Source: Maritalea porphyrae
GTDB taxonomy: Bacteria > Pseudomonadota > Alphaproteobacteria > Rhizobiales > Devosiaceae
Length of the DNA stretch: 64,000 nucleotides
Assembly (NCBI RefSeq): GCF_027213965.1
Contig: NZ_JAPWGX010000001.1
Span: 558,001-622,000, forward strand
Direction: 5' to 3'
How positions within the stretch are numbered: the stretch's first letter is position 1; each line of letters starts with the position of its first letter. Below the pieces are notes generated by a model. It did no database searches. It saw nothing but the letters and a program-made list of their open reading frames with translations, and was not told the origin of the DNA. Position numbers and translations under genes: made by a program. Below are positions 1 through 64,000 of the stretch, piece by piece.

Positions 1-892
1 GAGTTAAGCCTGTTTCTGTGAGCCAGTGACTAAAGCCGAAAGCCATAGCTACAATGATCATGATTGTTGCACTTGATCGAATTGCTTGAGCCAGAATTGT
101 AGGCACATCAGACCACTTGATTTGACGGTATACATATATCGCTAGCAAGATTGCCAAAGCGGTCGATAAGCCAGCGGCTTCGGAAACGGTAACTATGCCA
201 CTGTAAATGCCCCCTAAAACAATCACTGGAAGCATTAACGCCGGCAATGCAATCCTATTTGTACGGACAAATGTTTTGAAGCTCGGACGTGGTTCACGTG
301 GCAGCTTTTCCTTGCGGGCGATAAACAATATGACAGCCATAAACAATCCAGCCTGCAAAAGCCCAGGTATAACGCCTGCCAAAAACAGTCTAGCAATCGA
401 TGTATCCGTAATCACAGCGTAAACGATCATGGGGAGACTAGGCGGGATTAGAATGCCCAATGTACCTGAGGCGCCAATGACACCAAGAGTAAAGGGCCGA
501 GGGTATCCACGCGAAGCCATTGCCGGAACTAGAATGACCGCCATTGCCAAAGCTGTCGCAACACTTGACCCAGAGATAGCGGCGAAAATTGTGCATGTTA
601 CAACGCAGACGAACGCTAATCCGCCTCGTGCCTGGCCAACCCAAGTACTCGCAGCATCAATTAGCGCGCGAGAAATGCCGCCAGTATCCATGACACGCGC
701 AGCCATTACGAATAAGGGCACAGCGACCAGTGTTGGAGAGTTCATCTCATCGATGATTTTTTGCGCGAGCCCAATAAGTGGCCGACCATCTAAGGAGTAA
801 CTTACACCCGCCACCATTCCCAAAACCAGGAAAATTGGTGCGCCAAAAACCAAAAGAAAGATGAACAGTACAGCTGCTATAGGAACCGACAT
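1..892 (-). CDS. dctM: TRAP transporter large permease DctM (partial)
   Basis: This is the large membrane subunit of a tripartite ATP-independent periplasmic transporter, which moves an organic acid (often a carboxylate) inward with a sodium gradient. The reverse strand reads as a continuous hydrophobic frame starting MSVPIAAVLFIF, with the family-typical stretches GSSVATALAMAVILVPAM and GASGTLGILIPPSLPMIVYA. The start ATG (892-890) overlaps the dctQ stop in a TAATG junction, so the two are translationally coupled. The gene runs off the left edge: about 297 codons of the usual 420-430 are present. The substrate cannot be told from this subunit. Confidence 0.92.
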   Translation of the reverse strand, partial: MSVPIAAVLFIFLLVFGAPIFLVLGMVAGVSYSLDGRPLIGLAQKIIDEMNSPTLVAVPLFVMAARVMDTGGISRALIDAASTWVGQARGGLAFVCVVTCTIFAAISGSSVATALAMAVILVPAMASRGYPRPFTLGVIGASGTLGILIPPSLPMIVYAVITDTSIARLFLAGVIPGLLQAGLFMAVILFIARKEKLPREPRPSFKTFVRTNRIALPALMLPVIVLGGIYSGIVTVSEAAGLSTALAILLAIYVYRQIKWSDVPTILAQAIRSSATIMIIVAMAFGFSHWLTETGLT

Positions 893-1386
893 TATTGCGA
901 AAACTCCGTGTCACGATCGGACACAATCCGAATGAGGTGAAAAACGAAACCCGAGGCCATGCCAATACAAGCGATTGGCAAGATGGCATAGTAGATCCAA
1001 ATCGGGAACCGCAAGCTGCTCGACGTTCTGTCGTCGTAAGAAAAAGCTTCATGTGCGACGCGCCAACCGTACCAAGCAAGCCACGTCATAAAGGAGATCG
1101 CAAGAACTGCGATACCAATCTCGACGAAACGCTTCCAGTTTTTAGGGAGCATACCGAGCACCAATTCGGTGCGAATATGGGCTCCGCGAGCAGAAACCTG
1201 CCCTAGAGAGGTCAGCACCGACCACATCATAAGATAGACGATAATCTCATCGGCCCAATCAACGAGTGCAGCGGTGTAGAAATACCTCGCTGCAGCCTGT
1301 TCCGCGACGAGGCAGAGGGCAACAAGCGCTGGCCCAGAAATCAACCACAGTTCTAGTTTGGTTAGGAAATGCTGAAATCTTGACAT
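892..1386 (-). CDS. dctQ: TRAP transporter small permease DctQ
   Basis: Small membrane subunit of the TRAP transporter, 164 aa, with four predicted membrane helices (about residues 13-35, 45-65, 87-110 and 127-150). It carries the family-typical segment ADEIIVYLMMWSVLTSLGQVSARGAHIRTELV, in which the WSV..G....R..H.R.E pattern is characteristic of DctQ. It docks on DctM in the inner membrane. It lies between dctP and dctM on the same strand, 24 bp after dctP and overlapping dctM by one base, so the three genes form one operon. Confidence 0.92.
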   Translation of the reverse strand: MSRFQHFLTKLELWLISGPALVALCLVAEQAAARYFYTAALVDWADEIIVYLMMWSVLTSLGQVSARGAHIRTELVLGMLPKNWKRFVEIGIAVLAISFMTWLAWYGWRVAHEAFSYDDRTSSSLRFPIWIYYAILPIACIGMASGFVFHLIRIVSDRDTEFSQ

Positions 1387-1410
1387 ACAAGTTACCCTCT
1401 ACTCTTTTCG

Positions 1411-2418
1411 TTATGGCAATTCTGCCAAGATGGCTTCGTATAGCGCCATGCTGGAACCTAGTTCGCCAACTAATGCTGGCTCATTAGCGATCATCTCAGC
1501 ACGCGTCGCTGCCACATCAGCAGCGTCTGGAACCGTAATAACGACACCATTGTCAATTAGAGTTTGACGAGCTTCTAATTGAGCATCAGCGGCGGACGCG
1601 CGTCCATCATCAATCATGTCTGCCCAAGTAGAGCTCAGCAACTCCTTCACACTATCTGGCGCTTTGTGCCAGAACGTGTTGCTGACCAAAGGTACGAAGA
1701 AGCCAAAGTACTGATTGTCTTCGAAGGCTGTTTTTACACCCGATTCATAAAGCTTTGCTGATGCCGCAGATTCGAAAGTCGTAAGCAACCCATCAACTGT
1801 GCCTTGCTGCAAAGCAAGTGGAGTGTCAGGCCATGGCAAAACTGTTGGAACAGCACCTAAAGCTTTAAAGCGTGCGGTATTTGCAAGCCCACCTGGGATG
1901 CGAATTTTGGCACCTTTGAGATCGTCAAAACTTGTAATGGAGCGCCCCGCGCCGAATGTGTTTCCTGCGCCAAAGCCCATCCAACGGCCCAAAACAACTG
2001 ATTCAAGACTTGCTTCAAGTCCTTTGTTCAACTGGTTGCCGATGTTACCATCCACTAAGGCGTTCAACTCGTTATTCGCGCGTCCATAGAAATGCGGGAT
2101 AAACAACAAATTGATATCGGGTGCTACGCCACCCAATTGCCAAGTGCCAACTGCTGCCATTTCAACACTGCCCTGGCGCAAGGCACGGGGAACATCTTTC
2201 CCCTTATAGAGCTGACCACTGTGAAAAAGTTCAACCTCAATTTCACCTGCGCTTGCGGAGTTGACCCTATCGGTGAACTCCTGCAAAAATTTGGTATTCA
2301 CGTGATTGACGTTGTTTTCAGTTGTGATGCGAAACTTCATCGCTTCAGCGAAGGCGGTACTCGGTAGCAATCCAATTGCTAGTGATACAGCCAATGCCTT
2401 GAATACATTTTGTTTCAT
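1411..2418 (-). CDS. dctP: TRAP transporter solute-binding protein DctP
   Basis: Periplasmic substrate-binding protein of the TRAP system, 335 aa. The start at 2418 is chosen because GGAGGA lies 6-7 bases upstream and the protein then opens with a clean signal peptide (MKQNVFKALAVSLAIGLLPSTAFAEA). The frame is open 37 codons further upstream, but those codons do not look coding. Typical DctP features follow: FTDRVNSASAGEIEVELF, SVEMAAVGTWQLGG near residue 90, and the ligand-binding region LKGAKIRIPGGLANTARFKALGAVPTVLPW with its conserved arginine. It is the first gene of the dctPQM operon. The ligand is not identifiable by eye. Confidence 0.93.
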   Translation of the reverse strand: MKQNVFKALAVSLAIGLLPSTAFAEAMKFRITTENNVNHVNTKFLQEFTDRVNSASAGEIEVELFHSGQLYKGKDVPRALRQGSVEMAAVGTWQLGGVAPDINLLFIPHFYGRANNELNALVDGNIGNQLNKGLEASLESVVLGRWMGFGAGNTFGAGRSITSFDDLKGAKIRIPGGLANTARFKALGAVPTVLPWPDTPLALQQGTVDGLLTTFESAASAKLYESGVKTAFEDNQYFGFFVPLVSNTFWHKAPDSVKELLSSTWADMIDDGRASAADAQLEARQTLIDNGVVITVPDAADVAATRAEMIANEPALVGELGSSMALYEAILAELP

Positions 2419-2721
2419 TGTTATGTCCTCCAACATGACAAATTGCGGTAGAAGTGCAATCCAAAAAGGCCTAAAATTAGCAAACGAAAGTCTGCTAAAA
2501 CCTCTGCCTCCCTGCAAATTCTGTCCCACAACAAGTACATTTCAATTTTATGCAACCGACTAAACACATTACTTCACCGAATGTGAGGTCGCTGCCAGCT
2601 AGACTATCGTTCAGTTCGATATAGATTGAAATTATTGATAGCGAATGCTGGTATCAATAAATTGCATAGTAGGGCGGTGCGCAGTTTTGGGGCAATTACG
2701 ACCAACCGTGAGCCGCAGGTC
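2419..2721. other. Non-coding stretch upstream of dctP
   Basis: About 300 bases between the dctP start and the first recognisable transposase homology. It should hold the dctPQM promoter (reading leftward), but no convincing -35/-10 pair was identified. The rightward frame from 2626 is open here but shows no similarity to transposases until about residue 33, so this part is probably flanking or degraded sequence. Confidence 0.4.
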
Positions 2722-2958
2722 CGCGCAGCGAATAATAAGATCTTGCTGGAAAACTATTACCTACCAGGTGATTTCGAACGCCAGATCAAAACATTCGTCG
2801 ATTATTACAACAATCAGCGTTACCATGAGAGCCTGAACAACGTCACACCGGCTGACTTCTACTTCAGCCGAGACAGAGCCATTCTACGACAAAGGGAGAA
2901 AATCAGAGCCAACACAATCAAACAACGCCGATTGCAACAACAAAAACAAGCTGCATAA
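2722..2958 (+). pseudogene. IS3-family transposase, 3' fragment
   Basis: The frame encodes NNKILLENYYLPGDFERQ, then TFVDYYNNQRYHESLNNVTPADFYF, and ends in QRRLQQQKQAA. This is the C-terminal end of the rve (DDE) integrase domain of a widespread IS3-type transposase, including the catalytic-region pattern ending YHESLNNVTPAD. Only about 79 residues of a roughly 300-400 residue protein remain. The upstream catalytic aspartates, orfA and the left terminal repeat are missing, so the element is a dead remnant. The frame itself is intact to its stop codon, suggesting loss by deletion more than by gradual mutation. Confidence 0.85.
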
Positions 2959-3000
2959 TCAACAAACAAATGAACCAGAGCCTCCAGTAACTAAACCGCT

Positions 3001-3147
3001 CTAAATACCCATTTCATTTGATGACGGACATTCACGTTCGTTAAACACAAATGGCATTCCATGCAGCAGATGTTGCTGGCAAAACGTCACCATCGTCAGC
3101 TCATCTGGCACGATCAAAAATGCAGTTTCAAACTCGGTGAGTGTCAT
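3001..3147 (-). pseudogene. Truncated ORF of unknown family, cut by the IS end
   Basis: Read leftward from the ATG at 3147 the frame gives MTLTEFETAFLIVP, then HLLHGMPFVFNERE, after which it runs into the IS end (the last ten residues are IS-derived) and stops at 3001. The remaining 39 or so genuine residues resemble, from memory only, the N-terminus of uncharacterised proteins carrying a nucleotidyltransferase-like domain; this is weak. The frame is open upstream to 3369, but that part looks non-coding. A plausible reading is that IS insertion followed by deletion removed most of the gene. Confidence 0.35.
3018..3030 (+). repeat. Probable right end of the IS3-type element
   Basis: The bases TTGATGACGGACA lie 60 bases after the transposase stop and end in ACA, as expected of an IS3-family right terminal repeat (5'-TG...CA-3'). 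The matching left end is not present in the window. Recognition rests on resemblance to ends of this IS group from memory and on position, not on a paired repeat. Confidence 0.45.
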
Positions 3148-3369
3148 GCATCGTAGACCTTTTAGTTTGACTGCAATAGCCGCTAGTTTGATTTGGGGCA
3201 ACCAGGTGCTAAAAGCAGATTTTACCAACTCATCATTTGGCTCTATCCAAGACGACAATGCGTCACTGCAAAAGCACAACTGAAAGCTGGCTTTTCCCAT
3301 AAGGCGTATAGCTGTATCAAATATGGCTGCACCGGCGGGGCGCCACAAGTCAATCAGGTCCTCACCCAA

Positions 3370-4038
3370 CGTTTTGCACAGAGATGTCTGCTTTCGGCAG
3401 GCGGCGGAAATTGGATGCGCTTGGTACGGAGGTCGGCTTTGGACCGGAAGCGCCCACGTGCTAGACCTGCGGTCTCGAATTGTTCGTATGACCGCTTGGA
3501 GCCCATTTAAGACCTTCCATTTTCTGATGTGATCAGAACTTTCGGCGTATTGCAGTCATTGATGCAAAACAAGATCAGGACAAGTTTCGCTTCGGTCCAG
3601 CATATGGCTCGAATTCGCAGCGCATGTTTGCACTGGCCCTGGTAATCTTTATGCGGAACAAAAACAGGGCAGCACATTCATGACGAGTTGTTGCTGGCTC
3701 GCGGTTGTGCGCGCGTTGTGCTTTTCTTCGGAGCTGGTGTTCTCGCGCAAGAGTGCAATTACCAGTTCTGCGTTATCTACTCAAATTTGAGTTCGCCATC
3801 GCCCTCCTTCAGGGACGCAGATATCCGTCTTATATGGACGCATAGATCACTGAAATGTTTCGGCGATTGATTGCTGAATTGAAGCTTGTGATATGTACAA
3901 TCATTGAGCCAAAATACTCGCCAATCTACAAAGCGCGTGACTTACATCAAATTGGTTTTTGTAAGAATTATTACTTAGTTAGTAATATTGCCAAATAATG
4001 CGTTCTGTTTTCGTTACGTTACTAGGGGATAGACATAT
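3370..4038. other. 669-base stretch without a recognisable gene
   Basis: Short open frames exist on both strands, but none has a recognisable product, a consistent start with a ribosome site, or natural amino-acid composition. The patch adjoins the IS remnant and the truncated ORF and is probably decayed accessory DNA. Its right end must contain the promoter of the chemoreceptor gene. Confidence 0.5.
3969..3987. promoter_or_regulatory. Inverted repeat upstream of the chemoreceptor gene
   Basis: TATTACT and AGTAATA form perfect 7-base arms separated by five bases, 51 bases before the chemoreceptor start. The AT-rich arms and position suit an operator for a dimeric regulator. No T-run follows, so it is not a terminator. 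The regulator is unknown. Confidence 0.35.
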
Positions 4039-5847
4039 ATGGCAATTTTTTCAAACAAAAAGACTGAGGCAGCTCACGATGAGGCCAACGCCAAACTTGC
4101 GGCGATTGGCCGAGTCCAAGCAACAATAGAATTCGAGCTTGACGGCACAATCATCACCGCAAATGAGAACTTTCTAGTCACGTTAGGTTATGAGTTAAGC
4201 GAAGTTGTTGGCAAACACCACAAAATGTTTGTCGACCCCGCTTTTGTGGCAAGTGCGGAGTATGAAGAGTTTTGGGCCAAACTGGGCCGCGGTGAATTCC
4301 ACGCCGCTGAATTCAAACGTGTTAGCAAAGATGGTGGCGATGTCTGGATACAGGCGTCTTACAACCCAATCTTTGACCGGAATGGAAAACCATACAAGAT
4401 TGTCAAGTTTGCCACTGACGTTACGGCTCAAAAACTTCAGAATGCAGACAGTAGTGGCCAGTTGGATGCAATCTCCAAGTCTCAGGCGGTGATTGAATTC
4501 AATACGGATGGTGAAATCCTGACAGCGAATAAGAATTTCCTCAATGCTCTGGGATACCAACTTGAAGAAATCCAAGGTAGGCACCATTCAATGTTCGTGC
4601 AGCCTGCTGAAGCTGGTGGACCGGAATATCAAAAATTTTGGACGAAACTGAAACAGGGTGAATATCAAGCAGCGGAATACTTGCGTATTGGGAAAGGCGG
4701 CAAAGAAGTCTGGATACAGGCATCTTACAATCCCATCTTCGATCTGAACGGCAAACCATATAAAGTCGTAAAGTATGCAACAGATATCACCGGGCGAAAA
4801 TCAGCTGTGCAACAGTTGAGCACCAGTTTGGCAATGCTGGCTGAGGGTGATCTTAATGCGCGAATTGAAAATGAATTCACCCCTGACTTAGAAGAAGTCC
4901 GCAATGCTTTAAATCAGACAGTAGACCAACTTATTTCCATTGTTGGGCAGATACGCAAGACATCCAGTGGTCTCAAGTCAGCTACCGGCGAGATTCTGGC
5001 CGGTGCAAATGATCTGAGTGAAAGGACAACTCGTCAAGCCGCAGCGATTGAAGAGACTTCTGCTGCAATGGAGCAATTGGCGACCACTGTGGTGGACAAT
5101 TCCAAAAAGGCAGACGCTGCAACTGAGAAGACTCTGTATACGTCCAAACTTGCCACAGAAGGCGGCGAAGTAATGGGCAATGCAACAACGGCGATGGAAA
5201 GAATTACTTCTTCCTCAACCAAGATTTCCAACATAATCGGGATGATTGACGATATTGCCTTCCAAACCAATCTGCTGGCGCTCAACGCTTCTGTAGAAGC
5301 GGCGCGAGCTGGTGAAGCTGGAAAGGGTTTTGCTGTTGTGGCGGTGGAAGTGAGGCGCTTGGCCCAGTCTGCTGCTGAAGCCTCCTCCCAGGTCAAAACG
5401 CTCATTGAACAAAGTGCCTCTGAAGTATCTGGCGGCTCCAAACTGGTCGCCGAGGCTTCTGAGAAGTTAGCCGCCATGCTCATATCAGTTCAGGAGAATT
5501 CGGAACTGATGAACGCGATCTCTGCGGCCAGTCGTGAACAGGCGTCTGGTATTGAAGAAGTTAGTTCTGCAGTGCGTCAGATGGATGAAATGACCCAACA
5601 CAACGCAGCTCTGGTAGAAGAAACCAACGCAGCAATTGAGCAGACCGAAGTGCAGGCTTCAGAGCTTGATCGTATTGTTGACGTATTCAAAGTGGCCGAC
5701 AACACGGCAAGACACGGACAAGCTGACGTATCGCATACATCGGCGGTTGCACCTAATGGGGCTAAGAGCTCGCAGCAAAAGATCCAAAGCGCAACGACGT
5801 CTTACAAAACTAATGGCAATGCTGCAATCAAGGAAGAATGGGGGTAA
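4039..5847 (+). CDS. Soluble methyl-accepting chemotaxis protein with two PAS domains
   Basis: Cytoplasmic chemoreceptor of 602 aa with no membrane segment. Two tandem PAS domains (about residues 24-131 and 146-253) are near copies of each other: each contains DG.I.TAN.NFL..LGY, a HH.MFV segment, and [19 protein letters not shown] short HAMP-like segment follows (about 257-310), then the MCP signalling domain (about 330-540) with the conserved hairpin tip [23 protein letters not shown] domains of this type often bind haem or flavin and sense redox or oxygen, as in BdlA and Aer-like receptors, so an energy- or oxygen-sensing role is likely. The TAGGGGA ribosome site precedes the start. The C-terminus EEWG may be a degenerate CheR-docking tail. 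The next gene is cheW. Confidence 0.93.
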
Positions 5848-5852
5848 TTCTG

Positions 5853-6326
5853 ATGAGCATGGAAAATGCAATGGATATGGATGCCTCTTATGGGCCTGAG
5901 AAGGTCACGGTGCTTGAGAACGAAGGCCAGTTTGTCACCTTTATTTGCTGCAACAACGCTTATGGCATCGACATCATGTCGGTCAGGGAAATTCGGTCCT
6001 GGTCCCCGACAACGATATTGCCCGATCAACCCCATGCAGCTTGCGGCGTTCTCGAGATTCGTGGAGAAGTCATTCAGGTCTACGATCTGGGTATGCTGCT
6101 TGGGTTAGGTTGCATTGAGGCGACCGACGGCCATGTGGTGCTGGTGATCTCTTTAGAGGCTCAAACTATAGGCATTTTGGTTGATTCAGTATCTGACATT
6201 ATTCAGGTGAAAGCCAAAGCATTGCGACCGCCGCCTGCTGGCAGTATAGGCCGCGGTATTGTCGAGGGCTTAATCAAGCACGAAGACAGAATGCTCTCGA
6301 TTCTGAATTTGGAACCGGTGTTGTGA
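5853..6326 (+). CDS. cheW: Chemotaxis coupling protein CheW
   Basis: Adaptor linking chemoreceptors to the CheA kinase, 157 aa. The CheW fold is evident: FVTFICCNNAYGIDIMSVREI, the receptor-binding GVLEIRGEVIQVYDLGMLLG, and the C-terminal DSVSDIIQV...L.PPP. The start at 5853 has GGGGG eight bases upstream; an in-frame ATG at 5838 would overlap the preceding gene. It follows the PAS receptor by five bases and is almost certainly co-transcribed with it. No cheA, cheR, cheB or cheY lies nearby, so the pair must feed a kinase encoded elsewhere. Confidence 0.93.
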   Translation: MSMENAMDMDASYGPEKVTVLENEGQFVTFICCNNAYGIDIMSVREIRSWSPTTILPDQPHAACGVLEIRGEVIQVYDLGMLLGLGCIEATDGHVVLVISLEAQTIGILVDSVSDIIQVKAKALRPPPAGSIGRGIVEGLIKHEDRMLSILNLEPVL

Positions 6327-6957
6327 TAAGGAAATTGCGTGAGGGGAGTTAATGAAAGTCAAGTGACAAGCCAAATGTCAGCTTCCCTCTCGTTGCTTTC
6401 AATAGCAAGGATCCTTGCTTGGTCGGTTTGTCCACGTTGCGGACATTCAGTCAGGCACAAACGACGTACAGATTGAAAATCGACTTGCCGGAATTCAGGT
6501 TGTCGAAGGTGCGCGGTAGTTAAGTGCCGAGAGCGGCTGAATTGTAAGTGTAGAATCCGTGCGCCAAGATCTCAGGAAAAACACTAGCTCTCTTGTTGAA
6601 AGAGTTCTTTTGTCCAAATTGAGTTGATCGGTGTGAATAAGGAAGCTAAGTGACACGAAGCGCTCAAGTAATGGACGCCTCCGTCTTTTTCGGTGCGAGA
6701 ACTTTTGGGATCTCAGAGAGGAATTCCGCCTCTCAGGGCGCTACCTAATCAAAGTCATATTGATCGTATTTCCACGCGGCAAAGCAAACGCTGGTTCAAA
6801 CAAACTTCTCTTAAAATTCGACTGGACTTCGCGGGCACAACGAGCAATCGTGACGTTGCGTTTCGTTATCTTAAATGGTGGAAACGTAATCGGCGCCCGG
6901 TTTCGGGCTCTGCTCAGTGCAAGGCAATGTTGCCGCGCACAAAAAGCGGAGTTCAAA
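6327..6957. other. 631-base gap between cheW and the DUF3489 gene
   Basis: No gene with a recognisable product is seen. Two overlapping open frames start at 6693 and 6760, but the only supported coding part is the downstream end of the second (DUF3489, from 6958). A small hairpin (GAGAGG at 6716-6721 with CCTCTC at 6729-6734) lies near the middle. The junction of the recombinase cassette with the older chromosome should be somewhere here. Confidence 0.4.
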
Positions 6958-7197
6958 ATGTCGAAGGCCCTTCAGCGATCAAACACCAACAAGGCACAGC
7001 AACTCGCGAAGCTACTGACGAAGCCAAACGGTGCAAAAATATCCACCATCTGCAAAAGACTAAGCTGGCAGCCTCACAGCGTTCGGGCCGCAGTATCACG
7101 GCTGCGAAAGAGCGGTATCAAAGTGGTCGCGTCTCGCTCAAAACGATCCGGCGAGACTGTCTATTCGATTTGCGCATCGGTACCTGAGGGAGCGTAG
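6958..7197 (+). CDS. DUF3489 family small DNA-binding-like protein
   Basis: 79 aa with the DUF3489 pattern: KAQQLAKLLTKPNGAKISTICKRL, the hallmark SWQPHSVRAAVSRLRK, and a basic C-terminus ending VYSI. The arrangement reads as a winged-helix-like fold (TI..I....W..HSVR) and the protein is strongly basic, so DNA binding is likely though unproven. The start at 6958 follows a GCGGAG ribosome site; longer in-frame starts lack one. It is the first gene of a tight trio with DUF2924 and a serine recombinase, so it may assist recombination. This trio is common in alphaproteobacteria. Confidence 0.8.
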   Translation: MSKALQRSNTNKAQQLAKLLTKPNGAKISTICKRLSWQPHSVRAAVSRLRKSGIKVVASRSKRSGETVYSICASVPEGA

Positions 7198-7198
7198 A

Positions 7199-7681
7199 AT
7201 GACAGTTCAAATGTCCCCTCCTCTTTCGGATAATCTGCGCGCTAGCCAACAAACACATCACGATTTCTGCAAACTCGATTTGGCCGCTTGTCGCAAACTT
7301 TGGCGGAAGTCATTTCGACATACGCCTCACAAAGACTTGTCTGTGTCATTCATGCGGCGCGTCTTGTCTTATGAAGCACAACGTAAAGCATTTGGTGGAC
7401 TGCCGACGGACGTTAAAAGAGCGTTTAAGCGCCTTTCAAAACGGGTTCACAGTGATACCCGGGGAACCGTATCTCTAAGTCTTGCGCCCAAACTGGCCTC
7501 CTCACTATCTCCAGGGACACAACTTGTTCGAGAGTGGAACGGCAGAACTTACCAAGTTGAAGTCGCCGAAGACGGATTTGTTCTAGATGGACGAACTTAC
7601 AAATCACTAAGTGCAATCGCCAAGAAAATCACCGGAACACAGTGGTCTGGCCCTCGGTTCTTCGGGTTGCAAAAACGATGA
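7199..7681 (+). CDS. DUF2924 family protein, recombinase companion
   Basis: 160 aa. The C-terminal half is the DUF2924 signature: PGTQLVREWNGRTYQVEV, then DGFVLDGRTYKSLSAIA and ITGTQWSGPRFFGL. The N-terminal half has L...CRKLWRKSFRHTPHKDLS and FMRRVLSYEAQRKAFGGL, also typical. A GGGAG ribosome site precedes the start; the gene begins one base after the DUF3489 stop and its stop overlaps the recombinase start (ATGA). The function is unknown, but constant linkage to large serine recombinases suggests a directionality or accessory factor. Confidence 0.85.
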   Translation: MTVQMSPPLSDNLRASQQTHHDFCKLDLAACRKLWRKSFRHTPHKDLSVSFMRRVLSYEAQRKAFGGLPTDVKRAFKRLSKRVHSDTRGTVSLSLAPKLASSLSPGTQLVREWNGRTYQVEVAEDGFVLDGRTYKSLSAIAKKITGTQWSGPRFFGLQKR

Positions 7682-9345
7682 AGAAAGTCCGATGCGCCAT
7701 CTACACAAGAAAATCCTCCGAGAACGGGCTAGAGCAAGAGTTCAATTCATTGGATGCGCAACGAGAAGCTTGCGCTGCTTACATCGCAAGCCAAAAACAT
7801 GAAGGTTGGGTGTTGCTTGATAATGCCTATGACGACGGCGGGATATCCGGTGGCACATTGGATCGTCGTGGTTTGCAAAAACTCATGGGTGATGTTGAAG
7901 AAGGACTGGTTGATCAAATCGTCGTCTACAAAATTGATCGCCTCACGCGGTCCCTTGCCGACTTTGCAAAACTTGTCGAGCAGTTGGACAAGTCAAATGC
8001 TTCTTTCGTTTCTGTAACTCAGTCATTCAATACCGCCACCAGTATGGGGCGCCTGACTCTAAATGTGTTGCTGTCTTTTGCGCAGTTTGAACGAGAAGTC
8101 ACTTCAGAACGCATTCGAGACAAGATTGCGGCTTCCAAAAAGAAGGGTCTCTGGATGGGTGGAAATGTTCCGCTCGGTTATGAGGCTGATGGTAGAACGC
8201 TCAGGATCAACAAAAGAGAAGCGGAGACCGTCAAAGCGGTGTTTGAACTCTACAAGAAGCACAGCTCAATTGACGAAGTACGGGAAGAAGCCGAACGCCT
8301 TAATCTAAAAACAAGGCCGATGGGCAACAAGCACTCAACTAAGGGAAACAGCATACTCAGCCACAGCAACATTCACTACATTCTGACCAACCCGGTATAT
8401 GCTGGCCGAATACGCCATCACAACGTCGTCCATGATGGACAGCACCCCGCCATCATTGATCCTGTTGAATGGGATGAAGTTCAATATCGACTGTCCAAAG
8501 ATGCATCTCGCCAAAGAGGTAGACCCAACTCAGCCACTACGGCCTCATCCCTAAAAGGAAAAGTGTTCGACGAGACAGGTGATCGATTGACGCCAAGTCA
8601 CACCAAGAAAGGATACAAACGATATCGCTATTACATCTCTAATCGGTTGCTGGGCAAAAAGGACGGCGCCAACCCCTCACCCGCTGGATGGCGGCTATCG
8701 GCGAACCTTTTGGAAGATCAGGTCGCACGAGCAGTGCTGCAACACTTCAAACTAAAGTTGCTCAAGAAACTGGCTTCGAGCATTCCAGCCGACGAGATCG
8801 TTGCGCTAACGCGCTCAATAGACGAGCTAGATCCGAACACGGATCGACCTAAAATCCTGCTTTGCACATACAAGGTCACCTTGAGACCTGGCCAGATGCA
8901 AATCAAGTTGCATCATGATCAGACTGCCGACCTACTTGGCATCGCAGCGGTCGTCGTGAATGGCAAATGCAAACCTGCCTGTCTAACACGTGACCTGCTC
9001 AACTTCGACGCACCGTTTCAGCATCGTAAAAGAGGCGTCGAAACAAAAATAATCTTGGGCGACACGCCAGTAGAACAAGACAAAACGCTCATCAAAAACC
9101 TTGCAATGGCACACCACTATTTGAATGAAGTTAAATCAGGCAAACACTTCGATGAGATTGCTGCCGATTGCAAAGTTTCCAAACGCCGTATCATGCAGAT
9201 CATCAATCTGGCGTTCCTCGCACCCGATATTGTGCAGTCGATAATGCAAGGCAAACAGCCAACGGACTTGACCTCCAACTATTTGGTGCGCCATCCACTC
9301 CCAGCTGATTGGCAACAACAGCGCAAGACTATCAAAACGCTTTAG
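7678..9345 (+). CDS. Large serine recombinase (resolvase/integrase)
   Basis: Site-specific DNA recombinase of 555 aa. The resolvase catalytic domain opens with CAIYTRKSSENGLEQEFNSL (catalytic serine at residue 13 of YTRKSS), followed by the conserved KIDRLTRS (residues 85-92) and FAQFEREVTSERIRDKI. Next come a Recombinase domain (NPVYAGRIRHHNVVHDGQHPAI) and a zinc-ribbon-like segment (GDRLTPSHTKKGYKRYRYYIS). The C-terminal region (IAADCKVSKRRIMQIINLAFLAPDI) looks like an additional helix-turn-helix. The frame is intact, so the enzyme may be active. The gene is coupled to DUF2924 by a 4-base overlap and ends about 180 bases before tRNA-Gln. Confidence 0.93.
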   Translation: MKKVRCAIYTRKSSENGLEQEFNSLDAQREACAAYIASQKHEGWVLLDNAYDDGGISGGTLDRRGLQKLMGDVEEGLVDQIVVYKIDRLTRSLADFAKLVEQLDKSNASFVSVTQSFNTATSMGRLTLNVLLSFAQFEREVTSERIRDKIAASKKKGLWMGGNVPLGYEADGRTLRINKREAETVKAVFELYKKHSSIDEVREEAERLNLKTRPMGNKHSTKGNSILSHSNIHYILTNPVYAGRIRHHNVVHDGQHPAIIDPVEWDEVQYRLSKDASRQRGRPNSATTASSLKGKVFDETGDRLTPSHTKKGYKRYRYYISNRLLGKKDGANPSPAGWRLSANLLEDQVARAVLQHFKLKLLKKLASSIPADEIVALTRSIDELDPNTDRPKILLCTYKVTLRPGQMQIKLHHDQTADLLGIAAVVVNGKCKPACLTRDLLNFDAPFQHRKRGVETKIILGDTPVEQDKTLIKNLAMAHHYLNEVKSGKHFDEIAADCKVSKRRIMQIINLAFLAPDIVQSIMQGKQPTDLTSNYLVRHPLPADWQQQRKTIKTL

Positions 9346-9466
9346 CCCGCAAACGATGCAGTAATCCCAAACCTGTCAGCACCGAAATCAACAAAAGAGA
9401 CTTTTGGCTATACAGCTCCATTAGCGGGTCGACACCAACGTCTCGTTACGCAAACGGGATCGCTAA

Positions 9467-9483
9467 CGCGCTGAAATAGCGCG
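9467..9483. repeat. Hairpin after the recombinase gene
   Basis: CGCGCT and AGCGCG form a perfect 6-bp GC-rich stem with a 5-base loop. No T-run follows on either strand, so a standard intrinsic terminator is not supported; it may still help end recombinase transcription or be part of a recombination site. Confidence 0.3.
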
Positions 9484-9528
9484 AGAATTCGGAGGAATGC
9501 TGAGAGTCGTCGGGAAAATTTGAAAAGA

Positions 9529-9602
<74 letters not shown>

Positions 9603-9974
9603 ACAAGAATTGTTCAGTGAAGTTTTTATGACTGAACGATGCGGTCTATACGCGTTTTGAACTCAACGTGCAACCACCCAATTGGCGGTTTTTTAAAATT
9701 TTCCGCGAAAAAGTGATTTCGTATGTTTGAAAACGAAAAACAGGGGCGAACTTGCCTTAGGATTCAATGTTTTCAAATAGATATCAAGGCATTTGGCGAA
9801 TAGCACAACGCGCCAAGGTGAATCCATTTGCGAGCACATATGGTTTCTTTTGATATAGCCTATCTCCGCATTCCATGTTTAGGACGCCTGCTTGCAGGAC
9901 CAATAGTTTCCATCTATTGCATATGATGGGATTCATTGATCCATATTGCCACCAAAGAGCAAATTTGCCCGACT
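9603..9974. other. Intergenic region between tRNA-Gln and the MBL-fold gene
   Basis: About 370 bases, AT-rich in the left half. It should hold the tRNA-Gln promoter (leftward) and that of the metallo-hydrolase (rightward). No repeat, operator or small gene could be supported. Confidence 0.4.
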
Positions 9975-10892
9975 ATGCAAACGCAAACCGCGCCAACTTA
10001 CAATACTGACTTTACGCCTCCAATTGGTGTGCCCGAAATTATTGCGCCAGGTATCATGCGTGTGGTCGCACCCAACGCCGGCCCATATACCTTTCAGGGC
10101 ACAAACAGCTATATTGTTGGATTTGACGAAGTTGTTGTTATTGATCCGGGCCCAGAAGACGATGATCATTTTGCAGCTTTGCTGAGCGCAATCGTTGGGA
10201 AAAAGTGCAAAGGTGTGCTGCTTACGCACACGCATCGCGACCATTCAGCGCTGGCACCTAGGCTGGCGAAAGCCCTTGAGGTTCCTTTGATGTTTGAAGG
10301 CCCACATCGCCCCTCCCGACAGCTCAAAATGCTTGAAAGAGATCCCCTAAAGCCGTCCGGGCACTATGGGCTAAAACCCGAGTATGTTGTGCGCGAGGGC
10401 AGCAAGATCGATTTGGGCGAAATCGGTTTGATTGTTCATACCACCCCTGGCCATTGCGCCAACCACATTGCTATTGGCATCGAGGGCCGCAAGGAACTAT
10501 TCACGGGAGACCATGTCATGGGATGGTCTTCTAGCTTGATCGCCGACCCCGACGGGAGCCTTGAAGACTATTTTGCCTCCCTCGAGAAAGTCATCCATTT
10601 GCCCCACACCTGCTTTCTGCCTGCACACGGCGGTCCAATTAAAAATGGGCCGGAGTTCGCAAGCCAACTGCTTTGTCATCGGCAGGCAAGAAATAAACAG
10701 ATTATTGCAGCGTTGGGGAGTGGCCCAAAATGGACTTTGTCATTGCTAAAAGAAATCTATCCGGACATTCCCATAAAGGTAAAACCCGCAGCTTTGCTCA
10801 CGCTGAATGCGCATCTGCAGTACCTTGCTGCGCACAATGAAATTGAAGCAAGTGGCTTGTTTTGGGCGAAGCGTTATACAGCAAAGATGTGA
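9975..10892 (+). CDS. MBL-fold metallo-hydrolase (LACTB2/glyoxalase II-like)
   Basis: Metallo-beta-lactamase-fold hydrolase of 305 aa. It has the metal-binding motif THTHRDHS, a downstream TPGHCANHI histidine, GDHVMGWSSSLI with the bridging aspartate, and PAHGGPI with the last histidine. The C-terminal winged-helix-like part fits the LACTB2 subgroup, whose members include endoribonucleases, but the substrate cannot be assigned. The ATG at 9975 is preferred; a TTG at 9936 is in frame, and neither has a strong ribosome site. The homology region (PGIMRVVAPNAGPYTFQGTNSYIVG) starts well after both. Confidence 0.85.
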   Translation: MQTQTAPTYNTDFTPPIGVPEIIAPGIMRVVAPNAGPYTFQGTNSYIVGFDEVVVIDPGPEDDDHFAALLSAIVGKKCKGVLLTHTHRDHSALAPRLAKALEVPLMFEGPHRPSRQLKMLERDPLKPSGHYGLKPEYVVREGSKIDLGEIGLIVHTTPGHCANHIAIGIEGRKELFTGDHVMGWSSSLIADPDGSLEDYFASLEKVIHLPHTCFLPAHGGPIKNGPEFASQLLCHRQARNKQIIAALGSGPKWTLSLLKEIYPDIPIKVKPAALLTLNAHLQYLAAHNEIEASGLFWAKRYTAKM

Positions 10893-10980
10893 CGGATCGA
10901 CGCTTGTGACATTGGAGCGCCCCAGTCAAAATGGGCATCCACTACAATGTCTAGATTGATGCCAAATTATGGGGATGATC

Positions 10981-11511
10981 ATGGCCAAACCTGACCAACT
11001 GCCTTCCGACAGTACATTGCAGCAATATTACTCGCCTGGTGATTTTATGGATAGCTACTCATCGAGTTTAAAAGGGCGTCCAGATTTGCTCGATTGCGAT
11101 ATCCGATTATTGGCTGAGCAGATCGGCAATATTGAGATCGATTGGGCGGTCAATTTGCTGAAGCTGCGCAATATATTGATGCAGCCTTTCCGCCTCAAAT
11201 CGACCAAGGATCTGATGGATAATGCGCAGGTTCCTCCCCTTGAAAAAACAATCGGCGACCGCGTTGCTTTTTTCAAAATCTACAACATCAGTGAAAATGA
11301 GATTATTCTTGGTGAGGATGACTGGCATCAAGACTTTCGTGTGTCTCTCTATCGGACCAGCGCAGCAAATCCGCGTGTAATCATGACCACAATTTGCAAA
11401 CGACATAATGCTTTTGGTTATGCTTACCTCGCCGCAATTTTGCCTTTTCATAAGCTGATCGTGCGCTCAACGCTTGAAGCAGGTATAAAGAAGGCAATTA
11501 CAGCGACTTAA
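10981..11511 (+). CDS. DUF2867 family protein
   Basis: 176 aa. The C-terminal half shows the DUF2867 pattern: ILGEDDWHQDFRVSLYR, MTTICKRHNAFGYAYLAAILPFHKLIV and a terminal amphipathic segment. The start at 10981 has GGGGA five bases upstream; an in-frame ATG at 10969 is possible. DUF2867 proteins are small SRPBCC-like proteins of unknown function. The stop codon overlaps that of the converging DUF1499 gene. Confidence 0.75.
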   Translation: MAKPDQLPSDSTLQQYYSPGDFMDSYSSSLKGRPDLLDCDIRLLAEQIGNIEIDWAVNLLKLRNILMQPFRLKSTKDLMDNAQVPPLEKTIGDRVAFFKIYNISENEIILGEDDWHQDFRVSLYRTSAANPRVIMTTICKRHNAFGYAYLAAILPFHKLIVRSTLEAGIKKAITAT

Positions 11512-12254
11512 TCGGCAATTTGGCGTTCCGGTGTCGATGCGACGAGCTCGTCTAGTGTGAGCAGGAAATTCTCAATTCTGGCGCTATTCGCTCCATAGTC
11601 GCCACTGCCATAGCGCGAGGCAGACCGCACATTAACAATGACCAATTGGGCCGTTGTGCGTGTGCTTATTGTGACGTCATCAACAAACCCCAGCAGAGAC
11701 TTGGCTTTGTAGAATTGGTGTAATTCCGCGGCACTTGTTTGTGTTTGATTGAGCTTGCTCCAGCCCATATTCGATGCTGCTTGGGAAATAAGATCCAATG
11801 CGGTTTGTTCATCCAACCTATATTGGCGCGTTCCGGCAAATCTGTATTTTTGTCCATCAATCAGTGTAGCAACAGGCGCATCTGCACCATTCGCGCGCCC
11901 TTGGATGGGAGTAATGAGTGGAGCCGTAGAAACGTCGTTGATATTTGGAAACTGGCTGGACATAACCGCCATGAACATCAAAAAAACGATGGCAACGGTT
12001 CCCACCAACAGGCCGCTTGTGGATTCTCGCCAACCAGCATCGCCGCTATACCACAAGCTGATGTAGCCGATCAGTCCTAGGATGAACGAGAAAAGCGCCA
12101 GTGCAATGGCAAGGATAATGCAGGCAACGAAAACAGAACTGGCAAGCACCCCAACATAATGCAATGCAATGGCCAGCAAGACGAGCGGCAACACAGGGCG
12201 CGCCATACGCGTCGCCCATATTGCCCACCCAGATGTTCTGATGAAAACGCGCAT
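11508..12254 (-). CDS. DUF1499 family membrane protein
   Basis: 248 aa with three hydrophobic segments near the N-terminus (about residues 20-40, 43-68 and 82-100), then a soluble DUF1499 domain: FPNINDVSTAP, YRLDEQTALDLI, LLGFVDDVTIST and the hallmark VNVRSASRYGSGDYGANSARIENFL. It is therefore an inner-membrane protein with a conserved extracytoplasmic or cytoplasmic domain of unknown role. It ends against DUF2867 with overlapping stops and follows pdxH on the same strand by about 30 bases, so it may be in the pdxH transcript. Confidence 0.85.
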   Translation of the reverse strand: MRVFIRTSGWAIWATRMARPVLPLVLLAIALHYVGVLASSVFVACIILAIALALFSFILGLIGYISLWYSGDAGWRESTSGLLVGTVAIVFLMFMAVMSSQFPNINDVSTAPLITPIQGRANGADAPVATLIDGQKYRFAGTRQYRLDEQTALDLISQAASNMGWSKLNQTQTSAAELHQFYKAKSLLGFVDDVTISTRTTAQLVIVNVRSASRYGSGDYGANSARIENFLLTLDELVASTPERQIAD

Positions 12255-12285
12255 ATAGTCCTAAATATCTAAGTTCATTTAGACA

Positions 12286-12918
12286 TTAAGGGAAGAGGCG
12301 CTGTCTTGTCCAAGGTTGGTTGGAATTTTCCCGTGTAAATCGCACCCTGTCATGTAAGCGATACTCTCCATCGCACCAGAACTCGATTTCAATAGGCTCA
12401 ATTGTGTATCCGCTCCAATGGGCTGGGCGCGGCACATCTTCGCCATATTGCGCTTCGAATTGTGCAACGCGGTCCATTAGTTCTTGCTTGGATTGTAGGG
12501 GACGCGATTGCTCAGACGCATGGGCACCAATGCGCGAACCCAGCGGGCGGCTTTTGTAGTATGCGTCAGCAACTTCGGCAGAAACAGGCACCACAGCGCC
12601 CCGAATGCGCACTTGCCAATTAAGCGATTTCCAGAAAAAGCCAAGGGCAGCCTTTGGATTGGCGGCAAGTTCTTCACCTTTAGAACTTCGTGTGTTCGTA
12701 TAAAAGGTGAAACCATCTTGTGTGCGTTCTTTCAATAGCACAACGCGCACATCTGGCATGCCATTGCCGTCTACTGTTGCAAGCGAGAGCGCGTTGGCCA
12801 TTGGTTCTTTTTCGCTGGCAAGGGCCAGCCATTGGTCAAACAAAGCGTAAGGATCAATTTCACCTTTAAAGGTGTGGTCGAACAGTTGTGCATTTAAGGC
12901 TTGGACGTCGGAACTCAT
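12286..12918 (-). CDS. pdxH: Pyridoxamine/pyridoxine 5'-phosphate oxidase
   Basis: FMN-dependent oxidase that makes pyridoxal 5'-phosphate from PNP or PMP, the last step of PLP synthesis; 210 aa, the normal length. Diagnostic segments are ALSLATVDGNGMPDVRVVLLK, FTFYTNTRSSKG (FMN phosphate site), LGFFWKSLNWQVRIRG, and SRIGAHASEQSRPL with the PLP-site residues. The C-terminus WTRQRLFP matches the family's W....RL.P ending. Next to it lies a PLP-dependent class V enzyme, which may be coincidence. Confidence 0.96.
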   Translation of the reverse strand: MSSDVQALNAQLFDHTFKGEIDPYALFDQWLALASEKEPMANALSLATVDGNGMPDVRVVLLKERTQDGFTFYTNTRSSKGEELAANPKAALGFFWKSLNWQVRIRGAVVPVSAEVADAYYKSRPLGSRIGAHASEQSRPLQSKQELMDRVAQFEAQYGEDVPRPAHWSGYTIEPIEIEFWCDGEYRLHDRVRFTRENSNQPWTRQRLFP

Positions 12919-12966
12919 ATTCTCACCCAGATTGGCCTTTGGCGCTATCCCTTGGCAAAACCTACA

Positions 12967-14439
12967 TCAAGAACAACAAGCAGCCCCCTGCACGGCGCTT
13001 CTTGCTATCGCGTCTTCTTGATGCATGAAGCTACCGGTGGCTTCGTCAAAGACATAATTGTCTACATAATTGCGTGCACTATTGGCCAATTCGGTGACTG
13101 ATTCAATGATGAAATTTGCTTTTTCATCGCTCAGCAAATAGCTGAAATTCAATCGCACCCAACCTGGCCGTGCCAGCGCATTACCCTCTTGTATCTCACG
13201 ACGCATTTGGGCTGATTGATCCGCGTCAATTCCAAGCAATTCGTGTCCATATGGCCCCGCACACGCGCAGCCGCCGCGCGCTTGAATGCCATATAGATCA
13301 GACAGCATGCGCGTGAACAACTGATGTTGGATCAACCCGCCCTCGCCGTCTTTGATCTGGAATGAAAATATGGGCAAGCGTGTTGCCGTTGGGTGCCCGA
13401 GGACTTTGATGCGATCACACTTTGCCCACGCGTCAGATGCGCGTTGTTTCAATTCGGCTTGGCGCTTAGCAAGAAACGAAGGGCCGATGGCGTCTTTCAC
13501 CATGAAGCAGAGCGCGGCGCGAATATCACCGATTACGTTAGGTGTTCCCGCTTCCTCACGCGCAGCCAGGGACGCCACATAGTCGTGGTTCCAAGGGGAA
13601 ACAAAAGTCACGGTGCCACCGCCCGGCCAACTTGGTCGATTTGTGGCGCTCAGTTGATTTTTGACCACCAAAATGCCAGATGCAGCTGGGCCACCTGGGT
13701 ACTTATGGGTTGAAAGAAAGATTGCGTCTAATTCGACAGTTTCTGGTTTCACCGAAACGGGTAAATATGGCGCACCGCCCGCATAGTCCCAAATAGCCAA
13801 TGCTCCATTTTGCTTCAGCAAATGAGACACCTTCGCCACATCCGTCAGAATACCGGTCACATTTGAGGCTGCGGAAAACGAGCCAATTTTCAAAGCACAA
13901 TCCCGGTGTATATCCAATTGAGCCTGCAAAATCGCCAGGTCCGGGCCACCGTCTTCTGCTTCGGGAATAATGACTATTTGCGCGCCGGTTTCACGCCACG
14001 GCAAAATGTTGGAATGATGCTCATAGGGGCCAATAAATATGACAGGCTTCATTCCTGCGCGCACAGCTTCTTCAACACCAAGCAATTTGACTAACCGATT
14101 AACCGCCGCTGTTGCACCAGAGCCTGTAAAAACAACCGAATAGTTTTCATCGGCCTGTAGTGATTGGGCAATTTCAGCTCTGGCCTGCTCCCGCATTTGG
14201 GTCATTTGCGCGCCACAAAAAGAAGAGCGGGTGTGCGAATTGGCATAGTACGGCAGCGCATTATTCGTCACAAAGTCTTCGATTTGTCTGAGCGCACGCG
14301 CAGAAGCAACATAGTCTGCATAAACAAGGCTTTTGGGTCCGAACGGACCGGGAATAGAAATCCCATCGCCAATTAAACCAGCGCGCAGTTGCTCGACCAA
14401 ATTCTCAGCTCTCAGACTGGCTTTAAACTGCTCGAACAT
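12967..14439 (-). CDS. Class V aminotransferase-fold PLP enzyme (cysteine-desulfurase/EgtE-like)
   Basis: About 490 aa. PLP-binding features are clear: EHHSNILPWRE (histidines near residues 141-142), WDYAGGAPYLP with the aspartate near 218, and LSTHKYPGGP with the Schiff-base lysine near 246. Late in the protein lies a cysteine-rich ARGGCACAGPYGHELLG, and it ends in CCS. The fold is shared by cysteine desulfurases, isopenicillin-N epimerases and the C-S lyase EgtE; the exact reaction is not known. The start at 14439 has a GAGGA site and overlaps the stop of the glutamine-amidotransferase gene, so the two are coupled. An upstream in-frame extension is unlikely. Confidence 0.8.
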   Translation of the reverse strand: MFEQFKASLRAENLVEQLRAGLIGDGISIPGPFGPKSLVYADYVASARALRQIEDFVTNNALPYYANSHTRSSFCGAQMTQMREQARAEIAQSLQADENYSVVFTGSGATAAVNRLVKLLGVEEAVRAGMKPVIFIGPYEHHSNILPWRETGAQIVIIPEAEDGGPDLAILQAQLDIHRDCALKIGSFSAASNVTGILTDVAKVSHLLKQNGALAIWDYAGGAPYLPVSVKPETVELDAIFLSTHKYPGGPAASGILVVKNQLSATNRPSWPGGGTVTFVSPWNHDYVASLAAREEAGTPNVIGDIRAALCFMVKDAIGPSFLAKRQAELKQRASDAWAKCDRIKVLGHPTATRLPIFSFQIKDGEGGLIQHQLFTRMLSDLYGIQARGGCACAGPYGHELLGIDADQSAQMRREIQEGNALARPGWVRLNFSYLLSDEKANFIIESVTELANSARNYVDNYVFDEATGSFMHQEDAIARSAVQGAACCS

Positions 14440-15232
14440 ATTGCTTTTCCTCATCAAACAGAATTTCAGAGTCAATTGTTGTGTTTTGGTCGGCATCACG
14501 TGACAGGCATACCAAAGAGTTTGGCGGTATCTCTTGCCAATTCTGCACTTCGCCATCTAGTGGTTCAGAAGCCAGCAAGATATCGCCACCTAGATCCCTT
14601 TTATAAAGCGAAGGCGCATAGGCGTCAGAAGACCACCGCACCGCCCATATTTGCTCGCCATTGGTCACTGAAAATGTGGCGCGAAACGCTTCTACTATCC
14701 CGTGCTCTGCGCAAACTGAGGTAATTGACCGCATTGTCGTGCGAATGGCTGTTTTTACATCTTCAAATAGGCCGTTGTTCACCAACATGGCGAACATCAA
14801 CTCGCTGTCAGTTGTACCTTGCAAGGCAGCATAGGACTTGTCGCAAAGCGTTTGCTGAAACAAGCGTTGTACTTTGTTAAACTCACCAATTTGCCCGTTA
14901 TGCATAAACAGCCAGTGATTTGTTCTAAACGGGTGACAGTTCACAAATGTGTTTGGCGCACCTGTGGAGGCGCGAACATGGGCAAAGAATAGCTTCGCTT
15001 TCACCTGAGAGGTCAATTCACGCAGATTTGGGTCGGCCCAAGCTGGCCCCGCATTGCGATAAAGGCCGGGACATTTGTGATCACCGTACCACCCAAGTCC
15101 GCCGCCATCACCATGGACGCCAAGTTTGGCTTTGTGTGACTGCTGCGCTTGGGCGCACAACGATCGCGGCCCATCATATAAGAAGTCATTGATATAAGTG
15201 GGTTTCCCCAAATATGCGATCCAGCGACACAT
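14423..15232 (-). CDS. Class II glutamine amidotransferase (YafJ/EgtC-like)
   Basis: 269 aa N-terminal-nucleophile hydrolase. It opens MCRWIAYLGKP, placing the catalytic cysteine at residue 2 after removal of methionine. Family segments follow: VHGDGGGLGWYG, FFAHVRASTGAPNTFVNCHPF, WLFMHNGQIGEF and GTTDSELMFAMLV. Relatives split amide or gamma-glutamyl bonds; EgtC does this to gamma-glutamyl-hercynylcysteine sulfoxide in ergothioneine synthesis, whereas YafJ is uncharacterised. It is first in an operon with the PLP enzyme and is transcribed away from an Lrp-type regulator. The substrate is not established. Confidence 0.88.
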   Translation of the reverse strand: MCRWIAYLGKPTYINDFLYDGPRSLCAQAQQSHKAKLGVHGDGGGLGWYGDHKCPGLYRNAGPAWADPNLRELTSQVKAKLFFAHVRASTGAPNTFVNCHPFRTNHWLFMHNGQIGEFNKVQRLFQQTLCDKSYAALQGTTDSELMFAMLVNNGLFEDVKTAIRTTMRSITSVCAEHGIVEAFRATFSVTNGEQIWAVRWSSDAYAPSLYKRDLGGDILLASEPLDGEVQNWQEIPPNSLVCLSRDADQNTTIDSEILFDEEKQYVRAV

Positions 15233-15334
15233 ATTACTCTCTTTCGTGATTACCTCTCTATAATATCACCCAAAATGTGTAATTTTTCACCAATTTTCTT
15301 GCACATAACGCAACATATGTGGTCATATGATCGT

Positions 15335-15799
15335 ATGAATGGCATGAAATTAGATCGAAATGACATTGCGATACTACGAATCTTGCAAAGAGATGCATCC
15401 GTGTCTCAGCGCGAGTTGGCAGCCCTTGTGAACTTGTCGCAAAACGCTTGTTGGAGGCGCATCAACGCGCTGCGAGAGGCCGGGTTGATTCTCAATCAGT
15501 CGATGATGCTCAATCGCAAACTGCTGGGGTTGGGTCTTGTGGTTTTTGTGATGCTGAAAACACGTCATCATTCGGCGGATTGGCTTGAGACGTTTCGCCG
15601 ACATGTGTCAACCATCCCAGAAGTCGTCGATTTTTACCGCATCGGCGGAGATTATGACTATTTTCTCAAGGTGATAACCAACGATATGGACAGCTACGAT
15701 GACGTGTATCAAAGGCTGATTTCCAAAGTTGAACTGGACTCGGTCACTTCCTATTTCGCAATGGAAGCCATTGAAGAGCAGCGGCCGCTGCCTCTTTAG
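15335..15799 (+). CDS. Lrp/AsnC family transcriptional regulator
   Basis: About 154 aa with an N-terminal helix-turn-helix (LDRNDIAILRILQRDASVSQRELAALVNLSQNACWRRINALREAGLI) and a C-terminal RAM/AsnC ligand-binding domain (VDFYRIGGDYDYFLKVITNDMDSYDDVYQRLI). Such regulators bind amino acids and act as octamers. Starts at 15335 and 15344 are both possible, as neither has a clear ribosome site. It is divergent from the amidotransferase/PLP operon across about 100 bases and probably controls it. Upstream, CATATG occurs twice ten bases apart, a possible site. Confidence 0.92.
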   Translation: MNGMKLDRNDIAILRILQRDASVSQRELAALVNLSQNACWRRINALREAGLILNQSMMLNRKLLGLGLVVFVMLKTRHHSADWLETFRRHVSTIPEVVDFYRIGGDYDYFLKVITNDMDSYDDVYQRLISKVELDSVTSYFAMEAIEEQRPLPL

Positions 15800-15840
15800 G
15801 TCAACATTGTGCTGCAAGACTAGACATTGCGGCCTTGGAT

Positions 15841-15854
15841 CGCCATATATGGCG
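15841..15854. promoter_or_regulatory. Perfect 14-base palindrome upstream of the dnaJ-like gene
   Basis: CGCCATATATGGCG equals its own reverse complement. It lies between the Lrp gene and the dnaJ-like gene, 68 bases before the latter's start. With no loop it would not make a good RNA hairpin, so a protein-binding site is more likely than a terminator. Confidence 0.35.
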
Positions 15855-15922
15855 CAACAATGAATATGTCCGCACGGGAGCGAAAAGCTGTTGCTGTGCG
15901 TTGATTGGAGAGAAATATATAG

Positions 15923-16876
15923 ATGCGTGATCCTTACAGCGTTTTAGGTGTGCCAAGGTCCGCGAGCGATAAGGACATTAAGTCTGCATATCGCAAACTC
16001 GCTAAAACCTATCACCCCGATCAGAACAAAGACGACCCAAAGGCGCAGGCCAAGTTTTCTGAAGCCTCAAATGCTTATGACTTTTTGTCCGACAAGCAAA
16101 AACGCGGGCAATATGATCGTGGCGAAATTGATGCTGACGGCAACCCCAAAATGGCGGGCTTTGACTTTTCTGGTTTTGGCGGCGGTGCTGGGCAGCGCGG
16201 CGGACAGCGCCGTGCAGGTGGATTCTCTGGTGGTGCAGGTGGCGCGGGCGTTAACCCCGAAGACATTTTGAAAGAATTCATGGGCGGTTTTGGCGGCGGG
16301 CAACGCGGTGCAGGCCCGATGGGCATGGGAAGCGCCGGTGGGTTTGCTAGCGGCGGACGCACCACAAAAGGTCAGGACGTCAAGGTCGGGCTCAAAGTGA
16401 CGCTCGAACAAATAAGCGCCCGCCAGCCTGTGCCTGTGCATTTGCCAAACGGTAAAACCCTTTCTGTCAATTTGCCATGGCCGCTTGAAAACGGGCAACA
16501 AGTACGTCTCAAGGGGCAAGGCGAAGCGCCTCCCTTTGGTGGGTCAAAAGGCGATGTTCTGGTGAATGTACGCATTCAACCACACAAGCATTTCCGCAAA
16601 GACGGCGAAAACTTACGCGTAGATGTGCCTTTGACGCTTTATGAAGCGGTTTTGGGTGGCAAGGTACGCGTGCCAACGCTTTCGGGTGCGGTTGAGCTGA
16701 ATATTCCAGCTGGCGTTGACACATCAAAAGCCATGCGCCTCAAAGGCAAAGGCCTTTTTGGTGAAGGTGATCTCTACGTCAATCTGCGGATCAAACTACC
16801 AGAAGAATCCGACCCGGATTTGGAAAGCTTGATGCGGTTTTGGCGCGACCAAAAACCTTATAAACCGCGCGATTAA
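15923..16876 (+). CDS. DnaJ-class co-chaperone (CbpA-like)
   Basis: 317 aa Hsp40 that would stimulate DnaK. The J domain fills the first 70 residues ([25 protein letters not shown]) with the essential HPD at 31-33. A glycine-rich linker (about 80-155) follows, then the DnaJ C-terminal substrate-binding domains. The cysteine-rich zinc finger of canonical DnaJ is absent, placing it with CbpA-type proteins. A GGAGAG ribosome site precedes the start. Its stop overlaps that of the converging sua5 gene. Confidence 0.92.
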
Positions 16877-17826
16877 GTCGTTCGATCCGCCGCGGCCCGG
16901 GCCAGTCTGTCGTTGATCGCGATGCCAATCCCCTCAATGGGGATTGGGGCAACTGCAATTGTGGCGACGCCCATGGCATCGAGTTCACGCAAATATTGAA
17001 AAAGGTTCTTAGCGGCCTCTGCCAAGTCGGCCTTTGGCGAGAGGTTGCGGCAGTTCGGTCCGTCAAAAGCGGCAGAACCGAAGCCTAAAAAAGCTTCACC
17101 ACTGTTGGGCGATATGGCGTTTAGGCGCACTTTTGCATTTGGTGCGTAGTGAGATTTGAGCATGCCGGGCGCCACGATTTTTCCGCTGTCTGGCAGATTG
17201 ACCTTAATGCCAATTTCGCTTTCGACCATTTCAGCTGTAACATTGCCTGGTCGAAGCAAAATTATCCTGTTGTTCTCGATGGCCAGAATGGTGGATTCAA
17301 CGCCTGCTTCGCACGCGCCTCCATCTAACACAGGAACAGCTCCGCCAAATGCGTCGATCACATGTTGAGCTTTGGTTGGCGACAGCTTGCCCGAAGGATT
17401 GGCTGATGGGGCAGCAACAGGTTGGCCCAAAGTAGACAGCAAGCGGCGCGCCATTGGATGCTTGGGCAAACGGATGGCCACTGTGTCCAGACCGGCGGTT
17501 ACAAGATCAGAAATTCTTGCATTCGCTTTTATTGGCAGAACGAGCGTTAGTGGACCAGGCCAGAACGCATTTGCAACTTTTAGCGCCAACGGATCAAATT
17601 CTGCGATCTCCCTTGCCATTGTCATGTCGGCACAATGAACAATCAACGGGTTAAAGCGTGGACGGCCTTTAGTTTGAAAGATTTTGAGAACAGCATCATC
17701 GTTGCTCGCCAATCCAGCAAGCCCATAGACAGTCTCTGTAGGCATTCCGACCACATCACCGTTATGTAAATGTTCAACAGCTTCATTTACTGAAACCGGA
17801 TTTGGGTATAGATGGCGTTCATTCAT
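16873..17826 (-). CDS. L-threonylcarbamoyladenylate synthase (Sua5/TsaC)
   Basis: Makes threonylcarbamoyl-AMP from threonine, bicarbonate and ATP for the t6A modification of ANN-reading tRNAs. 317 aa, the Sua5 length: a YrdC domain ([53 protein letters not shown]) and then the Sua5 C-terminal domain after the linker [15 protein letters not shown]. The start at 17826 gives [17 protein letters not shown]; the frame is open for 40 codons upstream, but that overlaps the divergent deacetylase gene and lacks family similarity. Confidence 0.93.
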
Positions 17827-17899
17827 TTGCGCTGTTTGGCAATTGAAGTGCGCCGCGTCAAGGATCATAATGATTTGACGCGCATGGATAGGGAAAGAA

Positions 17900-18877
17900 A
17901 TGTCGAGCCTATTGATTACGCAACCGCAAGGTTTGGAACATGCCACGCCATCTGGTCACCCAGAACGGGCAGACCGATTGCGTCGATTGAACAAAGTCTT
18001 TGCCCTGCCCCATTTTGCCGACATTAAACGCAAAGAGGCGGCCTGCGCAGGGCTTGAGTTTGCTCTAGAAGTGCACCCAAAGGCCTATATCGAGCAACTG
18101 AAGCTGTTGCGTCCAGTCGAAGGCATGTCGCAGGTTGATGGCGACACCTATATTTCCCAAGAGTCTTTGAGCGCTGTTATGACTGGTATGGGCGCAGGCC
18201 TTGATGCGCTTGATGATGTATTGGCCGGTCACCACGAAAACGCTTTTTGCGCCATTCGCCCGCCGGGGCACCATGCTGAACGCGAGGCTCCGATGGGCTT
18301 TTGCCTTGTGAACACAATTGCAGTTGTTGCGCGCATTGCCCAGCAAAAGGGTTTAGAGCGGATCGCGATCGTTGATTTTGACGTGCACCACGGAAATGGC
18401 ACGCAAGACATTTTTTATGCCGACAAGAACGTGATGTACGCCTCAAGCCATCAAATGCCGCTTTTCCCCGGCACCGGTGCCATCAGCGAAACTGGCGCGG
18501 GCAATGTATTCAACGCCCCTCTTTCTGAAGGTACGGGACGTGATGAAATGCACTTGGCCTACACCGACGTGATTTTGCCGGCGATCGATAATTTTCGGCC
18601 AGATCTTATTCTTGTCTCAGCTGGGTTTGATGCCGACTATCGCGACCCATTGGCTGGCCTAAAATGGCAACCCGACGATTTTGCGTGGATCACTGGCAAA
18701 TTGATGGACATTGCCGGCAAGCGTTGCAACAATCGAATCATATCCCTATTAGAAGGTGGATATGATCTTGATGGTCTGGGCCAAGGTGTTGCGGCGCATT
18801 TATCAATGCTTTCACATGGCGTTAGCGGTCCTTCGATCGATCATATTGATTTTGACCAAAAGGAGCATTTTGGGTGA
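17900..18877 (+). CDS. Histone deacetylase family protein (acetyl-amide hydrolase)
   Basis: 325 aa zinc-dependent amidohydrolase of the arginase/HDAC fold. Active-site motifs are visible: RPPGHHAE (histidine pair), VDFDVHHGNGTQDIFY (zinc-binding aspartate and histidine), SAGFDAD, and LEGGYDLDGL. In bacteria these enzymes remove acetyl groups from small amines or proteins; the substrate here is unknown. A GGGAAAG ribosome site precedes the start. Its stop overlaps the xseB start (GTGA), so the two are translationally coupled. Confidence 0.93.
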   Translation: MSSLLITQPQGLEHATPSGHPERADRLRRLNKVFALPHFADIKRKEAACAGLEFALEVHPKAYIEQLKLLRPVEGMSQVDGDTYISQESLSAVMTGMGAGLDALDDVLAGHHENAFCAIRPPGHHAEREAPMGFCLVNTIAVVARIAQQKGLERIAIVDFDVHHGNGTQDIFYADKNVMYASSHQMPLFPGTGAISETGAGNVFNAPLSEGTGRDEMHLAYTDVILPAIDNFRPDLILVSAGFDADYRDPLAGLKWQPDDFAWITGKLMDIAGKRCNNRIISLLEGGYDLDGLGQGVAAHLSMLSHGVSGPSIDHIDFDQKEHFG

Positions 18878-19122
18878 GCGAAGACCAAAAAGCGGCAATT
18901 GAAGCGCTTAGTTTTGAAGATGCACTGACAGAGCTTGAACAGATTGTGGGCAAGCTTGAAGGCGGGCAAGCCCCGTTGCAAGAATCCATCGAGATCTACG
19001 AACGTGGTGGCTTGCTAAAAGCGCATTGCGAAAGCCTATTGCGCAAAGCCGAGGCGCGTATTGAGAAGATTACTCTGGACCGCGATGGCAACCCAACGGG
19101 TACAGCGCCATTAGACGGCTAA
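18874..19122 (+). CDS. xseB: Exodeoxyribonuclease VII small subunit
   Basis: 82 aa, normal for XseB, which coats the large subunit XseA to form the single-strand-specific nuclease. The hallmark segment is LSFEDALTELEQIVGKLEGG, followed by the helical IYERGGLLKAHCESLLRKAEARI. A GTG start lies inside the end of the deacetylase gene. xseA is not in the window. Confidence 0.95.
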   Translation: MSEDQKAAIEALSFEDALTELEQIVGKLEGGQAPLQESIEIYERGGLLKAHCESLLRKAEARIEKITLDRDGNPTGTAPLDG

Positions 19123-19124
19123 TC

Positions 19125-19343
19125 ATGCGCAAATGCCTTAGAGCAAAGATTATCGAGGTTTGTGATACAAAAATCGCACAAAAAGGTGAACGTGTTGGGC
19201 TGTCCTTTTATGCGTTTTTCAAGAACAGAAATGATGACCCAGAGCTTTTAATGGAAGCGGCCACATGGTGGATTTCAACGCACAAGCTCGACCACTTTGA
19301 GAAAGCACAAAGAATCAAAACTATGGTTCTGGCAGATAAATAA
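19125..19343 (+). CDS. Small conserved protein (DUF6500-like)
   Basis: 72 aa, starting two bases after xseB stops. The sequence RKCLRAKIIEVC, GLSFYAFFKNRNDDPELLMEAATWWI and HKLDHFEKAQRIKTMVLA is one I associate with the DUF6500 family; that name is from memory. No membrane segment or signal peptide is seen. Tight spacing suggests co-translation with the deacetylase and xseB. Function unknown. Confidence 0.7.
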   Translation: MRKCLRAKIIEVCDTKIAQKGERVGLSFYAFFKNRNDDPELLMEAATWWISTHKLDHFEKAQRIKTMVLADK

Positions 19344-19430
19344 TATGTGATGCGATTGGTGATTTAGTCGCATCGTCAAAATGGTGTTTGCGATCTAGTT
19401 TGCGCCAAAAAACATGGTCTGAGGTAAGAA

Positions 19431-20025
<595 letters not shown>

Positions 20026-20033
<8 letters not shown>

Positions 20034-20766
20034 CGAACCACATCGATTGGATGTTGCTGTTGAGGCTCGCGGACTTTGTCGTTCGCGCGCTCGGGCACGC
20101 GATGCGATCGTGCGCGGCACCGTCAAGGTAGATGGAAAGACCGTTACCAAGCCCGGATTTAGGGTGACGGCGCAAATGCAGATTGCCGTGGACGACCCCG
20201 CGGGCAACTATGTTTCGCGGGCGGCCCTAAAGCTTAAAGCAGGGCTCGCGGCGTCTGGCATTGATCCAGCGAACAAAACTTGCTTGGACCTTGGTGCGTC
20301 CACTGGTGGTTTTAGTCAGCTATTGCTAGAGCAAGGTGCAGCTAGGGTGTACGCCGTTGATGTTGGGCACAGCCAATTGGACCCACAAATTGCGTCAGAT
20401 GCACGCATTGTGCAGCTCGACAAAACGAACGCAACCGCGCTAACGACAGAGCTAATACCAGAACCAATTGATTTGTTGGTTTGCGACATAAGCTTTGTTT
20501 CGCTAGAGAAAGTTTTGGCCGCGCCACTCTCACTTTGTCATTCAGGTACAGACGCAATCATTTTGTTCAAACCGCAGTTTGAAGTTGGGCGCGAGCATGT
20601 GGGCAAAGGTGGAATTGTGAGCGATCTGAGCGCAATTGAAACGGCTTTAAAAAGCTTCAAAACCTACATGGAAAATGAAGGTTGGAATGACAAATTGGCG
20701 CTCCCGTCACCCATTAAGGGTGCTGACGGGAACGTTGAGTATTTGCGAGTCTTTTCAAAAACCTAG
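20026..20766 (+). CDS. tlyA: TlyA family rRNA 2'-O-methyltransferase
   Basis: 246 aa. An N-terminal S4 RNA-binding domain (RLDVAVEARGLCRSRARARDAIVRGTVKVDGK) is followed by a FtsJ-like SAM-dependent methyltransferase domain (TCLDLGASTGGFSQLLLEQGAARVYAVDVG, DLLVCDISFVSL, LFKPQFEVGREHVGKGGIV). TlyA methylates 16S and 23S rRNA riboses and sets capreomycin sensitivity in mycobacteria; it was formerly annotated as a haemolysin. It overlaps the SCO gene and ends opposite ribB. Confidence 0.93.
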
Positions 20767-20810
20767 CGGCAACAGCTAAACTTCAGATTCAAAATGAACT
20801 ATCTCAAATT

Positions 20811-20830
20811 AGTGATTCTAATTAATCACT
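20811..20830. terminator. Weak hairpin between tlyA and ribB
   Basis: AGTGATT and AATCACT form a 7-base perfect stem around a six-base loop, placed between the converging ends of tlyA and ribB and overlapping the ribB stop codon. The stem is AT-rich and lacks a clean T-run, so termination is only a possibility. Confidence 0.35.
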
Positions 20831-21919
20831 TATCTTGATTTCTGAAATCTTCAGTCCAAAGCCATCCAAGCCCACATAATGGCGATTTTTCGTCGCTTGC
20901 AGCTTGATTGAACGCACGCCCAAGTCTTTCAAGATTTGTGCACCAAGACCAATCTCACGCCACTCTTCTTCGCGATCTAGCGCACTGGTATGCTCTTCGT
21001 CCTCGCGTTGGTTTTTAGCTGAAGATGAGGCAACGCCAGTTGAACCTTCGCGCAGGTAAACTAAAATGCCATTTTCACCATCGGCCAATTCTTTGACCGC
21101 GCTGTTCAGCGCTTCAGAATCTCCAAAAACGTCGGTGAGAATATTCTCACGTTGGAAGCGTACTGGAATATCCTCGCCAGATTCCACATCACCAAAAACC
21201 ACGGCCAAATGCTCAACCCGATCAAATGGCGTGCGGTATGCAAAAGCGGTGGCGCGGCCGCCAACCGTATCAATTGGAAATGTTGCAACACGGCCGACAA
21301 GTTTTTCGCGACGCTGGCGATAGGCGATCAAATCGGCGACTGAAACCAAAACCAAATGATGCTCGTCGGCAAATGCCTTGACCTGATCGCCGCGCTTCAC
21401 GGTGCCATCATCGTTGACCAATTCGCAGATCACACCCACTTCAGGCTGGTTTGCCAAACGGCATAAGTCAACTGCAGCTTCGGTGTGACCGGAGCGTAAA
21501 AGTACGCCACCTTTTTTGGCCACAAGAGGAAACACATGCCCAGGACGTGCAAAGTCATTTGCACCAATGTTGTCATTTGCGAGCGCTCGAACCGTCGCGG
21601 TGCGGTCTTCGGCGGAAATGCCGGTAGTGGTGCCGTGTTTCACATCAACGGTGATGGTGAAGGCGGTGCCAAGCGGTGCGTTGTTGCTGGCGACCATCGG
21701 GTCAAGATGCAGCTTTTGCGCAATCTCGACGGTGACTGGCGCGCAAACGATGCCGCAAGTATTGCGGATGATGAAGGCCATCTTTTCTGGCGTTGCAGCA
21801 GCGGCTGCCATCACCAAATCACCTTCATTTTCTCGATCGTCATCGTCGGTCACAACAACCATTTCACCAGCAGCAATGGCAGCGATTGCTGCTTCCACGC
21901 GTTGATCTAACTCATTCAT
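20822..21919 (-). CDS. ribB: 3,4-dihydroxy-2-butanone-4-phosphate synthase fused to a degenerate GTP cyclohydrolase II domain (RibBX)
   Basis: 365 aa. Residues 1-200 are RibB, which turns ribulose 5-phosphate into the four-carbon riboflavin precursor. Motifs are [53 protein letters not shown] and [12 protein letters not shown]. The second half is GTP cyclohydrolase II-like, but the zinc-binding cysteines are absent: the position reads [17 protein letters not shown]. This matches the RibBX type known in proteobacteria, in which the second domain is not a working RibA. The ATG at 21919 is preferred over an in-frame GTG at 21931; either overlaps or abuts the end of aroC. Confidence 0.93.
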
Positions 21920-23021
21920 GGCCAATGCCACCTTCTCTACCTGTTTGAGCGCGGTGGCGCAGCAAGTGATCTGCCAACACCAGCGCCATCATCGCTTCAC
22001 CAACGGGAACAGCACGAATACCCACGCATGGGTCGTGCCGGCCTTTGGTGATGATGTCTGCGTTTTGATTTTTCTCATCTACGGTCTGACGGGAAACAAG
22101 AATTGATGAGGTCGGCTTAACGGCAAAGCGCACGACCACCGGATCGCCATTTGAAATACCGCCCAAAATTCCGCCAGCGTGGTTGGAGAGAAAATAGGGG
22201 CGTTCCTGCCCTGCCCGCATTTCGTCTGCGTTTTCAACGCCTGTTAGTTCAGCCGCTTCAAAGCCTGCGCCGATCTCAACCGCTTTGACAGCGTTTATGG
22301 ACATCATGGCTGAAGCCAAGTCCTGATCCAGCTTACCATAAACTGGGGCACCTAAGCCGACAGGCACATTTTCTGCGACCACTTCAATAACGGCGCCGAC
22401 TGACGAGCCTTCTTTACGGATTCCATCAAGATATGTCGCCCATTCTTTGGCAGCGACTGGGTCAGCGCAAAAGAATGGGTTGTTGTTTACTTCATCCCAG
22501 TCAAAGCGCGAATAGTCGATCTTGTGTGGACCAACCTGCACAAGCGAAGCTCGGATTCTAACATCCGGCACAACTAACTTTGCAACTGCTCCGGCTGCTA
22601 CCCGCGCTGCTGTCTCTCGCGCTGAAGAACGTCCGCCGCCGCGATAGTCTCGAATGCCATATTTTTGGTGATAGGTGAAATCGGCGTGGCCGGGGCGATA
22701 TTTATCGCGAATATCACCATAGTCTTTCGATCGTTGGTCCGTGTTTTCGATCATCAGCGAAATTGGCGTGCCAGTCGTGCGCTGACCGTTCGTGCGATCA
22801 TCTTCAAATACACCGGATAGTATTTTAACTTGATCAGCTTCACGGCGCTGGGTGGTGTATTTTGACTGCCCCGGTTTGCGGCGATCAAGGTCAAGTTGGA
22901 TGGTTTCAGCGTCGATCTTCAAGCCAGAAGGACAGCCATCTATGACCACGCCCAGAGCGGGTCCGTGGCTTTCGCCCCATGTAGTGAACCGAAATAAGTG
23001 TCCGAATGAATTGTGTGACAT
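21912..23021 (-). CDS. aroC: Chorismate synthase
   Basis: Last enzyme of the shikimate pathway, converting EPSP to chorismate with reduced FMN. 369 aa, the usual length. All three family signatures are seen: [18 protein letters not shown], the central [17 protein letters not shown] and the late KPTSSI with [13 protein letters not shown]. It is followed by ribB with overlapping ends and preceded by about 110 bases of spacer after the phosphatase gene. Confidence 0.97.
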
Positions 23022-23129
23022 TAAACGCCCGAAAATGCTGGTTTTGACTTAGGTGCAATGGTTCTAGGGTTCGGCGCACATTTGGTCAAGCGCGCTTCGG
23101 CTAAGGGCGTTCAACCTAAGTTGCAATTG

Positions 23130-23744
23130 CTAAGAACCGAAGAACTCTATTTCACCATCTTTAAAGCGCATAACTTTGTCTTGCTGTGGCATCCACTGGT
23201 CAAGATCAGCACCCGACAGACCTGTTAAAAGTCGTCGCAGCGCACGCGCCACACCACCGTGGGCAACCACAATACTTGGTTTTGTCAATCGCTCTGCACG
23301 GAATGCATCAAGTCGTTCAACTAGCATGTCATAGTTTTCACCATTGGGTGGCAAGTGGTTCCATTTGCTTTTGTTTCGCGTCGCAAAATCGTTTGGGTGA
23401 TCGCGTTCAATTTCTGAAAGCAGAATGCCCTCGAAATCGCCAAATGAGATTTCAACCAAGCGGTCATCAAAAACGACCTCCGGCAAAGGCTGTTCAAAGC
23501 CCTTGCGAACGCGATCCATCGTTTCGCGCGTCCGCCCCAAAGGCGAGCAGAACCAATCCAATTCGTTCGGATCGATTTGGTGTTGATCCAAGGTCGCGCG
23601 CAAAGTCAAACCGTTTTGATCAGCTTGCGCCCGTCCATGTTCATTCAACGGAATATCGCGTTGGCCTTGGAACCTTTGTTCCTTGTTCCAATCGGTTTGT
23701 CCGTGGCGAATAAAATAGAGGAGCGGCCACTGGTCACTAGACAT
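23130..23744 (-). CDS. Histidine phosphatase family protein (phosphoglycerate-mutase-like)
   Basis: 204 aa. The phosphohistidine motif is RHGQTDWN near residue 13, with the downstream acid in VVFDDRLVEISFGDFEG and the second histidine in VVAHGGVARALRRLL. These enzymes dephosphorylate sugars, nucleotides or other small metabolites; the substrate cannot be assigned. It lies between fabI and aroC on the same strand. Confidence 0.9.
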   Translation of the reverse strand: MSSDQWPLLYFIRHGQTDWNKEQRFQGQRDIPLNEHGRAQADQNGLTLRATLDQHQIDPNELDWFCSPLGRTRETMDRVRKGFEQPLPEVVFDDRLVEISFGDFEGILLSEIERDHPNDFATRNKSKWNHLPPNGENYDMLVERLDAFRAERLTKPSIVVAHGGVARALRRLLTGLSGADLDQWMPQQDKVMRFKDGEIEFFGS

Positions 23745-23791
23745 AAAACACCAAATATTTAACGGAGTTAACTGCCCGAGTGGGCAGCCTT

Positions 23792-24592
23792 CTATTCGTC
23801 TTCTTTTTTCAGAACAGACATGCCCATTACGTTGTAACCGGAATCCACATAGTGAATTTCACCGGTTACACCTGACGAGAGGTCCGAAAGCAAATACATG
23901 CCCGCATTGCCAACTTCATCAGTGGAAACATTGCGGCGAAGAGGTGAGTTAGCCTCTCCATAAGCCAGCATTTTGCGGAAATCGCCGATCCCGGACGCTG
24001 CAAGTGTTTTAATTGCGCCGGCTGAAATACCATTCACTCGAATGCCTTCAGGACCAAGGTCTGCGGCCAAATAACGAACAGATGCTTCAAGCGCCGCTTT
24101 TGCAACACCCATCAGATTGTAGTTCGGGATGACTTTTTCCGCACCATAATAGGAAAGCGTCAAAATCGATCCGCCGTCTTTCATCAATCCGTGTGCACGC
24201 TTGGCAACGGCGACGAGCGAATAGGCTGAAATTTCCATTGAGTGTTTGAATTGCTCAACAGTTGTGTCGATATAACGACCTTCAAGCGCGGCTTTGTCAG
24301 CGAATGCAATGGCATGCACCAAGAAGTCGATTTTGCCCCATTTTGCTTCAATATCAGCAAAGGCTTTATCTAGTGCCTCTGGGTTTGTGACATCACATTC
24401 AACAACCAAATCGGAGCCAACTTCGGCTGCAAGCGGGTCAACGCGACGTTTGAGCGCCTCACCTTGGTATGTGAACGCCAACTCAGCGCCTTGGCTGGCT
24501 GCAGCTTTTGCAATGCCCCAGGCGATTGAGCGATTGTTCGCCACGCCCATGATCACACCACGTTTGCCTTGCATCAGGTTGCCGTCAGTCAT
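23792..24592 (-). CDS. fabI: Enoyl-[acyl-carrier-protein] reductase FabI
   Basis: NADH-dependent enoyl-ACP reductase of type II fatty acid synthesis, the target of triclosan; 266 aa. The cofactor-binding start GKRGVIMGVANNRSIAWGIAKA and the catalytic YYGAEKVIPNYNLMGVAKAALE (Tyr-x6-Lys arrangement) identify FabI, not a generic short-chain dehydrogenase. GIRVNGISAGAIKTLAASGI is also diagnostic. The start at 24592 has GGAG eight bases upstream; an ATG five codons earlier is less likely. Confidence 0.96.
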   Translation of the reverse strand: MTDGNLMQGKRGVIMGVANNRSIAWGIAKAAASQGAELAFTYQGEALKRRVDPLAAEVGSDLVVECDVTNPEALDKAFADIEAKWGKIDFLVHAIAFADKAALEGRYIDTTVEQFKHSMEISAYSLVAVAKRAHGLMKDGGSILTLSYYGAEKVIPNYNLMGVAKAALEASVRYLAADLGPEGIRVNGISAGAIKTLAASGIGDFRKMLAYGEANSPLRRNVSTDEVGNAGMYLLSDLSSGVTGEIHYVDSGYNVMGMSVLKKEDE

Positions 24593-24699
24593 AAATGCAC
24601 TCCGCAATTAAATAATCTTGAATTGGGTTTTGACACAGGCAGACGAAACGGGCAAGTTTTCCCAACGATTGTTCCCCCAAAAGATGATGTTGAATTCTT

Positions 24700-26118
24700 A
24701 TGACCGCACCAAATGCTATGCTTGAGGCCCTCACCGACTTGATCGGCGCATCGAACGTCATTAGCGAATCAAAAGACATTGCGCCCTATGCAGAGGAATG
24801 GCGCCGACTTTATAGCAAGCAGCCTTCGCTTGTGCTCACACCAACGAGTGTTGAAGCCGTGCAGAAGGTGATGGCATGGGCAAACGAGAACAGCGTCTCA
24901 GTGATCCCACAGGGTGGTAATACCGGCCTTGTTGGCGGCCAAGTTCCACTGGACGGCGGTGAAGTTATTCTTTCTGTGAAAAAGCTAAAAGCTGTGCGAG
25001 ATGTTGATCCTGCATCCAATGTCATGATTGTTGAGGCAGGCGCTACCGTTTTGGAAGCTCAAGAAATTGCTCAGAAGCAGAACCGGCTGTTCCCGCTTTC
25101 ATTGGGGTCGGAGGGCACATGTCAAATCGGTGGCATCCTATCGACAAACGCGGGCGGAACCGCAGTGTTGGCTTACGGCAATTCGCGCGACCTTTGCCTA
25201 GGCGTCGAAGCGGTTTTGGCAGATGGGCGGCTTTACAATGGTCTTTCCAAATTGCGCAAGGACAATACTGGCTATGACCTGAAAGACCTATTGGTGGGCG
25301 CTGAGGGAACGCTTGGGATCATAACCGCTGCATCACTCAAACTGTTTCCGCGCCCGACCACATTTGAAACGGCGCTGTTGAATATCAAAGATCCGCAGGC
25401 CGGTGTTGAAGTGCTTGAAATGGTCCGCCGTAAATCTGGCAACAAAGTCACTTCGTTCGAGTTGCTACCAACGCTTGGCATCGACTTACAACTCAAACAC
25501 GGTTTGGCCGCCCGCGATCCACGTGCCAGCGATAGCCCTTGGCATGTGCTGATAGAGTTTTCCCTATTCGATGGCGAAGAACCGGGCGCGCTGCTGGTGA
25601 TGCTTGAAGCGCTATTTGAAGCCGAACTGATTAGCGATGCATCAGTTTGCAGCTCACTTGCTGACCGCAAGATGATGTGGCTCATGCGTGAGCACTTTGC
25701 AGAGTGCCAAACTCGAGAAGCGGAAGGCATCAAGCACGACATCTCTGTGCCCGTGAAAGATATTCCCGAACTCGTAAAACGGTGTGACTTGGTTGCTGAA
25801 AAAGTCATTCCCGGCATTCGATCGTTTGCGTTTGGCCATATGGGAGACGGGAATATCCATTATGATTTCTTGGCGCCCCTGAATATGCCCAAAGGCAACC
25901 TACGGGCCCATGCGGCAGCACTGCATGAAGCTATGTACGAAATTGTCGATGATTTGGGCGGCTCAATTTCTGCCGAGCATGGTATTGGTCAAATGAAAGC
26001 TGCTTTGTTGCAACAAAAGAAGGATCCTGTTGCGTTAGAAATGATGTATGCGATCAAACAAGCACTTGATCCAAAAGGCATTCTCAACCCGGGGAAAGTC
26101 TTGGTTAGGCGAAACTAA
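24700..26118 (+). CDS. FAD-binding oxidoreductase (D-2-hydroxyglutarate/D-lactate dehydrogenase-like)
   Basis: 472 aa. An N-terminal FAD_binding_4 domain (VIPQGGNTGLVGGQVP, GSEGTCQIGGILSTNAGG, GYDLKDLLVGAEGTLGIITAASLKLFPRP) is followed by a FAD-oxidase C-terminal domain with the metal-site motifs FGHMGDGNIHYDF and SISAEHGIGQMK. This is the GlcD/D2HGDH family, which oxidises D-2-hydroxy acids. No glcE or glcF lies nearby, favouring a stand-alone D-2-hydroxyglutarate or D-lactate dehydrogenase. It ends over the stop of the converging SRAP gene. Confidence 0.9.
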   Translation: MTAPNAMLEALTDLIGASNVISESKDIAPYAEEWRRLYSKQPSLVLTPTSVEAVQKVMAWANENSVSVIPQGGNTGLVGGQVPLDGGEVILSVKKLKAVRDVDPASNVMIVEAGATVLEAQEIAQKQNRLFPLSLGSEGTCQIGGILSTNAGGTAVLAYGNSRDLCLGVEAVLADGRLYNGLSKLRKDNTGYDLKDLLVGAEGTLGIITAASLKLFPRPTTFETALLNIKDPQAGVEVLEMVRRKSGNKVTSFELLPTLGIDLQLKHGLAARDPRASDSPWHVLIEFSLFDGEEPGALLVMLEALFEAELISDASVCSSLADRKMMWLMREHFAECQTREAEGIKHDISVPVKDIPELVKRCDLVAEKVIPGIRSFAFGHMGDGNIHYDFLAPLNMPKGNLRAHAAALHEAMYEIVDDLGGSISAEHGIGQMKAALLQQKKDPVALEMMYAIKQALDPKGILNPGKVLVRRN

Positions 26119-26855
26119 AACAAGTCCATTTGCCCGTCAGATGGCTTGGTTGTCGAAACTTCGTTTTCAACTTTTTCGACCTTTGGCTCAAGCTTAATCG
26201 GCTCGATCAGCTCCTCGCCCTCATTACGCGCATTATTCACTTTTTTGGACACTGGATAGGTTTTCATCCCCACCTTATCGAGCGGCTTTACCAGCGTTAG
26301 TGCTTCTTTCGCGGTGACACTTTTATTGTCCAGCCACAAGTCCATTTGTTCGTCGTCCAAGTGCACCGGCGTGCGGTGGTGAATTTTGGCCAGACTGCCC
26401 GTTGCCTCTTGAGTCAAGATTGCCATCGAGTCGATTTCTTCGCCGTTTGGCCCCTCCCAAGTAGAATAAATGCCTGCCAACGCCAGCATTTGCCCGTCGG
26501 CCTTTGAAATATGGAAGGGCTGTTTTTCACCGCCCTCGCGCAACCACTCGTAATAGCCACTTGCTGGCACGACACAGCGTTGGTTTTTGATAGAGGATTT
26601 AAACGCTGGCTTTTCCAAGATGGTTTCGACGCGCGCATTGATCAAAACCGAAAACTCGCGGGGATCTTTCACCCAATGAGGAACTAATCCCCAGCGCATC
26701 AGCACCGCGTCTCGTCCCGCTGGCATGTTCGCGATAGTCAGCACGGGCTGCGTTGGTGCAATATTGTAGCGTGGCGGAAACGGAATCCCGCCCTTGGTTT
26801 TGAAAACCCTATTGATTTCAACGCGTGTATCGTTGAGGTCTAGTCGCCCGCACAT
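26115..26855 (-). CDS. SRAP-domain abasic-site protein (YedK/HMCES)
   Basis: 246 aa protein that forms a protective thiazolidine crosslink with abasic sites in single-stranded DNA. It begins MCGRLDL, so Cys2 becomes the N-terminal nucleophile; this fixes the start at 26855 and not three codons upstream. Other active-site segments are RYNIAPTQ, MRWGLVPHW, NARVET, CVVPASGYYEW and HHRTPV. After the domain comes a charged linker of about 40 residues, and the protein ends in DGQMDLF, which matches the bacterial sliding-clamp-binding consensus Q-L-x-L-F. Confidence 0.95.
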   Translation of the reverse strand: MCGRLDLNDTRVEINRVFKTKGGIPFPPRYNIAPTQPVLTIANMPAGRDAVLMRWGLVPHWVKDPREFSVLINARVETILEKPAFKSSIKNQRCVVPASGYYEWLREGGEKQPFHISKADGQMLALAGIYSTWEGPNGEEIDSMAILTQEATGSLAKIHHRTPVHLDDEQMDLWLDNKSVTAKEALTLVKPLDKVGMKTYPVSKKVNNARNEGEELIEPIKLEPKVEKVENEVSTTKPSDGQMDLF

Positions 26856-26925
26856 ATGATCCAACTGCTTGTTTTGTGAAAAAACATGGTGCGGGAAACT
26901 GGGCGCAAATTCAAGCCAAGATCAT

Positions 26926-27822
26926 TCAACCAACATGTGTTGCGGGTTTGAACCAAGGCAGTTTCCACCCAAGTGTCATAGCGCAAGCCGCAAACAAAAT
27001 GGCTGCTGATCCGATCCACTGACCAATCGTTAGCTGACGTTCAAAGGCAAAATAGTCCACAACAATTGCTGCAACTGGGTAGACGAATGATAGCGCACCG
27101 GTGAGCGATGTCGATAGTTTTTGGAATGCGTCATACATGATGATGTACATGATGGTCGTGCACAATATGCCAAGTGCCAATACGCTGGTCCATTGCACAG
27201 TTGTTTCGGGCTGAATGGCCCAATTTGCCAATGGCGCAAGCACGATTGAGCCGACCGTAACATGCATTAGGGCAACCAAATGGGGCGGTGTACCCTTTAG
27301 TTGTTTCACCAAAATAACGGTGACTGCATAAAGGAAAGCCGCCCCCAGCGACATGGCGATGCCAAGCAGATAGTCGGTGCTGCCACCCTCGCCGCTTTGA
27401 CGGGCCTGCACGACCAAAATCATGCCAACAAATGCCATCAGCAGCCACATGACTTTGTTGAGCGTAATCTTTTCGGATAGGAAAATTGCGCCCAAAGCGA
27501 CAAGCATAAAAGGTTGAGTGTGATAGGTAACCGTCGCGATGGTAATGGAAGCCTTTGAGAAGGCTGAGAACAATAGAACCCAATTTGTTACGACGGTGAC
27601 GCCACTAATGGTGCCAAGCAACAATACCCGTTTTGTGAAATTCTCGCGTTTGAAGAAGCCGAGCATCCAACAAATGACGAAAAGTGTGACTGCGCCCAAA
27701 AGGCAACGGAACCAAACGACGTTAAGGATGGGCAATTCTGACATCACCACGAAATAGCCAATGGTGCCCGAGATAAGCATGGCCGCAACCATTTCGATGG
27801 TGCCTATTGTTGAGTTTTTCAT
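26926..27822 (-). CDS. DMT-superfamily (EamA) transporter
   Basis: 298 aa with ten predicted membrane helices and two EamA repeats, e.g. VVWFRCLLGAVTLFVICWMLGFF, TYHTQPFMLVALGAIFLSEKIT and GALSFVYPVAAIVVDYFAFERQLTIGQWIG. EamA proteins export amino acids and related metabolites. It is divergent from an Lrp-type regulator, a common pairing for amino-acid exporters, so regulated amino-acid efflux is likely. Confidence 0.88.
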   Translation of the reverse strand: MKNSTIGTIEMVAAMLISGTIGYFVVMSELPILNVVWFRCLLGAVTLFVICWMLGFFKRENFTKRVLLLGTISGVTVVTNWVLLFSAFSKASITIATVTYHTQPFMLVALGAIFLSEKITLNKVMWLLMAFVGMILVVQARQSGEGGSTDYLLGIAMSLGAAFLYAVTVILVKQLKGTPPHLVALMHVTVGSIVLAPLANWAIQPETTVQWTSVLALGILCTTIMYIIMYDAFQKLSTSLTGALSFVYPVAAIVVDYFAFERQLTIGQWIGSAAILFAACAMTLGWKLPWFKPATHVG

Positions 27823-27939
27823 AACACTTCCTTTGTTGCCGTCAGATTATGGCAACGCCTCGCACTTGAAAATATACTGTATTAGGTCCATCGTCACTTT
27901 TAATACGAACAGATTAGGCAAAAATCAGGAAACACCTAA
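27823..27939. promoter_or_regulatory. Divergent promoter region, EamA transporter and Lrp regulator
   Basis: 117 AT-rich bases between two divergent starts, expected to hold both promoters and an Lrp-type binding site. No clear palindrome was found. Confidence 0.4.
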
Positions 27940-28371
27940 ATGGATGATAAAGATCGCAGAATTGTCGAAATACTACATAATGATTCAAAGACGCCACTCA
28001 AATCCCTTGCGGCAGCGGTAGGTTTATCTTCCCCTAGCACATCTGAACGGCTTAAACGACTGGAAGAAAAAGGGGCTATCGGTGGCTACACATTGCGCGT
28101 GGATCACGCTCAGTTAGGTTATCCATTACGCGCCATTGTTCGCATCAACCCCATGCCGGGAAAACTGCAGATGGTGCAAAAGCTTATTGTGGATACTGCG
28201 GAGATTGTGGAATGTGACAAAGTCACAGGGGACGACTGCTTTGTGTGCAAGCTGTACCTAAAATCTATCGAGCAACTTGATTTGATCCTTGATAGAATCT
28301 CAGAACATGCTCAAACTAACACTTCAATAGTCAAAGCATCACCAGTAAAGAAGCGATTGCCCCCATTATGA
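27940..28371 (+). CDS. Lrp/AsnC family transcriptional regulator
   Basis: 143 aa: helix-turn-helix at the N-terminus (MDDKDRRIVEILHNDSKTPLKSLAAAVGLSSPSTSERLKRLEEKGAI) and a RAM domain (VECDKVTGDDCFVCKLYLKSIEQLDLILDRI). It probably controls the divergent EamA transporter in response to an amino acid. Its end overlaps the Nudix gene start by four bases (ATGA), so the two are coupled. Confidence 0.93.
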   Translation: MDDKDRRIVEILHNDSKTPLKSLAAAVGLSSPSTSERLKRLEEKGAIGGYTLRVDHAQLGYPLRAIVRINPMPGKLQMVQKLIVDTAEIVECDKVTGDDCFVCKLYLKSIEQLDLILDRISEHAQTNTSIVKASPVKKRLPPL

Positions 28372-28778
28372 GCCCTACGTCTGGCGAACCCACACAAGCT
28401 GTAAGTGCTGCCCTGTTTAACGGGGATAGGGTTTTGCTGGTCGAGCGTTCCAATCCACCTTTCAAAGGTCTATGGAGCTTGCCGGGCGGCAAGGTTGAAC
28501 CCGGTGAAGAACTGCTTGACGCGATCAAGCGTGAGCTGATGGAAGAAACCAACTTGGTCGCTGAGCAACTTCATTTCGTGCACACTCTAAACTTTGATGT
28601 TCCACGACATGAACTGCACGTTTTTGCCGGCTATGCTGATATTGATCACGCTGTGGCGCTTGACGATGCGGACGCAACGGCGGTTATTCGTGTGCAAGAC
28701 CTCGGCAATTGCCACACTACGCCGAATTTGGACGTCTCAGTGCAGGCCGCCTGGGAATCGCTCAATCTACTCAAATAA
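28368..28778 (+). CDS. Nudix hydrolase
   Basis: 136 aa with a complete Nudix box: GGKVEPGEELLDAIKRELMEET, fitting G-x5-E-x7-REU-x-EE. The opening QAVSAALFNGDRVLLVERSNPPFKGLWSLPGG is typical of the ADP-ribose/MutT-like group. The substrate could be an oxidised nucleotide, ADP-ribose or another nucleoside diphosphate derivative. It is translationally coupled to the Lrp gene. Confidence 0.9.
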   Translation: MSPTSGEPTQAVSAALFNGDRVLLVERSNPPFKGLWSLPGGKVEPGEELLDAIKRELMEETNLVAEQLHFVHTLNFDVPRHELHVFAGYADIDHAVALDDADATAVIRVQDLGNCHTTPNLDVSVQAAWESLNLLK

Positions 28779-28867
28779 CGTCTTTCAGTTTCATCACACA
28801 AGCGTGACCATGCTTGAATTGTCGCGCGTTTCTGTTTGTTGCACGATGCGACAACGAGGAGAAACAG

Positions 28868-29881
28868 ATGTTGATGAGACGGTTTGCACGAATTCTAGCG
28901 GTTATGGCTATTGGCGCGGGCGGGTTTGCTGGTCAGTCAGCAACAGGGCAGGAAACTACTCTTTATGCCAAACAGGAAACGCCTGGGCATTGGCTGTCCG
29001 AGGGTTGGTCAACCGACTTTTCGCGCGCGACAATTCCATTTTGGGATGTGACCGATGTAATTGGACGCGATAATATCCCCTCGATTGACGATCCCCAATT
29101 TGAAGAGGTTTCCAACAACATCATCATTCCGGGTAACGAGCCTGTTATTGGCTTCGAGATCAATGGCGATGCCCGCGCCTACCCGCTGCGCATTATGATG
29201 TGGCACGAAATCGTCAATGACTTCGTGGGCAATGTACCGGTTGCAGTTACATTTTGCCCTTTGTGCAATACATCGATTGTTTTCGATCGCAAGATCGAAG
29301 GTGAGGTTGCGACGTTCGGCACCTCTGGCAAGCTACGCAATTCAGATTTGATCATGTATGATAGAACCACCCAGAGTTGGTGGCAGCAATTTGACGGCAA
29401 TGCATTGGCAGGCATTCATGCGGGTAAAAAACTCAAAGCCTACCCCTCGCGCTTGATGAGCCTTGATTTGTTCAAACAAGAATACCCCGAAGGGCAAATG
29501 CTGTTGCCTGATCCGCGCCGGATTTCCCAATTGGGTCGCAACCCATATGCTGGGTATGACAGCACTTTCAAACCATTTTTATTCCGTGGGGAGATGCCCG
29601 AGGACATCAACGGAATGGTGCGTGTCATCCTTGTTCAAGGAGAAAAACCATTTGCTATTGCTTTGCCGAAATTGAGCAAAGATGGCAAATTTGAGAAAGA
29701 TGGCTTGTACTTTAGCTGGAGTGCGGGCCAAGCTTCGGCCTTAGATACAGTCCAGATTTCTCGTGGACGCGACGTTGGCAACATCAAAGTTGTCGATGAA
29801 AACGGGAACCCGGTCGTGCATGAGATTACGTTCGCCTTTGCAGCACGGGCGTTTTTGCCCGACCTTGAGATCATCCAGTAG
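28868..29881 (+). CDS. DUF3179 family exported protein
   Basis: 337 aa with an N-terminal signal peptide (MLMRRFARILAVMAIGAGGFAGQSATG). The DUF3179 domain is marked by GFEINGDARAYPLRIMMWHEIVND and VAVTFCPLCNTSIVFDR, with a CxxC pair suggesting metal or redox activity, and by FGTSGKLRNSDLIMYDR. The start at 28868 has a GAGGAGA ribosome site; the open frame begins 18 codons earlier without one. Function unknown; expected in the periplasm. Confidence 0.85.
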   Translation: MLMRRFARILAVMAIGAGGFAGQSATGQETTLYAKQETPGHWLSEGWSTDFSRATIPFWDVTDVIGRDNIPSIDDPQFEEVSNNIIIPGNEPVIGFEINGDARAYPLRIMMWHEIVNDFVGNVPVAVTFCPLCNTSIVFDRKIEGEVATFGTSGKLRNSDLIMYDRTTQSWWQQFDGNALAGIHAGKKLKAYPSRLMSLDLFKQEYPEGQMLLPDPRRISQLGRNPYAGYDSTFKPFLFRGEMPEDINGMVRVILVQGEKPFAIALPKLSKDGKFEKDGLYFSWSAGQASALDTVQISRGRDVGNIKVVDENGNPVVHEITFAFAARAFLPDLEIIQ

Positions 29882-29946
29882 ATTGATGGCTTGAGATTGC
29901 CCATTTCCTCTGGCACAAGTGACTAGGGATACCACAAGGGTGAGCC

Positions 29947-30324
29947 GTGAGAGCGTTCAGTTTCAAAAACACAATCGTTGCAGTTGTCATGATGTTTACA
30001 TCGACAATTGGTGCGCACGCGGTTGACCCGCCTTACCAGCAAGACCTGCAACGATTTGCAACAATCATGGGCGCGCTTTATCACCTCGATGCTCTGTGCC
30101 TAAACTCTGGAAACAATTGGCGAGATGAGTTTGCCGAATTGTTAGACTTAGAAGAAGTTGACGAAGACCGCCGTGCCCGGCTGACCGCAGCTTTCAATAG
30201 TGGATATTATGACTTCAATCGAATGCATGTGCGATGCACGCCAAATGCGCAATTGGCCACGAAGCGGTTCATTGCTGAAGGGGCCGCAATTGCCAAAAAC
30301 ATACACACACGCTTCGCTGAATAA
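29947..30324 (+). CDS. TIGR02301 family exported protein
   Basis: 125 aa with a signal peptide cleaved after AHA. The mature part has LQRFATIMGALYHLDALC, WRDEFAELLDLE and RRARLTAAFNSGYYDFNRMHVRCTPNA, with two conserved cysteines, matching TIGR02301, an alphaproteobacterial family of unknown function. The GTG start has AAGGGTGAG upstream. Confidence 0.8.
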   Translation: MRAFSFKNTIVAVVMMFTSTIGAHAVDPPYQQDLQRFATIMGALYHLDALCLNSGNNWRDEFAELLDLEEVDEDRRARLTAAFNSGYYDFNRMHVRCTPNAQLATKRFIAEGAAIAKNIHTRFAE

Positions 30325-30416
30325 AGTTTTCCCCTGCCCGTTAACCTTTTGATCATTTCTGTGGTTACCAACTCAAGAACGCATGTTACACCTCACTAGT
30401 CAGGAGTAACCGATTT

Positions 30417-30677
30417 ATGTTTCACCACGAGAATAGTCATGCGCTTTTTGAGCGCGAGGACGAAGCGCGAAAACGCGCCCTTCAATATTTAGCTGAGGCC
30501 TGGCGCAATGCCGAGGGCGAAGAGGTGAAAACCGAGGCACTGGCGCACGCAGCGCTATTTGCAGGCCTTGCAACGCTTGTTGAGTTATATGGCGAAACCG
30601 CAATTTCTGAATTGATGAAGCGCATTCCGGACAAAGTGATTCAAGGCGAATATACTGTTGACCGGACAATTCAATAA
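30417..30677 (+). CDS. Small helical protein of unknown function
   Basis: 86 aa with an excellent AGGAGT ribosome site. It is charged and helical (LFEREDEARKRALQYLAEAWRNAEGEEVKTEALAHAALFAGLATLVELYGE), without a signal or membrane segment. It resembles short conserved alphaproteobacterial proteins of unknown role; no family name can be given with confidence. Confidence 0.7.
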   Translation: MFHHENSHALFEREDEARKRALQYLAEAWRNAEGEEVKTEALAHAALFAGLATLVELYGETAISELMKRIPDKVIQGEYTVDRTIQ

Positions 30678-30736
30678 TCACTGCCCAATCCTCTCTCTTT
30701 GTGCCAAACTAAAGCGAATGCGCAAAGGGAGAGTCG

Positions 30737-31417
30737 ATGTCATTCTTTAAGTTGAAGTCTGTTCGTCCAATCGCATTGATAGCCGCGTTTTCAGTGTTTG
30801 CGCTTTCGTGTTCTGCCACACTTGCCTATTCGACATCGCCTGTTGTTGCTCCCGAGTCGGGTGACGCGGTCGAGGGTGAGCAATTTGGCGCGGAAGAGCG
30901 CATTGTTTTGCCCGACGCGCCCGAACGTGAAGACCGTCAGGGTTATCTGAATCTAGATATCCATCGCGACCTGGCCAATCTGCCTGCAGCGGTTGCAACA
31001 ACACGCGAAGAATTGATGGCGGCTGCGAAATCTGGCGATACGGAGATGTTACGTGCCATTTTGAAACGACAAACAAACGTGCCGGTTGTTTCATTTGGTG
31101 ATGTCGCAGACCCAATAGATTTCTTGCGCGAATCGTCGAACGATGGTGAAGGCCGCGAACTATTGGCCATCATGATCGAATTGATGGAAGCGCCCTACTC
31201 GATCATGCCAATGGAAAACGGCGAACCAGAGATTTATGTTTGGCCCGCTTATGCCACAAACAATCTCGAAAACCTCAGCCCAAGCGAACTGATCGACGTT
31301 TACAAAATCGTTAGCCATCAAGATTTGGAAGAAATGCAGCTGTTTGGTGGCTGGTATTTCTTCCGGGTGGGCATCGATGCGAATGGTGAGTGGCGCTATT
31401 TTGTGGCTGGCGATTAA
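30737..31417 (+). CDS. Exported protein of unknown function
   Basis: 226 aa with an N-terminal hydrophobic signal (PIALIAAFSVFALSCSATLAYS). ALSC could act as a weak lipobox, but the -3 residue is not the usual leucine, so both secreted and lipid-anchored forms are possible. The mature part is acidic and ends LFGGWYFFRVGIDANGEWRYFVAGD. A helical segment TREELMAAAKSGDTEMLRAIL hints at an ankyrin-like repeat. Its stop overlaps that of the converging dihydroorotase gene. Confidence 0.7.
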   Translation: MSFFKLKSVRPIALIAAFSVFALSCSATLAYSTSPVVAPESGDAVEGEQFGAEERIVLPDAPEREDRQGYLNLDIHRDLANLPAAVATTREELMAAAKSGDTEMLRAILKRQTNVPVVSFGDVADPIDFLRESSNDGEGRELLAIMIELMEAPYSIMPMENGEPEIYVWPAYATNNLENLSPSELIDVYKIVSHQDLEEMQLFGGWYFFRVGIDANGEWRYFVAGD

Positions 31418-32745
31418 GTCGCCAGCGATTCAGCGAAAAGAATTGGTTCGCCCTTGTGCGCGGCAACCAATTCGCCTTCCCACATGACTTTATGGCCGCG
31501 CAAAATCGTGCCAACTGGCCAGCCTTGCACTTCAACACCATCATATGGGGTCCAGCCCGGCTTAGACGCGATCCAGCTGTTGTCGATAACTTGCTTGCGA
31601 CTTAAGTCAACGATGGTCAAATCAGCATCATAACCAACTGCAATGCGGCCTTTACCCGCGATTTGGAATAGGCGATTTGGGCCATGGCTGGTCATATCAA
31701 CAAAACGTTCCAGAGTCATTTTGCCCTTATTCACATGATCCAGCATTACCGGCACCAACGTTTGCACACCTGTCATCCCTGAAGGAGATTTCGGGTAAGG
31801 TTGATCTTTTTCTTCCTTGGTATGCGGCGCATGATCGGAACCCAAAATGTCCGCGATGCCAGCGTCCACACCGTCCCAAATGCCCGCACGGTGATGTGCA
31901 TCGCGCACAGGAGGGTTCATTTGCACATAGGAGCCAAGTTTGTCGTAAGCTGTTTCGTCAAGCGTGAGGTGGTGGGGCGTGACTTCAACACTCACTAGGT
32001 CTTTGTGCTCAGCCAAAAGCGCCATTTCGTCGGCTGTTGAAATATGCAGCACGTGAATGCGTTTGCCTGTTTTTTTCGATAGAGCCAACAAGCGTTTTGT
32101 GCATTTGACTGCGGCTTCCACATCACGCCATACAGGGTGGCTTCTTGGGTCACCTTCAACTTGCAAATGCTTACGCGATTCAAGGCGTGGTTCATCTTCT
32201 GAGTGGAAAGCGGCACGGCGCGAAATCGCGCGCAGGATATTTTCAACGCCATCATCATCTTCAACCAAAAGCGAGCCGGTTGACGACCCCATAAAGACTT
32301 TCACTCCAGCACAACCGGGCAGTTTTTCCAATTCGGGCAATTGATCCACATTTTCATGGGTACCGCCAATAAAGAACGCGAAATCGCAATGCATGCGGTG
32401 TTTGGCGCGCTTAATCTTATCTTCGAAAGTCGCTTTGTCGATGGTGAGCGGGTTGGTGTTGGGCATTTCAAACACACCCGTTACGCCGCCCATTACGGCT
32501 GCCAATGAGCCGGATTCAAGGTCTTCTTTGTGTTCAAGACCTGGCTCCCGGAAATGCACTTGGGTGTCGATCACGCCGGGCAATACATGAAGACCGGTGC
32601 AATCAACTGTTTCTTTTGCTTCACGCCCATTCAAATTACCAATTTCAGCAATTTTGCCATTTATCACACCAACATCGCCTTTGGTGACGCCATTGTGATT
32701 GGCAATAGTTCCGTTAAGAAAAATAGTGTCAAATTTGGCATTCAT
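31414..32745 (-). CDS. pyrC: Dihydroorotase (PyrC, COG0044 type)
   Basis: 443 aa zinc amidohydrolase of pyrimidine synthesis (carbamoyl-aspartate to dihydroorotate). It shows GVIDTQVHFREPGLEHKEDLESG, GVFEMPNTNPLT, AGVKVFMGSSTGSLL with the bridging lysine, the histidines in AFHSEDE and HVLHISTADE, and GSDHAPH with the catalytic aspartate. The usual HxH reads QVH, a variant found in one dihydroorotase subgroup. The start at 32745 gives MNAKFDTIFLNG; longer frames overlap the divergent gene. An allantoinase or hydantoinase assignment is less likely. Confidence 0.88.
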   Translation of the reverse strand: MNAKFDTIFLNGTIANHNGVTKGDVGVINGKIAEIGNLNGREAKETVDCTGLHVLPGVIDTQVHFREPGLEHKEDLESGSLAAVMGGVTGVFEMPNTNPLTIDKATFEDKIKRAKHRMHCDFAFFIGGTHENVDQLPELEKLPGCAGVKVFMGSSTGSLLVEDDDGVENILRAISRRAAFHSEDEPRLESRKHLQVEGDPRSHPVWRDVEAAVKCTKRLLALSKKTGKRIHVLHISTADEMALLAEHKDLVSVEVTPHHLTLDETAYDKLGSYVQMNPPVRDAHHRAGIWDGVDAGIADILGSDHAPHTKEEKDQPYPKSPSGMTGVQTLVPVMLDHVNKGKMTLERFVDMTSHGPNRLFQIAGKGRIAVGYDADLTIVDLSRKQVIDNSWIASKPGWTPYDGVEVQGWPVGTILRGHKVMWEGELVAAHKGEPILFAESLAT

Positions 32746-32833
32746 GCTGGTACGTCCCAAAGAAGCTGATATGGATCTGTTATTGGGGTGTAACGCGATG
32801 CTAAAGGCAAGAGCAAGGCAAACGGAGCGATTG

Positions 32834-33631
32834 ATGGGAAAAATTATCAAATTGGATCGTTGTGCGGTTCAAATCTCAGGTACAGATGCGCAAAAACTGT
32901 TGCATGACACCCTCACCTGCAACCTTTCAACGCCGCTAGAGGGCAAAGCACGTTGGTTCGCCTTATTGGCACCGCAAGGCAAGATTTTGGTTGAGGGGCT
33001 TATTTCGGAAACCGATGATGGCTTTTTGCTTGATATTCCAATTTCCGAGTTGGAGAATTTCACGAAACGCATGCGTTTATATAAAATGCGGGCCGACGTA
33101 ACGATCACTCCACGTGAAGATCTATCTGTGGGCTGGACAGGCGAGAACAGCGAACTGACAGTCGAAGATGCACGTCCGAGCATGGGATATCGTCTTTATA
33201 GCAGTGACAGCACGAGTTGGTCTGTCGATCAACAATCCTATCATCACCAACGAATTTCCAATTCAATAATGGAAATGGGCGGTGATTTCGAAGCCAATGG
33301 CTTGTTCCCACACGACATTGGCATGGACCAACTTGGCGGCGTGGACTTTAAAAAGGGATGTTACATCGGGCAAGAGGTTGTATCGCGCATGCAGCATCGC
33401 GGCACTGCACGTAAACGCCCTGTTATGGTGACTGGCGCAAGTTTAAACACAGGCGACAGCGTGGTTTTGGATGACAAGTCGGTGGGCAGCATCACCTCTT
33501 GCGCAGGGAAAAACGGCATTGCACTCGTGCGACTCGATAAGGTTTCGGATCCAGATGCATGTACCATCAATCAGCAACCAGTTCAGCTTGCGGTGCCTGC
33601 GTGGGCAAGTTACCTTTTTAGCGATTCTTGA
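32834..33631 (+). CDS. ygfZ: Folate-binding protein YgfZ/GcvT-like
   Basis: 265 aa tetrahydrofolate-dependent protein that supports iron-sulfur enzymes, related to the glycine-cleavage T protein. The YgfZ signature KGCYIGQEVVSRMQHRGTARKR is present with its functional cysteine. The start at 32834 follows a GGAGCG ribosome site; the open frame extends 45 codons upstream into the divergent pyrC leader without coding features. An HD-domain gene follows. Confidence 0.93.
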   Translation: MGKIIKLDRCAVQISGTDAQKLLHDTLTCNLSTPLEGKARWFALLAPQGKILVEGLISETDDGFLLDIPISELENFTKRMRLYKMRADVTITPREDLSVGWTGENSELTVEDARPSMGYRLYSSDSTSWSVDQQSYHHQRISNSIMEMGGDFEANGLFPHDIGMDQLGGVDFKKGCYIGQEVVSRMQHRGTARKRPVMVTGASLNTGDSVVLDDKSVGSITSCAGKNGIALVRLDKVSDPDACTINQQPVQLAVPAWASYLFSDS

Positions 33632-33654
33632 ACGCAACAATCGCTGGATTTAAC

Positions 33655-34266
33655 ATGGCACGCGCACCACAACGAGCTTGGCAACGGATGTTGTCGGGCC
33701 GTAGGCTAGATTTATTGGACCCATCTCCTTTGGATGTGGAGTTGAGCGACATCGCTCATGGCCTTGCGCGGGTGGCACGTTGGAATGGACAAACCAACGG
33801 CGACTACGCTTTTTCAGTGGCTCAGCATTCGGTTTTGGTTATGCATTTGGCCCTTGCAGGCAAACCTGAAATGGACGGCAGCGGACGATTATATGCGCTA
33901 CTCCATGATGCACCAGAGTATGTAATGGGTGACATTATTTCGCCACTCAAAGCGGCGATGGGTGGGCAATATAAGGACCTAGAAGATCGCTTACTGTCTG
34001 CCATTCACGTGCGCTTTTCGCTCGCTGCCAAAGCACCAACTGCTACAACGAAGCTGATTAAAAAGGCGGACAAAGAAGCTGCCTATTTCGAAGCGGTCAA
34101 CCTTGCCGGATTTGAACCAGCGGAAGCCCGCAAGATTTTTGGCGAACCCTCTTTGGCGAGCTTTGACTTGCCCGATTTTGACCAGCTCATCCGCCCTTGG
34201 CCAATCCACGTGGCACACGAACAATTTGTTGCTGTTTTCACCAGCATTCTAGGACCGATCAAATAA
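33655..34266 (+). CDS. HD-domain phosphohydrolase (YfbR-like)
   Basis: 203 aa metal-dependent hydrolase. It begins MARAPQRAWQRMLSGRRLDLLDPSPLDVE and carries the HD pattern: the first histidine in FSVAQHSVLV, the HD pair in ALLHDAPEYVMGD, and a distal aspartate in LIKKADKEA. YfbR-type enzymes dephosphorylate deoxynucleoside monophosphates. The ATG at 33655 is preferred; a TTG at 33628 overlaps the ygfZ stop. Confidence 0.85.
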   Translation: MARAPQRAWQRMLSGRRLDLLDPSPLDVELSDIAHGLARVARWNGQTNGDYAFSVAQHSVLVMHLALAGKPEMDGSGRLYALLHDAPEYVMGDIISPLKAAMGGQYKDLEDRLLSAIHVRFSLAAKAPTATTKLIKKADKEAAYFEAVNLAGFEPAEARKIFGEPSLASFDLPDFDQLIRPWPIHVAHEQFVAVFTSILGPIK

Positions 34267-34384
34267 CAACACATTCACATGTCTCAATATGAGACGCAAA
34301 TTAACCCTATGTTAAGCATTGCTTTGACGATTGGGGGGGTTGGTTGATAAATCCTTAAGGCATACTGTTTCTTAAGGATTTGAT

Positions 34385-34921
34385 ATGTTTGGCTCCATTC
34401 GCAATAAAACAAATATGATGCCGCTCGCGCTTGTGCTGGCAGCAGTTTCTGGCGTCTTTTTGGCGGAAAGTGGCATTAAGTTCGCCAAGCCTGCATTTGC
34501 GGCCAACATTCTTGATGCGGCAAAAGTCAGCACGACCCAACTACATAGTGGAATTGACCTGAACAATCTGGTGCGCATTGATCGCAAAGTTTATAGCGTC
34601 ACTACTGAGGATTATGTGGATCTTGAACCCATTTCTTCCGCGACAGTCAAAAAAATCAGCGCGGGGCGCGTTTTTAATGTGAATATTGCCACCACGTCGA
34701 CCGGCACTTATTCAACCGACGGCATGCAATCACGCAATGTGCTTTATCCCGGAATTCACGTCGAAGAAATCACACCTTCACGCTTTGTCGATGGCGCTGT
34801 GATAATCTTAAGCAAACTGCAGGGCCGCGAGCTCCTCAAATTCATCCAGGGTTTAGACGACTTTGCCGTGAGCGACAAAGAAGGGTGCGAATCTCTTGGC
34901 AGCTATATCGGCTGCAAATAG
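34385..34921 (+). CDS. Exported protein of unknown function
   Basis: 178 aa with a signal-like N-terminus (NMMPLALVLAAVSGVFLAESG, with a likely cut after PAFA). The mature region lacks recognisable motifs; it has short beta-rich stretches (VRIDRKVYSVTTEDYVDLEPISS) and two late cysteines (GCESLGSYIGCK). No family could be assigned. It is transcribed toward the converging SleB-type gene. Confidence 0.65.
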   Translation: MFGSIRNKTNMMPLALVLAAVSGVFLAESGIKFAKPAFAANILDAAKVSTTQLHSGIDLNNLVRIDRKVYSVTTEDYVDLEPISSATVKKISAGRVFNVNIATTSTGTYSTDGMQSRNVLYPGIHVEEITPSRFVDGAVIILSKLQGRELLKFIQGLDDFAVSDKEGCESLGSYIGCK

Positions 34922-34930
34922 CGACGCGCA

Positions 34931-35974
34931 TCATCCTTTCTTAAATCGATAGAAAATGTGCACGCCGACTTGGGTTAGCTTCTTGAGCTTTGGTGCCCAC
35001 TTTGGATTCACATAATTGGCGTGGTAGTGGGTCGCATTGGCGACATTTGGCAAATAAATATCGCCTTGAATAACTTTGGTGGCGATTTCTTTTGCCTGCT
35101 TCCACGCTGCTTGTTCATTCACCCTTTCCGGAACGCCATCGCATGCAAACGAGAACTGGCAACGGTTCTTCCAACTTTGGTTTTGGAACACCACAGAGCA
35201 AATTGAATTTGGATATGCTTTGTGCTTAACACGATTTCGCACCACTTGCGCTACTGCCACCTGCCCCCGATAGCTTTCTCCACGCGCTTCAAAGTAAATG
35301 GCTGTTGCCATGCACCAATGTTGCTTTTTAGTTGCATCCATTGATGCTTGGGTAAGCGTAGGCGTAAAGTCTTTTAGGTCAGGCGCATTGTCGCGCGCAT
35401 AGGCAAGTTTTGTGGGCACAGACAATGGATAGGGCAGAGATGGGTCGCGCACATCACGAATTTCTTGCCCACCACTAAGCGCTTCAATTGCGCCAAGCGC
35501 GGCGACGTCTGGCATTGGTTGCGCAGCTACACCAAATGCTTGTTCGGCCCGTTTACGGGGTTGGCTACTCGCAGTCTTTGGTGCAATCGCAGCGACTTGA
35601 ACAGGATCTACGCGCAGCGATTTTTCGATTTTGGTTTGCGATTCAAGCATCGCAAATCGAAGCTGGTCGAAGCTTTTCACAATCTCAACAGCGGAAGGGC
35701 CGCTTGGCGTTGCGGGAGAAGTTCCTTCTGCCGCACTTGCAAATATGCTCTGGCCAAACATGGCCGCATAGCCCGTTGGCGGTGCGGCAGCCTCAACAAC
35801 TGGCGCAGCAATGTCGGCCATGGTGACAGCGAGATCTGTGTTGACGTGGTAAGGCCACACCACTAGCGCGGCCGTGGTCGTCATGGCAAAACTAGATAAA
35901 GCGCAAAAGCGCTTAAAGGCGCTAGCCTTCTTTCGCCGGGCCTGTTGCAGCCGGGCGGCCAGATAAATACTCAT
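34931..35974 (-). CDS. Cell wall hydrolase of the SleB/Hydrolase_2 family
   Basis: About 347 aa. A single membrane anchor or signal (about residues 25-45 of the frame) precedes a long low-complexity linker and then the Hydrolase_2 domain: WCMATAIYFEARGESYRGQVAVAQVVRNRV with the catalytic glutamate in YFEARGE, CQFSFACDG, and ATHYHANYVNPKW. The domain cleaves peptidoglycan glycan strands in spore-forming bacteria; in alphaproteobacteria it presumably remodels the wall. The ATG at 35974 is chosen, but a GTG at 36007 is also possible. Confidence 0.88.
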   Translation of the reverse strand: MSIYLAARLQQARRKKASAFKRFCALSSFAMTTTAALVVWPYHVNTDLAVTMADIAAPVVEAAAPPTGYAAMFGQSIFASAAEGTSPATPSGPSAVEIVKSFDQLRFAMLESQTKIEKSLRVDPVQVAAIAPKTASSQPRKRAEQAFGVAAQPMPDVAALGAIEALSGGQEIRDVRDPSLPYPLSVPTKLAYARDNAPDLKDFTPTLTQASMDATKKQHWCMATAIYFEARGESYRGQVAVAQVVRNRVKHKAYPNSICSVVFQNQSWKNRCQFSFACDGVPERVNEQAAWKQAKEIATKVIQGDIYLPNVANATHYHANYVNPKWAPKLKKLTQVGVHIFYRFKKG

Positions 35975-36133
35975 ACTCAACTCGATGCTACTCAATCGAC
36001 TAAACACATGCCGACCCCGCTATTGTCTCAAATCTTGGTTTATGGGGAGTAAACGCCAGTTAAGGGCACAGTTAGACGACAGGCGGGCAGCGCTGTGGTC
36101 GTTTAGTGGCAATTTTATGGTAGGTTAATCGCG

Positions 36134-38407
36134 TCAGCTTTGTGATTGCGCCAGTGCAAGCCGAGCGATGGGCAATCGGTAGGGTGAGCAGCTGACGTAA
36201 TCAACGTTCAATCCAGCAAAGAATTTCAAGCTTTCAGGGTCGCCCGCATGTTCGCCGCAAATGCCAATTTTTAGGTCTGGGTTGGCTTCTTTGCCGCGCT
36301 GAATAGCGATTTTGATCAATTCGCCAACGCCCTTTTTGTCAATTGTTACAAAGGGATCAGCATCATATAGTCCACGCCGCTGATAGGTCGCTAAAAAGGC
36401 AGGCGCGTCATCGCGTGAAATACCAAACGTTGTTTGCGTCAGATCGTTGGTTCCAAAGGAAAAGAAATCCACATGCTTGGCAATATCATAGGCACGCAAT
36501 GCTGCACGGGGCAGTTCGATCATTGTGCCAATTGAAAACTTAAAGCTCTCTGATTGACTGACGCCCAACCGCTCCATGAGCTGCAGAATTTTTGTGCGCA
36601 CCCAATTTACTTCCCGCGCAGAGGAAACAAATGGCACCATAATTTCCAAATTGACCGGAATATCATGCGCCTCAATTGCGGCCCGTGCCCCAGCGACAAG
36701 TGCACGGATTTGCATATCCAATATTTCAGGGTGAGAAATGGCCAGTCGGCAGCCACGGTGCCCAAGCATCGGGTTCACTTCCGCCATGCGCTCCAAGCGG
36801 TTGCGTAACCGCTCTGTTTCCAACCCCAAGGACGCTGCGGTATCCTCGAGCTCTTCTTCACTGCGGGGCAAGAACTCATGCAACGGCGGATCAAAAAGCC
36901 GAACTGTGATCGGCAGGCCTTCCATCGTTGAAAATAGTCGCGCGTAATCATCAGCCTGATATTCTACCAAACCGTCCAGCGCTTGTTTGCGGTCGCGGTC
37001 ATTCTGTGAAAAAATCATCCGGCGCAAAGCCACCATACGCTCAGTTGAAAAGAACATATGCTCAGAGCGCGCCAAACCTATACCTTCAGCCCCAAACGAA
37101 AGTGCAATTTTCGCCGCTTCTTCTGTTTCCACGTTGGTGCGCACATGAATCGTGCGGCTGCCGTCTGCCCAATCAAGCAGGGTACTAAGCGCACCGCCAA
37201 TTTTTGGCTGGCTAAGGGGCAAGGCACCAGCGTAAACCTCGCCGGTGCTGCCATCAATTGTAATCTCAGCGCCAGCAAGGAATTCTCGCTCACCTAAGCT
37301 TACTTTGGTGTGCAAAGGATCAATCGACAAACTGCGCACGCTGGCAACGCACGGCTTACCCGTGACCCGGGCAATCACGGCTGCATGGCTGGTAATACCG
37401 CCGCGTGCCGTCAATATGCCAGCTGCGGCTTGCATGCCTTCTATATCTGAGGGACCTGTTTCTACACTCACCAAAATGCAGTCTTTGCCGCGTGCGCGAT
37501 AGCGTGATGCATCTTCGGACGAAAACACAATCGCTCCACTTGCCGCCCCGGGGGAAACGCCCAGGCCATTCGCCAATGCGGCAACACGTTTTTTGCCCGT
37601 TAGGCGCGGGTGCAAAATTTGGGGCAATTGAGCGGGGTCGATTTCAGACACCGCTTTTCGTGGTGTCCAGTCCCCGCTATTCACTCGATCAATCGCAGCT
37701 TCAAGGTTTGCTGAAATACTTGCCTGCACAGGGCGTGCAGACAAAAATACCAGTTCCCCGTTTTCTTCGACCACCAAACACACCATATGTGCGCCGGCCA
37801 AACCGTCCATTTTGCGGCAAAAGCGACGGGCGGTAACTGGATTTGCGAACTGAGGCAGCTCTGATTGACCATGTAGTTTGACCGGACCAAGCTCACCGGT
37901 GCTTAAATCACGCGTAAGAATTGAGAACGGTTTTTGCTCCGTTGCTGCTTGCACGAGAACGATTTGTTCTTTGGAAAGGTCGCGCCCCGTATCGATTGTC
38001 CAGACGGGTGTGCCATGCAGATACGACTCAAATGCACGGTCAATCGCGCGCGCCAATGGCTTTGAAGGGTCTGCGGCTTCGCTTTCGCGTTTTGGCGCGT
38101 CGACTTTGCCCCGTACCCTGGCCAAGCCGGCCATATGAGTTTGCGCTGCGGTGCGCACAACAAGCTTTGGCGGCTCCTCGCCTTTTGGGACGAGCTTAAA
38201 TAGCGCAGCAATCCAGCTGGTGTGCAGCGAACTACCCGGCTTTGCTTCCTTAACTGCTTCCCAGGCTTGGCGTGTGATGCAAATGGTTGGGCAAACCCTT
38301 TGGCCCGATTTGGCCATTGCAAAAACCCATGCCGCTTTTCCCACCACCAATCGCTCTTGTTCTCGCGACAAAAGCGGGCGTTCGTTCGCCGGTGCGATCG
38401 CGAACAT
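36134..38407 (-). CDS. PPDK-like PEP-utilising protein with degenerate ATP-grasp half
   Basis: About 757 aa. The C-terminal two thirds follow pyruvate phosphate dikinase: the phosphohistidine domain (GILTARGGITSHAAVIARVTGKPCVAS), then the PEP/pyruvate barrel (GIGLARSEHMFF, VRLFDPPLHEFLP, GHRGCRLAISHPEILDMQ, FFSFGTNDLTQ and the catalytic cysteine in GICGEHAGDPE). The N-terminal ATP-grasp half is shortened. The segment that in PPDK holds the D-x-E and Q-x-R nucleotide residues reads VCLVVEENGELVFLSARP, keeping only the arginine. Classic ATP-dependent dikinase activity is therefore doubtful. The start is uncertain (38407 or up to 38533). It is divergent from ispH. Confidence 0.82.
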   Translation of the reverse strand: MFAIAPANERPLLSREQERLVVGKAAWVFAMAKSGQRVCPTICITRQAWEAVKEAKPGSSLHTSWIAALFKLVPKGEEPPKLVVRTAAQTHMAGLARVRGKVDAPKRESEAADPSKPLARAIDRAFESYLHGTPVWTIDTGRDLSKEQIVLVQAATEQKPFSILTRDLSTGELGPVKLHGQSELPQFANPVTARRFCRKMDGLAGAHMVCLVVEENGELVFLSARPVQASISANLEAAIDRVNSGDWTPRKAVSEIDPAQLPQILHPRLTGKKRVAALANGLGVSPGAASGAIVFSSEDASRYRARGKDCILVSVETGPSDIEGMQAAAGILTARGGITSHAAVIARVTGKPCVASVRSLSIDPLHTKVSLGEREFLAGAEITIDGSTGEVYAGALPLSQPKIGGALSTLLDWADGSRTIHVRTNVETEEAAKIALSFGAEGIGLARSEHMFFSTERMVALRRMIFSQNDRDRKQALDGLVEYQADDYARLFSTMEGLPITVRLFDPPLHEFLPRSEEELEDTAASLGLETERLRNRLERMAEVNPMLGHRGCRLAISHPEILDMQIRALVAGARAAIEAHDIPVNLEIMVPFVSSAREVNWVRTKILQLMERLGVSQSESFKFSIGTMIELPRAALRAYDIAKHVDFFSFGTNDLTQTTFGISRDDAPAFLATYQRRGLYDADPFVTIDKKGVGELIKIAIQRGKEANPDLKIGICGEHAGDPESLKFFAGLNVDYVSCSPYRLPIARLALAQSQS

Positions 38408-38537
38408 TTGTTGGGAAATGGTAAGAGACACTACAGCTCGACCTAGATTGCGTAACAGATTCTGTTTAGTATGACTTAGTGTCGCCGTAAAGTGCAACAA
38501 ACTTGACACCGGTTCTAGAACAAAGCATCTCACATCT

Positions 38538-39491
38538 ATGGCAAAAAAAAGTTCTTTGGAAATATTACTTTGTGCACCACGCGGTTTTTGCGCTGGTGTT
38601 GATCGTGCAATTCAAATAGTCGAGCTCGCGCTGCAAAAATACGGTGCGCCCGTTTATGTGCGCCACGAGATTGTGCACAACAAATATGTGGTCGACGGCC
38701 TAAAGGCAAAAGGAGCTATATTTGTTGAAGAATTAGAGGAGATTCCAGATACGGATGCACCTGTAATCTTCTCCGCGCACGGCGTGGCCAAAAGCGTTCC
38801 CGCACAAGCCAAGCACCGCAATATGTTCTACTTGGACGCTACCTGCCCTCTTGTTTCCAAAGTACATGTGGAGGCCCAGCGCCATTTTGAAGCTGGTTAC
38901 GAGATTATTCTGATTGGCCACCAAGGACATCCAGAAGTTGTTGGCACAATGGGCCAATTGCCAGACGGCGCAATAAGCTTGATTGAAACAGTTGAAGACG
39001 TCGCTAGCTTCACCCCAAAGAGTGATCAAAAACTAGCGTTTGTGACACAAACCACTCTGTCGCTTGATGATACGGCAGCAATTGTTGCAGCTTTGCGCCA
39101 GAGATTTCCCGAAATTGCAGCACCGCACAAAGAAGATATTTGCTACGCGACGACCAATCGGCAAGAAGCGGTAAAAGTAGTTGCGCCCTTAGTTGACGCC
39201 ATGATTGTGGTGGGCGCGCCAAACTCTTCCAACTCTATGCGCCTGGTTGAGGTTGCTGATCGTGGTGGCTGTTCAAAGTCAATGCTCGTGCAGCGCGCAA
39301 GCGAGATCAAATGGGAACTGTTTGAGGGCATTAAATCTTTGGGCATTACTGCTGGTGCCTCGGCGCCCGAAGAATTGGTTGACGAAATCATCGCCGCGTT
39401 CGGCGAACGGTTTGAAATTACGGTATCGGTAAAAGTCACTGCGACAGAAAACATAGCTTTCAATGTACCCCGTGAACTTCGGATTGCCTAA
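38538..39491 (+). CDS. ispH: 4-hydroxy-3-methylbut-2-enyl diphosphate reductase
   Basis: Last step of the MEP isoprenoid pathway: [4Fe-4S] reductase giving IPP and DMAPP; 317 aa. The three cluster cysteines are visible in [27 protein letters not shown] and the later RGGCSKS. Other signatures are [31 protein letters not shown] and [17 protein letters not shown]. It is followed directly by a GNAT gene and rnhA. Confidence 0.97.
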
Positions 39492-40013
39492 ATGGGCCAC
39501 CCGCAACTGATTTTGCAATCAGAACGGTTGGCGTTCAGCACGTGGTCACCAAGCCAAATTGGTGATGTTATTGCTTTGCACCGCGATTTAGCGGTCACCC
39601 AACACCTCTCGGGTCGCATTGAAGATGAAGCAGACGCCAAAAGGCGCATGGGTGTCTGGGCGGATGAGTTTGAGAAATATGGTTGGTGCAAGTTTCGCGT
39701 AATGCGCAAGTCAGATGGGGCATTTATTGGCCGGGCGGGATTTGGCCTAGAGGAAGGCGAACCTGAAATCGGCTACGCGATATCACATGCGGAATGGGGT
39801 AAAGGATACGCTCAAGAAGCTGCATTTGCGCTACGCGATTGGATATTTCGCGCCACTGATCACCAATCCTTTATCGGCTATGCCTTCACTCAGAATTTGG
39901 CCTCCGTGCATATTCTTAAAAAAATTGGCATGCAGTTTACGCACACAGACGTCGACGACTCAGGTAAAGAACTCAGCTTCCACAAACTGACAAAAGAACA
40001 ATGGCATGGCTGA
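39492..40013 (+). CDS. GNAT family N-acetyltransferase (RimJ/RimL-like)
   Basis: 173 aa acetyl-CoA-dependent acetyltransferase. The fold is evident from [56 protein letters not shown] (acetyl-CoA loop) and [15 protein letters not shown]. It starts immediately after the ispH stop and its end overlaps rnhA by eight bases, so the three are likely co-transcribed. The acceptor is unknown. Confidence 0.9.
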
Positions 40014-40446
40014 GCGGGTTTCAATTTTCACAGATGGTGCATGTTCGGGCAATCCGGGCCCTGGTGGCTGGGGCGCGCTTTTGCGTTTTAACGGTACGGA
40101 AAAAGAACTGTGTGGTGGAGAAGCACTGACCACAAACAACCGCATGGAGTTGTTGGCGGCTATTGAATCACTCAACGCTTTGAAGCGTTCATGCGAGATC
40201 GACCTTTATACGGACAGCCAATACGTCAAAGGCGGCGTGACCGGCTGGATGCACAATTGGAAGCGCAACGGCTGGAAAACTGCAGCTAAAAAACCGGTTA
40301 AAAACGAGGATTTGTGGCGTTTACTTGACTCAGCACTTGAGCGACATAAAATCGAGTTTCATTGGGTAAAGGGCCACGCCGGGCACGAAGGCAATGAGCG
40401 GGCAGATGAATTGGCCAACAGGGGCATGGCACCGTTTAAGTCTTAG
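40006..40446 (+). CDS. rnhA: Ribonuclease HI
   Basis: Degrades RNA in RNA-DNA hybrids; 146 aa, full length. The four acidic catalytic residues sit in [48 protein letters not shown] and the late [13 protein letters not shown]; the active-site histidine is in [12 protein letters not shown]. It overlaps the GNAT gene. Confidence 0.97.
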
Positions 40447-40457
40447 TGGCGCAGCTT

Positions 40458-40748
40458 TTAATTCACCGCACAGATTGGCTGACTGTCTTTGACGATGATC
40501 AATTGCTCACCTGCGTAGCGGCGGTCTTGAACGCGGTCAAAAGCATCTTCGGCCATCCAAATATTGTTTGAACAGAAATAAGCTGACGTGCAAGCTTTGC
40601 TTGCTTTGGCTTCGCATTCTGCTTTCTTTGACCACCCAATCTCGGCAGCGCTCGAAGACTTTAACTCAAAGTTTGCAGCTGTTGCTGCACTTGAGCCGAT
40701 CAACAACAGTCCCACAAACAAAGATTTTGCAGCCGATTTTTTACTCAT
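40458..40748 (-). CDS. Small exported cysteine-containing protein
   Basis: 96 aa with a signal peptide (MSKKSAAKSLFVGLLLIGSSAATA cleaved before ANF). The mature part has five cysteines (AECEAKASKACTSAYFCSNN and a final PICAVN), consistent with disulfides in the periplasm. The start at 40748 has GAGAG upstream. No family recognised. Confidence 0.65.
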   Translation of the reverse strand: MSKKSAAKSLFVGLLLIGSSAATAANFELKSSSAAEIGWSKKAECEAKASKACTSAYFCSNNIWMAEDAFDRVQDRRYAGEQLIIVKDSQPICAVN

Positions 40749-40834
40749 TGATACTCTCGTTCTGACAATCTTTAGAACACTAGGTGTTTGCGCCACATTC
40801 ATCTATCGGAATATAGTGAATGAATTGTTTGCGT

Positions 40835-41647
40835 TTAGCCGCCAACAAGCAATCGGCCCATGATTTCTTTTGCCAAACGCGCAGCGACCATGGCGGTCAT
40901 ATTGTTGATGTCGCGGTGGGGGTTTAACTCGACAATATCGGCACCAACCAATGGCCCTTCAAAGCAATGGACCAAATTGATCACCTGACGCGATGAAAAA
41001 CCGCCGGGCTCGTGATGGGAAACGCCCGGAGCAAATGCTGGGTCCAAGCCGTCAAGGTCCACAGACAGATAGACGGGCCCATCAAATCCCAATTGAGCAT
41101 TGTCGTCCCAATCTTTCATCTCGATAATCTCAACGCCAAAGCGCGCGGCCTGTTCGCGTTGATGATCGTTTAGGGTGCGAATGCCAACTTGCAACAATCG
41201 AGAAATTCGGCCGGTTTCCATCAACCGCGCAAACGGTGAGGCATGGGACAATGGATTACCCTCAAAATCGTCATAGAGGTCACCATGAGCGTCGACGTGC
41301 AAAATATTCAGCCCATCATAGCTTTGGGCGTGCGCATCGATCAGCGGAAAGGACACGGAGTGATCACCGCCCAATGACAAGACACGCTTGCCTTCAGCGA
41401 TCAATTCAAGCGTTGTGGCTCTAATTTTTTGTGAGGTTTTTAGTCGATCGCCATCTGCAAAGCTAACGTCCCCCGCATCAACCCAATTTTCATTGTTGCC
41501 AAGGTCGACCCCTAGCTCTGTCCACATGTTGGAACTGTCACAATGAAAAGCTTCACGAATGCGCGCCGGCGCAAGGGATGCCCCGGGCAGAAAGCTTGAA
41601 TTATGGTCAACCGGCACACCAAGAAGTGCAACTTTGTGTTGCGACAT
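40835..41647 (-). CDS. Arginase/agmatinase family ureohydrolase
   Basis: 270 aa binuclear manganese hydrolase. Metal ligands are visible in GGDHSVSFPLI, HVDAHGDLYDDF and SVDLDGLDPAFAPGVSHHEPGG. These enzymes split arginine, agmatine, guanidinobutyrate or formiminoglutamate; the motifs do not decide between them. It stands alone among unrelated genes, 26 bases after glyS on the same strand. Confidence 0.88.
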   Translation of the reverse strand: MSQHKVALLGVPVDHNSSFLPGASLAPARIREAFHCDSSNMWTELGVDLGNNENWVDAGDVSFADGDRLKTSQKIRATTLELIAEGKRVLSLGGDHSVSFPLIDAHAQSYDGLNILHVDAHGDLYDDFEGNPLSHASPFARLMETGRISRLLQVGIRTLNDHQREQAARFGVEIIEMKDWDDNAQLGFDGPVYLSVDLDGLDPAFAPGVSHHEPGGFSSRQVINLVHCFEGPLVGADIVELNPHRDINNMTAMVAARLAKEIMGRLLVGG

Positions 41648-41673
41648 TTCCCCTCCTATTGGCCGAACGGACC

Positions 41674-43764
41674 CTAGCCGGCCAGTTTTGAAAAATCAGC
41701 GATTAAATGCATTGTTTCGCGCAGTTTAGCGAGCAAATTCAAACGGTTGATCCGCACTTTTGGATCATCATCATTCACCATCACATCATCAAAAAACGCA
41801 TCAACGGGCAGACGCAGTGACGCAAGATCATTCATCGCTGCGGCAAAATCTTCATTGGAGATGTTGGCGGCAACGCTTTCATTCACCACCTTGATGGCAG
41901 AGAACAACTGCGATTCTTGGTCAAGCAAAAACGCTGAATTGTCGACGGTCTGATTGAAAGCTTTACCGTCTTTCTTTTCCTCGGCCCGCAGAATATTTGC
42001 AGCACGTCGATAACCGGCGAGCAAGCTTTCGCCAGCTTCGCTTTCCAGCAATCCGGCCAATTCTTTCGCTCGCGCAACAATGCTTGGCAGCGTGAAGCCC
42101 TTGGCCAAACCGCCGTTGCCCAACACAGCGTCCAATACATCGTGTTTAATGCCAGTGTCGCGCATTTGCACAACCAAACGGTCTTCAAAGAAGGACATTA
42201 GATCTGCAATTTTTGCCTCATCCGCGGCACCCGAAATACGCACCATGTGATCGCCAACGAGTTTTGATAGGTTGAGATCAAGCTGGTTGTCGAGGGAGAT
42301 GCGGATAACGCCAAGTGCTGCGCGGCGCAGTGCAAATGGATCTTTTGACCCAGTTGGCTTTTCATCAATTGCCCAGAAGCCGGTCAAAATGTCGAGTTTG
42401 TCAGCAAGCGCCACAGCAATCGAAACGGATTGTGTTGGCACCTCATCGCTTGGACCCGATGGCTTATAGTGATCAAGAATGGCGTTAGAAATTTCAGGTT
42501 TCTCGCCTTGTGCGGCTGCGTAGTATTTTCCCATCAGACCCTGGAGCTCAGGGAACTCAAAAACCATATCGGTGACCAAATCGGCCTTGGCAATTTTTGC
42601 TGCACGAGCAGCGTCGTCAGCATGTGCACCAACCATCGGCGCAAGCTCTGCGGCCAAAGCAACCAATCTTTCAACACGTTGAGATTGGGTGCCCAATTTT
42701 TCATGGAACACCATTGCATCAAGCTTTGGCAATCGGCTCTCGAGTGGCCGTTTCAAATCCGTGTCATAAAAGAACTTGGCGTCAGACAGACGCGCGTGGA
42801 TCACCCGTTCATTGCCCGCAACGATTGTCTTGCCACCGTCAGGTGCTTCAATATTTGAAATCAGCAAGAAGCTATCGGCCAACTTCCCCGTTTTTGCATC
42901 GCGGAGGCAAAAGCATTTTTGGTGCGAACGAATGGCAGTGGTCACCACTTCTTCGGGCAAACCAAGGAATTGCTCTTCAAATTTCCCCATCATGACCACA
43001 GGCCACTCCACCAAGCCTGCGGCTTCTTCAAGCAAGCCTTGGTCAGTGATAACTTCCAGCCCTTGGGCAAAAGCCAAATTGTCGGCGTCAGCTCGGATGA
43101 TTTCCATACGTCGGTCAAGATCAAGGACCACTTTTGCGGATTCCAGCGCGGCTGCGTAGTCTTCAAAGCGACGCACAGTGATGGCCGCTGGGGCCAAAAA
43201 ACGGTGACCATAGGTTGTGTTGCCTGACTTTACGCCACCAACCTCAAACTCAATGGTTTGGGTCTCGTCACCTTCAACTGCAAAGGTTGCAGTAATAGCG
43301 CGCAGCGGACGAATCCAGGTTAGATTGCCACTTCCCCAGCGCATAGATTTTGGCCAAGGGAATTTTTCGACGAGCGTGGGCACAATATCGGCGACAATAT
43401 CTGTAGTGTTCTCACCCGGTTTTTCCGTAATAGCGACGTAGAAATCGCCCTTTTTGGGATCGTTCTGCACTGTTGCCTGATCTAGCGAAGTCAAACCAGC
43501 GGCGCGCAAAAAACCTTCGATTGCTTTTTCAGGCGCATCCGTGCGAGGGCCCTTACGTTCCGTTTTGGTGGCTGCAGAAGCTGCAGGTAATCCCACTACA
43601 GACAGGGTTAAGCGCCTTGGGGTCGCGTAAGATACCGCGCCCTCATATAGCAAACCTCGCTCCACCAGCGCGTCGGTAACGAGCTTTTTCAAGTTTTCGG
43701 CAGCACGACGTTGGTGACGCGCAGGGATTTCTTCTGAAAACAGTTCGAGGAGGAGTTCAGGCAT
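41674..43764 (-). CDS. glyS: Glycyl-tRNA synthetase beta subunit
   Basis: 696 aa, the usual length. The protein starts [29 protein letters not shown], then [19 protein letters not shown] and [21 protein letters not shown], and later LFDR-region equivalents such as [38 protein letters not shown], all diagnostic of GlyS. It forms an alpha2beta2 enzyme with GlyQ, encoded about 3 kb upstream on the same strand with lemA and a DUF2207 gene between them, a modest rearrangement from the usual glyQ-glyS adjacency. Confidence 0.96.
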
Positions 43765-43856
43765 ATTTGCTTACTTCAATTGGGTGAATTTCAAGTCAAA
43801 GTTTGATAACGACCAAATGGGTCAATGTCCACGGTTTTTGCCCCCTTTTGTGGAGA

Positions 43857-45824
43857 CTACCAGCCGCCGCCGCCGCCGCCGCCCCCGCCGCCGCCTGAAA
43901 ATCCGCCACCCGAAGAAAATCCAGACGAAGATGCGGATGCAGGTTGAGCTGCGATCATTGCCGCACTCATGGCCGTTGCGGTCGAAGCGATATTGGATGC
44001 AATGCGGCCTGCGCGCCAACTCCGGCCCGCATACCAAGAAGGGTTATAGCTTTGATCTTGCGGGTTTACGGCATTGCGCGCCAGTTCTTTTTCAAAATGT
44101 TCCGACCAAGGCTTTTCAACCCCCAGCGCCACAGCGTAAGGCAAGATTTGTTCAAACCGTTCAACGGTCAAATCAGGCGCACTATGCATATTCAACCGCT
44201 CTTTTTCGGCGGTCTCCATATACATTTTAAACCCTTCGATTTGATCCATAATTTTGCGCCCTTGCACGGTGGCTGCACGCATGGTCAGGCCAAAACCGAT
44301 ATTGATGATTACAATGGTAATTGCAGCTATTGCACCGGGCTGGCCCTGCACGAACTGTTTTGCGCCGGCAAAAAAGTCACCGGAGTAGAGGGTGCCCAGA
44401 TCAAACACATTCAACGAAGCGATTAGGCCGGTCGAAATGTTGCCCAGCAGCACAAAGAAGATGAAGATGCCAATACCCCGCGACATGCGCGGCCCCTTGC
44501 CGCTGTGCGAAATCACGCCTGAGATTATGGCGACAACAACACCGGCAATAACTGCAACGACCAGCCAGAAGAAATGCAGAACTTCAAAATAGAGCATACC
44601 GAACAGGCAGATCAGGGATAGCGCAAGACCTGTGATGACAAATCCCGAATTTCGATTGAAGTACGTGCGTCGGTTTTCATCTTCAATGGTGTCGATAAAA
44701 TCCGAGTGCAACTCATGCAAGCTGGCGCCTACGTTCTTGTCGATAACCACAGATCCTTTGGCATGGAACCATGTGTAGAGTTTTAGCTCGCCGCTGGGTA
44801 ATTCGCCTGGCTCTTTGTTGGTCACAGTGACTTTCGTGTCGTCCCCATTCTGTCCGAGTTGCACCAACCCTTTGGTGGCCAAGGAAATCAAAGCAGCGGT
44901 GAAAGCTGTCCAGCCAGACTTTGCCCATCCGAAGTTGTGCACATAGTGGGTTAGAGCGGGCGAAAAGCCCTTGGGTGGATAGAACAATGGAATAATTGTC
45001 CCTTTTTTGGGGTCCCGGCCCACCGCGTTCCATGCAGAATAGAAATAGGAAAAAACCAGCAAAAAACTAATGGCGGGCAAAAACACAGCACGGCGATCAG
45101 AAAGATAAGCCCAAAAATTATCCCAAGCCGTGGGCGGTTCCATCAAGCCTTTGTTGAAGCCAACGACAACGCTTAACCCTTCGCCCGGCGCGAATGACTG
45201 GTTGGCACTGAAAGTCGTGTTTAGTGCACCATCGTGGGAAATCGTTGCATTGTTGGCGCTGCTACCAAACGCACCCGTGTAAGCTCTTGTTTGCTGAATG
45301 TGCGCGCCTTCTGGCAAGCGCACCTGCGCAACCGACGCGTTAATTGGGATGTTCCAAAAGTTTCCCGTAACATTCCAGTAAATTTGGTCAGAATCTGGCA
45401 AGTCGCGCACTTGATGCCACGTTCTGTATTTCAACGTGTAATTGTAGATGCCAGGCGACAAATAAACATCGGCATTGCCTATATAGATGCGTTCGCCATT
45501 GGCTTCCGTTTCAGAATGCCAGTCGTCAGGCTCTCCATTTCGAAGCACTTGTAAGACTTCAAGGCCGTGATCGATTGCATAGCCATTGTCGCCGCGGGAT
45601 TCTGTTGGGATATAGCGCCAAATGCCGCGCTGAATTTCGCGTCCCTCCGCGTTCACCCGAATGGTTTCGGTGACGATGATCGAGCGATCGGTTTGCACGT
45701 CGATGACAGAGGAATAGGACAAAATCGCCTCAGCACCATAAGCTGGTGCCAAAGCGAAAAACATTGCAAAAACAATCAGAAATGAACGCAGATGCGTCCT
45801 CAAGTTGACCTTAGAATGATACAT
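43857..45824 (-). CDS. DUF2207 membrane protein with glycine-rich C-terminus
   Basis: 655 aa with a signal peptide (about residues 14-34), an extracytoplasmic DUF2207 domain (ILSYSSVIDVQTDRSIIVTETIRV, GIWRYIPT, YNYTLKYRT, YWNVTGNFWNIPI), several membrane helices and a cytoplasmic helical region (RFEQILPYAVALGVEKPWSEHFE). It ends in FSSGGGFSGGG followed by a run of glycines and W. The start at 45824 overlaps the last codons of lemA; the two are commonly paired, suggesting a joint membrane function that remains unknown. The (CCG)n-like run at 43862-43893 simply encodes the glycines. Confidence 0.9.
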   Translation of the reverse strand: MYHSKVNLRTHLRSFLIVFAMFFALAPAYGAEAILSYSSVIDVQTDRSIIVTETIRVNAEGREIQRGIWRYIPTESRGDNGYAIDHGLEVLQVLRNGEPDDWHSETEANGERIYIGNADVYLSPGIYNYTLKYRTWHQVRDLPDSDQIYWNVTGNFWNIPINASVAQVRLPEGAHIQQTRAYTGAFGSSANNATISHDGALNTTFSANQSFAPGEGLSVVVGFNKGLMEPPTAWDNFWAYLSDRRAVFLPAISFLLVFSYFYSAWNAVGRDPKKGTIIPLFYPPKGFSPALTHYVHNFGWAKSGWTAFTAALISLATKGLVQLGQNGDDTKVTVTNKEPGELPSGELKLYTWFHAKGSVVIDKNVGASLHELHSDFIDTIEDENRRTYFNRNSGFVITGLALSLICLFGMLYFEVLHFFWLVVAVIAGVVVAIISGVISHSGKGPRMSRGIGIFIFFVLLGNISTGLIASLNVFDLGTLYSGDFFAGAKQFVQGQPGAIAAITIVIINIGFGLTMRAATVQGRKIMDQIEGFKMYMETAEKERLNMHSAPDLTVERFEQILPYAVALGVEKPWSEHFEKELARNAVNPQDQSYNPSWYAGRSWRAGRIASNIASTATAMSAAMIAAQPASASSSGFSSGGGFSGGGGGGGGGGGW

Positions 45825-46371
45825 CAGGAACGGCACGATCCGCTTCGTTTTCAAGTTCGAAATACTCAGCTTTAACGAACTGAAACTGGTTGGCAACAAG
45901 GTTTGAAGGAAAGCTTTCCACCATCACATTCAAGTTGCGTACGGCCCCATTGTAATAACGGCGAGAGAGTTGAATTTCGTCCTCAGTTGTTTGCAAAGCG
46001 CCTTGAAATTCAAGGAATGTGCTGTCCGCTTTCAGATCCGGATAGGCTTCTGCCACGGCGATCAGTTTACCCAGTGCGCCAGACAACATGCTCTCTAATT
46101 TGCCGCGTTCGGCAGGTGATGCATTGGCAGCGCCTTGCACAGCTGCGCGCGCTTCAGTAACCGCTTGCAGCGTTTCTTTTTCGTGGCCCATGTAGCCTTT
46201 GACGGTTTCGAGCATATTGGGGATCAAATTGGCGCGGCGTTTGAGTTGTACGTCAATGCCCGACCAGCCTTCTTCTACCATTTGGCGGTTCTTGACCAAA
46301 TTGTTGTAGGCCATGATCGCATAGATGCCCACCGCGATGACGATTGAGAAAAGTACCCAGAAAATTTCCAT
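45811..46371 (-). CDS. lemA: LemA family protein
   Basis: 186 aa: one N-terminal membrane helix (FWVLFSIVIAVGIYAIMAYNNLV), then an all-helical LemA domain with NLVKNRQMVEEGWSGIDVQLKRRANLIPNMLETVKGYM and VAEAYPDLKADSTFLEFQGAL. It is membrane-anchored with most of the chain outside the cytoplasm. Its biochemical role is unknown; it is coupled with the DUF2207 gene. Confidence 0.94.
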   Translation of the reverse strand: MEIFWVLFSIVIAVGIYAIMAYNNLVKNRQMVEEGWSGIDVQLKRRANLIPNMLETVKGYMGHEKETLQAVTEARAAVQGAANASPAERGKLESMLSGALGKLIAVAEAYPDLKADSTFLEFQGALQTTEDEIQLSRRYYNGAVRNLNVMVESFPSNLVANQFQFVKAEYFELENEADRAVPDVSF

Positions 46372-46675
46372 GGCGCAGCGCCTCCCATATGGATATTGAA
46401 CGCGAGTTTATACAAAGAGTTGGCACTTGTGAACGACTAAGCGGCCAATAAAAAAGGGACATTTTGGAGATGATCCAAATGTCCCTTTTTATGTTTCGCT
46501 TTTCGTGAATAATCACGTTTGTTTTTGACGATTTTGAGTTTGAATTGATGTTCACTCAGCGCCTTGGCCGCTCGATTGGGCGGCGCGGCAATTCGTCGAT
46601 CCTTTGATCGTTTCATCGCACATCTCCTTGATCATACAAGGGTGATATAGGGGATTGTGTGCAAGAATTAAAGGT
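46372..46675. other. 304-base gap between lemA and glyQ
   Basis: It holds the strong hairpin terminator at 46450-46490 and, between it and 46371, presumably the lemA promoter. Nothing else was recognised. Confidence 0.5.
46450..46490 (-). terminator. Intrinsic terminator after glyQ
   Basis: A long stem (AAAAAGGGACATT..GGA paired with TCC AAATGTCCC TTTTT, one bulged base) with a 5-base loop and T-runs on both strands. It lies about 190 bases past the glyQ stop and would end glyQ transcription before lemA; its symmetry makes it bidirectional. Confidence 0.88.
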
Positions 46676-47602
46676 CTACGCGCCACCAGCTTCGGTTTGC
46701 AACCATGCTCCACCGCAAGCCTTGGCGAGTTCGCGCACCCGCAAAATATAACTCTGGCGCTCAGTCACCGAAATCACGCCGCGCGCATCAAGCAAGTTGA
46801 ATGCATGCGAAGCTTTGATGCATTGCTCATAGGCAGGCATGGCCAGCTTGTGTTGATTGCCATCGGCACCAGCAGCCAACAAGGCTTTGCACTCATCTTC
46901 GGCGTCTTTGAAATGGCGGAATAAGATTTCTGTGTTCGCGTGATCAAAATTGTAGCGTGAGAATTCTTGTTCGGCTTGCAAGAACACGTCGGCGTAAGTG
47001 ATCTTCTCATCACCTTCGCGCCCATTAAAGTTCAACTCCATAATGCTATCAACGTTTTGCAAATAGCACGCAATCCGCTCAAGACCGTAAGTCAGCTCGC
47101 CCGAAACTGGCGCGCATTCAAAGCCCGCGACTTGTTGGAAGTATGTGAATTGGCTCACTTCCATGCCGTCACACCAGCATTCCCAACCAAGACCCCATGC
47201 GCCAAGCGTTGGGCTTTCCCAATCGTCTTCTACAAAGCGCAGGTCGTGGACCTTGGGGTCAATGCCAATGGCGTAGAGCGATTGCAGGTAAAGCTCTTGC
47301 AAGTTCTCAGGCGAAGGCTTGAGGATCACTTGATATTGATAAAAGTGCTGCAAACGGTTTGGGTTTTCACCATAGCGACCGTCGGTTGGACGACGAGACG
47401 GTTGCACATAGGCAGCGCGCCAAGGTTTTGGACCCAGCGCGCGCAATGTGGTCGCAGGATGAAACGTACCCGCGCCCATTTCCATGTCATATGGCTGCAA
47501 AATAACGCAGCCTTGATCAGCCCAGAAATTTTGCAAAGTTAGGATCAAACCCTGGAACGAGTTCTTTGGGTCCATATGCGCAGGAAGTTTGGTGTCGCTC
47601 AT
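46676..47602 (-). CDS. glyQ: Glycyl-tRNA synthetase alpha subunit
   Basis: Catalytic subunit of the bacterial alpha2beta2 glycyl-tRNA synthetase; 308 aa. It is marked by [69 protein letters not shown] and [19 protein letters not shown]. The start at 47602 has AAGG upstream and gives [16 protein letters not shown]. GlyS is encoded downstream beyond lemA and DUF2207. Confidence 0.97.
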
Positions 47603-47674
47603 TGTCGCAACCTTTTGTCGATCAGCCAATCGGGTTTTGTGCAGGCGCGAACCTAATGCGCGACGCTGAATTTA

Positions 47675-47902
47675 TCAAGCGCCCTTGTCATCATCTTTTT
47701 TATTATCGCCGGGGCGGAAAACCCCATCCTTTGGATCTCGCCTCAAGTCCACGATGTCTGAGCGCTTGCGGTCTTTACGATCGCGCTTGAGTTTGTCTTT
47801 GTCCGCCTCATCAAAATAGTCCATTACGTTGCGCCGAATGGCGCGCACACCATAAATGATGGCAGCAATGATGATCACGAAAGTGATTACTCTTAGCCAC
47901 AT
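47675..47902 (-). CDS. Small membrane protein of unknown function
   Basis: 75 aa: one N-terminal membrane helix (MWLRVITFVIIIAAIIYGVRAI) followed by a highly charged tail rich in D, K and R (DYFDEADKDKLKRDRKDRKRSDIVDLRRDPKDGVF). The start at 47902 is set by a perfect AAGGAG site; a start at 47947 would overlap the peptidase gene. It is co-oriented with the S49 peptidase, about 20 bases after it. Confidence 0.75.
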   Translation of the reverse strand: MWLRVITFVIIIAAIIYGVRAIRRNVMDYFDEADKDKLKRDRKDRKRSDIVDLRRDPKDGVFRPGDNKKDDDKGA

Positions 47903-47925
47903 ATGCGCGCTCTCCTTTTTGCCCG

Positions 47926-48801
47926 CTAAAGCCCGAATCGGCTCCACATTGACTTGGCCTCAACTGAAGCAATCAAATCATCCGTAAAGCTGCCCTCTGC
48001 GCCATTTATTTGCATAAAGGGCAATCGCGGCATACTAAAAAACGGTCTTTTGGGTGTGATCCGTTCCAGTTTTACTTTTTTGCCGAACTTCTCGCGCAGC
48101 ACTTCGTGCATGTCGCCCAATCGATCCACAAGACCAAACTCAATGCCGGTTTTTGCGGTCCAAAATTCGCCGGTGAACAGGTCTTGATTTTCCATGTCTA
48201 GCTTATCGCCACGGCGCGATTTCACATAATCGATAAAGACATCATGGATATCGAGCTGCAGTTTTTTAAGCCGGTCAATGTCGGCTTTTTTCTCGGGCAG
48301 AAATGGATCAAGCGTCGATTTGTTTTTGCCCGCCGTATAAAGACGGCGCTTCACGCCAATCTTTTCAATAGCATCTTCAAAGCCAAAGCTGGCGGAAATG
48401 ACCCCGATAGAGCCAACGATGGAAGATGGATCAGCAATAATTTCGTCGCCCGCACTGGCGATAAAGTAGCCACCTGAGGCCGCCACGTCTTCAATGAATA
48501 CCAAGACTTGCTTATTCTTCTCAGCCGCTAGGTCGCGAATATACTTTGCGACCAATCGCGATTGAACGGGCGATCCACCGGGCGAATTGATGATGATAGC
48601 CACTGCCGGCGCGCGTTTTATCGAAAAGGCCCGTTTAAGCAAAGGCGCTGAATTGTGAATATTGATGCGGTCCGGGCGCGATGCAGATTCGATTACACCT
48701 GAGAGGCGCACGACAGGGATCACCGTTCTGTCCCGACCCAACAGGCGCACATGCCAAGGTGCTGGAACAACAGATTGGTCTTGTTCATTGCTGATGGTCA
48801 T
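47926..48801 (-). CDS. S49 family signal peptide peptidase (SohB/SppA-like)
   Basis: 291 aa serine protease. The nucleophile lies in FIEDVAASGGYFIASAGDEI, the oxyanion part in IIINSPGGSPVQSRLVAKYI, and the general-base lysine in RRLYTAGKNKSTLDPF, the usual Ser-Lys dyad. GSIGVI also matches. No clear membrane helix is seen, so it may be cytoplasmic or peripherally attached. Such enzymes degrade cleaved signal peptides. The start at 48801 follows AGGGGA. Confidence 0.9.
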   Translation of the reverse strand: MTISNEQDQSVVPAPWHVRLLGRDRTVIPVVRLSGVIESASRPDRINIHNSAPLLKRAFSIKRAPAVAIIINSPGGSPVQSRLVAKYIRDLAAEKNKQVLVFIEDVAASGGYFIASAGDEIIADPSSIVGSIGVISASFGFEDAIEKIGVKRRLYTAGKNKSTLDPFLPEKKADIDRLKKLQLDIHDVFIDYVKSRRGDKLDMENQDLFTGEFWTAKTGIEFGLVDRLGDMHEVLREKFGKKVKLERITPKRPFFSMPRLPFMQINGAEGSFTDDLIASVEAKSMWSRFGL

Positions 48802-48854
48802 ACATAATCCCCTAGAAGCTTCTTGTTGCCGTAATGTAGGCATGATTTGCGCTT

Positions 48855-49640
48855 CTACCAGTGGAGTTGCGCTTTTCCCATCAAAATACTTTGTACTTGG
48901 GGCGAAAACTCTCGCCCCGTTTCCCCGTGCAAATGTAAGGGGCTAAGCAAAGTTGTGGGTGCCTTCGACCCTTTTTGGCCGCGCAGTAATACACGCGATG
49001 CGGGTTGGCCTGGGCGCGATACGATGGGCAGGATCGAGATATTGCCAATGCGCCGATCATATGCGCGCAACAAATCATTGATCGCTTCTGCGCGGTGAAT
49101 AAAGATAATCTCAGCGGTTGCGGACGCTGCGCTAACCGCCACTTTCACCCATTTTTCCAAACAATGTTTGGCATGGGCGTGAGCTTGCGCGCCATATTGG
49201 TCTTGGGGCAAAGACACGGACTTATCGTCAAAATAGGGTGGATTGGCGATTACGCAGTCAAAATGATCAGGTTTCAAACCGGCGGCTTCGCGCTCAGGCC
49301 CTTTCGCCATGATATCGACTTGGCTGATCTTGGCGCGGTCGCTAAGGCCGTTGTTTGTAGCATTAATTTGGCAAAGCTCAACCGCTTCGGGCGATAATTC
49401 AGCCATGTGGGCGCAAAGCTTTGGGTGGTGAACAAGCGCTGTGAGTGTGGCAACGCCCACCCCGGCGCCCAACTCCAAAAGATGGTTTGTGGCGTCGGAA
49501 ACTGATGCGCCCAACAATACGCTATCAACCCCAGCCCGAAAACCTTTTTTGGGCTGCAGCACCGCCAGCTCACCACCAAGGAATGCGTCCTGTGTGACAT
49601 ATTGCTGTTTTACATTCGCTTGTGGCTGGTCTAGGGACAT
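48855..49640 (-). CDS. tRNA1(Val) A37 N6-methyltransferase-like protein (TrmN6/YfiC)
   Basis: 261 aa class I SAM methyltransferase. It shows FRAGVDSVLLGASV, the SAM-binding LLELGAGVGVATLTAL and the N6-adenine motif NPPY (CVIANPPYFDD). The overall plan matches TrmN6, which methylates the base next to the valine tRNA anticodon; other N6-adenine targets cannot be excluded. It is divergent from the polyprenyl synthase gene. Confidence 0.85.
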   Translation of the reverse strand: MSLDQPQANVKQQYVTQDAFLGGELAVLQPKKGFRAGVDSVLLGASVSDATNHLLELGAGVGVATLTALVHHPKLCAHMAELSPEAVELCQINATNNGLSDRAKISQVDIMAKGPEREAAGLKPDHFDCVIANPPYFDDKSVSLPQDQYGAQAHAHAKHCLEKWVKVAVSAASATAEIIFIHRAEAINDLLRAYDRRIGNISILPIVSRPGQPASRVLLRGQKGSKAPTTLLSPLHLHGETGREFSPQVQSILMGKAQLHW

Positions 49641-49819
49641 GTAAAGTGCGCTGCAAATGGTTGTTGACGTTGACGATCAATGCAAACTTATAGCATAGCC
49701 ATAGCCTTTGGTACCAATTGCAACAAGATGATTTGCGAAATGCAACGCTGTAGCTTAAAGCTCCCATGCGGGATAACTGGAAATACGGATGCGTTTTTGA
49801 CGCGTTGGGGCGAGTAGAC

Positions 49820-50836
49820 ATGAGCACAATGGAAGCAACTGCTGCAAAAATTATTGATCAACCGATTGTTGATCAACTTGTCGCGCACACCTCTGTCGAA
49901 ATGGAAGAGGTCAACAAGCTCTTGCTTTCGCGCGTGGGGTCACACGTTCAAATGGTTCCCGACATCGCCAACTATCTCATTTCCGCTGGTGGCAAACGTT
50001 TACGTCCTATGCTCACTGTTGCAGCTGCGATGATGTTCGAGCCCAAAGGGCAGCAGCACATTTCCTACGCCGCAGCAGTGGAATTCATGCATACGGCCAC
50101 GTTGCTGCATGACGATGTGGTTGATGAAAGCGACAAACGACGCGGCCAGGACGCGCCCCGAAAGATTTGGGGCAACGCAGCAAGCGTGCTTGTTGGCGAC
50201 TTCTTGTTGGGCCAAGCGTTTATGATGATGGTGGACGCCGGCAATTTGGAAGCGCTGGGCATTCTTTCCCGCTCTGCCGCCATCATTGCGGAAGGGGAAG
50301 TTTTTCAGCTTACCAATGCAAAAGATGCAAACACCAAAGTTGATGATTATTTTGAAGTTATCAAAGCTAAAACGGCTGCGCTTTTTGAAGCCGCTACTGA
50401 AGTTGGCGCAATGGCTGGCGGAGCCAACTTGGCGGATCGTTCAGCGCTGAAAACCTATGGTGCGCAATTAGGCATTGCTTTCCAATTGGTCGATGATGCC
50501 CTCGACTATGGTGGCGTGTCCGGCACAATTGGCAAAAATGTGGGCGACGATTTGCGCGAAGGCAAAATGACGCTGCCCGTACTGCATGCCTTGCAAAACG
50601 CTTCAACTACAGACGCACAGTTTATTCGCGAGAATTTGGGCAACCAAGACGCGAGTGAAAAAGCGGTGTCACGTGTGGTTGGCATATTACAGAGTTGCGG
50701 TGCCCTGCAGACCACACTGGATCGCGCTTACGAACATGCGGATTTGGCAAAGGCCGCGCTTGCGCCACTGGCCGAGCGCAATGGTGCGCGTATCCTCATA
50801 GAGATCGCAGATTACTGCGTTGAACGCGCAGCCTAG
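49820..50836 (+). CDS. ispB: Trans-polyprenyl diphosphate synthase (octa/decaprenyl)
   Basis: 338 aa long-chain prenyltransferase providing the side chain of ubiquinone. The first aspartate-rich motif is LLHDDVVDESDKRRG and the second is FQLVDDALDYGG; GGKRLRPML marks the IPP-binding region. Chain length is not readable with certainty, but alphaproteobacteria mostly use Q10. The start at 49820 has GGGGCGAG upstream; an earlier ATG at 49766 is in frame but lacks one. Its stop overlaps that of the BLUF gene. Confidence 0.93.
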   Translation: MSTMEATAAKIIDQPIVDQLVAHTSVEMEEVNKLLLSRVGSHVQMVPDIANYLISAGGKRLRPMLTVAAAMMFEPKGQQHISYAAAVEFMHTATLLHDDVVDESDKRRGQDAPRKIWGNAASVLVGDFLLGQAFMMMVDAGNLEALGILSRSAAIIAEGEVFQLTNAKDANTKVDDYFEVIKAKTAALFEAATEVGAMAGGANLADRSALKTYGAQLGIAFQLVDDALDYGGVSGTIGKNVGDDLREGKMTLPVLHALQNASTTDAQFIRENLGNQDASEKAVSRVVGILQSCGALQTTLDRAYEHADLAKAALAPLAERNGARILIEIADYCVERAA

Positions 50837-51303
50837 GCGCTTTTGCTAAACTCTTCCAGAATTTGCGCACGCCAATCGTCTTTCTTAAAACGTCTCAGCA
50901 CTCGCATGGCGATTGAGTCTCCAATTGACTTTTTATCGAGCTCTTTCAGGTAATCGACATAGCCCTTCAATCCTCGGCTGCTTTCATCTGAATCGATATA
51001 GGCCATTGACCAATCATTGAACTCGAGTTCACCAACACCATGACGCAACAAAAGTTTCACGTTGCGGTGTCGTGGGTCGGTTTTAATGCGCATGAAGATC
51101 GCTTCCACAGCAATCCGCGGGCCTTCCAGCACCTGCAAAAAACAATTGTCGTGATAAACAAGCAAGCCACCAACATCGACGCTATGATTGTTCTTGCGTG
51201 AGATGTGAAGCAAATCACGGATCTCGTCCCTTGTCAGGCGACGGGTGCCCAAGCTCGCGTATATTATTTGAAAAGGTTGCAGCATGTTCTCGTTTGATAT
51301 CAT
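50833..51303 (-). CDS. BLUF-domain blue-light photoreceptor
   Basis: 156 aa. The flavin-binding residues match AppA in identity and spacing: Tyr15 (IIYASLG), Asn39 (RKNNHS), Gln57 (FLQVLEG), Trp98 and Met100 (FNDWSMAYI), giving a complete photoactive site. After the BLUF fold there is only a C-terminal helical extension of about 50 residues (YVDYLKELDKKSIGDSIAMRVLRRF) and no output enzyme, so it must signal by protein contact. A GGGAGAG ribosome site supports the start. No obvious partner lies beside it. Confidence 0.95.
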   Translation of the reverse strand: MISNENMLQPFQIIYASLGTRRLTRDEIRDLLHISRKNNHSVDVGGLLVYHDNCFLQVLEGPRIAVEAIFMRIKTDPRHRNVKLLLRHGVGELEFNDWSMAYIDSDESSRGLKGYVDYLKELDKKSIGDSIAMRVLRRFKKDDWRAQILEEFSKSA

Positions 51304-51417
51304 CGCAACTCTCCCTCACTTTCTTACAAGGTCAGTGTTGCACATGGGTTTTGAGAAATGGTCGAGAGCCTTGCTAAAAGTGTAACTATTAAACTGTTAA
51401 GTAGTTTTGCTTTGAAC

Positions 51418-52284
51418 TCAGATAATCGGGGACTGTGCGACCCAAGAATTTGGGAACTTTTGATGCATTTGCTGTGCGGCAGACATGGCTTGTACTTCTG
51501 CTCCAAATACACCAAACACCGTTGCACCAGAGCCAGACATACGAGACAATATGCACCCTGGCAGGTGCGCCATTTCGCGTGTTAGTTCAGCGATTTGCGG
51601 CACAATTTGAATGGCAGGTATTTCCAAATCGTTGCGTGTGTCTTGCAGCCAAAGCGCCAGCGCAGCGCTATGCTCTACTTGTGTTGGCAAGGGAGGCATT
51701 TGAGGATTGGACTTTGATTTCAGTTGCCTAAAAATATGTGCCGTTGGCACGCCAACCCCAGGGTTTGCCAATACCAACTGCAGCTTAGGGAAAGGATCAA
51801 CAACCTGAATTTTTTCACCGACACCACCAATGATGCATGTGCGAGAAAACAAACACATGGGAACATCGGCACCAAGTTCCAAGGCCACTTCTGATAGTTC
51901 TGCGATTGAGATATCGCTTTGGGACATGCGCGCTGCCATACGCAACGTGGCTGCAGCATCAGCCGATCCGCCACCTATGCCAGCGGCTACAGGCAGCATT
52001 TTCTCCAGTGTAATGTCTAGCCCATCGGGCAAAGACTTGGGCCAATGATGGCGGAACAGGTCCAGCGCCTTGAGAATAATATTAGACCCTTCGCCCACCA
52101 ATGCTTTGGCAAACGGCCCGGTAACACCAAGTCGATCTTTCTTTGATTCGCGCGCCGTCAATTCGTCACACAATTTGGTGAAAACCGTTAGGCCCTGCAA
52201 TTGATGGTAGCCTTTGGGCGTCTGTCCCACTACATGCAAGGAGAGATTAACTTTTGCTGGCGCAGGCTCCGTCCAAACACTCAT
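51418..52284 (-). CDS. ispE: 4-diphosphocytidyl-2-C-methyl-D-erythritol kinase
   Basis: GHMP kinase of the MEP isoprenoid pathway; 288 aa. It shows PAPAKVNLSLHVVGQTPKGYHQLQGL, the ATP loop LPVAAGIGGGSADAAATL, ELGADVPMCLFSRT and the C-terminal MSGSGATVFGVF. It follows the TPR gene on the same strand after six bases. Confidence 0.95.
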   Translation of the reverse strand: MSVWTEPAPAKVNLSLHVVGQTPKGYHQLQGLTVFTKLCDELTARESKKDRLGVTGPFAKALVGEGSNIILKALDLFRHHWPKSLPDGLDITLEKMLPVAAGIGGGSADAAATLRMAARMSQSDISIAELSEVALELGADVPMCLFSRTCIIGGVGEKIQVVDPFPKLQLVLANPGVGVPTAHIFRQLKSKSNPQMPPLPTQVEHSAALALWLQDTRNDLEIPAIQIVPQIAELTREMAHLPGCILSRMSGSGATVFGVFGAEVQAMSAAQQMHQKFPNSWVAQSPII

Positions 52285-52289
52285 AAATG

Positions 52290-54011
52290 CTAACCCGCAT
52301 CAGCCTGTTCTGCATTAGCGTTCAAGCCATCCGCAATCTTAGCGTCAAGTTTTAGGGCCAATTCCTCGTCAGGTTTCATTTCTTTGGCTTTCGCCCATTG
52401 AAAGCCAGCTTCGCGTTTGCGGCCAACGTGCCAATATGCATCGCCTAGATGATCATTAATGGTGGCGTCGCTTGGGGTGAGCCGATTTGCGCGCTCCAGC
52501 GTTTCAACGGCATCATCGTATCGGCCGAGTTGAAAATAGGCCCAGCCAAGGCTATCCACAATATACCCATCGTTTGGGCGCAGGCTGACGGCTGTTTCAA
52601 TCATTTCCAGAGCTTCGACTAAATTGATGCCCTGATCGACCCAGCTATATCCCAAATAGTTGAGGACTTGGGGCTGGTCGGGATAAAGCACCAGCGCTTG
52701 TTTGAAGTCAGCTTCCGCCAACTCCCAACTCTTTTGCCTCTCGTACGCAATGCCACGCACATAATAAATGTGCCAATCGACAAGCCTTTCGCCACCCGTC
52801 AGTTTCAGAACCCTAGAATATGCCTCGCCAGCTTCCTCATAGCGCTTTTCAAAGCGCAATGTGTCGCCAAGCGCTGTTATCGCCGTTACATCATCTGGAC
52901 GCAGCGCCACAATATTGCGCAACCGCTTAATCGCGGCCTCGCTTTGATCCAATGCGCGCAGGTTTTCTGCGCTGCGCACCAATGCTGAATAATAATGCAG
53001 TGAATTTTTTGGTATGTTTTCGTAAATTGCGTTGGCTTCTTCATACCGCTCAGCGGTTTCCAAAAAGTCAGCCGTTGCAAAGGCGATCTGGACAGATTTT
53101 GGATTTATGTAGCCCGCCAAGCGCACCAACATTAACGAAGGCTCTGAAGCCCCTTCACGCGAAAGAGCAGAAGAAAGGCCGCGCAATAACTCTGCTGTTC
53201 CTTCTTGAGCGTTTTCCGTGAAACGCCCCGGCCGTTTCTTCGCTGCAACGACTAGAGCCAATTGCTCAATTTCTTCATTGGTAACGCCGCGCTCAAGCAA
53301 GCGGTTGATTACCTCAAGAGATTGATCGAACTCACCGTTGTTGGCCAAAAAGCGTGCGTAAGCCTCAACAATTGAAAAAACATATGGATCGACCTCATAG
53401 GCTTGCTCGTAAAGCGCGCGGGCTTTCTCTTTGTCGCCACTAACATCGGCCATCAAGGCATGTTGGAACACCAAAAACGTTCGAAATCCATCTTGAGTAA
53501 TCGATTCGATAGTCTTATAGGCCTTTGCCTTTTCGCCATTCCCCACATGGTTCCACGCCAGAACCACATTCGATGTAATGCCGTAAAGCGTATTGAGAGA
53601 TGCGCCACTTAAACTGGTTTCAACCGATTTGTAGCGTCGCTCTTTAAGGGCAACAACGCCAAGCACCAATTTTGAGATTTCATAATTGGGCGCGGCTTCA
53701 ACAAGGCGACGCGCAACGGTTTCGGCCTTTGCCACCTGTCCCGATGCCAAAAGCGCCTTGAAGGTGCGCTCTTGCAACACAACATTGTCCCAGTCCATGT
53801 CCAGCGCATTTTCAAAGTAAGCGGCGGCCACTTTGTTGCGTCTATCTTCGTAGGCCCCCCGGCCTGCCAAAAAGCTGCCTGAAACTGAAGGTGGTGTCAC
53901 CATGAAGCTTGTCGTATCTGACATTTCCTGCGCAGCAACAAAACCGTTCGCTCCAATCGCCGAAATGGACAAACCAACAATCGCGGGAATCAACTTCATT
54001 TTAATGTTCAC
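52290..54011 (-). CDS. Tetratricopeptide-repeat protein, exported
   Basis: 573 aa with an N-terminal signal peptide (cut near FVAAQ) and many TPR units, e.g. AYSRVLKLTGG, AEADFKQALVLYPDQPQVLNYLGYSWVDQG and DDAVETLERANRLTPSDATINDHLGDAYWHVG. Repeats run from about residue 60 to near the C-terminus. It is a periplasmic scaffold of unknown client, a conserved neighbour of ispE in this bacterial group. Confidence 0.9.
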   Translation of the reverse strand: MNIKMKLIPAIVGLSISAIGANGFVAAQEMSDTTSFMVTPPSVSGSFLAGRGAYEDRRNKVAAAYFENALDMDWDNVVLQERTFKALLASGQVAKAETVARRLVEAAPNYEISKLVLGVVALKERRYKSVETSLSGASLNTLYGITSNVVLAWNHVGNGEKAKAYKTIESITQDGFRTFLVFQHALMADVSGDKEKARALYEQAYEVDPYVFSIVEAYARFLANNGEFDQSLEVINRLLERGVTNEEIEQLALVVAAKKRPGRFTENAQEGTAELLRGLSSALSREGASEPSLMLVRLAGYINPKSVQIAFATADFLETAERYEEANAIYENIPKNSLHYYSALVRSAENLRALDQSEAAIKRLRNIVALRPDDVTAITALGDTLRFEKRYEEAGEAYSRVLKLTGGERLVDWHIYYVRGIAYERQKSWELAEADFKQALVLYPDQPQVLNYLGYSWVDQGINLVEALEMIETAVSLRPNDGYIVDSLGWAYFQLGRYDDAVETLERANRLTPSDATINDHLGDAYWHVGRKREAGFQWAKAKEMKPDEELALKLDAKIADGLNANAEQADAG

Positions 54012-54178
54012 AAAACGCGGCTTTCTTTATCAACTGAATCGGTGGGTCACCTTTTGCCCCGAGATTGGCCATTTTATGGCAGCCGCGCAACCGTTTAGGT
54101 GCAATTCTTTGTTTACAGGGGCAGTTCTTTGACAACTCGCTCATGACATTGGTCGATCTAGCGTGATATGATCTTGAT

Positions 54179-54994
54179 ATGCAAGAAAGTGGGAATGACA
54201 TTGGCATAATGCGCGCGGCCCTAGAATGGTACAGCGCAATGGGCGTCGACATGGCGCTGAGCGACGAGCCCGTCGATCGATTTGCTGCGCCTGCGAGTGT
54301 GCAAAAAACAGCACCGGCTTCCATGCCATCAAGTGCCCAAACGACTACCGATGCACCCGCCCCCACGCAAACGCATATGCAGCCTGAGGTCCACAATGTG
54401 GAAGAGGCCAAGGCCCTCGCCGCAGCGGCAACCACTCTAGATGCGTTGCGTGAAGCTATGGATGGTTTTGAGGGCTGTCCGTTAAAACACCGCGCAACCA
54501 ATTTGGTTTTTGCGGCTGGGAACCCAGACGCAGACATTATGCTGGTGGGCGAAGCACCTGGCCGTGAAGAGGACATGCAAGGTGCGCCTTTTGTTGGTCG
54601 GTCTGGTGAATTGCTCGATCGCATTCTCGCAGCAATTGGACTTAATCGCGAGAAAGTTTTTATCGCCAATACCTTACCGTGGAGACCACCGGGCAACCGC
54701 AATCCAACGCCCGCGGAAACCGCGGTTTGTTTGCCTTTTTTGGTGCGGCAGGTTGAATTGGTTGCACCCAAGGTTATCGTGACCATGGGCGGTGCCGCTT
54801 CAAAAACACTGTTGAAGACCGAGGCCGGTATTTTGCGTCTGCGAGGCAAGTGGAAAGATATTGAAGTGGGAGAACATTCCTGCACTTCAATCGCCACATT
54901 GCACCCCACTTATTTATTAAGTCAACCTGCACAAAAAGCATTGGTGTGGCGCGATATGTTGAGCTTGAAAGCCAAAATGGCGACGTTTGAATAA
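54179..54994 (+). CDS. Uracil-DNA glycosylase, family 4-like
   Basis: 271 aa base-excision enzyme removing uracil from DNA. The catalytic segment is VGEAPGREEDMQGAPFVGRSGELLD (from residue 123), with IANTLPWRPPGNRNPTP and the late TLHPTYLL. A disordered proline/alanine-rich N-terminal region (about 40-75) precedes the domain. Of the four iron-sulfur cysteines of the Thermotoga enzyme, only counterparts of two are seen (Cys100 and Cys184), as is usual in this alphaproteobacterial branch, so a cluster may be absent or use other ligands. It lies upstream of moaB and a radical SAM gene. Confidence 0.92.
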   Translation: MQESGNDIGIMRAALEWYSAMGVDMALSDEPVDRFAAPASVQKTAPASMPSSAQTTTDAPAPTQTHMQPEVHNVEEAKALAAAATTLDALREAMDGFEGCPLKHRATNLVFAAGNPDADIMLVGEAPGREEDMQGAPFVGRSGELLDRILAAIGLNREKVFIANTLPWRPPGNRNPTPAETAVCLPFLVRQVELVAPKVIVTMGGAASKTLLKTEAGILRLRGKWKDIEVGEHSCTSIATLHPTYLLSQPAQKALVWRDMLSLKAKMATFE

Positions 54995-55092
54995 CGTGTG
55001 CCGAATTCAGATTTGTTTGTTCTAAATCATTGAAGCAGCCCGCTTGGGATGGCAATGTCTGCGTCAAAAATCTCAATTGGAGTTCGCCACAA

Positions 55093-55629
55093 ATGTACAA
55101 ATCAAAAATTGACCAGTCTCAGGATATGGTGAAGCTAAATTTTGCTATTCTGGCCGTGTCAGACACCCGCACGCTTGAAACTGATGATTCTGGTGCACTG
55201 CTCAAAGAGATGATTAGTGAAAGCGGCCATATGGTTTTAGATCGGGACATTGTGACGGATGACCAGCAATTGATCCGCCAAAAAGTGCAGAACTGGATTG
55301 TGAACAAAGACATTGATGTGGTGATCACCACCGGTGGCACAGGCTTTTCGCAACGCGATGTTACCCCCGAGGCATTGGAGCCCCTGTTTGACAAAGTGAT
55401 GGACGGTTTTTCTGTTCTATTTCACCAATATTCGGCTGCTCAAATTGGCACATCGACCATTCAAAGTCGCGCCACGGGCGGATTGGCGGGAGAGACTTTG
55501 ATCTTTTGTTTGCCCGGTTCACGCGGAGCTTGCCGGGATGGTTGGCAGGGTGTCATCAATTTCCAACTCGATTCGCGGCATAAGCCTTGTAACTTTTTGG
55601 AAGTTTTGCCGAAGTATTCCTCGCGGTAA
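55093..55629 (+). CDS. moaB: Molybdenum cofactor biosynthesis protein MoaB/MogA-like
   Basis: 178 aa molybdopterin-binding protein that adenylates molybdopterin or aids metal insertion. Motifs: FAILAVSDTRTLETDDSGALL, VVITTGGTGFSQRDVTPEAL and LPGSRGACRDGW; it ends NFLEVLPKYS. The start at 55093 (MYKSKI) is preferred; the frame is open 21 codons further upstream without coding character. Confidence 0.9.
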   Translation: MYKSKIDQSQDMVKLNFAILAVSDTRTLETDDSGALLKEMISESGHMVLDRDIVTDDQQLIRQKVQNWIVNKDIDVVITTGGTGFSQRDVTPEALEPLFDKVMDGFSVLFHQYSAAQIGTSTIQSRATGGLAGETLIFCLPGSRGACRDGWQGVINFQLDSRHKPCNFLEVLPKYSSR

Positions 55630-55674
55630 TAGCGTTTAGACTTCAGCACGTTAGCTGACATCGCAAAATCTCGA

Positions 55675-55705
55675 TTGACAATTTGTTCTCATTTTGTTCT
55701 ATTCT
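55675..55705 (+). promoter_or_regulatory. SOS promoter with LexA box
   Basis: GTTC (55685-55688), seven bases, GTTC (55696-55699): a perfect match to the alphaproteobacterial LexA site GTTC-N7-GTTC. It lies just after a perfect -35 TTGACA (55675-55680) and next to a -10-like TATTCT (55700-55705; the 19-base spacing is slightly long), so bound LexA would block RNA polymerase. The radical SAM start is 45 bases downstream. No other exact site was noticed in the window by eye. Confidence 0.8.
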
Positions 55706-55744
55706 AGTGGAACGATTTGTTAACCCTTTGATCGCGAGGTGAAA

Positions 55745-56899
55745 ATGGCTATTCATGCAGCTTTCCCGCCACCGCCAGACAGTTTGGCCCGCATTGCCAA
55801 AAGCGCTGATGGCGACATTTTGGCAAGTAAAATGGTTTCGCCAAATCGCAATCGCGGTCGGGGTGCGCAGAGCAACTTGTCGGGACGATTTGAGGTATTC
55901 CAAAATGAGAGTTTTGATGATGGTTGGCAATCCTTAGAAACATTGGCTGATTTTAAAACCAATGTGCGCGAAGAGCGTGCGAAGTCGATTATTACCAAGA
56001 ACGAGTCTCCGGACCTAAATTTTGATCGATCCATCAATCCTTATCGCGGTTGCGAGCATGGTTGTTCATATTGTTTTGCGCGCCAAACCCACGCCTATTT
56101 GGGCCATTCGGCAGGTATTGATTTTGAGCGAGAGCTTTACGCCAAAACCAACGCGGCAGCGCGGTTGCGCGAAGAATTGAGCCGCAAAAAATATACGCCA
56201 AAACCAATAGCCATTGGCACCAATACCGACCCCTATCAACCGATTGAGCGTGAACGCAAAATCATGCGGGAAATCTTGGAGGTCTTGATTGAGTTCAAGC
56301 ACCCCGTGACTATTGTCACCAAATCCGCGCTTGTGGTGCGGGACTTAGATTTGTTGACCGAACTGGCCGAACAAAACCTCGTGCATGTGGCTATGTCGAT
56401 CACCACGCTTGATCGCAAGCTTTGTCGGGAATTGGAGCCGCGTGCTTCCACACCTTCCAAACGGCTTGAAGCTGTTGAATTGCTCAGCCAATCAGGCATT
56501 CCCACGATGGTGATGGCGGCACCGATTATTCCCGCGATCAATGACAGTGAATTGGAAAAAATTCTTGATGCCGCCGCCGCGCAAGGCGCAACGGCAGCAG
56601 GTATGATCATGCTGCGATTGCCGGGCGAAGTGCGCAATATTTTCCGCGAATGGCTGTTGCGCTTTTACCCAGACAAATTGCGTCATGTGCTCAATTTGGT
56701 GCGAGATGTACGCGGTGGACGCAACAATGATCCGCGCTTTGGGTCACGCATGTCGGGGCAAGGGCCTTATGCTTATGCTTTGCAGCGTCGGTTTGAATTG
56801 GCCATGAACCGCAACGGTTTGAAAAAGCGCTTGCCGCATTTGCGGACAGACCTCTTCACACAACCCGAAGTCCCAGAAGATCAATTGAGCTTGTTCTAG
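55745..56899 (+). CDS. PA0069-family radical SAM protein (spore-photoproduct-lyase-like)
   Basis: 384 aa radical SAM enzyme of the COG1533 group. The cluster motif is CEHGCSYCFA (NPYRGCEHGCSYC), followed by IGTNTDPYQPIE and HVAMSITTLDRKLCRELEPRASTPSKRLEAVE, all characteristic of the PA0069/Rv2578c branch. The substrate is unknown, but the relation to spore photoproduct lyase points to nucleic-acid repair. The last five residues are QLSLF, the consensus motif for docking on the DNA polymerase III beta clamp. The start at 55745 has AGGTGA upstream; a GTG two codons earlier is possible. It sits behind a LexA-controlled promoter. Confidence 0.9.
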   Translation: MAIHAAFPPPPDSLARIAKSADGDILASKMVSPNRNRGRGAQSNLSGRFEVFQNESFDDGWQSLETLADFKTNVREERAKSIITKNESPDLNFDRSINPYRGCEHGCSYCFARQTHAYLGHSAGIDFERELYAKTNAAARLREELSRKKYTPKPIAIGTNTDPYQPIERERKIMREILEVLIEFKHPVTIVTKSALVVRDLDLLTELAEQNLVHVAMSITTLDRKLCRELEPRASTPSKRLEAVELLSQSGIPTMVMAAPIIPAINDSELEKILDAAAAQGATAAGMIMLRLPGEVRNIFREWLLRFYPDKLRHVLNLVRDVRGGRNNDPRFGSRMSGQGPYAYALQRRFELAMNRNGLKKRLPHLRTDLFTQPEVPEDQLSLF

Positions 56900-57025
56900 G
56901 CTAAAAAAGTCTTAGATGGGACAATTTGTACATTGGCTGGCAAACCTGACTGGTTTAAGTTGGCTGACAAATGGGGCCATCCATTTTTACAGGTCGCGCT
57001 GTGAAACTGACTTTAGGAATATAGA

Positions 57026-58411
57026 ATGTTGGGCATGTCACGCCGCGAGTTTTTGTTGGGGTCAGCTGCGGCCTTTGCAGCCTCTTCAACGACCTATGCG
57101 ATCGCCAAAAATGCGCTTTCAGCAGATTCGCAATTGCCGCTCAACTATTTGAGCCATGAAATAATGCCGGGCAAAATCACCGAGCACATGATGGGCTTTG
57201 GCACTAGTGGACCGGCTCCAACTATTCGGTTCAAACAGCATCAGACCAAAACCATTGACGTCGTGAACAATCTGCGCGAGGCCAGTATCGTACATTGGCA
57301 CGGTTTGCGGCATCAAAATGATATGGACGGTGTGCCCTATCTTACTCAAAAGCCCATCGAAATGAGGGAGACATTTCGCTACAATGTCACTTCCCCAGAT
57401 GCGGGTACATTTTGGTATCACCCCCATTGCAACACGCTTGATCAAATGGGGCGCGGCATGACCGGCCTTTTGATTGTGGAGGAGCTTGAGGACCCGGGTT
57501 TTGACCATGATCTGGCGCTCAACATCCGCGATTTCCGGTTGGGCACTGACGGGCAGTTCGTCGCCATGTTTAAGCCAAGACTTGCAGCACGAGGCGGCAC
57601 GCTGGGTACTGTTTCAACGGTTAATTGGCAGGTTCAGCCCACCTATGATTTCCCCGCCGGCAGTCTTGTGCGATTGCGCCTTGCGGTGACTGACGTTACC
57701 CGTGTGGGCAACTACCAAATCTCTGGTGCAGACGCGCAAGTGATCGCCCTTGATTCCCATCCTGTTCCGCAGCCGCTGCCAGCATCTGACATTTTGCTCG
57801 CCCCTGGCCAACGCGCCGATGTAGCAGTGCGCATGCCAGAAAAGGAAGGCGAAGTGGCGGAACTGTTTTTGAACATTCTGTCCGGCCCCCGTTTGATGGC
57901 CACTTTCCGCTCGGTTGGCACTTCGCTAGGGCGTTCTTTAGAAGAACTCAAGCCGCTGCCACCCAACCCTGTGAAAGAGCCAGACCTGGCCAATGCTGAG
58001 ATTTTGGATTTCACCTTCGGCTGGACACCGGATGGGGCTGAACCATTGCAAAGCATTTGCGGCTCATTGGGCTATGTTTTTTGGTCTATCAACCGCAAGC
58101 CTTGGCTAGGTGACACACCCGGCCCACTTGATCCGCTAGCGACCATGAAGTTGGGCAAAAGCTATATTCTGCGCCTGCGCAACAATACGCCAAACGACCA
58201 TCCGATCCATTTGCATGGCTTGGCATTTAAACTGATCCGATCAGACAAACGCCAATTGCCGACCCTTTTCACCGACACAGCGCTATTGCAATCCGGCGAA
58301 ACCATGGATGTGGCCCTTGTTGCTGACAATCCGGGCGATTGGGCTTTCCACTGCCATGTGATTGAGCACCAAAAGACAGGTCTCACCGGATATCTGCGGG
58401 TTGAGGGATAG
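57026..58411 (+). CDS. Multicopper oxidase, Tat-exported (laccase-like)
   Basis: 461 aa. It begins with a twin-arginine signal (MSRREFLLGSAAAFAASSTTYA) and has three cupredoxin domains. The copper motifs HWHG, YHPH, HPIHLHG and HCHVIEHQKTGL are all present, supplying the type 1 site and the trinuclear cluster, with leucine as the axial type 1 residue. The enzyme oxidises phenols, metals or cuprous ions while reducing oxygen to water, in the periplasm. The substrate is open; copper detoxification (CueO-like) lacks the expected Met-rich insert. AGGA precedes the start. Confidence 0.9.
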   Translation: MLGMSRREFLLGSAAAFAASSTTYAIAKNALSADSQLPLNYLSHEIMPGKITEHMMGFGTSGPAPTIRFKQHQTKTIDVVNNLREASIVHWHGLRHQNDMDGVPYLTQKPIEMRETFRYNVTSPDAGTFWYHPHCNTLDQMGRGMTGLLIVEELEDPGFDHDLALNIRDFRLGTDGQFVAMFKPRLAARGGTLGTVSTVNWQVQPTYDFPAGSLVRLRLAVTDVTRVGNYQISGADAQVIALDSHPVPQPLPASDILLAPGQRADVAVRMPEKEGEVAELFLNILSGPRLMATFRSVGTSLGRSLEELKPLPPNPVKEPDLANAEILDFTFGWTPDGAEPLQSICGSLGYVFWSINRKPWLGDTPGPLDPLATMKLGKSYILRLRNNTPNDHPIHLHGLAFKLIRSDKRQLPTLFTDTALLQSGETMDVALVADNPGDWAFHCHVIEHQKTGLTGYLRVEG

Positions 58412-58432
58412 CCCCCAACCCGACCGTTATCA

Positions 58433-59800
58433 TCACTCAATTGGTTCAAATTTGGCCGTGAAGTGCCGCATCGCCGGTGGCTCTTCGGTGATCCGGTAAC
58501 CAGGCAAGGTGCCTTTGATTTCGTTCAACTCCTCAAACACCTCAACGATGTAGTCGGCGTGGGATTGTGTGTAGACACGGCGTGGCATGGCAAGCCGCAC
58601 AAGGTCCATTGCGGCAGGGTTTTCACGACCGTCGGGCGAACGACCAAACATGACTGTGCCTATTTCGCAGGCGCGAATGCCACCGAGTTCATACAAGGCC
58701 ACGGCCAACGCTTGCCCGGGGTATTGCAATGGTTTGATGTGCGACAGCCAAGACCGGGCGTCGACGAATACTGCGTGACCGCCTGCTGGTTTGACTACAG
58801 GAATACCAAGCGCGTCCAAGCGCTCAACGATATAGGCGTTCGAGCGGACCCGGTATTTCAAATACTCTTCGTCAACGATTTCGGTCAAACCTTGCGCAAT
58901 CGCATCCAGATCGCGCCCGGCTAATCCACCATAGGTTGGGAACCCTTCGGTCATGATGAGACGATTGCGCGCTTTCTGTGCCAACTCATCGTCGTTGAGC
59001 GCCAGCCAGCCGCCGATATTGGCGAACGCGTCCTTTTTTGCACTCATGGTCATGCCATCGGCCAGCTCAAACATGTCGCGCACGATCTCTTTAATGGAAC
59101 GTTCGCCCTGCCCTTCTTCGCGCTGTTTAATGAAATAGGCGTTCTCGGCAAAGCGACATCCATCAATGATGAATGGCCGATCGTATTTGCGCGCCATTTC
59201 AGCCGTGGCACGAATATTGGCCAAACTCACCGGCTGGCCGCCCCCTGCATTATTGGTGACTGTAATCATCACGCAAGGCACCGCATCCCCAAGTTCTGCA
59301 AGAAATGCATCAAGCCGCGCAATGTCAATATTGCCCTTAAAGGGGTGCAAGTTTGCCGGGTCTTTGCCTTCAACGATCAGCAGATCATGGGCCTCAGCTC
59401 CCGTGCTTTCAATATTGCCGCGGGTGGTATCGAAGTGGGTATTTGAAGGGATCTTTTTGCCCTCGCCGCCCAAAATCGAAAACAATATGGCCTCTGCGGC
59501 GCGGCCTTGGTGGGTGGGAATAATGTGTTTAAAATCCATCAAGTGGCGCACAGCGCTTTCAAAGCGCAAAAACGAAGGTGAACCGGCATAGCTCTCGTCA
59601 CCATTCATCATCGCGCCCCATTGAGCGGCGCTCATGGCGGAGGTGCCGCTGTCTGTCAACAGATCGATCAGCACATCGTCCGAATGCAGGCCGAAAAGAT
59701 TGTAGTGCGCGTCCTTGGCCAATTGGCGACGCTCTTCAACCGTTGTGAAACGGATCGGCTCGACGGACTTGATGCGGAAAGGTTCTATGATGGTTTTCAT
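58433..59800 (-). CDS. tnaA: Tryptophanase (tryptophan indole-lyase)
   Basis: 455 aa PLP enzyme of the beta-eliminating lyase family. It shows EPFRIKSVEPI, VLIDLLTDSGTSAMS, HIIPTHQGRAAEAILFS, the PLP lysine in MTMSAKKDAFANIGG, and EGFPTYGGLAGRD. Two residues that separate tryptophanase from tyrosine phenol-lyase favour tryptophanase: EIG where the latter has ERG, and MRHFTAKF where it has FFTARF. It would make indole, pyruvate and ammonia from tryptophan. The start at 59800 has AGGAG upstream; the frame stays open 82 codons further without coding character. An AraC regulator lies directly upstream on the same strand. Confidence 0.85.
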   Translation of the reverse strand: MKTIIEPFRIKSVEPIRFTTVEERRQLAKDAHYNLFGLHSDDVLIDLLTDSGTSAMSAAQWGAMMNGDESYAGSPSFLRFESAVRHLMDFKHIIPTHQGRAAEAILFSILGGEGKKIPSNTHFDTTRGNIESTGAEAHDLLIVEGKDPANLHPFKGNIDIARLDAFLAELGDAVPCVMITVTNNAGGGQPVSLANIRATAEMARKYDRPFIIDGCRFAENAYFIKQREEGQGERSIKEIVRDMFELADGMTMSAKKDAFANIGGWLALNDDELAQKARNRLIMTEGFPTYGGLAGRDLDAIAQGLTEIVDEEYLKYRVRSNAYIVERLDALGIPVVKPAGGHAVFVDARSWLSHIKPLQYPGQALAVALYELGGIRACEIGTVMFGRSPDGRENPAAMDLVRLAMPRRVYTQSHADYIVEVFEELNEIKGTLPGYRITEEPPAMRHFTAKFEPIE

Positions 59801-59934
59801 TGGGGTTAGCTCCTGTTGCACACCCCATTTGCTCATCAAACGGGGCTGAAACGCCACGGTTGTCGAGCCCATATGGCAGTCGACCGCGTTCAGCGCCCAA
59901 TATGAATGCCCCGAGCGTATTGTGAGGAAATTGA

Positions 59935-59944
59935 ACTTGCAAGT
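59935..59944. promoter_or_regulatory. Small palindrome between the araC-type gene and tryptophanase
   Basis: ACTTGCAAGT is a perfect 10-base palindrome in the 169-base spacer before tnaA. It could be an operator half for the adjacent AraC-type regulator or another factor; a palindrome this short may be chance. Confidence 0.2.
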
Positions 59945-59969
59945 GCCGCTTTGTCGCAGGGGAAAATTG

Positions 59970-60983
59970 CTACTCGGGCTTGAACTGGCGTGGGCTATCG
60001 CCCGTCCATCGCTTGAACGCACGCGAAAAAGAACTGGCGTCCGCAAAGCCCACCAGATAGGCGGTTTCGTTGACAGAAACCTTGCGGCTGCTCAGATAAT
60101 CAAGCGCCATAGTTTTGCGCAATTGATCGTGAATTTGTTCAAAATTCACGCCTTCAGTTTTTAGTTTTCGATAAAGCGTTGGCCGACTTTGGTTGAGTTG
60201 TTTGGCCACTGTTTCCATTGAAACATCGCCGGTATGCAGCAACGGCAAGAGTATTTGCTCCACCTTGGCCCGCACCGTGTCGGCAGCTTTGAGCGTGCAC
60301 AGCAAATCCTCTGCGTGGCTTGCCAATGCACCGAACAAATATTGGTTAGAACGCGGCATCGGAATGGCGTTCCAGTCCTCGGCAAACAGCAGTGCATTTT
60401 TGTTGGAAGAGAACTCAATCGGGCTTTGCAAATAGTCTTGATATTTTTCGGCATGCGCGGGCGCTGCGTGAGTCATCAAGACCTTAATCACCTTTGGCCG
60501 CCCGTCAAAATGGCGGTTGATGTCGCTCACAATGCGAGCAAACGTTGTTTCAGTCAGCTCCGGAAAGGCGTTTGGGGTGGCCCGTTGGTCAACAAACCAC
60601 ACGCCCTGTTTGTCGACAATTTTAGCAAACCGATCACCAGCGCCCGCTAAAGCGACATCATCCACCAGCGGGCCATATCTATTGGCCATGGCAAAAGCAT
60701 CCGCCATGGTGTTGGACGCTTGTGAGATGATGCCCAGAACTGAGATTTGCTCGAGGTCTGTCCCCGCGCCAAACGCCAGTGCAATTTCTGGCATTTGGCA
60801 CATGATTTGTGTGTGCTGCATGAGCGATTGATAGGCGTCGAGCGGCACGCGATTGTCCGCGTCTTCAAGTATTACGGGTTGAATGGAGCTTTGGCGCAAA
60901 AGTTCGGGTTGGTCAGCACCTTTGGTTTGGGCGAAAGCCAAAAATGCATTTACATATCCCGCCGAAACACTTGCACTTTTCAT
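59970..60983 (-). CDS. AraC family transcriptional regulator
   Basis: 337 aa. The N-terminal two thirds are an arabinose-binding-like domain (YVNAFLAFAQTKGAD...LLRQSSIQP, SVLGIISQASNTMADAFAMANRYGPLV) of the OruR/ArgR-type AraC subgroup. The C-terminal part has two helix-turn-helix motifs: METVAKQLNQSRPTLYRKLKTEGVNF and VNETAYLVGFADASSFSRAFKRWTGDSPRQF. It is just upstream of tryptophanase and likely regulates it in response to an amino acid. The GGGGGTTAG site supports the start. Confidence 0.92.
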   Translation of the reverse strand: MKSASVSAGYVNAFLAFAQTKGADQPELLRQSSIQPVILEDADNRVPLDAYQSLMQHTQIMCQMPEIALAFGAGTDLEQISVLGIISQASNTMADAFAMANRYGPLVDDVALAGAGDRFAKIVDKQGVWFVDQRATPNAFPELTETTFARIVSDINRHFDGRPKVIKVLMTHAAPAHAEKYQDYLQSPIEFSSNKNALLFAEDWNAIPMPRSNQYLFGALASHAEDLLCTLKAADTVRAKVEQILLPLLHTGDVSMETVAKQLNQSRPTLYRKLKTEGVNFEQIHDQLRKTMALDYLSSRKVSVNETAYLVGFADASSFSRAFKRWTGDSPRQFKPE

Positions 60984-61150
60984 CTAACCCCCAAATTTCC
61001 TTTGCAACGCTCTGATCCCATCGGGCCAAATTTTGACCTGTAAAGCCATGTCCCCATTGCACATAAATGGGTACCCCTTGTCCAAGCTTAAAGTGGATGC
61101 GCACCGATTTATATCACGTCGCACCGTTCTGATACTCTTGGAGAATGCCT

Positions 61151-62350
61151 ATGTTGCGTCTTGGTCTCATACTCGGTGTTATCATTTTTGTCGGCTCGAT
61201 CGCCATTGATATTTACATTCCGGTGATGCCAAACGTGGCCGATGATTTAGGTGCAACGACCCTTAGCATTCAGACAACACTCACCGTCTACTTTTTGTGT
61301 TTTGGCGTCGCTCAACTGCTTTATGGCCCCTGGTCAGACAGGGTTGGGCGCAAGCCACCGCTTTATTTTGGGTTGCTCATATTCCTTGTTGGCACCGTGC
61401 TTTGTGCGCTTTCGCCAAGTGTTGTTTGGCTGATCGTAGGTCGTGGTCTCCAAGGCCTTGGCAGCGCTTCGCAAATGGTACTGATGCGGGCAGTGGTGCG
61501 CGAAAAATATCAAGGTGCGGATGCTGCAAAATTGATGGGGTATGTAATGATGGTCACCGCTATCTCACCACTTATTGCACCACTTTTGGGCAGCATGATC
61601 GCACAATATTGGGGCTGGCGTTGGATATTTGGCGGACTTGGAGTGCTGACCCTATTGGCGTTTTTTATTGCGCTTACAATGCTTGAGGAAACCAACCCAC
61701 TGCTGGCCCGTTCAGTGCTTAAAGCTGCAACGCCTTGGTCCAACGTCATAGCGATATTTCAGGATGGCAATTTCGTCGTGATGACGCTCTTGGGTGCCTT
61801 TGGGTTCGCTGGCATGTTCGTCCACATCGCGTCGGGTGCGTTTGTTTATCAGCAATTTTTTGGCCTAACCGCGTTGCAGTTTAGCTTGGTGCTTGGGGCC
61901 AACTCCATTTCGTTTTTTGCAACGGCTTTGCTTTCTTCCAACTTGGCAGCGCGATTTGGGAACAACGCCATTTTGATGGTAGGTGCTGCTGGATATGCAG
62001 CTTCAACGGGCACAATGGTTTTGCTTGCTTTAATTGGGTTGCTCAAAATCGAAACTCTGATTGGCATAATGTTCCTATCCAACGGATTTTTGGGGCTTTT
62101 GATCCCCCTTGCCATGGTATTGTCGCTCAACAAACAAGGTGAGCGCGCAGGGCTCGCATCCTCGGTTGGTGGCACCTTGCAAATGCTGATTGGCGGTGCG
62201 GTCATCGGCCTGTTCGGCATCGTTTCTGATGGTTCTCCCCAATCTATGGCGATTGGGTTGTTCGCCTGCGCCGTTCTGGGACTTCTCGTCCAAATTCTAA
62301 ATCAACGTCTGGCACATGATGAAACCCTCACAGTAAAACCAAGTCTATGA
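61151..62350 (+). CDS. Bcr/CflA-type MFS exporter
   Basis: About 399 aa with 12 predicted membrane helices. It shows the MFS motif GPWSDRVGRKPPLYFGLLIF and the early VGSIAIDIYIPVMPNVADDLG plus GRGLQGLGSASQMVLMRAVVRE, which mark the Bcr/CflA drug-efflux subgroup. Substrates could be antibiotics or amino-acid-related compounds. The start at 61151 has GGAG seven bases upstream; an ATG two codons earlier is too close to it. It is divergent from the AraC-type regulator, which may control it. Confidence 0.88.
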   Translation: MLRLGLILGVIIFVGSIAIDIYIPVMPNVADDLGATTLSIQTTLTVYFLCFGVAQLLYGPWSDRVGRKPPLYFGLLIFLVGTVLCALSPSVVWLIVGRGLQGLGSASQMVLMRAVVREKYQGADAAKLMGYVMMVTAISPLIAPLLGSMIAQYWGWRWIFGGLGVLTLLAFFIALTMLEETNPLLARSVLKAATPWSNVIAIFQDGNFVVMTLLGAFGFAGMFVHIASGAFVYQQFFGLTALQFSLVLGANSISFFATALLSSNLAARFGNNAILMVGAAGYAASTGTMVLLALIGLLKIETLIGIMFLSNGFLGLLIPLAMVLSLNKQGERAGLASSVGGTLQMLIGGAVIGLFGIVSDGSPQSMAIGLFACAVLGLLVQILNQRLAHDETLTVKPSL

Positions 62351-62443
62351 ACGCAAGTGCTAAGGCTTTGATCGCTGCGGCCATTCAATGAATTGATGCC
62401 AAGAGCTAGGTTTTGATCAGTATTTTCAAACACTGGATCCAGC

Positions 62444-63274
62444 ATGAGCGACACGTTAACTTCCACCCGCAAGACGGGCTTTCTAAACCCAAACAAAACC
62501 CTGCAATTATCTGCCAAAGTATGGTTTGTGGTCACCACCATTGGTTTCGCAGTTTTTGGCTATTACATTGTCAAAGTCTACAGTGCAGGCGCATTGCAAG
62601 GGGATTGGACTTCTTGGAATACAGTGCTGCCAACCGGTCATGGATTTGTGCCAGGCGACACTTGGGGCAATGTTGCGTTTGCCGCCCATATGATTGTTGC
62701 CGCCATTCTAACATTTGGCGGCGCGCTGCAATTGGTGCCAAAAATCCGCGCGAAAGCTGCACCGTTTCACCGATGGAACGGACGGCTGTTTATGATCAGC
62801 GCCATCATTGTCTCGCTTTCTGGTCTTTACATCAACATCACGCGCGGCAATGTTTCGGGCTTCACTATGGGGCTTGGCAACAGCCTCAATGGCATCCTTA
62901 TTCTGGTGTTTTGCATCATGGCTTGGCGCTTGGCCGTTAAAGGTCAAATCGCTGATCACCGCCGCTGGGTTTTACGCGCCTTCGTTTTGATCCACGGCGT
63001 CTGGTTTTTGCGTGTCGGTATGATTGTTTGGTTCATGATCAACCAAGGCCCTGCAGGAATGAATGATGCGGGAACCGGCTGGTTCGACATCTTTTGGGCG
63101 TTTGGGCACTTCTTGCTGCCACTCGCTGTTATGGAAGCCTATTTGCGCTCACAAACCTCGCGCAACAAAATCTGGCGCCTCGCCTTTGGCCTTGGCTTAT
63201 TCGTGATCACACTGCTTTTGGCTGGTGGCACGGCTGGTGCCTTTATGTTCATGTGGTTGCCCCATCTTGGCTAG
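62444..63274 (+). CDS. DUF2306 family membrane protein
   Basis: 276 aa with about seven membrane helices. The DUF2306 pattern is FAAHMIVAAILTFGGALQLVPKIRAKAAPFHRWNGRLFMISAIIVSLSG and ADHRRWVLRAFVLIHGVWFLRVGM. Histidines in membrane-facing positions recall haem-binding membrane proteins, but this is speculative. No clear ribosome site. The next gene starts about 40 bases later on the same strand. Confidence 0.82.
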   Translation: MSDTLTSTRKTGFLNPNKTLQLSAKVWFVVTTIGFAVFGYYIVKVYSAGALQGDWTSWNTVLPTGHGFVPGDTWGNVAFAAHMIVAAILTFGGALQLVPKIRAKAAPFHRWNGRLFMISAIIVSLSGLYINITRGNVSGFTMGLGNSLNGILILVFCIMAWRLAVKGQIADHRRWVLRAFVLIHGVWFLRVGMIVWFMINQGPAGMNDAGTGWFDIFWAFGHFLLPLAVMEAYLRSQTSRNKIWRLAFGLGLFVITLLLAGGTAGAFMFMWLPHLG

Positions 63275-63314
63275 TTCCCTTTATTTCAATCAACGCGTAA
63301 ATGAGTTTAGAACC

Positions 63315-64000
63315 ATGAAAGCTTTCATCCACCACAACTACGGCCCAGCAGATGTGTTGCGCCTTAGTGAAGTCGCAAAACCCGAGCCAGCGGCGAACGA
63401 ATTGCAGATAAAGGTGCATGCCTTTTCGCTCAACCCCGAAGAAATGCACATGATGCACGGCATGTTTGCGGTGCGGCCAATAACGGGTTTCAGGCGTCCG
63501 AAGGTCTTGTGTCTAAAAGCCGACATTGCGGGAGTGGTTGAAGCGATTGGCGATGCTGTTTCTGACTTCAAGATTGGTGACAAGGTGATGGGCCGCGCAA
63601 ATAAGGGAGGCCAAGCGCAATTCACTTGTGTGCCCCAAGATCGTCTGGTCCATAAACCAGAGGCTCTTTCGTTTGAACAAGCTGCCGCCCTGCCCTTGGC
63701 TGGTGTGACGGCCCTGCAAGCGGTCACCAAAAATGGCAACGTACACAAGGGGATGCGCGTTTTAATCAATGGCGCTTCTGGCGGCATAGGCACTTATGCA
63801 GTGCAATTGGCAAAGCATTTTGACGGGGAAGTCACAGCTGTGTGCAGTGGCAAAAACATAGACCTCGTCACCCAGCTTGGCGCTGACCATGCAATTGATT
63901 ATCATACAGGCGATTTCACCCGCACGCGCCGATCATATGAGTTGATCATCGACCTTGTTGGCAACCGTAGTCTTTCAGACATGCGCTCGTGCCTATCAAA
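63315..64000 (+). CDS. Zinc-independent quinone oxidoreductase/alcohol dehydrogenase (partial)
   Basis: MDR-superfamily NADPH-dependent oxidoreductase, truncated by the window edge after about 228 codons. The N-terminal domain reads MKAFIHHNYGPADVLRLSEVAKPEPAANELQIKVHAFSLNPEE; the cofactor-binding segment is GMRVLINGASGGIGTYAVQLAKHF. The zinc-ligand residues of alcohol dehydrogenases are not evident. Such enzymes reduce quinones or enones, or detoxify aldehydes. Confidence 0.88.
   Translation, partial: MKAFIHHNYGPADVLRLSEVAKPEPAANELQIKVHAFSLNPEEMHMMHGMFAVRPITGFRRPKVLCLKADIAGVVEAIGDAVSDFKIGDKVMGRANKGGQAQFTCVPQDRLVHKPEALSFEQAAALPLAGVTALQAVTKNGNVHKGMRVLINGASGGIGTYAVQLAKHFDGEVTAVCSGKNIDLVTQLGADHAIDYHTGDFTRTRRSYELIIDLVGNRSLSDMRSCLS

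Follow-up and report, generated by a model that had tools for sequence, protein, structure and literature searches.

A conserved LexA-type box precedes a PA0069-family radical SAM gene of Maritalea porphyrae whose product resembles spore photoproduct lyase in predicted fold but lacks its hydrogen-donor cysteine

RESULTS

A LexA-type box upstream of a PA0069-family radical SAM gene

The window, the whole 64,000-nucleotide stretch of Maritalea porphyrae DNA analyzed here, contains a radical SAM gene of the PA0069 family; a GTTC-N7-GTTC box and promoter-like hexamers stand between it and its upstream neighbor, moaB. The features are as follows.

54179..54994, + strand: family-4 uracil-DNA glycosylase (UDG) gene, upstream neighbor (profile match; synteny)
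55093..55629, + strand: moaB, upstream neighbor (profile match; synteny)
55675..55680, + strand: TTGACA, a -35-like hexamer (sequence; a weak promoter match given the spacer of 19)
55685..55699, + strand: putative LexA operator GTTCTCATTTTGTTC, GTTC-N7-GTTC (sequence; kept before orthologues; 11th among the genome's 90 matches by a matrix trained on lexA sites)
55700..55705, + strand: TATTCT, a -10-like hexamer (sequence; 4/6 to TATAAT)
55736..55739, + strand: GAGG, probable ribosome-binding site (inferred from sequence)
55745..56899, + strand: PA0069-family radical SAM gene, 384 amino acids plus stop (open reading frame and profile match; cluster motif C103xxxC107xxC110)

The box lies 45 bases before the ATG at 55745, which confirms the position and distance of the original prediction; an in-frame GTG at 55739 is a possible alternative start. 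The predicted promoter, a visual match alone, held up in part: TTGACA is exact and TATTCT is present, but the latter agrees with TATAAT at four of six positions and, with a 19-bp spacer, the pair is a poor sigma-70 fit. It was not listed by a sigma-70 promoter scan, which could not have listed it because spacers were limited to 16 to 18 bp. Alternative -10 registers are possible in this sequence. Judged by its count in the window, the 15-mer GTTC-N7-GTTC is not significant (2 matches against 1.90 expected, with at least 2 in 55 of 100 shuffles). The other match, at 57860-57874 on the minus strand, falls within a multicopper oxidase gene and is taken as a chance match.

The family assignment was borne out by the NCBIfam profile NF033668 (PA0069 family radical SAM), which matched the protein over positions 1-348 of 348 with a score of 540.8 bits (cut-off, 360); in NCBIfam this entry is a hypothetical equivalog without a function. 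NF033668 exceeds its cut-off in 70 of 200 genomes. A Pfam search of the protein returned the radical SAM domain only (PF04055, 70.3 bits), and searching PDB with this sequence by itself found no match at E ≤ 1. The related Rv2578c profile, NF038135, scored 236.7 bits over residues 72-316, below its cut-off of 430, which leaves the protein outside that family. Cluster cysteines C103, C107, and C110 occur in all 102 rows of the protein alignment, which hold 100 distinct sequences: our own gene is present twice, from the window and as L004, and L010 and L011 are identical.

Among 61 loci with full flanks, UDG recurs as a neighbor in 30 and moaB in 46. An operon with these two genes was considered and rejected; the box stands between moaB and the radical SAM gene and the distances vary, so we read the neighborhood as synteny. 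The radical SAM gene probably forms an SOS unit by itself. A few kilobases away, at 50833-51303 of the window on the minus strand, lies a gene for a BLUF blue-light sensor (PF04940).

GTTC-N7-GTTC as the LexA motif of this genome

The M. porphyrae genome holds 90 GTTC-N7-GTTC matches. Its single PF01726 match is lexA, which is preceded by two such boxes, and lexA has at least one in 24 of 25 genomes, our own included; GTTC-N7-GTTC is therefore taken as the LexA motif here. A weight matrix was built from 40 boxes that precede lexA in relatives, with our own genome excluded, and used to rank the 90 matches. The ssb/uvrA box came 1st, the two lexA boxes 6th and 7th, and the box of the radical SAM gene 11th. 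One result counts against the SOS model: an exact box stands before recA, the classic SOS gene, in just 4 of 28 genomes. Boxes with one mismatch, such as GTTCTCATTTTGTTT, precede recA in 25 of the 28, at lower specificity (up to 9 of 23 in control bins). Several of the recA loci (L260-L287) have overlapping imperfect repeats 11 bases apart, of which GTTCTCATTTTGTTT is an example.

A LexA-type box is conserved upstream of orthologues, across a change of LexA motif

The original prediction had proposed a search for the box before orthologues, and this search was run. Within the same family, 111 genomes carry a match over the cut-off, of which 37 were fetched: 30 loci in score order, our own included, and 7 chosen from those scoring lower. 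The box is present in 30/30 and 7/7, or all 37. Across the class, in a sample of 71 genomes from 65 families, it precedes the gene in 60, against 5 of 901 control bins, and the exact box is missing in 11; bins running off a contig were excluded from this count, locus L041 was added by hand (59/70 as binned), and the match in L052 is on the opposite strand. Genomes of the same order with an NF033668 match were sampled further, 14 and then 4 of genus g163, and 13 of the 14 have the box, with one lacking it. Named loci with enough upstream DNA gave 75 of 77, with two lacking the box and 23 of 1784 control bins matching; three of the original 80 (L184, L197, and L206) were excluded for having less than 350 bp upstream. 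These sets are not additive, because the named loci overlap the other genome sets.

For the other classes of the phylum, the sample comprised all 26 genomes with an NF033668 match over the cut-off. The exact sequence CTGT-N8-ACAG stands before the gene in 18 (17/25 as binned, with L121, outside the bins, added by hand), compared with 0 of 127 control bins. It is missing in eight: seven have no recognized box before the NF033668 gene, and one, L114, has TTAGTAATAATACTAA. The latter resembles the Xanthomonas LexA motif, and is perhaps a third form of the motif. The genomes of other classes may be beta- or gamma-Proteobacteria; PMC3323433 gives GTTC-N7-GTTC as the LexA motif of alpha-Proteobacteria and CTGT-N8-ACAG as that of most beta- and gamma-Proteobacteria. 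The comparison strongly supports the view that LexA control tracks the gene when the LexA motif changes from one form to the other.

Other genes preceded by the box

Several other genes of the genome carry the box. One encodes a 117-amino-acid protein (L105:2053-2406, and L319, G000:C66:158107-158457), with GTTCTATTTTTGTTC located 37 bases before the ATG. It has no Pfam match at E ≤ 0.001 and no NCBIfam match at E ≤ 0.1; homologues were matched in 58 of 61 same-family genomes, many of them with a WxGRSGRxYAL-like motif. For this gene and for an AlkZ-like DNA glycosylase gene, sets of 30 high-scoring loci each, our own included, were examined. The box precedes the 117-amino-acid protein gene in 29 of its 30 best-scoring loci (control bins, 1/230) and the AlkZ-like gene, which served as a contrast, in 6 of 30. 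The 117-amino-acid product could be a small SOS protein not described before, and is perhaps a more novel finding than the radical SAM gene.

The AlkZ-like gene (PF06224; L303:2049-3209, contig C33) has GTTCCTTATATGTTC upstream, and a C-5 cytosine DNA methylase gene (PF00145; L102:560-1957, contig C44) has GTTCACATTTTGTTC 43 bases before its start. A DUF6157 gene (PF19654; L103:1573-1983, contig C66) starts 17 bases from GTTCTTATTTTGTTC, on the opposite strand, and a comM-like Mg-chelatase gene (L305:422-1972, contig C22) has GTTCCTGAAATGTTC upstream; comM is named as SOS regulated in alpha-Proteobacteria in part of PMC3323433.

Comparison with spore photoproduct lyase

The closest solved fold to the predicted structure is spore photoproduct lyase (SPL; PDB 4fhc and others), over residues 70-363, and the model agrees with SPL in overall fold. 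The model is of moderate quality (mean pLDDT, 75.8, falling below 50 at 108-114, the cluster loop), and the structural alignment has 13% identity. The two proteins also share the CxxxCxxC cluster and a tyrosine before the third cysteine (Y109 here, corresponding to SPL Y97). By sequence the resemblance fades: PF20903, the SPL profile, has no match at E ≤ 0.001 in the protein or in the whole M. porphyrae genome, and a search of PDB with the family profile found no SPL chain at E ≤ 10.

SPL differs in the residues that complete its reaction. Its hydrogen-donor cysteine (C141 in Bacillus subtilis) has no counterpart here, for no fourth cysteine is conserved anywhere in the alignment of 100 distinct sequences; the fourth cysteine of the M. 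porphyrae protein, C227, is unique to it within the set. At position 159, a threonine here, 0 of the 100 have cysteine. We paired T159 with Cys141 by eye from motifs, leaving aside the profile-profile alignment with true SPL, which was weak (probability, 75.5) and misplaced in the middle. That no fourth cysteine is conserved does not depend on this pairing. The position of the SPL relay tyrosine, Y99, is F111 here, and in the family it is phenylalanine in 75 and tyrosine in 25 of 100 distinct sequences.

Among 299 genomes of the phylum, PF20903 exceeded its cut-off in 5, which belong to a single genus of the same order. The strong matches (246-273 bits) are in three genomes, G426, G294, and G411, whose lyases have the cysteine segment FEASCYTDP or FEGSCYADP, plus CQYCYL; the G426 protein, L290, matched solved SPL chains at 1.5e-59. 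None of the three lyase genes has GTTC-N7-GTTC within 450 bases upstream, in contrast to the NF033668 gene, which has the box in all four genomes examined of this genus (G426, G294, G411, and G403; at -412 in G294). True SPL is thus a separate gene from NF033668 within the same order. Five genomes of genus g163 (L293, L294, and L296-L298) have a weaker PF20903 match of 108-125 bits, with CAMACAYCYV or CTMACAYCYV and, near the SPL cysteine segment, YDLGENGDLS or YDIGENGDLS; these are perhaps another SPL-like protein without the SPL cysteine. We conclude that, by three features tested in the sequences (PF20903, the hydrogen-donor cysteine, and the relay tyrosine), the M. porphyrae enzyme is not an SPL.

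DISCUSSION

Lists of the P. aeruginosa LexA regulon reportedly include PA0069. Control by LexA of a gene named splB was predicted in 2012 for alpha- and beta-Proteobacteria in PMC3323433; this radical SAM gene, which the paper takes for an SPL homologue, has predicted LexA sites in both groups, whose LexA motifs differ. That gene is very likely the PA0069 (NF033668) family, since PF20903 is found in 5 of 299 genomes and NF033668 in 70 of 200. In the paper it is read as an SPL carrying out photoreactivation, with an argument from UV and drying in soil, whereas the PA0069-family protein lacks the SPL catalytic cysteine. "Uncharacterised", the term used in the original prediction, accordingly suits the enzyme, but suits its control less well because LexA control had been predicted in print.

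There are parallels outside the Proteobacteria. A 2020 study (PMC7739468) predicts that LexA controls a radical SAM gene both in Gram-positives and in Balneolaeota, and counts "a radical SAM protein" among the core SOS genes of Gram-positives, its seven species including Mycobacterium tuberculosis. For the earlier suggestion that Rv2578c is damage inducible, no paper naming both Rv2578c and LexA was found in the literature searched. The Rv2578c family is related to the M. porphyrae protein, which scores under that family's cut-off, and the Gram-positive LexA motif differs, being GAAC-N4-GTTC according to part of PMC3323433. A table of LexA targets in Streptomyces venezuelae includes a radical SAM gene, vnz_31145, with no family stated in the portion concerned (PMC9380542). 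SplB-like radical SAM enzymes were tied to SOS genes by neighborhood in 2013 (PMC3765255, in part), and a 2026 paper puts the identity of a Streptomyces Rv2578c-family protein to B. subtilis SplB at 17.6% and regards a link to repair as speculative (PMC12924846). Our literature search, which covered few subscription journals, recognized no functional study of the PA0069 family and found no prior statement of the missing catalytic residues or of the contrast with box-free SPL. Within that limited search, the regulation is already known in kind, and these two points are new.

The best explanation of the whole, to which we assign a probability of about 0.6, is a LexA-controlled enzyme of SPL fold that reverses DNA damage directly. 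Its parts differ in strength. LexA control, as proposed originally, is strongly supported by conservation that includes a second LexA motif, and on these comparisons we regard it as nearly certain. The fold and the regulation together make it fairly likely that the enzyme acts on DNA; direct reversal, argued from the same two grounds, is a tentative proposal. With SPL the closest solved fold to the predicted structure, the DNA half of the originally suggested "DNA or RNA repair" is plausible, but nothing was found for RNA repair.

LexA bound to GTTC-N7-GTTC within the promoter would block RNA polymerase; RecA on damaged DNA would then provoke self-cleavage of LexA, and the enzyme would be produced. 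Binding damaged DNA, it would use its [4Fe-4S] cluster and SAM to generate a 5'-deoxyadenosyl radical, the most likely chemistry given the cluster motif and the predicted SPL fold. The radical would take a hydrogen from the damaged base, and the lesion would collapse to normal bases; the likeliest such lesion in DNA is a pyrimidine adduct or cross-link. The reaction could not end as in Bacillus SPL, because the protein lacks the hydrogen-returning cysteine and has Phe111 in place of the relay tyrosine; we infer that a tyrosine or an outside reductant, not an SPL-type cysteine, would quench the product radical. The same two residues show that the original prediction was right to leave the lesion unspecified.

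SOS regulons also contain genes other than repair enzymes, so LexA control is no proof of repair. An SOS-induced enzyme might modify a base, nucleotide, tRNA, or protein for damage tolerance or signaling instead of reversing damage directly, a reading that we consider unlikely but the strongest of the alternatives. A true SPL (SplB), reversing 5-thyminyl-5,6-dihydrothymine formed by UV under desiccation, would agree with the nearest solved fold to the predicted model and with the name splB and the soil argument in PMC3323433; we hold it to be improbable, given the failure to match PF20903 or, with the family profile, any SPL chain at E ≤ 10, the lack of a fourth conserved cysteine together with phenylalanine at position 111, and the separate, box-free PF20903 lyase that G294, G411, and G426 carry beside a boxed NF033668 gene. 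Nor does a relocated cysteine rescue it: part of PMC5368176 describes the SPL of C. acetobutylicum with its cysteine at a different place, and no such residue is conserved anywhere in our alignment. A chance origin of the box, with the gene outside SOS control, is very improbable: the window count is at chance level and, with 90 matches in the genome, many single matches must be chance, but we reject chance here because position-specific conservation in the class (60/71) is far above control bins (5/901), CTGT-N8-ACAG replaces the box in 18 of 26 other-class genomes, and the contrasting AlkZ-like gene is boxed in 6 of its 30 best-scoring loci only.

For the family as a whole, the LexA-controlled, SPL-fold reading can be extended. 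PA0069 proteins would be a distinct SOS-core enzyme whose target is some DNA lesion different from the spore photoproduct. They would reverse it without an internal cysteine as hydrogen donor, and LexA would have kept control of the gene while its motif changed at least once; we offer this as a possibility, at somewhat less than even odds. The observation itself is confirmed, and the regulatory reading, already published in kind, is well supported by the sequence comparisons. The label "photolyase/SplB" calls for caution, as residues needed for SPL function are absent, and for that reason the explanation from UV and drying in soil advanced in part of PMC3323433 may not apply. A damage switch kept in most genomes examined, across a change of LexA motif, would mean steady selection for production of the enzyme upon DNA damage. 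If the enzyme mends a lesion of its own, the usual lists of bacterial DNA repair lack both that lesion and its reaction.
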